Assembly (NCBI GenBank): GCA_017455205.1
Contig: JAFTBM010000008.1
Coordinates: forward strand, 1-38,169
DNA from: Bacteroidales bacterium
GTDB lineage: Bacteria > Bacteroidota > Bacteroidia > Bacteroidales > P3
Direction of reading: 5' to 3'
DNA length: 38,169 nucleotides
The translations under genes were made by a program, and so were the position numbers. Positions 1 through 38,169 of the stretch are shown piece by piece. The notes under the pieces were generated by a model, which was not told where the DNA came from, did no database searches, and saw only the letters and a list, made by a program, of their open reading frames with translations. Numbering within the stretch: position 1 is the stretch's first letter; each line of letters opens with the position of its first letter.

Positions 1-77
1 ATCATCGCTGCCGCTGCCATGCCCACCCTTCGGGCACCAGCGACCAATCTCTCTTTCTTTTTGCTCTTTCTGTTCAT
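1..77 (-). CDS. Start of an unidentified gene, cut by the left window edge
   Basis: An open frame begins with ATG at 77 and runs off the window after 25 codons. The visible residues are a basic start (MNRKSKKKER) followed by an alanine-rich stretch that could begin a membrane segment. It is the first gene after a leftward leader with a promoter-like motif and a terminator hairpin, which is the main reason to think it is real. Too little is visible to assign a family, and it could be chance. Confidence 0.35.
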   Translation of the reverse strand, partial: MNRKSKKKERLVAGARRVGMAAAAM

Positions 78-119
78 CTCTTATCTATGATTTACATGTT
101 ACCACAACCGAAAAAGGGC

Positions 120-164
120 GAAGCCTCGGCTGCATACACCACAAAGGTATGCAACCGAGGCTTC
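120..164 (-). terminator. Strong stem-loop with T-run on the minus strand
   Basis: Arms 120-137 and 147-164 pair over 17 of 18 positions (GAAGCCTCGG and TGCATAC with their complements, one C/A mismatch) around a 9-nt loop. On the minus strand the stem is followed by GCCCTTTTT, a classic intrinsic terminator layout. On the plus strand no T-run follows. It lies between a promoter-like motif at 315-322 and the gene start at 77, so it may end a short RNA or act as an attenuator. Confidence 0.75.
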
Positions 165-177
165 ACATCACCACCGC

Positions 178-221
178 AGAGGTGCGACACCCCCCACAGA
201 GACGCAGCACGCCGCACCTCT
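178..221 (-). other. Second stem-loop in the same leader
   Basis: AGAGGTGCG (178-186) is perfectly complementary to CGCACCTCT (213-221), leaving a 26-nt loop. It lies just upstream, in the leftward sense, of the terminator at 120-164. Two stacked hairpins before a gene start are what an attenuated leader or a structured small RNA would show. I recognise no known riboswitch class in it. Confidence 0.45.
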
Positions 222-246
222 ACAGCCCATACAACCCCTCGCAAAT

Positions 247-256
247 GGGGGGGGGG
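247..256. repeat. Homopolymer of ten G
   Basis: Ten consecutive G residues (C10 on the minus strand) sit inside the presumed leftward leader. Such tracts are prone to slipped-strand length change, but no reading frame is clearly controlled by this one. Confidence 0.8.
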
Positions 257-314
257 ATGATAATCAATATGTTACAAGAAGCATTCAACTTGCATTCTCT
301 CCACTTTCGCACTG

Positions 315-322
315 CAAAGATA
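315..322 (-). promoter_or_regulatory. Bacteroidetes -7 promoter motif, leftward
   Basis: On the minus strand this reads TATCTTTG, matching TAnnTTTG. No good TTTG -33 box lies at the expected distance. Transcription from here would run through a tiny frame (272-295, MQVECFL), the G10/C10 tract and both hairpins toward the gene start at 77. Confidence 0.4.
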
Positions 323-349
323 CAACATTTTTCCCAATCCTGGGAAAAA

Positions 350-525
350 GTGAAGGGTGAAAAGTGAAAAGTGAATAGAGAGGGGAATGGGGGAAAGTGA
401 ATGGTGAAAAGTGATAAGAAAGGGGAAGGGTTAAGGGTGAATAGTGAACCGGGAATTGGAAATTGGAGACACACCCATCTCATGTCACTATTCACTAGTC
501 ACTATTCACCATTCACTGCTCACTT
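350..525. repeat. Inverted arrays of 7-bp repeats
   Basis: GTGAA recurs at 350, 357, 364 and 371 with exact 7-bp spacing. From 484 to 525 six consecutive heptads of the complementary type run GTCACTA, TTCACTA, GTCACTA, TTCACCA, TTCACTG, CTCACTT. The region between also contains scattered GTGAAxx units. The two arms could fold into a large imperfect hairpin. Heptad repeats of this kind are known in intergenic DNA of several bacterial phyla, but their function is unclear. No gene is credible in 323-698. Confidence 0.8.
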
Positions 526-564
526 TCCCCTGCTCACACTCAATTTTCCACTGCCACTTGGTCC

Positions 565-674
565 GTGTCAGGTTCGTGTCAGGTTCGTATCAGGTTCGTG
601 TCACCTCCGAGTGGACTCGGACTTACCATGGATCAAACACGGACTATGCACGGACGAAACACGGGTATGGTTCT
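565..674. repeat. 11-bp-period tandem array
   Basis: GTGTCAGGTTC is repeated at 565 and 576, with a one-base variant at 587 and a diverged copy at 598. The 11-bp rhythm continues in degenerate form, with CACGG at 638, 649 and 660 and the related CATGG at 627 and CTCGG at 616. The array lies just downstream of the tatD stop, outside any credible gene. Confidence 0.75.
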
Positions 675-698
675 TTGTGGGAGGAGGAGGTTAACTGC

Positions 699-1493
699 CT
701 AAAGGCGGAACAGGATGCGGGCGTTCGCGGTGGTCTGTGCGGCTACCTCGGCTGCGGTTGTCCCTTTGATTTCGGCTATTTTTTGTGCAATGATGGGCAG
801 ATAGCTGCTTTCGTTGCGCTTGCCCCGGTAGGGGGTTGGTGCAAGGTAGGGTGCGTCGGTCTCGAGCAGAAGGTGGTCAAGCGGGATGTCGCGAACCACA
901 TCGGCAAGTCCAGCATTCTTGAAGGTTACCACGCCTCCTATGCCCAGCATAAAGCCCATTTCCACGGCTTTTCGGGCTTCCTGCACGCTGCCTCCGAAGC
1001 AGTGCATCACGCCTTGCATTCCAGCAGGTTTCCCCATATCGCGTAGCAGGTGGAACACTTCGTTGTGGGCTTTTCTGATGTGCAGGGCTACGGGTAGGTG
1101 GAATTCTATTGCCCATTCCAGCTGTTGCCGCAGGGCATCGGTTTGCTCCTTTTCGTAGGTGCGGTCCCAGTAGAGATCCATGCCGATTTCGCCGATGGCT
1201 ACAATTGGGGGGAGTGAGTCTTGGCCTTCGCGGCAGTGTTGCAGGCGGGAGTAGACGTGCGAAAGCTCGGCCTGGTAGTCCTCTTTTACCGAGGTGGGGT
1301 GAAGTCCCGTCATGCGGCGGAAGTGTTGGGGATGGCTTTGTGCGAGGGCGTCCAGTCGTGGGGTGCTGCTGTGGTCAATATCGGGCAGCAGCATGGTGCC
1401 AACGCCAGCATCCAAGGCTCGCTGCACAGCCTCGCTGCGGTCGCTGTCGAATGCCTCATCGTAGAGGTGGCAGTGGGTGTCAATCAGGGTCAT
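699..1493 (-). CDS. tatD: TatD family metal-dependent hydrolase / deoxyribonuclease
   Basis: A 264-aa protein of normal family length. It shows the TatD metal-site motifs in order: DTHCH near the N-terminus (D5, H7, H9), GEIGMD in the middle, HIRKAH, HCFGGS, and the C-terminal ETDAPYLAP followed by RGKRNE. TatD proteins are cytoplasmic TIM-barrel hydrolases with 3'-5' DNase activity, linked to DNA repair. The ATG overlaps the stop of the DUF2520 gene by ATGA, so the two are probably translationally coupled. The reading ends in FRL and TAG, followed by a short GC hairpin. Identification is firm; the in vivo substrate is not known from sequence. Confidence 0.93.
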   Translation of the reverse strand: MTLIDTHCHLYDEAFDSDRSEAVQRALDAGVGTMLLPDIDHSSTPRLDALAQSHPQHFRRMTGLHPTSVKEDYQAELSHVYSRLQHCREGQDSLPPIVAIGEIGMDLYWDRTYEKEQTDALRQQLEWAIEFHLPVALHIRKAHNEVFHLLRDMGKPAGMQGVMHCFGGSVQEARKAVEMGFMLGIGGVVTFKNAGLADVVRDIPLDHLLLETDAPYLAPTPYRGKRNESSYLPIIAQKIAEIKGTTAAEVAAQTTANARILFRL

Positions 1494-2254
1494 TGTGCCT
1501 GTATGAGTTCGGTCAGCAGGTTGTAGAGTTGCAGAAGGTGTGGATTATCGGATAGGAGGCGGCGATGTGCGGTGAGGGTCTTCTCGTCGTGTCGAATGGC
1601 GGGACCAGTCTGTTGCGTCCACAGGTTGCCGTAGTCCCATTTATGCAGGGTCTGTTCGGCGAGTGGGCGTAGCATGGTGAAGTCGAGTCCGGCATCCGTC
1701 ATATAGTCTTGGGCTGTGGCGTTGATGGCGTTGACGAAGTTGCTCACCATCACGGCGGCCAAGTGCGCTTTGCGGCGTTGCTCTTGGTTCAGATGGTAGA
1801 TGCAGGGGCTGATGGTAGATGCCAGTGATTCAATTTCTTCTTCCACTTTTGGGGTGTTGCCCTCAATGCAAAGGGGTAGGCGGCTGTAGTCCATCGCTAT
1901 GTCGCGGATAAAAGTTTGCGGCGACCACAACACTCCGTGTCGGGGGCTGATACGATTAAGTACGCTGATAGGGGTGCTGCCCGAGGTGTGAAGCACGAGG
2001 CTTTTGGGGAGGCGAAGGTCGAGAGCCTGGTCGTAGAGTGCATCATCGTCCACGCAAAGCAAGCAGGCATCTACATCCTGCTCAAGGCGTTGCCAGTCGG
2101 TGATTGGCGACGCCTCGGTTTTCATTGCCAGTAGTTGTGCGTGGTCGTAGGTTCGCGACAGAATCTGCCTGATCGTGCAGCCACCTTGGTGCAGCGCGAT
2201 GGCCATGTGGGTGGCCACGTTGCCTGCGCCGACTATGCTAATACTCGTCTTCAT
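1490..2254 (-). CDS. Rossmann-like / DUF2520 domain protein
   Basis: A 254-aa protein with an N-terminal dinucleotide-binding start (ISIVGAGNVATHMA, GxGxxA type) and an all-helical C-terminal half typical of DUF2520, distantly related to F420/NADP and pyrroline-5-carboxylate reductase folds. The physiological reaction of this family is unknown. I choose ATG at 2254; an in-frame TTG one codon upstream is possible but less likely. It overlaps the end of the upstream DUF2795 gene by 17 nt and tatD downstream by 4 nt, giving a three-gene unit read from the promoter near 2482-2513. Confidence 0.85.
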   Translation of the reverse strand: MKTSISIVGAGNVATHMAIALHQGGCTIRQILSRTYDHAQLLAMKTEASPITDWQRLEQDVDACLLCVDDDALYDQALDLRLPKSLVLHTSGSTPISVLNRISPRHGVLWSPQTFIRDIAMDYSRLPLCIEGNTPKVEEEIESLASTISPCIYHLNQEQRRKAHLAAVMVSNFVNAINATAQDYMTDAGLDFTMLRPLAEQTLHKWDYGNLWTQQTGPAIRHDEKTLTAHRRLLSDNPHLLQLYNLLTELIQAQ

Positions 2255-2459
2255 CAAAGAGAAAGTCCTCCTTGGTGGGGTAGTCGGGCCAAATGTCCTC
2301 GATGCATTCGTATTGGTCGCCTTCGTCTTCTATCTCCTGCAGGTTTTCCACTACTTCCATCGGGACTCCCGTACGCTGCGCATAGTCAATCAGTTCTTCT
2401 TTTGTCGCTGGCCAGGGAGCGTCTTCCAACTTCGATGCTAATTCAAGTGTCCAATACAT
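2238..2459 (-). CDS. DUF2795-type small acidic protein
   Basis: A 73-aa protein, strongly acidic at the C-terminus (ending FLFDEDEY). The central WPATKEELIDYAQRTG stretch is typical of the short DUF2795 family conserved in Bacteroidetes, usually encoded near housekeeping genes. Function is unknown. A good promoter lies just upstream (TTTG, 20 nt, TACATTTG), so this is the first gene of the DUF2795-DUF2520-tatD unit. Confidence 0.85.
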   Translation of the reverse strand: MYWTLELASKLEDAPWPATKEELIDYAQRTGVPMEVVENLQEIEDEGDQYECIEDIWPDYPTKEDFLFDEDEY

Positions 2460-2481
2460 AGGTGTTGCTCAAAAAATTTTG

Positions 2482-2513
2482 CAAATGTACATCTTTATTT
2501 ATGTACGGCCAAA
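2482..2513 (-). promoter_or_regulatory. Bacteroidetes-type promoter for the DUF2795 operon
   Basis: Minus strand: TTTG (2510-2513), 20-nt spacer, TACATTTG (2482-2489). This fits the TTTG / TAnnTTTG consensus and leaves a leader of roughly 15-20 nt before the ATG at 2459. Confidence 0.7.
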
Positions 2514-2525
2514 CATTTTTTTTAT

Positions 2526-3071
2526 TTAGCTGATATACACATCTTCTTTTGCTCCAGCGGCCACTACCAAGTATCGTGCCAGCACGAAAAGATAGTCGGA
2601 TAGTCGGTTCAGGTAGCGCATTACCTCTTCGCTCACGATTTCGCTCGTGGCGAGTGTTACTACTCTTCGCTCTGCCCGCCGGCATACGGTGCGGCACACG
2701 TGGCATTGTGCTCCTGGCATTGTGCCGCCAGCTATAACGAATTGTCGGAGTTGTGGCAGGCTGGCATTGAAGGTGTCAATCTGATGCTCCAGCCCTTCCA
2801 CTGCGTCGGCTGGCAGTGGGGGAAGTTTCTTCCGCAGTGCTTCGTCCTCGGTGGCAAGGAGCGTCTGGATGATAAACAGGCAGTTCTGTATTCCCTTCAG
2901 CACACGATATTGTGGCTCTTCCTGTGGGCGTATCATCTCGGCCAGCAACCCCAGGTGGGAGTTGAGCTCATCCACTGTGCCGTAGGCTTCCACCCGTGTG
3001 CTGTCTTTCCTCACTCTGGCACCACCCACCAGCGAGGTCTGCCCTTGGTCGCCTGTGCGTGTGTATATCAT
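2526..3071 (-). CDS. PduO-type ATP:cob(I)alamin adenosyltransferase
   Basis: A 181-aa protein with the diagnostic N-terminal TRTGDQGQTSLVGGARV loop that binds ATP, then EAYGTVDELNS, and the C-terminal MRYLNRLSDYLFVLAR helix with the conserved Arg/Asn/Asp residues. It transfers the adenosyl group of ATP to cob(I)alamin to make coenzyme B12, likely for methylmalonyl-CoA mutase or similar enzymes. Its ATG overlaps the stop of the NifU-domain gene (ATGA type), and it is last in the Mrp-NifU-adenosyltransferase set, so cofactor maturation genes are grouped here. Confidence 0.93.
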   Translation of the reverse strand: MIYTRTGDQGQTSLVGGARVRKDSTRVEAYGTVDELNSHLGLLAEMIRPQEEPQYRVLKGIQNCLFIIQTLLATEDEALRKKLPPLPADAVEGLEHQIDTFNASLPQLRQFVIAGGTMPGAQCHVCRTVCRRAERRVVTLATSEIVSEEVMRYLNRLSDYLFVLARYLVVAAGAKEDVYIS

Positions 3072-3313
3072 ATCTTTTCCACACTTTTTACCTCGGGGAT
3101 GGCTTTCTTGAGTGCCTGCTCAATGCCTTGCTTGAGGGTGGCCATAGCGTGGGGGCAAGTGCCGCAGTGGCCTTGAAGCCTTACCATCACCACGCCCTCG
3201 GCGGTCATATCTACATATTCCACATCGCCTCCATCCTGCTGCAGGTAGGGGCGTATCTGCTGCAATGCGTTCTTTACCTTCACCTCTACGGTGGCTTTCT
3301 CTTGGTCGGTCAT
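3068..3313 (-). CDS. NifU C-terminal-domain Fe-S scaffold protein
   Basis: An 81-aa protein made only of the NifU C-terminal (Nfu) domain. The motif GHCGTCPHA holds the CxxC pair that binds a transient Fe-S cluster, and QQDGGDVEYVD is the typical preceding strand. It probably carries clusters to apoproteins in the cytoplasm. It sits between mrp (13 nt upstream) and the cobalamin adenosyltransferase (overlapping), and the pairing of Nfu with Mrp supports an Fe-S delivery role. Confidence 0.92.
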   Translation of the reverse strand: MTDQEKATVEVKVKNALQQIRPYLQQDGGDVEYVDMTAEGVVMVRLQGHCGTCPHAMATLKQGIEQALKKAIPEVKSVEKI

Positions 3314-3326
3314 ATTCTTCGGGGTG

Positions 3327-4403
3327 CTATTTGATGTTCAGTTTGCAGAGCTCTTTTATTGTGTTCTGTGCCAATGCGTCGAAAGCATCGCGCACGGGGT
3401 CGTGGACGGCTTGGGGCGAGAAGAGGGCGGCTGGCTTGCCGTTGTCGCCACTTTCGGCGATGCTTTGCACCAGCGGAATTTCCCCAAGCAGGGGGATGTT
3501 CATCTGCTCGGCCATGCGGCGGCAACCACCCCGACCGAAGATGTAGTACTTGTTGTCGGGCAACTCGGCGGGGGTGAAGTAGGCCATGTTTTCCACAAAC
3601 CCCAGCACTGGTATGTTGATGGCCTCATTGCGGAAGAGTTCCACGCCTCGTACCACATCGGCCAGTGCTACCTGCTGCGGGGTGCTGACGATGATGGCTC
3701 CGCTGACTGGCAGTGTTTGCGCCAGCGTCAGCTGTATGTCGCCTGTTCCAGGGGGCATATCCACCACCATGTAGTCTATCTCGCCCCACAGGGTGTCGGT
3801 CAGCAACTGCTTCAAGGTGCTACTGGCCATCGGCCCACGCCAAGCCATCGCCTTTTCAGGGCTGACGAAGAAGCCTACGCTCATCATCTTCAGTCCGTAT
3901 TTCTCCACGGGTAGCATGTAGGTCTTCTCGCCTTCCTGGTGGCCGTAGACTTCCTCGTCCTGCACGCCGAGCATGATGGGTATCGACGGGCCATAGATGT
4001 CGGCATCCACTATGGCCACCTTCGCACCCGTGCGAGCCAGTGCTATGGCGAGGTTCACTGCCACTGTGCTTTTCCCTACGCCCCCTTTGCCCGAGGCTAC
4101 AGCGATGATATGCTTCACGCCTTTCAGTGCCTCCTGGTCATCGGGTTGCTGGGGTTGAGGCCGTGAGGTGAGGTGTACCTCCACCTCGGCTTCGCGGTCC
4201 ACATATTCATGGATTGCCGCCACGCAGTCGTCGCTCATCTTCTTTTTCATCGGGCAGGCCGGGGTGGTGAGCACCAGGTCGAAGCTTACCTTTTTTCCCT
4301 CTACCTGGATGTTCTCAATCATGCCCAGTTCCATCAGGCTGCGACCCAGGTCGGGATCGTCCACATGCCCGAGGGCCATTTCAATCTGTGTAGTCGTTAT
4401 CAT
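3327..4403 (-). CDS. mrp: Mrp/ApbC family P-loop ATPase, Fe-S carrier
   Basis: 358 aa with an N-terminal MIP18/DUF59 domain (about residues 5-80, including TTPACPMKK) followed by the ATPase. The deviant Walker A motif GKGGVGKST lies at about 105-113, with VDADIYGPS and DMPPGTGD further on. The C-terminal CxxC seen in many Mrp proteins is absent; the matching region reads AYFTPAELPDNKYYIFG, as in other Bacteroidetes forms. The family binds and transfers Fe-S clusters. The ATG overlaps the stop of the TlpA-like gene by 4 nt. Confidence 0.93.
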   Translation of the reverse strand: MITTTQIEMALGHVDDPDLGRSLMELGMIENIQVEGKKVSFDLVLTTPACPMKKKMSDDCVAAIHEYVDREAEVEVHLTSRPQPQQPDDQEALKGVKHIIAVASGKGGVGKSTVAVNLAIALARTGAKVAIVDADIYGPSIPIMLGVQDEEVYGHQEGEKTYMLPVEKYGLKMMSVGFFVSPEKAMAWRGPMASSTLKQLLTDTLWGEIDYMVVDMPPGTGDIQLTLAQTLPVSGAIIVSTPQQVALADVVRGVELFRNEAINIPVLGFVENMAYFTPAELPDNKYYIFGRGGCRRMAEQMNIPLLGEIPLVQSIAESGDNGKPAALFSPQAVHDPVRDAFDALAQNTIKELCKLNIK

Positions 4404-5437
4404 TCTCCGAGTATTTCTTTAAGTTTCTCCTCTAATGCGTTTCCCTGCAAATTCCGTGCCACGATAGTGCCTTCGGCATCCACCAGCACGGTGGAGGGGA
4501 TGGAGCTGATGCCGTAGAGTTTGCCACCAGCCGAGCTCCAGCCACGCAGGTCGCTCACGTGGTTGGGCCATTCCAGCCCGTCGGCTTCGATGGCTCGCAG
4601 CCAGGCTTCGCGGTTATTGTCAAGCGATACGCTGTAGACTTCGAAGCCTCGCTCTTTGTATTGTTGGTAGAGTCTAACCACGTGGGGGTTGGCCATGCGG
4701 CAGGGGCGGCACCATGAGGCCCAGAAGTCGACCAGCACCACTTTGCCCCGCAGGTCGCTCAATCGCCGCTCTTTCCCATCGCGGTCGGGCAGGGCGATGT
4801 CGGGGGCCTCCATACCAGCCACCACCGCACCCCGCAGCTTGCCGTCGAGGTGGCGCACAAAGTCGTTGGAGGGGTAGCGTCCGATGAGGGCATCGCGCAC
4901 TTGCTTGTAGAGCGGGGCGTACTGCTCAAACACTGTCTCGAAGTAGGTAACCAAGAATGCACTCATCAGCACCTCCTTTTTCGCACGGATGAGCTGTTCC
5001 ATGTCGTCGGCCAGCGTGGCCTGCCGAGCGCTATTGGTCATGGCAGCTGCCATGAGCTGGGTGTAGTCGGCGTAGAGCTGCATGTTGTCCGACCCTTTGG
5101 CGTTGGCTACCGTGATGAAGTTCATCTCGGGCAGGAACTCCATTGCGAGGCTCACCTCCTCGCCAGGCAGTAGCATCACGTGGACCAGCGGACTCTGTGG
5201 CCGCATCAGTGCCAAGGCGAAGAAGTCGCTTTCGCTCACTTGGCGTTTGATTGCTATATGCCCTTGGGCATCGGCCGATAGCGTGTCGGTGGGCACCAGT
5301 TGTCCGCCGCGTGGCTCGCACAGCAGCACCCGCTCTTTGGCCAGTGCCCCTTTCAGCGTGGCTGTCAGCGTGCTGGTCTGAGCCGAGGCACCGATGCCGA
5401 GGGCTGTGAGTAGTGCGAGGGTCAGTATTCTCTTCAT
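4400..5437 (-). CDS. Exported TlpA-family thiol-disulfide protein
   Basis: 345 aa from the ATG at 5437, chosen because it starts a clean signal peptide (MKRILTLALLTALGIGASA) and overlaps the preceding stop by ATGA. The frame stays open upstream, but that stretch overlaps the S41 gene. The N-terminal half resembles the DUF4369 domain common in Bacteroidetes. The C-terminal half is a thioredoxin fold with active site WCRPC in FWASWCRPCRM and the cis-Pro region SSIPST. It likely reduces or isomerises thiols in the periplasm. Located between the S41 protease and mrp. Confidence 0.9.
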   Translation of the reverse strand: MKRILTLALLTALGIGASAQTSTLTATLKGALAKERVLLCEPRGGQLVPTDTLSADAQGHIAIKRQVSESDFFALALMRPQSPLVHVMLLPGEEVSLAMEFLPEMNFITVANAKGSDNMQLYADYTQLMAAAMTNSARQATLADDMEQLIRAKKEVLMSAFLVTYFETVFEQYAPLYKQVRDALIGRYPSNDFVRHLDGKLRGAVVAGMEAPDIALPDRDGKERRLSDLRGKVVLVDFWASWCRPCRMANPHVVRLYQQYKERGFEVYSVSLDNNREAWLRAIEADGLEWPNHVSDLRGWSSAGGKLYGISSIPSTVLVDAEGTIVARNLQGNALEEKLKEILGE

Positions 5438-7035
5438 GGTTGCTTGGTTTTCAGTTGTTGCAGGTCTTCGTCGGTCAGCAGGCATACGCGGCGGTAGGCT
5501 TCGCTTCCGTAGAGGGAGAAGGCGATGTGGGCTTTGAGCATGTTGCGGAATAGCTTGTCCTGCACGCGGAGGCTCTCTTTGTCGCAGGCTATGCCTGCCG
5601 CTTCGCCCTCGGCTACCAGCTTGGCCATCATTGCCTCGCCGGCATTGAACTGGCGGATAAAAGCATCCGCATCGCGGTATTGCTGCCGCCACTCTGCCCC
5701 ATGCCGCCGCACCTCACCGAAGGCCACCCGGCTGATGAGCGATTTGCCAGCGAGGGCATTGTAGTAGACAAACGAGGGGTCTTTGTGGTAGGCCAGCAGC
5801 CGGTCGGGCACGATGCCACCTCCGCCGTAGACCACCCGTCCGCTGCGGGTGAAGTAGGGGGTGGTGTCGGCGATGTGCACCTCCATCGTGTCGGCATAGG
5901 CTTCGCCCATCAGCTGCGCGAGGTATTCGCGGTAGTAGGCTTCAGTCCCTTTTTGGTACGACCGCTGTATGCACCGCCCCGAGGGCGTGTAGTAGCGTGC
6001 CACGGTGAGCAGCACCGTGCTGCCATCGTGCAGGTCGTATTCTGCTTGAACCAGCCCTTTGCCGAAAGTGCGCCGACCCACTATCGTGGCACGGTCGTTG
6101 TCCTGCAAGGCACCAGCCACCACCTCGCTTGCCGAGGCCGAGTTCTCGTCCACCATCACCGTGACGCGCCCTTCTGTAAACAATCCTCCGTAACCAGCTT
6201 TGCCATCCTGCCGGCGCGAGTGGGCACCCTGGGTGTAGACTATCAGGCTGCCACGGGGGAGCATCTCGCCGGCGATGCCTATTGCGCTGGCCAGCGAGCC
6301 TCCTGTGTTGCCCCTGAGGTCGAACACCAGGTGGCGCATTCCTTTTTGCTTCAGCCGAAGCAGAGCTTCGCGGAACTCATCGTGGCTGGTGGCGGCAAAG
6401 GTGGTGAGCTGGATGTAGCCTGTGGTGTCGTCGAGCATGGTGGCACAGTCCACAGTGTAGTGTTCCACCACGCCGCGGCGGATGTTGAATTGCAGCCGCT
6501 CGGTGGCTTTGCCCGCGATGCGCTCGATGTCTACTCTGACGTGTGTGCCGCGAGGTCCGCGCAGCCGCGCCACCACCGAGTCGTTGGGCATGGCTTTGCC
6601 GCTGATGGTGTCGCCGTCGGCAAACAGTATTTTGTCGCCTGGGAGCAGGCCGACCCCGTCGGAGGGGCCACCAGGCATCACCTGCCCTACGTAGCACGAG
6701 TCGCCCTCGTAGTGCAGCACGACGCCTATGCCCTCAAACGAGCCGCGCATCATCTCGGCGTGCCGCTCGGCCTCATGGGCAGAGAAGTAGGAGCTGTGGG
6801 GGTCAAGCTCGGAGAGCATCACCCCGATGAGCCGCTCGGCGAGGGTGTCCATAGCCATCTCGTCCACGTATTCCTTTTCAATCAGATGCCCCACCTCGCC
6901 AATCTTGTCGGTGAGCGAGGTCTCGGTGTGGCGAGCTATGTTGCTGGCGGTCATCACTCCGATGATCACGCCCAGCGTCATCGCTATCAGTATGAGGATG
7001 AAATTGCCTGTGTGTCGGTTGCTGTCTGTTCCCAT
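5434..7035 (-). CDS. S41 family C-terminal processing peptidase (Ctp-like)
   Basis: 533 aa. An N-terminal membrane anchor (about residues 11-30, FILILIAMTLGVIIGVMTAS) is followed by a PDZ domain (GIGVVLHYEG to LLPGDKILFADGD) and the S41 catalytic core. The core holds DENSASASE (residues 296-304) and RRTFGKG, with S301 and K326 as the likely Ser-Lys dyad judging by the 25-residue spacing known from Prc/CtpA. It should degrade or trim proteins at the periplasmic face. It is followed with overlap by the TlpA-like gene. Upstream lies a gap with an inverted 11-bp repeat array instead of a recognisable promoter. Confidence 0.93.
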   Translation of the reverse strand: MGTDSNRHTGNFILILIAMTLGVIIGVMTASNIARHTETSLTDKIGEVGHLIEKEYVDEMAMDTLAERLIGVMLSELDPHSSYFSAHEAERHAEMMRGSFEGIGVVLHYEGDSCYVGQVMPGGPSDGVGLLPGDKILFADGDTISGKAMPNDSVVARLRGPRGTHVRVDIERIAGKATERLQFNIRRGVVEHYTVDCATMLDDTTGYIQLTTFAATSHDEFREALLRLKQKGMRHLVFDLRGNTGGSLASAIGIAGEMLPRGSLIVYTQGAHSRRQDGKAGYGGLFTEGRVTVMVDENSASASEVVAGALQDNDRATIVGRRTFGKGLVQAEYDLHDGSTVLLTVARYYTPSGRCIQRSYQKGTEAYYREYLAQLMGEAYADTMEVHIADTTPYFTRSGRVVYGGGGIVPDRLLAYHKDPSFVYYNALAGKSLISRVAFGEVRRHGAEWRQQYRDADAFIRQFNAGEAMMAKLVAEGEAAGIACDKESLRVQDKLFRNMLKAHIAFSLYGSEAYRRVCLLTDEDLQQLKTKQP

Positions 7036-7150
7036 GCCACGTTTAACGTTTCTCGCTTGGAATTATTGCCTTGGGGGATTTGTGCTTTTGTGGTTTTTTT
7101 TATTTTTCGGGAGGTGTTGGAGGACGTTTCTGGGTAGGTTTTGGGTGGGC

Positions 7151-7232
7151 AGTTCTTCAATAGTTCTTCAATAGTTCTTCAATAGTTCTTCAATCGGCTA
7201 TTGAAGAACGATTGAAGAACGATTGAAGAACG
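7151..7232. repeat. Inverted array of 11-bp repeats
   Basis: Four exact copies of AGTTCTTCAAT (7151-7194), a 5-nt centre (CGGCT), then three exact copies of ATTGAAGAACG (7200-7232), the inverted form with one base changed. The arms can form a stem of about 33 bp with one mismatch per unit. It occupies the gap between the S41 gene start and the nadB stop, where it could terminate nadB transcription or extrude as a cruciform. Confidence 0.9.
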
Positions 7233-7286
7233 ATGGGCGAAGAGTCGAAGTGTCAGGTAGTTGCATTGTGCTTATTTTGGAGGTGG

Positions 7287-8876
7287 TTAGGCCTGGGGTG
7301 TTTTTTCGGGATGGGAGGGGAGGAGGTCGAGGCTGTAGTGGAGGCCGACGTTTTGGCGGCGGGCACGAGCCATTTTGATGATGAGGTAGGCACAGGCGAT
7401 GAGGTTGCGCAGTTCGGAGAGCGGCTCGGTGAGGACGGAGCGGTTGTAGAGGTCCTCGGTTTCGCGGTAGATGAGGTTGAGGCGGTCGAAGGCGCGTTGC
7501 AGGCGGAGGTCGCTGCGGACGATGCCGACGTAGTTCCACATGATTTCTTGGAGTTCTTTCTTGGTTTGGGTGATGAGTACCATCTCCTCGTTGAACACCA
7601 TGCCTTCGGCGTTCCAGTCGGGCACGTCATGGCGGAAGCTGATGTTCTGCACTTCGGCTGTTGCGGCTTCGGCGGCGTTGTGGGCGTAGACTACGGCTTC
7701 GAGCAGCGAGTTGCTGGCCAGGCGGTTGCCGCCGTGGAGGCCAGTGCAGGCGCATTCGCCTGCGGCGTAGAGGTGGCGGATGGAGCTGGCACCTCGGCGG
7801 TCGACTTTGATGCCGCCGCATTGGTAGTGCATGGCAGGGCGGATGGGGATCATGTCGCGTGTGATGTCGATGCCGATGGAGAGGCATTTGGCGTAGATGG
7901 TGGGGAAGCCTTCGATGAGGTGGCGGCTGCCGATGGAGCGAGCATCGAGGTAGAGGTAGTCGCGGCCGGAGAGTTTCATCTCGTTGTCGATGGCACGGGC
8001 GACGATGTCGCGTGGCGCAAGGCTTAGGCGGGGGTCGTATTTTTGCATGAACTCGTTGCCGTCGCGGTCTTTGAGCACGGCGCCTGCGCCTCGCATGGCT
8101 TCGGTGATGAGGAAGGCGGGTTTTTCGGAGGGGTTGTAGAGCGAGGTGGGGTGGAATTGGGTGAACTCGAGGTCGGCCAGCACTCCGCGGGCGCGGTGCA
8201 CCATGGCCACTCCGTCGCCGGTGGAGAGCAGGGGGGTGGTGGTGGTGGAGTAGACGTTGCCCATGCCGCCAGTGGCCAGCAGGGTGACTTTGGAGAGGTA
8301 GGTGTCGATGCGGTTGGTCTGGCAGTCGAGGGCGTAGACGCCGTAGCATTCGATGCCTGGGGTGTGTCGGGTTACCCATTGTCCGAGGTGGTGCTGGGTG
8401 ATGAGGTCGATGGCGAATTGGTGCTCGCGGATTTCGATGTTGGGGTGGCGGCGTGCGGCTTCGAGGAGGGCGCGTTCGATTTCTTCGCCAGTGTTGTCCT
8501 TGTGGTGGAGGATGCGGAATTCGCTGTGGCCACCTTCGCGGTGGAGGTCGAAGCGTCCGCGCTTGCCGTCGAGGTCAAAGTCGACGCCGTATTGCACCAG
8601 TTCGCGGATGCGGTCGGGGGCTTCGCGGATGGTCATCTCCACCACCTCGCGGTCGCAGATGCCGTCGCCGGCGATGAGGGTGTCCTGAATGTGCTTGTCG
8701 AAGGAGTCGCTGTCGTACATCACGGCGGCTATGCCGCCCTGCGCGTAGCGGGTGCTGCCTTCGGAGGCATCGCCTTTGGTCAGTAGGCACACTTTGCCGT
8801 GTGCGGCCACACGGAGGGCGAAGCTCAGGCCAGCTATGCCCGAACCAACCACAAGGAAATCAACTGTGTATCTCAT
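7287..8876 (-). CDS. nadB: L-aspartate oxidase
   Basis: 529 aa from ATG at 8876. It begins MRYTVDFLVVGSGIAGLSF, with the GxGxxG FAD motif at residues 11-16, and contains SEGSTRYAQGG, the flavin/substrate motif HREGGHS, and the C-terminal helical domain of the succinate dehydrogenase/NadB group. It oxidises L-aspartate to iminoaspartate for quinolinate and NAD synthesis; in anaerobes fumarate can serve as acceptor. An upstream TTG at 8903 overlaps the -7 promoter motif at 8901-8908, so the ATG is preferred. nadA and nadC are not adjacent. Confidence 0.94.
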   Translation of the reverse strand: MRYTVDFLVVGSGIAGLSFALRVAAHGKVCLLTKGDASEGSTRYAQGGIAAVMYDSDSFDKHIQDTLIAGDGICDREVVEMTIREAPDRIRELVQYGVDFDLDGKRGRFDLHREGGHSEFRILHHKDNTGEEIERALLEAARRHPNIEIREHQFAIDLITQHHLGQWVTRHTPGIECYGVYALDCQTNRIDTYLSKVTLLATGGMGNVYSTTTTPLLSTGDGVAMVHRARGVLADLEFTQFHPTSLYNPSEKPAFLITEAMRGAGAVLKDRDGNEFMQKYDPRLSLAPRDIVARAIDNEMKLSGRDYLYLDARSIGSRHLIEGFPTIYAKCLSIGIDITRDMIPIRPAMHYQCGGIKVDRRGASSIRHLYAAGECACTGLHGGNRLASNSLLEAVVYAHNAAEAATAEVQNISFRHDVPDWNAEGMVFNEEMVLITQTKKELQEIMWNYVGIVRSDLRLQRAFDRLNLIYRETEDLYNRSVLTEPLSELRNLIACAYLIIKMARARRQNVGLHYSLDLLPSHPEKTPQA

Positions 8877-8900
8877 ATTGCGGGGTGTAGTTGCTTTTTG

Positions 8901-8908
8901 CAAATATA
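8901..8908 (-). promoter_or_regulatory. -7 motif of the nadB promoter
   Basis: The minus strand reads TATATTTG (TAnnTTTG), 24 nt before the nadB ATG. A clear TTTG -33 box is not seen. It lies in the short gap after the GSCFA gene and suggests nadB is transcribed separately. Confidence 0.5.
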
Positions 8909-8928
8909 AGGAAAAAACGGTGGATGTG

Positions 8929-9813
8929 CTAATGCAGCGGTCGGTGTTGTTCGCGGCGGTGGGCTTTGGCTGCGAGGTGGGCTTGCTGAATGAGGGCGGG
9001 GGAGAGGCAGGATTGCTGGAAGCGGGAGTAGACGATGTCGGCGGCCAGCGAGCTGGGGTGGGTCATGTCGGGGGCGAAGAATCGGTAGTCGCGCAATTCG
9101 TCGAGCACTATCTCGTAGGCGGGGAAGTAGGTGCAGAGGGTGGGGTGGGCGGTGCAGAGCTTTTCCACTGCCAGCAGCAGGGTGGCTTTGCTGAGCTGGT
9201 TGCCGTGGGCACCATCGGCCAGGTGGCGGATGGGCGACACGGTGAACAGCACTTTCAGCTTCGGGTTGAAGTCGTGCAGCCTTTGCAGCAGGGGAAGCCA
9301 GAGGTCGCAGATGTCCTCGGTGTCCAATCGCCACCGCTCGAAGTGGCTGGCGGGCAGCTTGTGGCAGTTGGCTACCACGCGGCTGGAGCGCGGGCTGGTT
9401 TCTTCGCGGAGCGAAAAGACCCACGCGGTGCCGAAGGTGAGGGTGAGGAGGGTGGCCTGTTGCAGGGCGAGGTGGGCTTGGTGGAGGCGCTCGTTGCAGG
9501 CGGCGAGACAGGCTTCGGCGGTGGGACGCGAGAAGCTGCCGTGGTGGTGCCACGAGTGCCAGAGGCTTTCGTGCTGGACGAGGTCGGACGCGGCGATTGG
9601 GGTGTCGGTCAGTAGGCGGTCGAGGGCGGAGGCGATGGAGGCGGGGTTGTAGAGTGTGCCGAAGGGGTTGAGTTCCACGCAGAAGCCGCCGTCGAGCAGT
9701 CGCCTCCCTATCTCGTCGGCGAAGCATGAGCCGAGGCTGAGGATAAGGCTGCTGTGGTCGAGGCTGAAGGGCATCGGCGGGGTGACTACGGGGGTGGTGA
9801 GCGGAGGGGTCAT
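8929..9813 (-). CDS. GSCFA domain protein
   Basis: 294 aa. The family-defining motif is at residues 28-32 (ILSLGSCFADEIG), followed by NPFGTLYNP, an HSWHHHGSF segment and a late FTVSPIRHLADG stretch. GSCFA proteins are common in Bacteroidetes and alphaproteobacteria and resemble SGNH-type hydrolases, but their substrate is unknown. No signal peptide is visible. The start overlaps the dnaE stop by ATGA, so it is translated from the dnaE message. Confidence 0.88.
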   Translation of the reverse strand: MTPPLTTPVVTPPMPFSLDHSSLILSLGSCFADEIGRRLLDGGFCVELNPFGTLYNPASIASALDRLLTDTPIAASDLVQHESLWHSWHHHGSFSRPTAEACLAACNERLHQAHLALQQATLLTLTFGTAWVFSLREETSPRSSRVVANCHKLPASHFERWRLDTEDICDLWLPLLQRLHDFNPKLKVLFTVSPIRHLADGAHGNQLSKATLLLAVEKLCTAHPTLCTYFPAYEIVLDELRDYRFFAPDMTHPSSLAADIVYSRFQQSCLSPALIQQAHLAAKAHRREQHRPLH

Positions 9814-12800
9814 TGGCGGAGGATGGGTTGGATGCCGTAGACACCGGGGAACTGCTGCAGGTCGGGGATAAGGTCGCGCGGGCTGACGAGCAGGGTGGGG
9901 GAGGACATGGTGAGCGAGAGGTCGTGCAGGCTGTCGACCACGATGGCACGTAGTGGCACTTTCCCTTTGTGCTTTTTGCAGATTTGAGCGAGGTTGGTGG
10001 TGAAGGCTTCGTTGATGCTGGAGAGTTCGACCTTGAAGGTCAGCTGGGAGGCGAAGCGGTCGAGCACACCGCCGAGGTTGATCAAGGTCGATAGGCGTAG
10101 ACGGACGAAGGTGCGCTCTTGGCCTGTCTTTTTGTCGGTGAAGTTGCTGGAGTTGATGCGCCCGCGGCAGTAGACGAAGGTGCCTGGGGTGAAGAAGCCT
10201 TTGAGGTCGGAGTATTCATCGCCGAAGAGGCGCAGTTCGTAGCTGCCGCTGTAGTCTTCAATAGTCATGCTGCCGCAGGGTTCGCCTTTTTTGGTTACTA
10301 TCTCCTTGGCACTTGACACCAGGCCTGCAAATTTCACCTCGCGACCCACGAGGGCATCGAGGTTGGCGAGTTGGTCGAGGGTGATGTTGGTGGCGGCTTT
10401 GATTTCGTAGCGGTAGTCGTCGAGGGGGTGGCCGCTGAGGTAGGTGCCAAGGACTTCCTTTTCATAGCGGCAGCGTTCGAGGTTGGTCAGCGGTTCGCAT
10501 TGAGGGAGGGTAGGGTGCTCGTCGCGGGCAAGGTCCTCGCTCATGCTGAAGATGCTCATCTGCGAGGCCGAGGCGTTGTCCTGCTGGCGGATGGCCCAGC
10601 GGACGAGGGTGTCAAGGAAAGGTGGGGTGGTGTCAAGGTCGTTTTCGCGGTAGAGGTACTGGGCACGGTGGTAGGAGCCGAGGCCATCGAAGGCACCTGA
10701 CTTGACCAGCACTTCGATGTTCTTCTTATTCACCGAGTGCATGTCCACGCGTTTCAAGAAATCGAATATGTCGGTATAAGGGCCGTTCTTCTCGCGTTCA
10801 CCGATGATGACCGACGAGGCTGCCTCGCCCATGCCGCTGATGGCCTGCAGACCGAAGCGGATGCGACCCTGGCTATCAACGGAGAAGTCCATGTCGGAGT
10901 CGTTGACGCTTGGGGCGGCCACTTCGACGCCTTGCTTGCGGCAGTCGTCCATCAGTTCGGTAACGCGCTTGATGTCGCTTTGTGCCGAGGTCATCACGGC
11001 GGCCATATATTCGGCGGGGTAGTGGGCTTTGAGGTAGGCGGTCTGGTAAGCTACCCACGAGTAGCAGGCGGCGTGGCTTTTGTTGAAGGCGTAGGAGGCA
11101 AACTTCTTCCACTCTTCCCATATCTTGCTCAGCGTCTCGCGAGGGTGGCCATTCTTCTCGCCGCCTTCGTAGAAGAGCACTTCCAGCTCGTTCATCTTCT
11201 CAATTTGCTTTTTGCCCATAGCCTTGCGCAGGGTGTCGCTTTGGCCACGGGTGAAGCCTGCCAGCAGGCGGCTGAGGAGCATAACCTGCTCTTGGTAGAC
11301 GGTGATGCCGTAGGTGTCCTTGAGGTATTTCTCCATCACAGGCAGGTCGTAGGTGATGGCTTTGCGGCCTTGCTTGCGCTCGATGAACTCGGGGATGTTG
11401 TCCATAGGCCCTGGGCGGTAGAGGGCGTTCATGGCGATAAGGTCGCCGATAACGTGGGGTTGCAGCTCGCGAAGGTATTTCTGCATTCCGACCGACTCGA
11501 ACTGGAAGACGCCCACGGTGTTGCCTTCGCAGAAGAGCTTGTAGGTCAGCTCGTCGTCGAGCGGCAGGTGGTCGATGTCAATATCCTCGCCGGTGCGTTT
11601 CTTTACCATCCGGATACAGTTTTTGATGATGGTGAGGTTCTTCAGCCCGAGGAAGTCCATTTTGATTAGTCCCACATTCTCCACCACGTGGCCGTCGTAT
11701 TGGGTAACCAGCACATCCTGGCCGCTCTCCTTGTCGTTCACCACGCAGACTGGTGCAACGTTGGTGATGTCCTGCGAGCCGATGATCACGCCGCAGGCGT
11801 GGATGCCTATTTGGCGATTGGTGCCTTCGAGTTCTTCGGCATAGGTGAGCATCTGCTTCATCTTGGGGTCTTCGCCCTGGAGGATGCTTTTGAGCTCGGG
11901 GACGTATTTGTAGCAGTTGTGGAGGGTGATTTTGGGTGTTTTGCCGCTTTCATCCTTCACGCTATCGGGGAAGCGGTCGGGAATGAGGGCTTTGACGCGG
12001 TTGACTTCGCCCAGCGGTATTTTTTCCACGCGACCCACATCGGCAATGGAGTTTTTGCTGGCCATGGTGCCGTAGGTGATGATGTGGGCTACGCGCTCTT
12101 TGCCGTATTTCTTGGTTACCCAGTCGAGTACTTTGCCGCGACCTGCGTCGTCGAAGTCGACGTCAATATCGGGCAGTGAGATTCGGTCGGGATTGAGGAA
12201 GCGCTCGAAGAGGAGGTCGTAGTGCAGGGGGTCGAGGTCGGTGATGCGGAGGCAGTAGGCTACTACACTCCCAGCGGCACTGCCACGACCGGGGCCTACG
12301 CTGACGTCCAGTTCCTCGCGTGCGGCACGAATGTAGTCGCTCACGATGAGGAAGTAGCCCGGGAATCCCATCGTCTTGATGGTGTGGAGCTCAAAGATGA
12401 TACGGTCGCGCTGTTCGGGGGTGAGTGCTTGCTTGATGGCGGTGGTGTCGGCTGCAGGTGGAATATCGTTGCGGTTGGCGAGGTAGCGTTGTCTTGCCCC
12501 TTGCCAGACGAGGTATTCCAAGTAGTCGGCCTCAAACTTGATACGGCGCAGCTTGGTGTAGCCTCCCAGTTTCTTGATTTTCTTCTCGGCTGCCTCGCGT
12601 TCCATGACCACTTCGCCTTTCTCATTGCGAGTGAACTCGTTGAAGAGGTCTTCGTCGCTGAAGCGCAGGTTCCAGTCTTCTTCGCGCCCAAAGCTTTCGG
12701 GGATGGGGAAGACGGGCATCAGGGGGTCGCTGTCGATGCTGTAGGTTTCCACTTTAGCGGCCACCTCCATGGTGTTGGCCAGTGCTTCGGGCAGGTCGGC

Positions 12801-13757
12801 AAAGAGGGCGGCCATCTCCTCGGGACTTTTGAGCCATTCCTGCTTGGTGTAGTGCATGCGGTTGGGGTCATCGTAGTCCTTCTGCGTGGCTAAGCATATC
12901 AGGTGGTCGTGCGCCTCGCCGTGTTCTTCTTCCACGAAGTGGGCATCGTTGGTGGCTACCAGCTTGATGCTATGCTTGCGGGCGAGGTCGATCAGTACGG
13001 GGTTCACTCGCTGCTGGAGCTCGTAGGTGTGGCGGTTGGCGTTGGGCTTCTGGGTGGGATGGCGCATGAGCTCGATGTAGTAGTCCTCGCCAAACTGCTC
13101 TTTGAACCATACCACCGCGGCCTCGGCCTCGTCCAGCTTGCCTGCCAGTATCAGCTGTGGCACCTCGCCGCCCAGGCAGGCCGAGCAGACGATGACCCCC
13201 TCCTTGTATTGTGCCAGCGTTGCGTGGTCAATACGCGGGCGGTTGTAGAAACCATCGGTGTAGGCTATCGAAGCGAGTTTGCAGAGCGAGTGGTAGCCTT
13301 GCAAGTTCTTGGCCAGCAGGATGAGGTGGTAGCCACTGCTGTCCACCACCCGTTCGCGACCCGTCTCGGGGTTGAGCTCTTTCAGGTTCTTATCCTTGTC
13401 GTAGAGGGTACGCCGTGCACAATAGGCCTCAATGCCCACTATCGGCTTGAAGGCCGCCTCTTTTTGTAGCCGCTCCAGCTCCTGCTTCATCTTCGTAATG
13501 TCGGCATCTTTGCCCTCGGGGGCAAGTGAGGCTTCAGTCAATTTTGCCTCTATCTCCTTTATCTTGCTTTTGGCTTTGCCGTTGGACTTGGCCACAGTGT
13601 CGAGGAAGTCTTTTACGCCGAACATGTTGCCATGGTCGGTCAGTGCAAGGCTGTACATGCCGCAGCGCTTGGCTTTCTCTACAAGGTCAGGCAACTTCGA
13701 CATGCCATCGAGCATCGAGTAGTGCGAGTGGACGTGCAGGTGGGTGAACTGGGTCAT
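9810..13757 (-). CDS. dnaE: DNA polymerase III alpha subunit
   Basis: 1315 aa from ATG at 13757, which starts directly at the PHP domain (HLHVHSHYSMLDG); upstream in-frame codons overlap the promoter region. The PHP domain is followed by the C-family polymerase core with GPGRGSAAGS and the catalytic PDIDVDFDD, a helix-hairpin-helix region, and a C-terminal OB fold near VKFAGLVSSAKEIV. QMSIF before the OB fold matches the internal sliding-clamp-binding motif. This is the replicative polymerase. The GSCFA gene overlaps downstream. Confidence 0.96.
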   Translation of the reverse strand: MTQFTHLHVHSHYSMLDGMSKLPDLVEKAKRCGMYSLALTDHGNMFGVKDFLDTVAKSNGKAKSKIKEIEAKLTEASLAPEGKDADITKMKQELERLQKEAAFKPIVGIEAYCARRTLYDKDKNLKELNPETGRERVVDSSGYHLILLAKNLQGYHSLCKLASIAYTDGFYNRPRIDHATLAQYKEGVIVCSACLGGEVPQLILAGKLDEAEAAVVWFKEQFGEDYYIELMRHPTQKPNANRHTYELQQRVNPVLIDLARKHSIKLVATNDAHFVEEEHGEAHDHLICLATQKDYDDPNRMHYTKQEWLKSPEEMAALFADLPEALANTMEVAAKVETYSIDSDPLMPVFPIPESFGREEDWNLRFSDEDLFNEFTRNEKGEVVMEREAAEKKIKKLGGYTKLRRIKFEADYLEYLVWQGARQRYLANRNDIPPAADTTAIKQALTPEQRDRIIFELHTIKTMGFPGYFLIVSDYIRAAREELDVSVGPGRGSAAGSVVAYCLRITDLDPLHYDLLFERFLNPDRISLPDIDVDFDDAGRGKVLDWVTKKYGKERVAHIITYGTMASKNSIADVGRVEKIPLGEVNRVKALIPDRFPDSVKDESGKTPKITLHNCYKYVPELKSILQGEDPKMKQMLTYAEELEGTNRQIGIHACGVIIGSQDITNVAPVCVVNDKESGQDVLVTQYDGHVVENVGLIKMDFLGLKNLTIIKNCIRMVKKRTGEDIDIDHLPLDDELTYKLFCEGNTVGVFQFESVGMQKYLRELQPHVIGDLIAMNALYRPGPMDNIPEFIERKQGRKAITYDLPVMEKYLKDTYGITVYQEQVMLLSRLLAGFTRGQSDTLRKAMGKKQIEKMNELEVLFYEGGEKNGHPRETLSKIWEEWKKFASYAFNKSHAACYSWVAYQTAYLKAHYPAEYMAAVMTSAQSDIKRVTELMDDCRKQGVEVAAPSVNDSDMDFSVDSQGRIRFGLQAISGMGEAASSVIIGEREKNGPYTDIFDFLKRVDMHSVNKKNIEVLVKSGAFDGLGSYHRAQYLYRENDLDTTPPFLDTLVRWAIRQQDNASASQMSIFSMSEDLARDEHPTLPQCEPLTNLERCRYEKEVLGTYLSGHPLDDYRYEIKAATNITLDQLANLDALVGREVKFAGLVSSAKEIVTKKGEPCGSMTIEDYSGSYELRLFGDEYSDLKGFFTPGTFVYCRGRINSSNFTDKKTGQERTFVRLRLSTLINLGGVLDRFASQLTFKVELSSINEAFTTNLAQICKKHKGKVPLRAIVVDSLHDLSLTMSSPTLLVSPRDLIPDLQQFPGVYGIQPILRQ

Positions 13758-13811
13758 AGTGTGCTGTATTATAATGGGGTTGGCGGTTTTGTGGCTAATG
13801 TGCCAGTGTTG

Positions 13812-13819
13812 CAAATTTA
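13812..13819 (-). promoter_or_regulatory. -7 motif of the dnaE promoter
   Basis: The minus strand reads TAAATTTG, matching TAnnTTTG, about 55 nt before the dnaE ATG. No good -33 TTTG is visible. Confidence 0.5.
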
Positions 13820-14015
13820 CGCAGATTTTCTTTCTCTTTTGCCATAAATTTATTCACAATTTATCTTCCCCTTGTGTTGGTGTATGGAATTGCGAGGGGT
13901 AACGCACGCTGGTATGGTGCGATGTGGAGGGATGGGGAGGTAGAGTGTGGGCCTACGAGTGCAGTAGGAAAGATAGAAGTGTTTGCTGGTGTCTGACTTC
14001 TAAAAAAGGTGCAAA

Positions 14016-14046
14016 AAACAAATTACTTCGCGCACGAACTAATTTC
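14016..14046. repeat. Palindromic intergenic repeat, copy 1
   Basis: A 31-bp sequence beginning AAACAAATTACTTCG and ending CGAACTAATTTC. Its core (14020-14045) is an imperfect palindrome: AAATTA and TTCG pair with CGAA and TAATTT. It matches copy 2 at 14304-14334 in all but two positions. This resembles small REP-like elements; it encodes nothing. Confidence 0.85.
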
Positions 14047-14104
14047 ACCCTCCAGCCACCCGCCCCTCATCCGCCCCGTTTTCTCCCCGTAACTCCTCCG
14101 CCTG

Positions 14105-14170
14105 GATACGGACTTGATACGGAGCGGATACGGAGGGGATACGGAGGGGATACGGAGGGGATGCCTACCG
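14105..14170. repeat. 11-bp-period tandem array (GATACGG units)
   Basis: GATACGG recurs at 14105, 14116, 14127, 14138 and 14149 with exact 11-bp spacing and a decayed copy at 14160. The last three full units are identical (GATACGGAGGG). It lies between the two palindromic repeats in the 719-nt gap before the M64 peptidase gene. I see no gene elsewhere in 13820-14476. Confidence 0.9.
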
Positions 14171-14303
14171 AGGACTATAAAGAGGCTGACAATGAGCGGA
14201 TTATAAACGCAAGGAATGGTTAAAACACTGAAAAATAAGGCTAATCGGCACTGCTGGGGGATGAAACCGAGCTGTTGAAAAGAGGTTGAAAAGAAGCCCC
14301 CGA

Positions 14304-14334
14304 AAACAAACTACTTCGCACACGAACTAATTTC
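14304..14334. repeat. Palindromic intergenic repeat, copy 2
   Basis: Same 31-bp element in the same orientation as 14016-14046, with two substitutions (T to C and G to A). The two copies are 288 bp apart and bracket the 11-bp array. Confidence 0.85.
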
Positions 14335-14476
14335 GGCACTGGTGAGGAGGCCGGTTTGGTCGGTGGAAACGGGGATGGTGGAGAGGTACGGTTGGGAGAG
14401 GGAAAGATGGAATGCGGGGAGGGATGCAATAAATGGTGTGGGAGGTGCGTTAATGGGATGGTTAGTAAGTTGAATT

Positions 14477-15712
14477 ATGAAAAGAAGACATGCGATATTG
14501 CTGGGGTTGCTGCTGGCTGTGGCTGGTGTGGCGGAGGGACAAAGGGTGAGTTTTGGCAAGTATTTCACTGGGGGGACGTTGCGAATCGACTGCTTGCGCG
14601 AGGGGTCGGCCGAGGGAGACACGGTGTGGGTGCGGCGTTGGGTGGATCGGCAGGCGGAGTGGCATGGGTCGCGGACGCAGATGATTGACCCGTTCGACAA
14701 TGGCGACTATCGGGTGTCGGTGCGCGATGCCCGCAGTGGGCGCGAGATATATTCGCGGGGCTACAGCAACCTGTTTCGTGAATATCGGGCGACGCGGATG
14801 GGGCAGACGGAGCGGAAGCGATTTGAGGAGACGCTGCTGGTGCCGATGCCCAAGCGTGCGGTGAAGATAGCCTTGCAAAGGCGAGGCGACGATGGGCAGA
14901 TGGAGGATGCCACGGTGCTGGATTTTGTGCCTGGGGTGCAGGCAGTGGACAGCGTGTGGCGTGAGGGGGACAGGATGGATTTGGAGGTGCACGGCAATCC
15001 GTCGAAGAAGGTGGATGTGGTGATAGTGGCACAGGGCTACGGCGAGGAGCCGCCGCAGAAGCTTTCGGTGGATTACTATCGGATGAAGGAGATACTTTTC
15101 TCGCAGGAGCCTTTTGCGGGGCACAGGGAGGATTTCAACGTCTATGGCATTAAGGGCGATGTGGGGGCGGAGTTCGGAGCGTTTGGCATCGACCGCTACC
15201 TGATGACCTTTGGTGTGCATCGGATGCACGACCTGATAGGCACTACGCCGTGCGATTTCATCATCATCATGGTCAATAGTACAACCTATGGGGGTGGTGC
15301 GATTTACAATTTCTATGCCGTCAGTTCGCTGCATCGGATGGCCGATTATGTGCTTCCGCACGAGTTTGGCCATGCCTTTGGGGGGTTGGCGGATGAGTAT
15401 GTCGATGAGGAGATAGCCTATGCGGGATTGCACCTGTCGCGACGCGAGCCAGTGGAGCCGAACATCACGACGCTGACGGATTTCGACAGCAAGTGGAAGT
15501 CGATGCTTCCCGAGGGGACAGCGGTGCCCACGCCCGAGGATGCAGGAGCGCCGAAGACGGAGTGCGGCCCGCTTGGCGTCTATGAGGGGGCGGGATATGC
15601 CCCCAAGGGGGTGTATCGCCCAGCGATGCACTGCATGATGAGGGATTATGCTCCGTTTTGCCCAGTCTGCAGCCGTCGGCTGGAGGAAGTGTTTAAGCTG
15701 TACACGAAGTGA
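14477..15712 (+). CDS. Exported M64 family metallopeptidase
   Basis: 411 aa with a signal peptide (basic MKRRH, hydrophobic LLGLLLAVAGVA, cleavage near AEG). The C-terminal half is the M64 domain: it starts near KKVDVVIVAQGYG and carries the zinc motif HEFGHAFGGLADEY at about residues 295-308 (H295, E296, H299, D306). A late PAMHCMM and CPVC segment follows. The family is named for a Clostridium IgA protease, but most Bacteroidetes members have unknown substrates. There is no type IX sorting domain. The next gene begins 11 nt after the stop. Confidence 0.92.
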   Translation: MKRRHAILLGLLLAVAGVAEGQRVSFGKYFTGGTLRIDCLREGSAEGDTVWVRRWVDRQAEWHGSRTQMIDPFDNGDYRVSVRDARSGREIYSRGYSNLFREYRATRMGQTERKRFEETLLVPMPKRAVKIALQRRGDDGQMEDATVLDFVPGVQAVDSVWREGDRMDLEVHGNPSKKVDVVIVAQGYGEEPPQKLSVDYYRMKEILFSQEPFAGHREDFNVYGIKGDVGAEFGAFGIDRYLMTFGVHRMHDLIGTTPCDFIIIMVNSTTYGGGAIYNFYAVSSLHRMADYVLPHEFGHAFGGLADEYVDEEIAYAGLHLSRREPVEPNITTLTDFDSKWKSMLPEGTAVPTPEDAGAPKTECGPLGVYEGAGYAPKGVYRPAMHCMMRDYAPFCPVCSRRLEEVFKLYTK

Positions 15713-15723
15713 GGCTCGGAGGA

Positions 15724-17037
15724 ATGAAATCGAATGGCAGGGCTTGGCGCTGGCAGGCGTGGAGTGCGGTGGCGATGGTGGCAGCGGTGTGGTTGGCCGT
15801 GGGGTGCAGCGGGGTGGAGTATGCCGACGAGCACGAGGTGAGGCTGGAGTTCTCGGAGGGGAAGGTGTCGTTTGACACGGTGTTCACCACCTTGGGGTCT
15901 GCCACTCGGGTGCTGACGGTCTACAACCGCACGTCGAGCGATGTGGAGTTGCAGTCGGTCTCGCTTGTGCATGGGCGGGCGAGTCGGTTTCGACTGAATG
16001 TGGATGGCGACACATCGCTGGTGGCTCGGCATGTGGAGCTGCTTTCGGGCGATAGCTTGCTGATATTCGTCCAGGCGTGTATCGATCCCAACGAGGCTGG
16101 GGGAGCGTTTGTGAGGACGGATTCGATAGTGTTCAGCAATGGGCAGTGTGTGCCGCTTGAGGCGTGGGGGCGCGATGCGGTCTATCACCGCCTGCGGGTG
16201 GGCGACACGACCTGGTATACGGTCCTCGACTGCGAGGCGTTTCGACACGACCGTCCGCATGTGTTTCTTTCACCGGCAGCGGTGCTGGATGGGCATACGC
16301 TGACGCTTCGGGCTGGCGACGAGCTTTATTTTGCCGATGGGGCGATGCTGGTGGTGGACAGCAATGCGAGGCTGATGGTGCTGGGGAGTGCCGATAGGCC
16401 AGTGCTTTTCAGTTCGCTACGGCGCGAGGAGTGGTACAGGGCGTTGCCGGGGCAGTGGCAGACGGTGTGGTTCTACAACGGCAGTGTGGGCAACGTGGTG
16501 GAGCATGCGGTGATAGAGAACGGGACGGGTGGCTTGAGGTGCTACCCTGGGTCGGAGCTTCGGGTGCGGCACACGGTGGTGCGGCACATGAGCGATGCGG
16601 GCATCATCGGCCAATACGCCACCATCGAGGGACGCAACCTGCTGATATACGACTGCTACAGCTCGCTGGCACTGCTTGCCGGGGGCGATTATAGGTTCAG
16701 CCATTGCACGATGGCCGACTATTGGAACTACGTGGGGCGGAGTCGCGATACGGCTTCGGTCATCCTGTCGAACTACTATCCCGTGGAGGGTGGCTTGGTG
16801 GGAGGTGATCTGCGGCGGGCGGAGTTTGAGGATTGCATCGTGTGGGGGAACTGGTCGGCAGGCGAGGTGGCCGAGGGGAGGTTGGAGGGGTTTGAGTTTA
16901 GCAGCAGTTTTCGCCACAGCATAGTGCGTGGGGGCGAGTGGAGCGAGGACCCGCAGTTTGTGGATCCCAAGCGGCACAACTATCGACTGGCGGAGGGTAG
17001 TCCCGCTGCAGGTCTGGGATATGAATTTGACAATTAG
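15724..17037 (+). CDS. Beta-helix lipoprotein of unknown function
   Basis: 437 aa from ATG at 15724 (an in-frame GTG at 15709 would overlap the M64 gene). The N-terminus is a lipoprotein signal with lipobox-like LAVGC. Residues about 30-150 form a beta-rich domain. From about 190 onward there are right-handed parallel beta-helix-like turns (GDELYFADGAMLVVDSNA, then ENGTGGLRC, GIIGQYATIEGRN). It is probably anchored on the outer membrane or cell surface. No catalytic residues can be named. It lies between the M64 peptidase and ruvA, 7 nt before ruvA. Confidence 0.75.
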   Translation: MKSNGRAWRWQAWSAVAMVAAVWLAVGCSGVEYADEHEVRLEFSEGKVSFDTVFTTLGSATRVLTVYNRTSSDVELQSVSLVHGRASRFRLNVDGDTSLVARHVELLSGDSLLIFVQACIDPNEAGGAFVRTDSIVFSNGQCVPLEAWGRDAVYHRLRVGDTTWYTVLDCEAFRHDRPHVFLSPAAVLDGHTLTLRAGDELYFADGAMLVVDSNARLMVLGSADRPVLFSSLRREEWYRALPGQWQTVWFYNGSVGNVVEHAVIENGTGGLRCYPGSELRVRHTVVRHMSDAGIIGQYATIEGRNLLIYDCYSSLALLAGGDYRFSHCTMADYWNYVGRSRDTASVILSNYYPVEGGLVGGDLRRAEFEDCIVWGNWSAGEVAEGRLEGFEFSSSFRHSIVRGGEWSEDPQFVDPKRHNYRLAEGSPAAGLGYEFDN

Positions 17038-17044
17038 ATAGGAC

Positions 17045-17641
17045 ATGTACGAATACATTAAAGGACAGCTTGCCTCGCTTGAGCCTACCCAGGCGGTGGT
17101 GGATTGCGGAGGGGTGGGCTATCTGCTTGAGATTACGCTCAACACCTACGAGGCACTGCGGCGGGTCGAGGGGGAGCAGGTGAAACTATATGCCCACCAT
17201 GTGGTGCGTGAGGATGCGCAGCAGCTCTTCGGCTTCAGCGAGATGGCCGAGCGCGAGATGTTTAGGCTGCTGGTGGGGGTGAACGGTGTGGGAAATCAGA
17301 CGGCGAGGGTGATGCTTTCATCGCTGACGGTGGAGGAACTTCGGTCGGCCATACAGACGCAGGATGCCAAGAAGGTGCAGCGGGTGAAGGGAATAGGGGC
17401 GAAGACGGCGCAGCGCATTGTGTTGGAGCTGGCGGACAAGGTCGGTGTGGTGGGTGGAATGACTGCTGGCGTGGTGGTGCAGAGCAACCAGGCGCGGGAT
17501 GAAGCGATGTCGGCCTTGATGATGCTCGGTTTTGCGAAGCCAGCGGTGGAGAAGCTGCTGATGGGAAGCGACTGGGTGGGTGCAGATGGCACGCCGATGA
17601 CGGTGGAGGAGATAATAAAGGAGGGGTTGCAGCGGTTGTAG
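17045..17641 (+). CDS. ruvA: Holliday junction branch migration protein RuvA
   Basis: 198 aa, standard length. The N-terminal OB domain (MYEYIKGQLASL, VVDCGGVGYLLEIT), tandem helix-hairpin-helix region (NGVGNQTARVMLS, VKGIGAKTAQRIVLEL) and C-terminal domain III (EAMSALMMLGF) are all present. RuvA tetramers clamp Holliday junctions and load RuvB. ruvB and ruvC are not adjacent. It begins 7 nt after the lipoprotein gene and is probably cotranscribed with it. Confidence 0.96.
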   Translation: MYEYIKGQLASLEPTQAVVDCGGVGYLLEITLNTYEALRRVEGEQVKLYAHHVVREDAQQLFGFSEMAEREMFRLLVGVNGVGNQTARVMLSSLTVEELRSAIQTQDAKKVQRVKGIGAKTAQRIVLELADKVGVVGGMTAGVVVQSNQARDEAMSALMMLGFAKPAVEKLLMGSDWVGADGTPMTVEEIIKEGLQRL

Positions 17642-17650
17642 GAGCATTTA

Positions 17651-17682
17651 TTTGGCCATGTCGGGAAAATAGCGTAATTTTG
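17651..17682 (+). promoter_or_regulatory. Bacteroidetes-type promoter for etfBA
   Basis: TTTG (17651-17654), 20-nt spacer, TAATTTTG (17675-17682), a full match to the consensus. Transcription would begin around 17689, which rules out the in-frame ATG at 17685 and supports the etfB start at 17706, preceded by AAGGAG. Confidence 0.8.
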
Positions 17683-17705
17683 CAATGGATAAAAATAAGG
17701 AGAAA

Positions 17706-18575
17706 ATGAGTTTGAAGATTGTTGTGCTTGCCAAGCAAGTGCCTGACACGAGGAATGTTGGCAAGGATGCCATGACGGCGGAGGGGACGGTGAACCGTGC
17801 CGCACTGCCCGCCATTTTCAATCCCGAGGATTTGAACGCGCTGGAGCAGGCGCTTCGGATAAAGGACAAGGAGCCTGACACATTTGTGGGGGTGCTGACC
17901 ATGGGGCCGCCGCGGGCGGGAGAGATCATCCGCGAGGGGTTGTATCGTGGTGCCGACACTGGGTGGTTGCTGACCGACCGTCTGTTTGCGGGAGCCGACA
18001 CGCTGGCCACCAGTTATGCGTTGGCCACAGCGATAAAGAAGATAGGCGATGTGGATTTGGTGATTGGTGGGCGTCAGGCCATCGATGGCGACACGGCGCA
18101 GGTGGGGCCGCAGGTGGCACAGAAGTTGGGGTTGAACCAGGTAACCTACGCCGAGGAGATTGTGAACATAGAGGGTGGCAAGGCCACCATCCGCCGAATG
18201 ATTGACGGTGGGGTAGAGGTGGTGGAGGCTCCGCTGCCGCTGGTGGTAACGGTCAATGGGTCGGCAGCAGAATGCCGTCCGCAGAATGCCAAGTTGGTGA
18301 TGAAGTATAAGTATGCCGCCTGTCCGCTGGAGGTAGCGGAGGGCGACCAGCGCAAGGGTCTGCGAGAGCAGCGCCCCGAGCTGACGCTGACGCAATGGAG
18401 TGTGGCAGATGTGGAGGGGGATGCTGCACAATGTGGCATGAGCGGAAGCCCAACGAAGGTGAAGGAGGTGCAGAGCATCGCCTTCCAGGCGAAGGAGAGC
18501 AAGACGCTGACGGCCTCGGATGCCGACATCGATGGCCTCGTCAAAGAATTGTTGAACGATAAAATCATTGGCTGA
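17706..18575 (+). CDS. etfB: Electron transfer flavoprotein beta subunit
   Basis: 289 aa beginning MSLKIVVLAKQVPDT, the usual EtfB start, with an AAGGAG ribosome site upstream. Typical motifs include NPEDLNALEQALR, GRQAIDGDTAQVGPQVA and the C-terminal AMP-binding core. With EtfA it forms the heterodimer that carries electrons from acyl-CoA or similar dehydrogenases. No dehydrogenase gene is adjacent. The stop shares one base with the etfA ATG. Confidence 0.95.
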   Translation: MSLKIVVLAKQVPDTRNVGKDAMTAEGTVNRAALPAIFNPEDLNALEQALRIKDKEPDTFVGVLTMGPPRAGEIIREGLYRGADTGWLLTDRLFAGADTLATSYALATAIKKIGDVDLVIGGRQAIDGDTAQVGPQVAQKLGLNQVTYAEEIVNIEGGKATIRRMIDGGVEVVEAPLPLVVTVNGSAAECRPQNAKLVMKYKYAACPLEVAEGDQRKGLREQRPELTLTQWSVADVEGDAAQCGMSGSPTKVKEVQSIAFQAKESKTLTASDADIDGLVKELLNDKIIG

Positions 18576-19600
18576 TGAAGAACAATGTGTTTGTATACGT
18601 GGAGTTGGAGGGAAGCGAGGTGCGCGAGGTGAGCCAGGAATTGCTGACCAAAGGGCGCAAGTTGGCTAATGAGCTTGGTGTGGAGCTTCATGCAGTGGCC
18701 ATCGGTAGTGGCATCAAAGGTAAGGTAGAGAGCCAGGTGTTGCCCTACGGTGTGGACAAGTTGTATGTTTTCGACGGCGAGGGGTTGTTCCCCTACACCT
18801 CGGCACCGCACACAGATATAGTGGTGAACCTCTTTCGCGAAGAGCAGCCACAGGTCTGCTTGATGGGCGCCACGGTGATTGGTCGGGATTTGGGACCGCG
18901 GGTGTCGTCGAGCTTGACCAGCGGCTTAACGGCAGATTGCACGCAGCTTGAGATTGGTCCGTATGAGGATAAGAAGAGTGGGAAGACCTATAGTCAGCTG
19001 CTCTACCAGATACGGCCTGCGTTTGGGGGCAATATAGTAGCCACGATTGTCAATCCAGACCATCGTCCGCAGATGGCCACGGTGAGGAGTGGAGTGATGC
19101 AGAAGGCGGTGTATGAGGGCGAATGTCGGAAAGAGGTGGTCTATCCGGAGGTGAGTCAGTACGTCTCGGCGGAGGCATTTGCAGTGAAGGTGCTGGATCA
19201 TCATGTGGAGGCTGCACGGCACAACCTGAAGGGTGCGGCCATTGTGGTGGCTGGAGGCTATGGTGTGGGGAGCAAGGAGGGTTTCGACAGCCTGTTTGAG
19301 TTGGCACATGTGCTTCACGGCGAGGTGGGGGGCAGTCGGGCGGCGGTGGATGCTGGCTGGATTGAGGCTGACCGTCAGATTGGTCAGACTGGTGTTACGG
19401 TACATCCCAAGGTGTACATCGCCTGTGGCATCAGTGGGCAGATTCAGCATATCGCTGGCATGCAGGATAGTGGCATCATCATCAGCATCAATACCGACCC
19501 CGAGGCTCCTATCAACAAGGTGGCCGATTATGTGATAACGGGCAGTGTGGAGGAGGTGGTGCCGAAGCTGATAAAGTACTACAAGCAGAATAGCCGATAG
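18575..19600 (+). CDS. etfA: Electron transfer flavoprotein alpha subunit
   Basis: 341 aa. The N-terminal domain starts MKNNVFVYVELEG. The C-terminal FAD-binding domain has GGYGVGSKEGF, GGSRAAVDAGW, QIGQTGVTVHPKVYIA and INTDPEAPI, all diagnostic for EtfA. It pairs with EtfB. The operon ends at a strong hairpin 18 nt downstream. Confidence 0.96.
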   Translation: MKNNVFVYVELEGSEVREVSQELLTKGRKLANELGVELHAVAIGSGIKGKVESQVLPYGVDKLYVFDGEGLFPYTSAPHTDIVVNLFREEQPQVCLMGATVIGRDLGPRVSSSLTSGLTADCTQLEIGPYEDKKSGKTYSQLLYQIRPAFGGNIVATIVNPDHRPQMATVRSGVMQKAVYEGECRKEVVYPEVSQYVSAEAFAVKVLDHHVEAARHNLKGAAIVVAGGYGVGSKEGFDSLFELAHVLHGEVGGSRAAVDAGWIEADRQIGQTGVTVHPKVYIACGISGQIQHIAGMQDSGIIISINTDPEAPINKVADYVITGSVEEVVPKLIKYYKQNSR

Positions 19601-19618
19601 ACTGTGTGGAAAGCATGA

Positions 19619-19655
19619 AAGAGAGGGAACTACCGATGGGGTGGTTCCCTCTCTT
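19619..19655. terminator. Terminator between convergent etfA and hydrolase genes
   Basis: AAGAGAGGGAAC (19619-19630) pairs perfectly with GTTCCCTCTCTT (19644-19655). The plus-strand flank CTTCTTGTT is T-rich. It can serve etfA and, less clearly, the convergent hydrolase gene ending at 19681. Confidence 0.85.
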
Positions 19656-19680
19656 CTTGTTAGGCGGACTGGACGGGGAA

Positions 19681-20493
19681 TTAGCGGGTGTAGCAGGCGT
19701 GGACGAAGTTGGCCAAGCGTGGTTTGACGTAGCTTTGAGCTTCGAGGAAAGCCATGTGGCCTACGTTGTCGAGCAGGTGGATTTCGGAGCGAGGGGGAAT
19801 CATGGCCCCGCTGACGGCCAGTTCGAGTGGGATGCGGTTGTCGTTTTTGCCGTAGACGAATAGGACGGGGTAGGGGATGGATTGCAGCAGAGCGATGTGC
19901 GATTGGCGCTGAGCCATGCCTTGCTGTGCAGCGATGACGGATTCGGTGGTGGTCTTGAGGCATTGCTGCTGGAGGTCGCTGATTTCGTGGGAGAGGATGG
20001 CACGGTTGGTGTCATGGAAGAGTTCGGGGATGGTTTTCACGACGTGGGCGGCTTTGTTGGCACGAGCGTCCTGGCAGATTTGCTCGCGTTGTTGGCGATG
20101 CTCGGGGGTGTCGGCAAAGGCGTGGGAGTTGATTAGGCCGAGGCCGCATAGGCTTTGCGGAAATTGGTTGGCGAAGGAGAGGGCTACATAGCCACCCATA
20201 GAGTGGCCGACCATCACGCAGCGGTTGATGCCCACTTCAACCAGGGCGGATCTTACCACGCGAGCCATGAAGTCCATCGTGTGGATGTCGCAAAAGTTGT
20301 CGGTGAAGCCGTGCCCTGGAAGGTCAATGGTGATGATGCGGAGGTGGTTCATGTAGGTTATCACATAGGGGCTCCAGACGTCGAGGCTTTGCAGGTAGCC
20401 GTGTAGGAGGACGAGGGTGTGGGGGTTGTCTCTGCCTTCGTCGCGGTAGTGGACTGTGCGTCCATCAACGGTCAGGGTGCGGTGCTGTTCCAT
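19681..20493 (-). CDS. Alpha/beta hydrolase
   Basis: 270 aa from ATG at 20493 (MEQHRTLTVDGRTVHYRDEG), where the fold begins; the open frame upstream overlaps the PD40-OmpA gene. The oxyanion region is LVLLHGYLQS, the nucleophile elbow GHSMGGYVALS and the C-terminal histidine region LDNVGHMAFLE, so a full Ser-Asp-His triad is likely. Substrate cannot be predicted. It follows the PD40-OmpA gene by 34 nt. Confidence 0.88.
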   Translation of the reverse strand: MEQHRTLTVDGRTVHYRDEGRDNPHTLVLLHGYLQSLDVWSPYVITYMNHLRIITIDLPGHGFTDNFCDIHTMDFMARVVRSALVEVGINRCVMVGHSMGGYVALSFANQFPQSLCGLGLINSHAFADTPEHRQQREQICQDARANKAAHVVKTIPELFHDTNRAILSHEISDLQQQCLKTTTESVIAAQQGMAQRQSHIALLQSIPYPVLFVYGKNDNRIPLELAVSGAMIPPRSEIHLLDNVGHMAFLEAQSYVKPRLANFVHACYTR

Positions 20494-20527
20494 GGTGAGT
20501 GGTTTGATTGGTGATTCGACTGCAAGA

Positions 20528-23293
20528 TTATTTTTCGCGGAAGCGGATGGAGACGCCCGAGTGGCCGTCCTTTTTGGCATTGACATTGCCGTAGGCGGAG
20601 ATGCTGATGCGTGCTTCATCGATACCAGCGAGAACGAGTTTATTGCGTAGGGCGTGGCCGCGTTTGAGGGAGAGGTTGTAGCAGTAGGTGTCGTCGTGGC
20701 CAGCAACGTTGATTGCGAATTCGATGACGGCATCGGGGGTGTTGTTGAGGAATTGTGCGATTTGCTCCATTTGCAACTGGGCAATGGGTTTGATTTTGTC
20801 GGAGTTTTCCTCGAAGTCGATAACTGGCAAGGGGAGCGGTTTGTCCATAGCGACAAGCACGGGGAAGGTGTAGCCTTTGAGCTTTTCGGTGTTTTTGGTG
20901 TGGGCATCAATGATGATGGCAGGGACGAAGTAAATGCCCGCATCACCGAGGACGGCGTAGCGTTTGTCCTTGTGGATGTTGAGGCTGACCGAGTGGTTTT
21001 CACCAGAGCATTCAACCACTTGGGTGATGTTTTGCTGGATGAGGTCGGCGAGGCGGACACGGAAGAGGTGGTCGTTCATGCCGAGGACGTCAAGATTGTA
21101 GGTGAGGTAGGGGCTTGCGGCACTATGTTGGGCGGGGAAGGAGTAGCAGGAATAGCGTCCGAGCATATAGTTGGAGGTCATAATGAGGGTGCGTTCATCG
21201 GTGCCAAATCCGATGGATGCTTCGCGGAAGCCAGTGTTGATTTCTTTGCCGATATTGACGGGAGTGGACCATTGTGTCCAGCTTTCGATATTGCTTCGGG
21301 TGGCCATGTAGATGTCGCCATAGCCGAGGCCACCGCGCCCGTCGGAGATGAAGTAGAGGGTTTTGAGGTTTTGGCTCAATATGGGGCTACGCTCGCTGTA
21401 AGGGGTGTTGATGGAGGTGCCGAGGTTGATGGCGGTGCCCCAGCCGTTTTGGGTGATGGGGATGAAGTAGAGGTCGGAAGCCAGGGCGGTGTCGCCGTGG
21501 AAGAGAGAGCTGGAGGGTTGGAGGTTTTGGCCGTTGGGGCGGTCGGAGGCCAGCAGGAGGCCGCTGCCATCGGGGAGCATGTAGGCATCGGTTTCCACAT
21601 AGTCGGTATTGACAGGGAATGGGGGGATGTCGGTTACGCGCCATTGGTTGCCGTCCTTTTCTGCAATCCAGATGTCGCCTGCACTGCCGAGGAGCATGTG
21701 AGTGCCATCGGCGAAGAAGCCAAAGAGGGTGAGACCTTCATTGTCGGTGTTGGAGAAGGGTGCATCGCCAGTGGGTGTCCATTTGCCGTCCTGCTTTGTG
21801 GCGTAGCAGATGCGGTGGCTCGAGCCATTGATACGGGTGTAGTAGAGGCGACCGTCGGCAGCGTTGAAGGAGGGGTTTTGGATGTCGTAGGTGGCGGTCA
21901 GGGTGGTGGTGGGCGTAGTGTTTGATTGTGGGGATGCGAGCAGGGCTTTCAACTCTTCGTACTCGCTTTGGGATACACTTTCAAAGCAGATGTCGAATTG
22001 CTTGATGCGGTCGAGGGCGGCGCGATAGTTGCGGCTGGTTATCAGCGACTGAATCATGCGCTGGAGGGGAACAAATGCGATGCGCTTGCCCATCATTTGG
22101 CGGACGTAGGATGCGTACTTATTGTAGTCCACTTCAATGAAGTCTTCCATAAGGTTGATGGCATCGATTTGGTCGGCACGTTCAAGGTCGGTTTCGGCGG
22201 CACGCTTGTAGGGGAATTTGGGGTGGGCTGCGAGGAAGGCACGGATGGGGGCGGCGTTGCCCTCTTCGGCGTGCCAGGCGTAGTAGCGGCTGTAGACTTC
22301 GTTGTAGTAGGGGTCGTCGGGGTAGCGGTCGATGTAGAGTTGTGCGGCCTCGATATTTCGATGGTTGAAGATGAGGTTGCGCAGTTGAGCGAGTGCACTA
22401 TCGGCGAGGGTATTGTCGGCATTGGAGTCAATGAAGTCGGCGTATTGGCGGGCAGTGTGCAGGGAGGCGTATTCCACTTGCAACAAGGTAGATAGGCGTT
22501 GGCGAGCTTGGAGGTGTTCGTCGCTGGTTGGGTAGCGATGGAGGAAGGTGTTGTAGGCTTTTACAGTATTGGTGCGGCTGGCAATGGCGTAGGCCAGGCG
22601 ACTTTTCTGCTTCTCGGCTGCACGTTGCACCGAGGGGCTCAAGGCGTAAGCTGCCGCGATGGTGTCGGCATCTTCCTCGGTGGCCACGCCTTCAAACAGA
22701 CTGGGGGCTATCTTCGACAGGCGTACCTCCATTTGTTCGGCCTCTTGGGTGTTGGGATAGTTGTTGATGAAGTGGTAGAAAGCTTCGGGAGTGCCTTTTT
22801 TTAGGTCTTCATCGTAGACTTGATTGATGCGCCGTTGGCGTAGCAGGCGCACGAGTTCGAAGTTGATGCCAAAGGCATCGAGGTAGGTGTCAAGTTCGGT
22901 CTGCGACATATCGGTACGCACCTCCAGTGTATTGTAGGCAGCATCGCAGATGGCTTGCTTGGTCTGGCGGATGGAGGTGAGGGTGATATTCTTGCGCGCC
23001 AGGCGTGTCAGCTCGCCGAATTTGTTTTTGTCCAGCAAAGTGATATGGCATTCCTCGGCACGCTGGATGTATTTCATTGCCATCGGGAGGTTGCGCATGG
23101 GGTGGGTGTTGTCGAAGTAGAATTGAGCCATATCGAACAGCACTTCAACGTCGGTGGGACTCTTGGCGTAGGCTTTGCTCAATTTGGTGAAGCGCGACTC
23201 GTAGTCGGAGTTGTCCTCGTTGAGTTGCACCTGCGCGTTGGCGGTGAGTATAAGTGTCAGCAGGCTGAATACTATGGTTATTGTTCGTTTCAT
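20528..23293 (-). CDS. Large TPR / PD40 beta-propeller / OmpA-domain envelope protein
   Basis: 921 aa. A signal peptide (MKRTITIVFSLLTLILTANA) is followed by a long helical TPR-like region (about 25-430). A PD40/WD40-like propeller spans about 470-720 (NPSFNAADGRLYYT, TLYFISDGRGGLGYGDIYMA). The C-terminal OmpA-like domain has VAGHDDTYCYNLSLKRG and YGNVNAKKDG, keeping the Asp and Arg positions that bind peptidoglycan. This order recalls PorE-type type IX secretion accessory proteins and the broader PD40-OmpA group. Which of the two applies cannot be settled here. It is second to last in a minus-strand operon with a small exported protein and a glycosyltransferase. Confidence 0.85.
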   Translation of the reverse strand: MKRTITIVFSLLTLILTANAQVQLNEDNSDYESRFTKLSKAYAKSPTDVEVLFDMAQFYFDNTHPMRNLPMAMKYIQRAEECHITLLDKNKFGELTRLARKNITLTSIRQTKQAICDAAYNTLEVRTDMSQTELDTYLDAFGINFELVRLLRQRRINQVYDEDLKKGTPEAFYHFINNYPNTQEAEQMEVRLSKIAPSLFEGVATEEDADTIAAAYALSPSVQRAAEKQKSRLAYAIASRTNTVKAYNTFLHRYPTSDEHLQARQRLSTLLQVEYASLHTARQYADFIDSNADNTLADSALAQLRNLIFNHRNIEAAQLYIDRYPDDPYYNEVYSRYYAWHAEEGNAAPIRAFLAAHPKFPYKRAAETDLERADQIDAINLMEDFIEVDYNKYASYVRQMMGKRIAFVPLQRMIQSLITSRNYRAALDRIKQFDICFESVSQSEYEELKALLASPQSNTTPTTTLTATYDIQNPSFNAADGRLYYTRINGSSHRICYATKQDGKWTPTGDAPFSNTDNEGLTLFGFFADGTHMLLGSAGDIWIAEKDGNQWRVTDIPPFPVNTDYVETDAYMLPDGSGLLLASDRPNGQNLQPSSSLFHGDTALASDLYFIPITQNGWGTAINLGTSINTPYSERSPILSQNLKTLYFISDGRGGLGYGDIYMATRSNIESWTQWSTPVNIGKEINTGFREASIGFGTDERTLIMTSNYMLGRYSCYSFPAQHSAASPYLTYNLDVLGMNDHLFRVRLADLIQQNITQVVECSGENHSVSLNIHKDKRYAVLGDAGIYFVPAIIIDAHTKNTEKLKGYTFPVLVAMDKPLPLPVIDFEENSDKIKPIAQLQMEQIAQFLNNTPDAVIEFAINVAGHDDTYCYNLSLKRGHALRNKLVLAGIDEARISISAYGNVNAKKDGHSGVSIRFREK

Positions 23294-23299
23294 AGTGGG

Positions 23300-23824
23300 T
23301 TATTTAAGCGTACCTAAAATGTCGTTGAACTCGAATTCCATCTCGTCGAAAGTGTCCTTGGTGGTTTCGAGGCGGAATTCCACAAAGGTTTTCTTGTCTT
23401 TGAAGTAGGTCATTAGGAAGAGGTAATCCTTTTGGTTGGAGGGGTTGGTGTAGGCACCTTTGTAGCCTATACCGCCCGAGGCGGGGAGGCCAGGACCTTT
23501 GGTGTATTCGTCAATTGACTGGTAGGGCTGTTGCATGTAGCGTTCGTAGACGAGGTCGTAGAGGTCGCCAGTGTAGTGATTATTGACGTAGATGCGGAGG
23601 AAGGGCAGGACGGTGTCGCCTTCGGTGTCTACGATGGCGTGGCCTATGTAGCAGTAAAGGTAGATGTCGGCACCATCGTCCACTTTGAATGTGCGCAGGT
23701 AGCGCCAGTCCTCTTGGTTGAGCCTGAATGTGATGCTTGTGTTGGGAATGCCCACTTGTGAGAAGGCCGCTATTGGCAGAAACATTACGGCTGCTATAGC
23801 CAGGGCTTGGATTATTTTTTTCAT
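23300..23824 (-). CDS. Small exported protein, unknown function
   Basis: 174 aa with a clear signal peptide (MKKIIQALAIAAVMFLPIAAFS). The mature part is beta-rich and acidic with many aromatic residues, no cysteine pair of note and no domain I recognise. It overlaps the glycosyltransferase gene by 4 nt upstream and ends 6 nt before the PD40-OmpA gene, so a shared envelope role is a reasonable guess. Confidence 0.75.
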   Translation of the reverse strand: MKKIIQALAIAAVMFLPIAAFSQVGIPNTSITFRLNQEDWRYLRTFKVDDGADIYLYCYIGHAIVDTEGDTVLPFLRIYVNNHYTGDLYDLVYERYMQQPYQSIDEYTKGPGLPASGGIGYKGAYTNPSNQKDYLFLMTYFKDKKTFVEFRLETTKDTFDEMEFEFNDILGTLK

Positions 23825-25023
23825 TGCTTTTCGATTATCCGATTGTAGAATGCCATCAGCTGTGAGGTAGTGGTGTGGAGGCTGTAGCGGTCTCGCACCA
23901 GCCGCTGTGCTGCCTCGCCGATATGGCGGCTATATTGGGTGTCTTCAATGCAACGGCGGACGCAGGAGGCAAACTCATCGGGGGTGTTGGCTATTAGTAT
24001 ATTTTCCCCATGGACATAGTCAATGCCTTGAGCTCCGATGCTGGTGGATATCACAGTTTTCCCCATGGCCATCGCTTCAATTATCTTAACCCTCATTCCA
24101 CTGCCGCTGAGCAGGGGAACTATGTTGATGTGCTTATCGGCGATGAATTCCTTTGCATCGGCCACCTCGCCGTGCATCTCCACCCCTTCCGCATCCTTCT
24201 GCATCATCTCGGCAGGCATCTTACGTCCAGCGAGGTGTAGTTTCGCTTGGGGGACAGCACGGTGTATGGTTGGCCACACCTCTTTCAGCAGCCAGTCTAC
24301 CGCCTCCTGGTTGGGCTTCCAGTCCATCGCTCCTATATGGTAGAGTGTGCGATTGTCCACCTTCTTGCTTGGACTATCGTTTACTTCAACGCCAATAGGC
24401 ACAACCTCTATCGGGCGGCGGCAGCCGTGACTTCGGAAGAAGTCGGCATCCTCCCTCGTGATGCAGGCCACCCCATCGCAATCGTTGATATGCTCCAACT
24501 CGTAGGCACGTAGGGCGAGGGCATCCTGCTTCAGTAGCCCCCTTCGCCAGCGGTTGGAGGTATGTGCTGCCATCCTTTGCCATATCAAGTGCTCCACGTT
24601 GTGTGCTCTTAATACAACGGGGGCATCAGAAAAGTGGCGGATGAGTGGGATGTAGGGCAAAAGGAAGAGACTCTCAATGTGTACTACATCGAAAGGCTCA
24701 TTTTGCAGTATTTCTTTGAGTTTCTGTCCAAATGCCTGGCTGACGTAGCGCTTCACGTGGTAGGAGTCGCCGCAAAGCGTATTGACGGCAGCGGGAAGTA
24801 TCTTGAAATCCAAATCCACCCTCACAGCCTCAATCTCCGTCTGTGCGAGGTAGTCGCTGGTAAGTGCCTCACGTTGGAATGGATGCTTGTCGGTCTCGAT
24901 GGTGAGAACCTTCACTTTGCACCCTGCCGAAAGCAGCCCTCGTGTGATGCTGTCCATAGCCATCGTCCCCCCATCCATGGTGGGGCGAGGTGGCTTGCTG
25001 CATAGCTGGAGGACTTTCATCAT
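23821..25023 (-). CDS. GT4-type glycosyltransferase
   Basis: 400 aa. The N-terminal acceptor domain begins MMKVLQLCSKPPRPTMDGG. The donor domain has VVPIGVEV, GAMDWKPNQEAVDWL, and the GT4 E-x7-E region in GSGMRVKIIEAMAMGK. It should use an activated sugar, cytoplasmically, for glycan, LPS or glycoprotein synthesis; the acceptor is unknown. It is first in the four-gene minus-strand run ending at the hydrolase. The start could be either of two adjacent ATGs. Confidence 0.88.
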   Translation of the reverse strand: MMKVLQLCSKPPRPTMDGGTMAMDSITRGLLSAGCKVKVLTIETDKHPFQREALTSDYLAQTEIEAVRVDLDFKILPAAVNTLCGDSYHVKRYVSQAFGQKLKEILQNEPFDVVHIESLFLLPYIPLIRHFSDAPVVLRAHNVEHLIWQRMAAHTSNRWRRGLLKQDALALRAYELEHINDCDGVACITREDADFFRSHGCRRPIEVVPIGVEVNDSPSKKVDNRTLYHIGAMDWKPNQEAVDWLLKEVWPTIHRAVPQAKLHLAGRKMPAEMMQKDAEGVEMHGEVADAKEFIADKHINIVPLLSGSGMRVKIIEAMAMGKTVISTSIGAQGIDYVHGENILIANTPDEFASCVRRCIEDTQYSRHIGEAAQRLVRDRYSLHTTTSQLMAFYNRIIEKQ

Positions 25024-25086
25024 TTGGACAGAAACCTATCGTTACTTTTTGCTAACGTGGTGAGCATATATTTATTGCCCGATTGC

Positions 25087-26070
25087 CTATTCTTTGGGCA
25101 ACTGTCCAAATTTGGCTCCGTAGAGTTCGGTGCTTTCCATGATGTTGAGGAATGCCGAGGGGTCAATCTTGTGGAGGTTAGTCTTGAGTTTTACCATGTC
25201 GGCACGGTTGAGTGCAACGTAGACTACTTGTTTTTCTGCCCCCCGTATGAGGCTATGCCCCTCCATAAGGGTGCCTTCTTGATGAAGATCTTCCAGTAGG
25301 TAGGCACGCACGGCCTCCGCGTTGGTGGTAACTATCAGCACTGTCTTGTACCCTTTCATGCCGTCCACCACCAAGTCGATTAGTTTTCCCTCGATAAAGA
25401 TAATCACCAGCGAGTATATCGGCAACTTAATCTGCCCAAAGGCTACAAAGGTGGTCAGCGTAATCAGCCCGTCCACTATCATCACCAGTGTGCCGAGCGA
25501 TATCTTGGTGTATTTGTGGAGTATCATCGAGATGATGTCACTTCCCCCACTGGTGGCTCCAGAGCGGAATATCAGGCCGATAGCCACGCCATATATCACG
25601 CCCGAGACCAGCGTGTTGAGCACATAGTCGGGGACGAAGCATCGCAGCATAGCTCCCTCCATGAGTTCCTGTCCAGGTATGGCCACCAGGTCAGTCATCT
25701 CCCTGCTGTAGATGTGCTGCATGATGCCTTCGTGGATAACGGGGTCATACCCCCAAATGTGCTTCTCCATGAGGTAGGTGAAGAGGTTCATGCAGATAAT
25801 CGATACTATCGTCTTCACCCCAAACCGAGGGCCGAGAATGATGAAGCCAATAATCAGCAGCGGTATCTCCATGCAGAGGTTATAGTAGGTGATGCCCCAC
25901 GGGTGGAGTGCGTTGAAGACGTTGCTCAAGCCGAATGTCCCTCCTGGTGCCATGTGGTAGGGATTGACAAACATCACATCGGCGATGGCAAACAACGCAC
26001 TGCCAACCACTATAAGTGCGTATGCCACAACCTCTTTCTTCCAGCCTGTCTTGATGTCGAAGGTCTTCAT
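25087..26070 (-). CDS. YitT family integral membrane protein
   Basis: 327 aa from ATG at 26070 (MKTFDIKTGWKKEVV); an upstream start would overlap the promoter motif. Five to six hydrophobic segments include YALIVVGSALFAIADVMFVNP and the family motifs APGGTFGLSNV and FRSGATSGGSDIIS. A C-terminal soluble DUF2179 domain holds the VLIVTTNAEAV and GTLMEGHSLIRG segments. The family is widespread but uncharacterised in transport terms. Confidence 0.9.
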   Translation of the reverse strand: MKTFDIKTGWKKEVVAYALIVVGSALFAIADVMFVNPYHMAPGGTFGLSNVFNALHPWGITYYNLCMEIPLLIIGFIILGPRFGVKTIVSIICMNLFTYLMEKHIWGYDPVIHEGIMQHIYSREMTDLVAIPGQELMEGAMLRCFVPDYVLNTLVSGVIYGVAIGLIFRSGATSGGSDIISMILHKYTKISLGTLVMIVDGLITLTTFVAFGQIKLPIYSLVIIFIEGKLIDLVVDGMKGYKTVLIVTTNAEAVRAYLLEDLHQEGTLMEGHSLIRGAEKQVVYVALNRADMVKLKTNLHKIDPSAFLNIMESTELYGAKFGQLPKE

Positions 26071-26100
26071 ATTGGCTTCTTTTGTTGCAAAAATCTGTTG

Positions 26101-26108
26101 CAAATTTA
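26101..26108 (-). promoter_or_regulatory. -7 motif upstream of the YitT gene
   Basis: The minus strand reads TAAATTTG (TAnnTTTG), 30 nt before the chosen ATG. No convincing -33 box. Confidence 0.5.
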
Positions 26109-26151
26109 CAAACTATTTCTCACTTGTGCAACCCCACTTGTCCTGTCAATC

Positions 26152-26185
26152 AAAAAAGCCTGCGGCCATTCGACCTCAGGCTTTT
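26152..26185 (-). terminator. Intrinsic terminator of tRNA-His
   Basis: AAAAGCCTG (26154-26162) pairs with CAGGCTTTT (26177-26185). On the minus strand the stem runs into a six-T tract. It begins directly after the tRNA 3' end at 26187. Confidence 0.85.
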
Positions 26186-26186
26186 G

Positions 26187-26261
26187 GGTGGGAGGTGGGG
26201 CTCGAACCCACGACCTCCAGATCCACAATCTGGCGCTCTAACCAGCTGAACTACGCCCACC
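26187..26261 (-). tRNA. tRNA-His (anticodon GTG)
   Basis: The minus strand folds as a cloverleaf. The anticodon arm is CCAGA-TTGTGGA-TCTGG (anticodon GTG) and the T arm GTGGG-TTCGAGC-CCCAC. The acceptor GTGGGCG pairs with CTCCCAC with one C-T mismatch at pair 6-67. A G at 26261 (position -1) faces C73 at 26187, the identity element of tRNA-His. CCA is not fully encoded. Confidence 0.95.
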
Positions 26262-26297
26262 ATACTCAACAGAGTATTTCTCCGCTGAAAACGTCTG

Positions 26298-26328
26298 CAA
26301 AGTTACGAACATTTTCCAACCTGCCAAA
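26298..26328 (-). promoter_or_regulatory. Consensus promoter of tRNA-His
   Basis: Minus strand: TTTG (26325-26328), 19-nt spacer, TAACTTTG (26298-26305), a full match to the Bacteroidetes consensus, about 37 nt before the tRNA 5' end. Confidence 0.8.
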
Positions 26329-26497
26329 ATATTTTTGCCGCGTATGTCTCAACTCATTGGATTACAGGTGTTCCACTTCCATTCTATTTGCTCCTTGATT
26401 GGTAAAATCACCCGTCGGCAGCGATCTTTTGGCCTCTTTTGGAGCAATTGGATGCGGTCTCTATATGCTCTTTTGAAGTCTTCGAGGAGGCATAAAT

Positions 26498-26540
26498 CCA
26501 CTCGCCCACCGAATGGCAACGGCCTGCGATGGGCGAGTGG
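26498..26540 (-). terminator. Hairpin downstream of iorB
   Basis: CCACTCGCCCA (26498-26508) pairs perfectly with TGGGCGAGTGG (26530-26540) across a 21-nt loop. It lies 17 nt after the iorB stop. No clear T-run follows, so it may be a stability hairpin or a weak terminator. Nothing else is seen in 26329-26497. Confidence 0.5.
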
Positions 26541-26557
26541 GGCATGTCCGTCAGCGG

Positions 26558-27121
26558 TTACTTTGCATCGCGACCAGCGCGGATGGCGGCTATGTTGGTG
26601 GCCACTACCTCCTCGCCTTTGCGACCGAAAATGCTGCCGATGGCTTTCTCAAGCTCCTCGAAACCAATCTCCAAATAGGGCGCAGCGGCACCGAGCAGCA
26701 CCATGTTGCCGCGCGCTCCCAGCTCCTTGGCGATGGCGTTGGCATTGAAGCTGACGCACCGCGGAAGCTTGGCCAGCTCGGCATTGACTTTCTCAATATC
26801 GGGGTAATTGCTGATATTGATGAAGGGGTCGCTGTTGGTTATCACCACGCCATCGGGAGCCAAGAACGGCAAATATCGCAGTGCCTCCATCGGCTCACTG
26901 CTGAGGATAATGTCGGCTTTCCCCTCGGGTATGACGTCCGAGAAGATAGGCTTTGAACTGATGCGCAGGTGGCTGAACACCGAGCCTCCGCGCTGGCTCA
27001 TACCATGGATTTCGCTTTGCTTGACGTTGAGCCCCAAGCCGAGGGCAGCGTCGCTGATAATTTTGGCCACCGAGACGATACCATCGCCTCCCACGCCACT
27101 CAATATGATGTCTTTTTTCAT
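26558..27121 (-). CDS. iorB: Indolepyruvate:ferredoxin oxidoreductase beta subunit
   Basis: 187 aa, full length. It begins MKKDIILSGVGGDGIVSVAK and contains SEIHGMSQRGGSVFSHLRI and DPFINI, typical of the 2-oxoacid:ferredoxin oxidoreductase gamma-type domain as in IorB. With IorA it oxidises aryl pyruvates (from aromatic amino acids) to aryl-acetyl-CoA, reducing ferredoxin. iorA, normally just upstream in the same operon, is absent here; phage-like genes begin within 57 nt. No promoter motif is evident directly upstream. Confidence 0.9.
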   Translation of the reverse strand: MKKDIILSGVGGDGIVSVAKIISDAALGLGLNVKQSEIHGMSQRGGSVFSHLRISSKPIFSDVIPEGKADIILSSEPMEALRYLPFLAPDGVVITNSDPFINISNYPDIEKVNAELAKLPRCVSFNANAIAKELGARGNMVLLGAAAPYLEIGFEELEKAIGSIFGRKGEEVVATNIAAIRAGRDAK

Positions 27122-27178
27122 CGTGTTTGATTTTTAGTTGTTTATAAATTTGTTATCACTTCTACGCACGTTTTTAAG

Positions 27179-27454
27179 TTATTTTTCGGCTTTTAGATAC
27201 ATTGGGTGGAGCATATCTCCGAGGCCGGTGAGTAGCCAGAGGGCTGACACGCCATAGTTCATTATCAACGGCTGGAGCCAGTCGAAGTGGAACATGTGGG
27301 TGGCGTTGTCTTTCCGAAGCGAATAGATGTTGCGAGAATCAAAGCCGCCATCGGTGCAGTACGATTGTACACTTTCGATGTCTTTTCTCGCGATGAGCGT
27401 TTCAAGTGCCTGGAAGAAACGCCTGGTTACTTGCTTGTCAATTTCTGTGTGCAT
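27179..27454 (-). CDS. Phage-type HTH regulator-like protein
   Basis: 91 aa. It has a helical N-terminus (RRFFQALETLIARKDI), a recognition-helix-like middle (NIYSLRKDN) and the ending YGVSALWLLTGLGDML. That ending closely matches the end of XRE/CI-type DNA-binding domains in Bacteroidetes phages. There is no C-terminal peptidase domain. It is the last gene of the leftward lysogeny-type operon, 23 nt after the nuclease-like gene. It could be an autorepressor or an immunity accessory. Confidence 0.65.
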   Translation of the reverse strand: MHTEIDKQVTRRFFQALETLIARKDIESVQSYCTDGGFDSRNIYSLRKDNATHMFHFDWLQPLIMNYGVSALWLLTGLGDMLHPMYLKAEK

Positions 27455-27477
27455 AATCTATAATGTTTTGGGTGGTG

Positions 27478-28614
27478 TTATTCTGCAAGCCAGTCTTGGT
27501 GGTGTTCGTTTACCCACGCAATGCGCTCGTCGTGGGACTTCATAAGCATAAGCGTAACCACGTCGATGAGTTCCTGCGAGTAAGTACGGATGTCTGATGC
27601 TGATTCAATGACATGTTTATATTTGACGCTTGTATAGAATTTGCGTGACGGAGGCCAGTAGCGACCGATGAGAATGAAACTTTGGATAGTTGTTCTAAAG
27701 TACAGGCCACACACTTTCCGTAGTTTATCATTGTCAAGACGAATGGAATAATAGTAGCCTCCTTCGCAAGATATAGCAGTCAACCTGTCAGCATTATCCA
27801 GCGTGCCAGATAAGATGTCGCGGATAACAGCCATTGACTCGCTTATATTATCGGGTAATGCAGTATTTGCTTCTTTCGCAGGCTGGTTTATGTGTTCCAC
27901 TATCGCAGGGGTATGTTCCATTGCCCGAGCGATACGGCTGCTGATGAAGTCGTGGAGTTCATCGCGGAGTTCCGAAGCGAATGCAGTTAATTTTGCCGTT
28001 GATGCCTTGCCGGAGTGTATGCGACGGTAGAAATACAGAACAAAGTCGTCAGATGGCGTGAGAAGTTCACGCTCGACCAACGAATGCAGAGCGTTCTTTC
28101 TGCGCATCCGTCCGGCAGCGTCCACAATCGAACAGACGTTAAAATTGTCCTTGTGGAACATTTTTAGGCACTCTATGGCCTCATCTGTCGGGTGGCTTAT
28201 ATCGAATACGAAAAACGGTTCATCGTCCATCATATTCGACTTTTCGGAGTCGGCAAAGAAGCGGTATTCTATGCCATTGGTCAATACCCCTACCCTTGTG
28301 CCGTATGGTTTCAGTCCGGCTTGGTAGTATTGTTCCAGTTGCTTGACGTGTTTGTCGAGGTTTTCCTGCCAATGCTTGCACTCCACCAGCATACGGTATT
28401 TGCCATTACTGGCGATGATGAAATCTATTCTGTCAAAGCCTTTGATTGCACAGGTAGCCTCTGGCACCACTTCGAGCGGGTCGGAGGTGTCATAGCCAAG
28501 CGCCGAGAAGAACGGAAGTATCAGAGAGGTCTTTGTAGCCTCTTCCGACTGGCAATGTCCGTGACGCTTGGCTACCTTCTCCGAAAGGGTATATATAATA
28601 TTATTGAATTCCAT
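27478..28614 (-). CDS. Solitary HsdR N-terminal-type nuclease domain protein
   Basis: 378 aa. The N-terminal ~130 residues match the type I restriction R-subunit N-terminal nuclease fold: ATKTSLILPFFSALGYD, RIDFII (D64) and LVECKHW (E78-x-K80), a PD-(D/E)xK site. There is no helicase domain, and no methylase or specificity gene is nearby. The C-terminal part (GGYYYSIRLDNDKLRKVCGL) resembles the COG4748-like group found in prophages. A role in phage exclusion is plausible but inferred. It starts 4 nt after the CI-like regulator and shares its transcript. Confidence 0.8.
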   Translation of the reverse strand: MEFNNIIYTLSEKVAKRHGHCQSEEATKTSLILPFFSALGYDTSDPLEVVPEATCAIKGFDRIDFIIASNGKYRMLVECKHWQENLDKHVKQLEQYYQAGLKPYGTRVGVLTNGIEYRFFADSEKSNMMDDEPFFVFDISHPTDEAIECLKMFHKDNFNVCSIVDAAGRMRRKNALHSLVERELLTPSDDFVLYFYRRIHSGKASTAKLTAFASELRDELHDFISSRIARAMEHTPAIVEHINQPAKEANTALPDNISESMAVIRDILSGTLDNADRLTAISCEGGYYYSIRLDNDKLRKVCGLYFRTTIQSFILIGRYWPPSRKFYTSVKYKHVIESASDIRTYSQELIDVVTLMLMKSHDERIAWVNEHHQDWLAE

Positions 28615-28618
28615 ATTA

Positions 28619-29062
28619 CTATGCAGTTGGCTTCACCATGGCTATAAGTTCGGAAATTTGCTGGTCTTTGCTCGCCATCGAAGTGGCGTTTCTGTCGATG
28701 ATACCGATAAGACGTTTTATCTCTGCCATGCAGTCGCCGGTATTATCTTGTTTCTGAACGCCGTTATTGATACCATTATTGACAAGTGCATTGCTCGCCG
28801 AGGTCTCGTTGTGATTTTCAACGGCAAGCATATTGCCCTCGCCGAAGACGAGCCATGTCTTATCCACTTCGGGGAATGCATCGGCAATACGATATAAAAC
28901 TTTTAACGAAGCATTCTTTGTTCCATTGCAATATGCACTTGTATTAGAAGTGTGGTCGCCCATTCTTTCAGCAAATTCGATGTTATTTCCATTACAAAAA
29001 TAATCACGAATTTTTGTGATTCTTGAGGCTAAATTGGCCTCCGAGGACTGTTTTGTTTTCAT
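28619..29062 (-). CDS. CI-like phage repressor without peptidase domain
   Basis: 147 aa. Residues about 10-80 form an XRE-like HTH domain (ITKIRDYFCNGNNIEFAERM, then DKTWLVFGEGNML). The C-terminus (about 105-147) is a short helical, possibly coiled-coil tail (CMAEIKRLIGIIDR, SKDQQISELIAMV). It lacks the S24 self-cleavage domain of lambda CI, so induction would need another route. It diverges from the rightward early operon across a 212-nt AT-rich region. Confidence 0.8.
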   Translation of the reverse strand: MKTKQSSEANLASRITKIRDYFCNGNNIEFAERMGDHTSNTSAYCNGTKNASLKVLYRIADAFPEVDKTWLVFGEGNMLAVENHNETSASNALVNNGINNGVQKQDNTGDCMAEIKRLIGIIDRNATSMASKDQQISELIAMVKPTA

Positions 29063-29131
29063 ATTTTATAAATTTGTGGTTTTGTAAATCATTGAAAAAT
29101 ATTTATATACAATAAAAGATTATAAAATGCT

Positions 29132-29139
29132 CAAATTTA
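29132..29139 (-). promoter_or_regulatory. Possible leftward promoter of the repressor operon
   Basis: The minus strand reads TAAATTTG (TAnnTTTG), about 70 nt before the repressor ATG, without a good -33 box. It lies just beside the rightward promoter's -33 element (29141-29144), so the two promoters would interfere. Confidence 0.4.
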
Positions 29140-29140
29140 T

Positions 29141-29171
29141 TTTGCTATATTATATTTTATTATTATTTTTG
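29141..29171 (+). promoter_or_regulatory. Rightward early promoter
   Basis: TTTG (29141-29144), 19-nt spacer, TATTTTTG (29164-29171), a full consensus match. It would drive the early operon from 29275, leaving a leader of about 95 nt. That leader repeats ACCAAAATCA at about 29174 and 29240, a possible operator pair. Confidence 0.7.
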
Positions 29172-29274
29172 CAACCAAAATCAAATTAAAATTACAACAA
29201 AAGTACAAATAATTTTTGAATTGACAAAATCATTTCAAAAAACCAAAATCATAATAAATAAAAATGAATGAAAA

Positions 29275-29511
29275 ATGGAGAGAAAATTAACGAAAAAACA
29301 AATTGCAAGAAACGCGCGTAACAACGCTATTCGCAGTCGATACCGATATTTTATGTCGGTTGGTTCGTCGGCGATTGCTGTCTATGAGGAACTGGCCAAC
29401 GAGTTCGGTGTCAGTAAGTACACGGTGTTCAATGTCATCAAAGAATACCCCAACTCGAGGAAAAACAAACGCAAACATACCCCGCATAAGAAACCGAAGG
29501 CAATCAATTAA
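29275..29511 (+). CDS. Small basic HTH protein
   Basis: 78 aa, strongly basic (MERKLTKKQIARNARNN at the start, NKRKHTPHKKPK at the end). The segment AVYEELANEFGVSKYTVFNVI is a good helix-turn-helix. As first gene after the early promoter it occupies the position of a Cro- or excisionase-like regulator; its role is inferred from position only. Confidence 0.65.
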   Translation: MERKLTKKQIARNARNNAIRSRYRYFMSVGSSAIAVYEELANEFGVSKYTVFNVIKEYPNSRKNKRKHTPHKKPKAIN

Positions 29512-29523
29512 ACATAGCAAGAA

Positions 29524-31569
29524 ATGAAATTACAACTTAAATTGATGCGTCTGCGGAATTTCGAGGCCGTGATTGACCATACATATAATTATGGTCAAAT
29601 CACCGAAATCTGCGGAACGAACGGTACGGGCAAGACAACGCTATTCAATGCGTTCACCTTTGCTCTTTATGGCAAGGACAGCAATGGCCGAGCTGACTTT
29701 GGTTTCAAACGCCGCGACAGCGACGGCAATGTGGTTCACAATGCCGAGTACGGTGTGGAACTGGTATTCGATAAAGACGGAAAGGAGCGTGTCTTTGAGC
29801 GCGTTGTCACCGAGAAATGGGTCAAGCCGAGAGGTGCCAGCGAAAAGGTACTTTCTGGCCACGAAACAGTCTACTACGTTGACCGTGTGCGCTGCAACAC
29901 GATGAAAGAGTATATCGCCGCCGTGAATGAGATAGCAATGGAGGACGTTCTGCGTATGCTCACCGACACCTTCTATTTCATGTCGCTTGGTGCCGACACC
30001 AAGAAAGCCATGTTGCTCAAAATGGCCTACGGCACAGAGGACAGCATCGAAGCCGACAAGATGGTTGCTGACGATGTGGTGAAGAAAATGCCCGAATTCG
30101 CGACGTTTGTCGCCGACCTTAATGGAATTACGCTCCGCGAGTTTAATGCCACCATACAAGGCAAAATCAATGCGATTAAGGCCGAATTAAACGATATTCC
30201 CATTCGTATCGCCTCGAAGATTGAGGCCAAGCCCGCCGAGGAAGACTGGGACGACTTACAGGCCATCATCGACGAGAACCGCGCCGCCATTGCCGAGATA
30301 GACAAGCAGATTGCGGATGATGATGCACGCAAGACCGGAAGCGAACAGAAGAAGAACGCCCTCCGCGCCGAGTTGAGCAACCTCGAACTGGAACTTGTCA
30401 AGGCACAGAACGCCGTCCGTCAGCGAGTGGACAACGAAGAGCACGAGAAGCGCCAGGCACTTGCCAATGCCGAATCGGACTACAGCATCGCCACCCGTAT
30501 CTACAACAGCAACGCCGAGCAGATGGACGGCAAGAAGCGTGAACGCGAACAGACTGCCGCCAGGTATGACACGATGATTGCGGAAGCGGAGAAGATAGTG
30601 GACGGGTATGAGGCAAAGGTAACTGCATTGCGCGACCAGTACAAGGCCATCGTTGCTGGAACCTACTCTTACGCTCCTAATGAAATGGAGTGTCCCACCT
30701 GCCACCGTCCGTATGATATGGATAAGCTGGCCGAGCAGAAGAAGGCCGAGAATGTCGCCCTCGGCACCAACGTCATCAAGGTGCTTCTGCCGCAGGCCAA
30801 AGAGCAGGTGGAAATCCTCAAACACAAGAAAGCCGAGGTGTTGGCACAGATTGACAAGGAGTTGACCGACATAGAGAACAATATGCTGGAGGCGCGCAAC
30901 AAGATTGATGCCGCATACAAGTGGAAAGCGGAAATCAACTTCATCCCTGCCGATGTCAATGCGCTCTGCAAGTCCGACCCGAAGTGTGTCGGTGTGAGCA
31001 ACGCCATCGCCGTCAAGCGCAAGCAGATTGACGAGTTCCCGGCCATCGTGTCCGACCACGTATTGCTCGATACGAAGCACGAAGCCGAGGACAAGCTGAA
31101 CCAACTGCAACAGAAGCTCGGCACACGCAATATCATCATTAACATCGATGCACAGATTGCCGAACTGGAAGCCAAGCAGAAAGCCCTTAATAACGAACTC
31201 GGCAAACTGGAGAAGCAGCAGGATACCGCCAAGGAATTCCAAAAGGCCAAAGACCGCGAACTGCTTGCCAAGGTCAACGGCCTCTTCACCCGTGTGACGT
31301 GGGATTTCGTCAGCGAACAACTCAACGGCAACGACAAAATCACTTGCAACTGCTATATGGACGGCAAGCCCTATGGTGAGTGCAACCACGCCCTGCAAGT
31401 CAATGCCGGTCTCGACATCATCAATGCCATCAGTCGCAACCAAAACATCTACCTACCTATCTTCATCGACAACGCCGAGAGCGTGGTGGAGTATATGCCG
31501 ACTGAGAGCCAGATGATACTGCTCAAAGTGGACGGCAGCGCAAAGGAACTGACCTTTAATATCAAATAA
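29524..31569 (+). CDS. Phage Rad50/SbcC-like ATPase
   Basis: 681 aa. Walker A GTNGTGKTT lies at residues 31-39. Two long coiled-coil regions (about 200-385 and 410-590) flank a zinc hook CPTC at 390-393. The C-terminal Walker B is YLPIFIDNAES, with D649 followed by N, not the usual DE. No LSGGE-like signature is seen; the matching place reads ECNHALQVNAGLDII, as in a phage subfamily. It should act on DNA ends with a nuclease partner, but no SbcD-like gene is adjacent. First large gene of the early operon. Confidence 0.85.
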   Translation: MKLQLKLMRLRNFEAVIDHTYNYGQITEICGTNGTGKTTLFNAFTFALYGKDSNGRADFGFKRRDSDGNVVHNAEYGVELVFDKDGKERVFERVVTEKWVKPRGASEKVLSGHETVYYVDRVRCNTMKEYIAAVNEIAMEDVLRMLTDTFYFMSLGADTKKAMLLKMAYGTEDSIEADKMVADDVVKKMPEFATFVADLNGITLREFNATIQGKINAIKAELNDIPIRIASKIEAKPAEEDWDDLQAIIDENRAAIAEIDKQIADDDARKTGSEQKKNALRAELSNLELELVKAQNAVRQRVDNEEHEKRQALANAESDYSIATRIYNSNAEQMDGKKREREQTAARYDTMIAEAEKIVDGYEAKVTALRDQYKAIVAGTYSYAPNEMECPTCHRPYDMDKLAEQKKAENVALGTNVIKVLLPQAKEQVEILKHKKAEVLAQIDKELTDIENNMLEARNKIDAAYKWKAEINFIPADVNALCKSDPKCVGVSNAIAVKRKQIDEFPAIVSDHVLLDTKHEAEDKLNQLQQKLGTRNIIINIDAQIAELEAKQKALNNELGKLEKQQDTAKEFQKAKDRELLAKVNGLFTRVTWDFVSEQLNGNDKITCNCYMDGKPYGECNHALQVNAGLDIINAISRNQNIYLPIFIDNAESVVEYMPTESQMILLKVDGSAKELTFNIK

Positions 31570-31572
31570 GAA

Positions 31573-31869
31573 ATGGAAACAATAAACCCCAGAAGGATAA
31601 GCGACCTTACATTAGAAGAATTTGATAACTGGCTCGGAGACTGGATGAAAAAGAATGGTTTTCAAGTGAAGCAACAGGACGAGGGCGTAAAGAGCAAGAA
31701 TTGGGTCTACGGTGTAGCCGGGGTGAGGGCGAAATTTGGGTGGGGCTATAATACTGCACTTGAAAAAATACATGGTGTGATTGCCCCTGCGTGTATCTGG
31801 GATGGTCCACGCAAGTTAAGAGTGGATGTGGACTTCGCAAATAATCTGTTAAAACTTAGTAATAATTAA
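31573..31869 (+). CDS. DUF3853-like small protein
   Basis: 98 aa. The C-terminal half (NWVYGVAGVRAKFGWGYNTA to VDFANNLLKL) follows the pattern of DUF3853 proteins of Bacteroidetes mobile elements, which look like winged-helix or excisionase-type DNA-binding proteins. It starts 3 nt after the ATPase gene. The family call is by eye and tentative. Confidence 0.6.
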   Translation: METINPRRISDLTLEEFDNWLGDWMKKNGFQVKQQDEGVKSKNWVYGVAGVRAKFGWGYNTALEKIHGVIAPACIWDGPRKLRVDVDFANNLLKLSNN

Positions 31870-31881
31870 ATCAGCAAGAAA

Positions 31882-32658
31882 ATGGAAAACAAGGAAAACA
31901 AAGAGACTGCGGTTGTGATGCAACCGATGAACCCCAACAAAGTAAGTGTCTTTCTCAACACCGACCGCTTCGAGCAGGTGCAACGTGCCTGCCGTGCGCT
32001 GACACAGAGCGACCTCGTGCCGGATATGTACCGCGTATCGCAAAAGAACCCCGAGAGCAAGGCCATAGCCAACTGCATGATTGCGCTGGATATGGCCGAC
32101 CGTATGGGTGCAAATCCCCTGATGGTGATGCAAAATATGTACATCGTCTATGGCCGTCCCGCATGGAGCAGCACGTTCCTCATTGCAACCGTCAACTCCT
32201 GCGGACGTTTCAAGCCGCTGAAGTTTATGCACGGACAGGATGGCGAAGTTGAACTGAACGGGCGCAAGATGCCTAACCTCACCTGCTATGCTTACACCAC
32301 CGAGAAGAATGGAGAGGACGAGCTGCGCGGTGCTGTTATCAGTCTTGCAATGGCAAAGGCCGAGGGATGGCTTAGCAAGAGTGGCAGCAAGTGGCAAACG
32401 ATGCCCGAACAGATGCTTATCTATCGTGCCGCCTCGTTCTGGACACGCACCTACGCACCCGAAATCAGTATGGGTATCTACACCGCCGAAGAGAACGAGG
32501 ATATTCAGGCCGTCGAGGTTATCAGCAGCACACCAAACCAGCCCCGACAGAGGGTTGAGTTTATTGAGGCTACCGAGGTTACGACCGAGCAACCTGCCGA
32601 AGCTCTTGCCGAGCAGCCACAGCCCGAGCAACCCAAGACCGAGGAGGCTCCGTATTGA
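31882..32658 (+). CDS. RecT-like single-strand annealing recombinase
   Basis: 258 aa. The central segment IANCMIALDMADRMGANPL, NMYIVYGRPAWSSTFLIATV, and KWQTMPEQMLIYRAASFW with TYAPEISMG are the conserved positions of the RecT-type phage annealing family. The C-terminus is low-complexity, rich in Pro, Glu and Gln. No matching exonuclease gene is visible; the upstream Rad50-like ATPase may partly fill that role. It is followed by a stem-loop at 32667-32730. Confidence 0.75.
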   Translation: MENKENKETAVVMQPMNPNKVSVFLNTDRFEQVQRACRALTQSDLVPDMYRVSQKNPESKAIANCMIALDMADRMGANPLMVMQNMYIVYGRPAWSSTFLIATVNSCGRFKPLKFMHGQDGEVELNGRKMPNLTCYAYTTEKNGEDELRGAVISLAMAKAEGWLSKSGSKWQTMPEQMLIYRAASFWTRTYAPEISMGIYTAEENEDIQAVEVISSTPNQPRQRVEFIEATEVTTEQPAEALAEQPQPEQPKTEEAPY

Positions 32659-32666
32659 TTAACAAC

Positions 32667-32730
32667 AGGGCGGCGTGTACTTCCATTGTTTGTGTCATAT
32701 TAGTTTAGGATTGATTATCTGCGCCGCCCT
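32667..32730 (+). other. Long-loop stem element, copy 1
   Basis: AGGGCGGCG (32667-32675) pairs perfectly with CGCCGCCCT (32722-32730) around a 46-nt AT-rich loop; TTGTTT occurs 10 nt into the loop. No T-run follows, so it is not a standard terminator. A second element of the same layout is at 36535-36590. Apart from it, 32659-32807 shows nothing. Confidence 0.6.
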
Positions 32731-32807
32731 CACTTATTAGGATGCCAAACGGCTGGGTCGAGAGAGTTTTTTATACCAAGTATTATAACCAAAAAAAACT
32801 TATCAAA

Positions 32808-32951
32808 ATGGCAGTCACAGAATACAAAGAAAAGTTTATAGAGCTTTACAATGCTCTTGTTAAAGAACACGGTTCTTGTTCAGAGGTCAAGATTTGTAGT
32901 GAAAATCTTTTAGAACAAATAGACAGACCATATTGCATAATCACGTTTTAG
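32808..32951 (+). CDS. Very small unknown protein
   Basis: 47 aa from ATG at 32808 (MAVTEYKEKFIELYNALVKE). The upstream in-frame ATG at 32742 is less likely because the region from there on reads as leader sequence. AT-rich compared with neighbours. It ends 3 nt before the next small gene. No family recognised. Confidence 0.5.
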   Translation: MAVTEYKEKFIELYNALVKEHGSCSEVKICSENLLEQIDRPYCIITF

Positions 32952-32954
32952 AAG

Positions 32955-33401
32955 ATGTTAATAAAAGAAGGCAAAAGATTAAAGTCATCGAATGAGGTTG
33001 AACCTTACACACTAATGTGTGGAGATTGGATTGACTCTTCCGATGGTCATCTACAAGTCGAAGAGGTTTGTAGAACGGCAAACTCAATTTGTATTTACAG
33101 TCCGTATGCAGATGGATGTCTCGTGGGATGCGGATTATTATTGTATGGTATTCCCATAACTCATAGAAGACTTGCTAAAAATGGTTTCCGTAAAATCAAA
33201 GGTAAAAATGTGCGAGAGTTTGATACTGGTAAAATAGAAGAAGAAATAACAATATCCGATGTAGAAGATGGTACATGGCATTTGATTATCGGCACCATTA
33301 AAAATGGACATGATATTGAGATTGAATGTAATGTTCGTTTTTTTCACGAACTACAGCAAGCATTAAGATTTGCATCAATAAGAGCAAAATTGCAACCATG
33401 A
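32955..33401 (+). CDS. Phage protein, unknown function
   Basis: 148 aa, AT-rich codon use unlike the genes on either side. The segment GIPITHRRLAKNGFRKIKGK and the late WHLIIGTIKNGHDIEI with FFHELQQAL follow a pattern I associate with short proteins of Bacteroidetes phages and mobile elements, but no function is known. The stop overlaps the MBL-fold gene start (ATGA). Confidence 0.6.
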   Translation: MLIKEGKRLKSSNEVEPYTLMCGDWIDSSDGHLQVEEVCRTANSICIYSPYADGCLVGCGLLLYGIPITHRRLAKNGFRKIKGKNVREFDTGKIEEEITISDVEDGTWHLIIGTIKNGHDIEIECNVRFFHELQQALRFASIRAKLQP

Positions 33402-34126
33402 AATTAAAAGTATTAGGAAGCAGCAGCGCCGGAAACGGCTACATTCTGCAAGGTGAGCGACAGACACTCCTGCTCGAAGCGGGGGTGCCTATCGCCGCCG
33501 TCCGCAAGCACGTCGATGACTTCCGAACCATTGTCGGGTGCCTCGTCAGCCACAGTCACGGCGACCACGCTAAGTACATCGCCGACTACGCAAAGGCTGG
33601 CATTCATATCTATGCCGACGAGGACGTGTGCCTTTCGTGCAAAGGCGTTCATGTGAACAGCCTAACGATACTTGAGGACGGCGACCAGTTTAGAGTCGGC
33701 GGCTTCCGCGTGATGGCCTGCTCCGCCAACCACGATGTGCCGTGCCTCGGCTACTTCATCCTCCACGACGAGATGGGCAGCCTTGCCTTTATCACCGACA
33801 GCCACGACTATCAGTATTCGATGACCGACCTGCAGCACCTCATGATTGAGGTCAACTGGAGTGAGGAACTGCTGCGCCAGGCCGTCGACGAGAAGCGCAC
33901 GCCGTGGTTCGTCGCCAAGCGTGTCCGCGAGACCCACATGGGGTTGCACAATGCAATCAACTATATACAGGAAGAGGTTAGTCTCGATGCGCTTCGCGAG
34001 ATAGTAATGCTCCACCTGAGCTACGAAAACAGCGACCCTCGTGTGTTTACCGAAGAGATAACGAAAGCCTTCCAAAAGCCGACCTTCGTGGCAGCAGAGG
34101 GGCTGGAGATAGAACTGAAACGATAA
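33398..34126 (+). CDS. MBL-fold metallo-hydrolase, phage type
   Basis: 242 aa. The metal motif HSHGDH at residues 52-57 (H52, H54, D56, H57) follows the first strands (KVLGSSSAGNGYILQ, LLLEAG), with later CSANHDVP and FITDSHDY supplying further ligands. The fold is that of beta-lactamase-like nucleases and phosphodiesterases. Members in phage early regions are of unknown substrate. It sits between RecT-like and NinB-like genes, with overlapping or abutting junctions, so a DNA or nucleotide role is inferred. Confidence 0.85.
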   Translation: MKLKVLGSSSAGNGYILQGERQTLLLEAGVPIAAVRKHVDDFRTIVGCLVSHSHGDHAKYIADYAKAGIHIYADEDVCLSCKGVHVNSLTILEDGDQFRVGGFRVMACSANHDVPCLGYFILHDEMGSLAFITDSHDYQYSMTDLQHLMIEVNWSEELLRQAVDEKRTPWFVAKRVRETHMGLHNAINYIQEEVSLDALREIVMLHLSYENSDPRVFTEEITKAFQKPTFVAAEGLEIELKR

Positions 34127-34558
34127 ATGGAAACCCTATTCATAGCGAAGCAAGACGGCATCTGCGACCTGCGGGGTCTGTGGGCGTGGTTCACCAATGC
34201 GCTCGACGGCAACTACCGTGTGGAGATAAAGCGCATACGGCGCAAGCGCACCCTCGACCAGAACGGATGGCTCTTCGGCTGCATCTACCCTATGCTGCTC
34301 AAAGGGCTCAACGATGCCGGGTGGGAGTTCACTTCGATAGAAGAGGTACACGAATACTTCAAGGCCATGCTATGGAAGAAGCGTATGGTGAACAAGCACA
34401 CGGGCGAGATAGTGGAGATACCGCTTTCGACCACCGAGATGGACACCGTGCAATTCAGCACCTACTGCGACAGCCTCCGTGATTATGGCCGCGAATACCT
34501 CGACATCGAAGTCCCTGACCCCGACAAGCTATGGTTTGAGAAAGAGAAACAAGTATGA
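34127..34558 (+). CDS. NinB-like recombination protein
   Basis: 143 aa, starting directly after the MBL gene stop. The motif RRKRTLDQNGWLFGCIYP, then EVHEYFKAMLW and STTEMDTVQFSTYCDSLRD with IEVPDPDKLW, fits NinB-like phage recombination proteins (lambda Orf group), which bind single-stranded DNA and SSB. Assignment is by pattern, not alignment. Confidence 0.65.
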   Translation: METLFIAKQDGICDLRGLWAWFTNALDGNYRVEIKRIRRKRTLDQNGWLFGCIYPMLLKGLNDAGWEFTSIEEVHEYFKAMLWKKRMVNKHTGEIVEIPLSTTEMDTVQFSTYCDSLRDYGREYLDIEVPDPDKLWFEKEKQV

Positions 34559-34564
34559 GTGGAC

Positions 34565-34619
34565 TTTTGTCGAAGTCAAAGCTAACCTTGACCGATATTC
34601 AAATACTACTTTGACAAAA
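34565..34619 (+). other. Overlapping inverted repeats before a promoter
   Basis: TTTTGTC (34565-34571) can pair with GACAAAA (34613-34619), while GTCAAAG (34575-34581) can pair with CTTTGAC (34609-34615). The two stems share GAC on the right arm and exclude each other. The 190-nt gap 34559-34748 otherwise holds only the promoter motif near 34700. Confidence 0.45.
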
Positions 34620-34696
34620 TGACGGCTCGTAAAGATAGTGTATATAAGGAATTATGAAAAAGTTAATTTATTTTCGGAAGAATAATAGAATTTTAT

Positions 34697-34704
34697 TATT
34701 TTTG
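34697..34704 (+). promoter_or_regulatory. -7 promoter motif before the replication gene
   Basis: TATTTTTG matches TAnnTTTG, 44 nt before the ATG at 34749. The -33 position has only TTTTC. Suggests a second rightward transcript. Confidence 0.55.
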
Positions 34705-34748
34705 CAAACAGATAAAACTAACAATCAGGGGTTTGACCGCCAAAGGAA

Positions 34749-35636
34749 ATGAGCAAAGACGCATTTTATTTTAAGCATGACAGCAACGCTCGCAATGACG
34801 AGAAAGTGCTGGCTCTCCGACAGAGGTTCGGCATGGAGGGCTATGGTATCTACTGGGCCATCATAGAGAAGATGCGCGACTCCGCCGACTACTACCTCAC
34901 CACCGGCTATAAGACCATCGCCTGGGAATTGCGCTGCAAGGAACAGACAGTGAAGAGTATCATCGAGGACTTCGGCCTCTTCTACATCGAGGATGGCCGC
35001 TTCACCTCGCAACGGCTCCGCGACGATATGCACCAATGGGAGGAACGCCGCAATGCTCGCGCCGAGGCCGGGCGACGCGGTATGCAATCCCGATGGAAGA
35101 AGAATGCCGAGGCACCGAAAGAGCCGCCGCAGACCCCGACGGAACAACCGCCTTTAGTGCTAACCGCCGAGCCTCAGATACCGCCCGCAGAGCCGAAGAA
35201 AACACTCCCAAAGCGGTATACTGACGAGCAGACGGAATTGCACTCGCGCTGCAAGGAGATATTTAGCACCCTCTACCGTCAGGCCAAAGGTGCCGAGTTT
35301 ATATGGAGTGCCAAGGAGATGAGGATGCTGGTGGACGTGATAAGCAAGGTGAAGAGCCAGATGAATGCCTCGGGCTTCGACAGCAACAACCTTGACCTTG
35401 TGGCCTACAACTTTGGGGCTTTCGTGCAAAAGATGTTCGAGAGAGCCGACGCATGGTTGGTAGCCAACGCCTCGCCGTCCATCATGGCAAGCAAATTCAA
35501 CGAGATTTACACACAAATAAAAAACCACACAACAAATGGGAACAAACCTACAACTAACAACGTTGGGAACGCAAGAGACAATGCAGATTTCCTGGCCAGC
35601 ATCGCTTCAGCTATACAGTCCGCTAATGCTCAGTAA
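34749..35636 (+). CDS. DUF4373 (Lin1244/Lin1753-like) replication protein
   Basis: 295 aa. The N-terminal domain starts FYFKHDSNARNDEKVLAL and contains MEGYGIYWAIIEKMRD and DFGLFYIEDGRFTS, the hallmark of DUF4373, a winged-helix domain found in phage and element replication-initiation or DnaD-like proteins. The middle is a Pro/Glu-rich linker (about 115-155) and the C-terminus helical. It overlaps the following gene by 101 nt or less depending on that gene's start. Confidence 0.8.
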   Translation: MSKDAFYFKHDSNARNDEKVLALRQRFGMEGYGIYWAIIEKMRDSADYYLTTGYKTIAWELRCKEQTVKSIIEDFGLFYIEDGRFTSQRLRDDMHQWEERRNARAEAGRRGMQSRWKKNAEAPKEPPQTPTEQPPLVLTAEPQIPPAEPKKTLPKRYTDEQTELHSRCKEIFSTLYRQAKGAEFIWSAKEMRMLVDVISKVKSQMNASGFDSNNLDLVAYNFGAFVQKMFERADAWLVANASPSIMASKFNEIYTQIKNHTTNGNKPTTNNVGNARDNADFLASIASAIQSANAQ

Positions 35637-36318
35637 GACCTATTCCGAGGTGCGCACGGTGGAGCAGTCGCTGGCCACCAAAACACCGAGCCTCTTGGCG
35701 ATGGTGAGGCAGGGTTACTGCAACCGCAAACTGCTGACGGCATTGCTGATGGCTCACCTCGTCAACCTCGACGCATTCCTCAAAGCCAAGAAGGGACTCT
35801 CCACCGAAGAGATAGAGCTGATAACTGAAGAAGTTATAGAAAAATACGGCTGGGTGCTAACGATGGCCGACTTGCACCTCATCTTCCGCAATGCAAAGCT
35901 CGGCAAGTACGGAGAATTGTACAACAATCTGACCTGTGCCAAGGTGATTAAGTGGTTCGATGACTACCACGCTGAACGTATGGATACTGCCGAGCGTATG
36001 AGCCGTGAGGCCGACGAGAAACGCTATAGCGACAACGCCGTGCCAGATAACTTCTCGCTTGATATGCTGGGCTACACCCGAGACGAGGACGGTGTGTGGC
36101 ACATAGACCCCGATAAGGTGCAAGCCCGCAACGAGGCTCAGATTAAGGCCGAGGCCGTCCGCAGGACAAGGGAAGATGCAAAGGCAGCGGAAAGGCGAGA
36201 GGCACAGCAAGAATACTTCCGTTTGAAGCATGAGGCGATAATCCGCAGTATCCTCGCAAAGCCAGAAGAAGAACGTACAGACAACGAATGTGAATACTTG
36301 AGAATGGAAACATTATGA
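35536..36318 (+). CDS. Unknown phage protein paired with the DUF4373 gene
   Basis: 260 aa if started at 35536; alternatives are ATG 35581 and 35629. The early segment ASLQLYSP to TYSEVRTVEQSL resembles the conserved start of a Bacteroidetes element family (possibly DUF6633), which favours an upstream start and a long overlap with the previous gene. The middle LTMADLHLIFRNAKLGKYGELY is well ordered; the C-terminus is a charged helix (about 185-250). Its place beside a replication protein suggests a helicase-loader-like or partner role, which is inference. Confidence 0.6.
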   Translation: MGTNLQLTTLGTQETMQISWPASLQLYSPLMLSKTYSEVRTVEQSLATKTPSLLAMVRQGYCNRKLLTALLMAHLVNLDAFLKAKKGLSTEEIELITEEVIEKYGWVLTMADLHLIFRNAKLGKYGELYNNLTCAKVIKWFDDYHAERMDTAERMSREADEKRYSDNAVPDNFSLDMLGYTRDEDGVWHIDPDKVQARNEAQIKAEAVRRTREDAKAAERREAQQEYFRLKHEAIIRSILAKPEEERTDNECEYLRMETL

Positions 36319-36521
36319 AACAATTTATTAGAAAATTCTTACCGCATTATCGGCTCGAAATCCACACCCTTTACCACGACACACCAGTCTACATCTTCTC
36401 CTACAGCTGTCAAACAGTTCTCGCCACACTCGCTCAAACCGAAAACGTCCTGCACTGGGTTCTTTATCGTCGTATGCCGTGGAGCAAGGTCTATCGCAAA
36501 ATTGGCGACCCATGCTGGTAA
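36315..36521 (+). CDS. Small unknown protein
   Basis: 68 aa, basic, starting MKQFIRKFLPHYRLEI. The ATG overlaps the preceding stop (ATGA), so it is translationally coupled. No domain recognised. Confidence 0.55.
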   Translation: MKQFIRKFLPHYRLEIHTLYHDTPVYIFSYSCQTVLATLAQTENVLHWVLYRRMPWSKVYRKIGDPCW

Positions 36522-36534
36522 ACTGACAACTCTC

Positions 36535-36590
36535 AAGGGCGGGCAAATCTTTGCTTGTTTTGGGTTAGTATTACTTTCTCGCCCGCCCTT
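36535..36590 (+). other. Long-loop stem element, copy 2
   Basis: AAGGGCGGGC (36535-36544) pairs perfectly with GCCCGCCCTT (36581-36590) around a 36-nt loop in which TTGTTT again begins 10 nt after the left arm. It lies between 36521 and the gene at 36621. Same layout as 32667-32730 with compensating changes in the stem. Confidence 0.6.
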
Positions 36591-36620
36591 TATTTACAAA
36601 ACCAATTAAAAACAACCAAA

Positions 36621-36962
36621 ATGCAAAAAACAGACAAAGTAAGAATAGCCAACTACGTCTATCCCAAAGAGCGAGACCGCGACTGCTACGAAATCGGCAT
36701 CTACCTCGCCACCGATGGCAAACGCTGGAAATATGGCATAGACCAGTGGTGGGGCAAGAACGGCGAAGATGGAGGCTGTGCAAGTGAAAGCGAGCTGAAG
36801 TACAAATCCCAACACGATGCAGCCAAAGACGCTTTCAACAACATCATTGTATCACTTATGGCTATGCACGATGGCGAGACGGCTATGGCTTTCAAACACA
36901 TGTACACCGACTACCTCCAAGGTCGCACTCGCCTACCAGGAGCACAACTTTCATTATTCTAA
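36621..36962 (+). CDS. Small protein ending in a sliding-clamp-binding motif
   Basis: 113 aa from ATG at 36621 (MQKTDKVRIANYVYPKERD); the frame is open further upstream but crosses the stem-loop. The body is mixed charge with IDQWWGKNGEDGG and a helical DAAKDAFNNIIVSLM. The last five residues, QLSLF, match the consensus pentapeptide by which proteins bind the bacterial beta clamp. Function otherwise unknown. Confidence 0.65.
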   Translation: MQKTDKVRIANYVYPKERDRDCYEIGIYLATDGKRWKYGIDQWWGKNGEDGGCASESELKYKSQHDAAKDAFNNIIVSLMAMHDGETAMAFKHMYTDYLQGRTRLPGAQLSLF

Positions 36963-36983
36963 ACCCTCAAAACAAAACACACA

Positions 36984-37172
36984 ATGAACGAAGAATTTAC
37001 ACCCAAAATCACAAAACAGACAGTAGTCTACAATGCTGATGGTGCAGAAATCGCACGGCTGGAGGGACATGTAGTCATCCGACCTAAAGACTACGAAGAG
37101 CAACTTCCCGTGGAATACCACCACATCACCACCACTACTGAAGTAATCGCAATCGCACGAATTGAAAAATAA
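36984..37172 (+). CDS. Small unknown protein
   Basis: 62 aa (MNEEFTPKITKQTVVYNADG start). Beta-rich, acidic, with a Thr/Glu tail. It sits in phase with the dense small-gene run. No family recognised and it could be spurious. Confidence 0.45.
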   Translation: MNEEFTPKITKQTVVYNADGAEIARLEGHVVIRPKDYEEQLPVEYHHITTTTEVIAIARIEK

Positions 37173-37196
37173 TACAAAACCAAAACAACACACCTT

Positions 37197-37859
37197 ATGG
37201 CAAACATTGTAGAAATCTTAAGGAAAGCCCCGAAAGGCTTCACTCTCTACTCGCCCATTTTCGGGGAGTGCAAGTTAGAAGAAGCGAGAAAAGACATTAT
37301 CCTCGTCAAAGACAATACTGGCTCTTGTTGGTACTTTCGTCCCGACGGGAGATACCTTGGTAGAGGTGAAATAATGCTTTTCCCCAGTCGCGAAGTCCGT
37401 GATTGGGAAGCCTTTGAAAAAGCCTTGCTTAAACCCGAAGACAAGCATTCTGACTATGTAAACCTTGGCCTGCCCAGCGGCACGCTGTGGAAAAGCACCA
37501 ACGAGGACGACTTCTTCACTTTTTACGAAGCAGTTGAAAAGTTTGGAGATAACATGCCTACCAAAGAGCAATGGGAAGAACTTAAAAACAACTGCACTTG
37601 GCAATGGGAAGGCAACGGATATACCGTGAAAGGTAAGAATGGTAAACAAATATTCCTGCTCGCCGCTGGCCGTCGCTACGGTACGAGCCTCTACGATGCC
37701 GGCGGCTACGGCTACTACTGGTCGTCGTCGCTCGACACGGACTACCCGGGCGACGCGTGGGGCTTCAGCTTCGATTCCGGCACCCAGGGCATGGACGACA
37801 ACGACCGCAACGGCGGCTTCTCTGTCCGACTGGTAAAAACGAAAGGAGGCAACAAATGA
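37197..37859 (+). CDS. C-type-lectin-fold (FISUMP-like) protein, likely DGR target
   Basis: 220 aa, no signal peptide. The N-terminal module (about 1-80, APKGFTLYSPIFGECKLEEA, GRGEIMLFPS) is common in Bacteroidetes phages. Residues about 85-215 form the FISUMP / C-type-lectin-like domain: VNLGLPSGTLWKSTN, MPTKEQWEELKNNCTW, LLAAGRR, YYWSSSL and the end GFSVRLV. The last ~55 codons are GC-rich with few A and mostly NNC codons for Tyr, Asp, Gly, Ser and Asn, whereas the first part is A-rich. That is the signature of a variable repeat rewritten by adenine mutagenesis. The next gene overlaps by ATGA. Confidence 0.8.
   Translation: MANIVEILRKAPKGFTLYSPIFGECKLEEARKDIILVKDNTGSCWYFRPDGRYLGRGEIMLFPSREVRDWEAFEKALLKPEDKHSDYVNLGLPSGTLWKSTNEDDFFTFYEAVEKFGDNMPTKEQWEELKNNCTWQWEGNGYTVKGKNGKQIFLLAAGRRYGTSLYDAGGYGYYWSSSLDTDYPGDAWGFSFDSGTQGMDDNDRNGGFSVRLVKTKGGNK
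37671..37838 (+). other. Candidate DGR variable repeat
   Basis: From CGT at 37671 to the GTA AAA near 37838. By my count 27 of the first 165 bases are A, and tac, gac, ggc, agc, acc and aac codons stand where relatives have Asn. Restoring AAC at these sites would give an Asn-rich template as seen in known DGR templates. The 3' end (GGCTTCTCTGTCCGACTGG) would be the initiation-of-homing side. Template and reverse transcriptase are not in the window. Confidence 0.6.
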
Positions 37860-38169
37860 AAGGCTACACCACCATTGACATCAGCCTGCACCCATTGGCG
37901 TGGGAATGCCTAAAACGAACCGCCATCAACACCGAACAAGGCATCCTGCTCTTCCACGACTGGCCATACGATATGATAATACAATCCCTCGAAGAAGAGC
38001 ATATCGCCACCGCCTACGAACTCAAACGCAAGCCACAATACATGCAAGCAGGCAAAATCCTCGTCCCACTAAAAGACTTCAAGTGTAGTGGCACATATAT
38101 CCGCATCTCACAGCAAGTTGCTATCAGCCTCGCCCTCTACCGTGCCGAAATGAACAACATCTGCACCCA
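37856..38169 (+). CDS. Unknown gene coupled to the DGR target, cut by the right edge
   Basis: At least 104 aa, no stop before the window end. It begins MKGYTTIDISLHPLAWECLK; ATG overlaps the previous stop (ATGA), with GGAGG 8-12 nt upstream, an unusually good ribosome site for this order. No reverse transcriptase or Avd-like motif is visible. Its coupling suggests a partner or accessory of the lectin-fold protein. Confidence 0.65.
   Translation, partial: MKGYTTIDISLHPLAWECLKRTAINTEQGILLFHDWPYDMIIQSLEEEHIATAYELKRKPQYMQAGKILVPLKDFKCSGTYIRISQQVAISLALYRAEMNNICT

Follow-up and report, generated by a model that had tools for sequence, protein, structure and literature searches.

A short gene at the right-hand end of a Bacteroidales contig raises the question of whether its 3′ part is the variable repeat (VR) of a diversity-generating retroelement (DGR) and, if so, which template repeat (TR) and reverse transcriptase (RT) supply its variation. 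The window, the whole 38,169-nt stretch that we analyzed, is the complete contig C47 of a genome assembled in 69 contigs (2.17 Mb, 93% complete). A sequence-only reading had proposed that the gene ends in such a repeat.

The target gene and its prophage setting

The compositional break behind that proposal is clear: between the first 456 nt of the ORF (37197-37859) and the segment 37653-37838, A content falls from 32% to 16% and G+C rises from 45% to 65%, abruptly at the VR edge, while C-ending codons go from 50 of the first 152 to 40 of the next 62 (Fisher p = 3e-5). The encoded protein, P0001, has no hydrophobic leader, in keeping with the proposed absence of a signal peptide; its best 12-residue hydropathy within the first 45 residues is 0.64, compared with 2.7 for a lipoprotein target on contig C50. 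The family models TIGR02145 (22.9 bits, cut-off 41.65) and Lcl_C (21.6 bits, cut-off 34.9) match P0001 weakly, neither PHROG nor PDB returned a match for it, and a PDB search with the family profile gave a weak match to 8q4e (E 0.0045). The N-terminal module was matched by eight of the nine phage records found, and the two annotated phage records with this module that we fetched both list it as a Crassvirales hypothetical protein. Among the 190 family genomes searched, the module occurs at E <= 1e-6 in this genome only, and residues 1-151 were matched in 39 of 120 genus genomes, mostly over approximately residues 83-150. Searches for relatives of P0001 in viral_contigs and with alignment A1 in genome_contigs found none.

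By reading of its genes, the window is mostly chromosomal from position 1 to ~27,100, with DNA polymerase III alpha, RuvA and indolepyruvate oxidoreductase beta as markers. From ~27,180 onward the genes are phage-like, beginning with HsdR-N/endonuclease-type and repressor-like proteins and continuing with rightward early genes (Table 1). Phage replication and recombination genes within a chromosomal contig mark the element as a tailed-phage prophage, and the proposed placement of the target among replication genes held up, with neighbors matching SbcC-like, RecT-like, NinB/Orf, hydrolase and replication-initiation families. The prophage's left end (26558-27180) abuts the indolepyruvate oxidoreductase beta gene, which has no alpha gene beside it within the window, and an IorA search did not place the other end of the prophage. 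In viral_contigs, a RecT search returned 49 loci, and relatives of the downstream gene and of one upstream small gene were not found.

We saw neither an integrase nor virion genes within the window, whose contig ends. A second prophage carrying a paralogue of the target lies on contig C41, a chromosomal contig by its FabG-type gene. C47 and C41 end at the identical base, inside shared sequence, and a search with the window's 3′ end found no third contig that continues them, the only other match being 59 nt at 83% on contig C51. The late genes of these prophages are unseen because both contigs break at this one base and nothing continues them. Contig C51 carries a related third prophage (L281:4878-16840) with a head-maturation protease gene and a weakly matched terminase gene (E 1.6e-4). 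The homologue of the downstream gene sits upstream of this protease gene, and up to the contig end the C51 prophage has no RT match and no VR gene beside the shared downstream gene.

Table 1. Features of the target gene, its prophage neighborhood in the window and related phage loci
Feature	Position or locus	Strand	Remarks
Repressor-like protein, prophage left part	28619..29062	-	phrog_8, 8.1e-8
SbcC-like ATPase	29524..31569	+	phrog_77, 6.2e-40
RecT-like ssDNA annealing protein	31882..32658	+	phrog_561, 1.8e-76
Metal-dependent hydrolase	33398..34126	+	phrog_392, 4.4e-57
NinB/Orf-like recombination mediator	34127..34558	+	phrog_72, 3.6e-21
Lin1244-type replication initiation protein	34749..35636	+	family match
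Small prophage gene, also in C41 copy	36621..36962	+	11/363 nt differ over 36600-36962
Small prophage gene, also in C41 copy	36984..37172	+	7/234 nt differ over 36963-37196
Target gene P0001, 220 aa	37197..37859	+	prophage-borne, no leader; C41 paralogue 75% identical in protein
Phage module, N-terminal ~78 residues	37197..37430	+	matches to phage records
Short FISUMP-like domain, presumed C-type-lectin-like	37437..37838	+	scores under curated cut-offs
Variable repeat (VR)	37653..37829	+	34 differences from TR at L023/C31:1416-1592, 28 at TR adenines
Gene 3′ end, TR identity gone	37830..37859	+	no IMH-like tail; best stem 4 bp in next 200 nt
Gene downstream of target	37856..38169	+	start overlaps target stop; broken off at contig end
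DGR-variable leaderless FISUMP-like genes, phage G194	L186/L262/L267/L270		
DGR-variable leaderless FISUMP-like genes, phage G193	L185/L265/L272		

Template, reverse transcriptase and variable repeats

We found one RT match in the whole assembly (PF00078 search, E <= 0.001), located on contig C31. The protein scores 49 bits against RVT_1 (cut-off 29.6) and contains the motifs IGNLTSQ and YVDD; its best PDB match is 8ub7 ('Reverse transcriptase', 2.8e-29), which we take to be the BPP-1 DGR enzyme, and the next is a maturase (9.6e-9). No dedicated DGR model matched it, and the best NCBIfam model was a group II RT (97 bits, cut-off 300). Directly upstream of the RT lies the TR, an AAC-rich, 177-nt near-copy of window positions 37653-37829. 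The two sequences differ at 34 sites, comprising 28 of the 51 TR adenines and 6 of the 126 other sites (hypergeometric p = 3e-13), and 19 of the 21 TR asparagines are changed in the window copy. The 3′ part of the target gene is a DGR variable repeat, as had been proposed. The variable patch originally drawn at 37671-37838 also stands, with its bounds corrected to the template-matched core; the near-copy expected to differ only at A exists, but six non-A core sites differ as well. Likewise, the template and RT exist in the same genome but not nearby. An RT and TR next to the target are usual, though not obligatory, and here the RT is on C31 and the target on C47. C31 carries HtpG, deoxyribonuclease IV and TerC/Alx genes and, therefore, the DGR is on the chromosome.

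The C31 DGR has its own cis VR upstream of the TR, changed at 32 of 54 adenines and 4 of 145 other sites, and an accessory-type ORF (C31:710-1246) between the two. Relatives of this ORF adjoin the DGR RTs of genomes G059 (47%) and G105 (30%), so that related ORFs are seen at three DGRs of the genus: between VR and TR at L023 (C31):710-1246 and L088:1440-1976, and upstream of the VR gene at L092:5468-6124. They have no Pfam match and no credible PDB match, and an NCBIfam search of the L023 ORF gave none; the ORF could possibly be a new type of accessory protein.

Counting this one, 18 of 120 genus genomes contain RT relatives, and VR-type matches are present in six of six RT-bearing congeners. 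In a scan of ten RT loci, TR/VR pairs were scored leniently for mismatches at A, which partly builds an A bias into the resulting pairs. Pairs were found at eight loci and not at L093 or at L086, which ends at a contig end. All pair mismatches are at A in L087 (28), L090 (20), L091 (24) and L094 (22); the corresponding counts are 32 of 35 in L023, 13 of 14 in L089, 16 of 20 in L092 and only 30 of 48 in L088. Compared with the window VR, the genome's own TR is the nearest of the eight tested (5% non-A difference versus 15-36% for the TRs of seven congeners), and a congener TR as sole template source was rejected at these differences. Stretches containing an exact 19-mer of the VR number 54 in genome_contigs and 5 in viral_contigs; among the 45 best of the exact matches in L199-L257, the closest has 25 differences from the genome's TR over 140 non-A sites.

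When the genome was searched at the protein level, 21 matches reached E <= 1: the TR, 7 close VRs that align to it almost gap-free with a score of at least 257, and 13 others (on C58, C15, C30, C69, C1, C64 and C10) that were left out because they have gapped alignments or more non-A differences. The close VRs are those of the window, C41, C31 in cis, C14, C45 (with a 3-nt insertion) and two on C50, where C14, C45 and C50 were taken as bacterial contigs by reading their ORFs. Compared with the TR, A-site changes number 24-32 of 54 in the five non-prophage VRs, 28 of 51 in the window VR and 20 of 51 in the C41 VR. The non-A changes are 1, 4, 4, 4 and 15 of 145 in the five non-prophage VRs, and in each prophage VR 10 of 134 over a longer span and 6 of 126 in the core. 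One C50 target is a visible lipoprotein, and the other four non-prophage targets are broken off at contig ends. Contigs C14, C31, C45, C50, C41 and C47 each start or end within ~335 nt of a VR, so that assembly breaks mark DGR targets. Among the matches left out, a very long FISUMP protein on C15 (L029:11252-11450) has gapped VR-like segments with 27 of 51 A-site differences and 16 elsewhere; it may be an older target or one of another kind.

The window VR carries non-A variants that the present TR lacks. Those at TR 39 and 49 are common to four of the five non-prophage VRs, whereas those at TR 87 and 91 are common only to the C50 minus-strand VR, with which the window has a block around TR 86-99 in common, two non-A variants included. 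Therefore, the present C31 TR is not the exact template of the window VR, and older states of the C31 TR, or a second copy outside the assembly, are needed. The best A-site agreement of the window with any other VR in the assembly is 28 of 51; therefore, no donor is visible now.

The two prophages allow a direct comparison of alleles. They have the same immediate neighbors, while the further early genes of the C41 prophage differ (RecE-like, SSB and DnaC-like loader). Within the VR, 33 of 177 sites differ, 25 of them at TR adenines (p = 5e-10), whereas the sequence directly beside the VR is 98-100% identical, with 5 differences in 262 nt before it and 0 in 30 and 2 in 310 after it. Thus, the VR has changed at adenines since the copies' common ancestor, and the expectation that allele differences would map to template A was borne out for most of them. 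In the N-terminal codons (37197-37390 versus L024 (C41) from 18521 onward), 62 of 194 nt differ; this pattern is unlike that of a DGR and suggests an exchange of modules.

Routes of variation into the prophage gene

The data make it likely that the 3′ end of the target is a prophage-carried VR whose adenine variation is made in trans by the chromosomal C31 DGR. The host DGR, or very close kin of it, appears to be the source of variation for the cytosolic protein of both prophages. In the proposed mechanism, the C31 TR and RT would act in trans on the VR of the prophage gene, with C31 in an earlier state, rather than a lost close relative, as the probable template. Other bacterial contigs hold at least five more genes served by the same DGR lineage, of which one is clearly a lipoprotein gene.

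The delivery step would differ from classical homing. In both prophage VRs, identity with the TR ends at TR 178 and the tail, TR 179-199, is absent. The five other VRs run on to TR 199, four with a single C/A tail difference at 198 and the C50 minus-strand VR with five differences in its tail. No stem-loop was found downstream of either prophage VR (best stem 4 bp within 200 nt), compared with stems of 7, 7, 11, 17 and 22 bp after the other five, a contrast that is only partly significant because 13.5% of 400 random windows reach a stem of at least 7 bp. For BPP-1, an IMH and the hairpin that follows it are among the conditions given for a recipient, and the hairpin, according to the abstract, influences efficiency (PMC3240598). 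The prophage VRs have neither of these features, the IMH-like 3′ tail or the downstream hairpin. Given the missing IMH-like tail, we consider recombination, with either mutated cDNA or a copied host VR, a likelier delivery route than classical homing.

Several alternatives bear on this mechanism. The VR may have been acquired from a host VR gene in one or a few homologous recombination events and now be a static patch, with the prophage locus itself no working DGR target; this reading would concern the delivery step and is compatible with C31 acting in trans. The missing tail and stem-loop, the abrupt jump in G+C at the VR edge and the TR 86-99 block in common with the C50 minus-strand VR would all fit such a capture. 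However, for every other VR in the assembly, A-site agreement with the window stays within the 28 noted above, and the prophage copies have 25 A-site differences despite nearly identical flanks, so change reached the VR at least once after the copies split; we regard a static patch as possible but doubtful. It is unlikely that the prophage has a DGR of its own, a close relative of the host's, whose RT and TR lie in the unassembled part and act in cis. This arrangement would agree with the break of C47 and C41 at the same base, with the RTs and TR/VR pairs found in viral records with FISUMP-like genes (below) and with the fit of the window VR to a slightly different TR version. On the other hand, the 93%-complete genome has one RT match, the C51 prophage runs through its head protease and terminase-like genes without an RT match (though its contig ends too), the phage records G193 and G194 keep, in the VR of their leaderless FISUMP-like gene, the 3′ tail that the prophage VRs here have lost, and the variants at TR 39, 49, 87 and 91, common to chromosomal VRs, point to the host lineage.

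Ordinary FISUMP sequence, rich in G+C and biased toward C-ending codons with no retroelement involved, is hardly credible as an explanation. FISUMP-like domains are common in the genus (39 of 120 genomes), and two C58 paralogues, not counted as close VRs, show some A bias. We compared the C30, C69 and C58 paralogues with the TR and found odds ratios of 1.9 and 1.8 for C30 and C69 (p = 0.06 and 0.09), against 24 for the window, while the C58 pair gave 4.7 (p = 6e-6) and 2.2 (p = 0.02). Plain FISUMP variation was ruled out by the absence of significant A bias in C30 and C69, though the C58 pair leaves this control less than uniformly clean, and by the A-specificity of the window VR, the presence of a TR beside an RT in the same genome and the concentration of prophage allele differences in the VR at template adenines. 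A chance repeat was ruled out by the same hypergeometric test of A-site differences.

A more specific form of delivery from the C31 DGR is a long shot: the host RT's adenine-randomized cDNA might be pasted by phage annealing or recombination enzymes into an IMH-less gene that offers TR homology only. The candidate enzymes would be the RecT-like protein in the window element and the RecE-like protein and SSB in the C41 element; among six proteins tested from the C41 element, none was an annealase. DGR cDNA has been combined with an annealing protein in engineered form, a combination that our literature search did not return. If true, this would amount to recombineering by an RT in nature and would give temperate phages a new means of borrowing hypermutation.

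Viral relatives and known systems

An alignment search with the short FISUMP domain found 12 viral loci. Four of the 12 viral records have an RT match, and all four of those have TR/VR-type pairs. In two IMG/VR phages, G194 and G193, the VR belongs to a FISUMP-like gene with no obvious leader and matches the phage's own TR, with differences at 17 of 51 A sites and 17 of 148 non-A sites in G194 and at 23 of 47 and 44 of 160 in G193; in both, the non-A differences cluster toward the 5′ side and the 3′ tail is kept. The TR/VR pairs of G192 and G200 are in larger frames. L183 and L189, two fragments that come from separate metagenomes, have 16 differences in 2,356 positions; 13 of these lie within two neighboring 60-nt bins close to the 3′ end of a leaderless FISUMP-like gene. 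Among the nine neighbor proteins that we checked at L182-L186 are DNA methyltransferases, a PAPS reductase, a DNA polymerase processivity factor, a primase or primase/helicase and a portal protein, and two matched only families of unknown function. Programmed variability of leaderless phage proteins near replication or DNA-modification genes is, from these sequences, a recurring feature. G193 and G194 resemble the window prophage in that their VR-bearing FISUMP-like gene is leaderless, with primase or DNA-methyltransferase genes nearby; unlike it, they carry RT and TR on the same record and keep the VR's 3′ tail. The window prophage stands out in that a phage RT was not found and the template lies on the host chromosome.

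Remote DGR targets are in print for Thiohalocapsa PB-PSB1 (PMC10907252) and Treponema denticola (PMC4891356); in both, an RT and TR serve VRs elsewhere in the genome, as proposed here, and the VRs are likewise judged by their non-A match to a distant TR. The targets described there are cellular, whereas here two of the seven close VRs are in prophages, and the T. denticola DGR locus is described as having no association with phage genes (PMC4891356). The second DGR target of the Quimbyviridae resembles ours in being a hypervariable C-type-lectin protein of a Bacteroidetes phage that is non-structural and near defense-type genes, but there the phage itself carries the RT, the TR and the targets, whereas the sole TR and RT found here are on the host chromosome (PMC8008677). 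The tail-fibre DGR of BPP-1 has the same adenine-specific TR to VR change; its target has an IMH and hairpin, and ours is a leaderless early-region gene with neither (PMC3240598). Prophages with more than one VR are also in print (PMC11792537), and a large DGR survey states that remote targets would escape it (PMC8144416). Our literature search of titles and abstract starts found no host-chromosome DGR acting on prophage genes. While trans DGR targets and non-structural phage targets are each known, a host-chromosome template for prophage targets would be new.

By family resemblance, the VR would form the binding face of a small cytoplasmic lectin-like domain, joined to a phage-specific N-terminal module. 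We infer that the target protein binds, through a changeable face, an intracellular partner that is most plausibly a varying host or rival-phage protein involved in defense, counter-defense or superinfection control. A binder that gains from constant change and sits with replication genes would be suited to recognizing a variable intracellular partner, such as a host defense protein, an anti-defense target or a protein of a rival phage, and a role in phage-host conflict was proposed for a comparable non-structural target (PMC8008677). If host chromosomal DGRs diversify prophage genes, the targets and beneficiaries of hypermutation have been undercounted and host evolvability is harder to separate from that of phages. 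Programmed variability in leaderless phage proteins encoded beside replication genes would also offer a concrete system in which to ask which intracellular partner merits such a chase.
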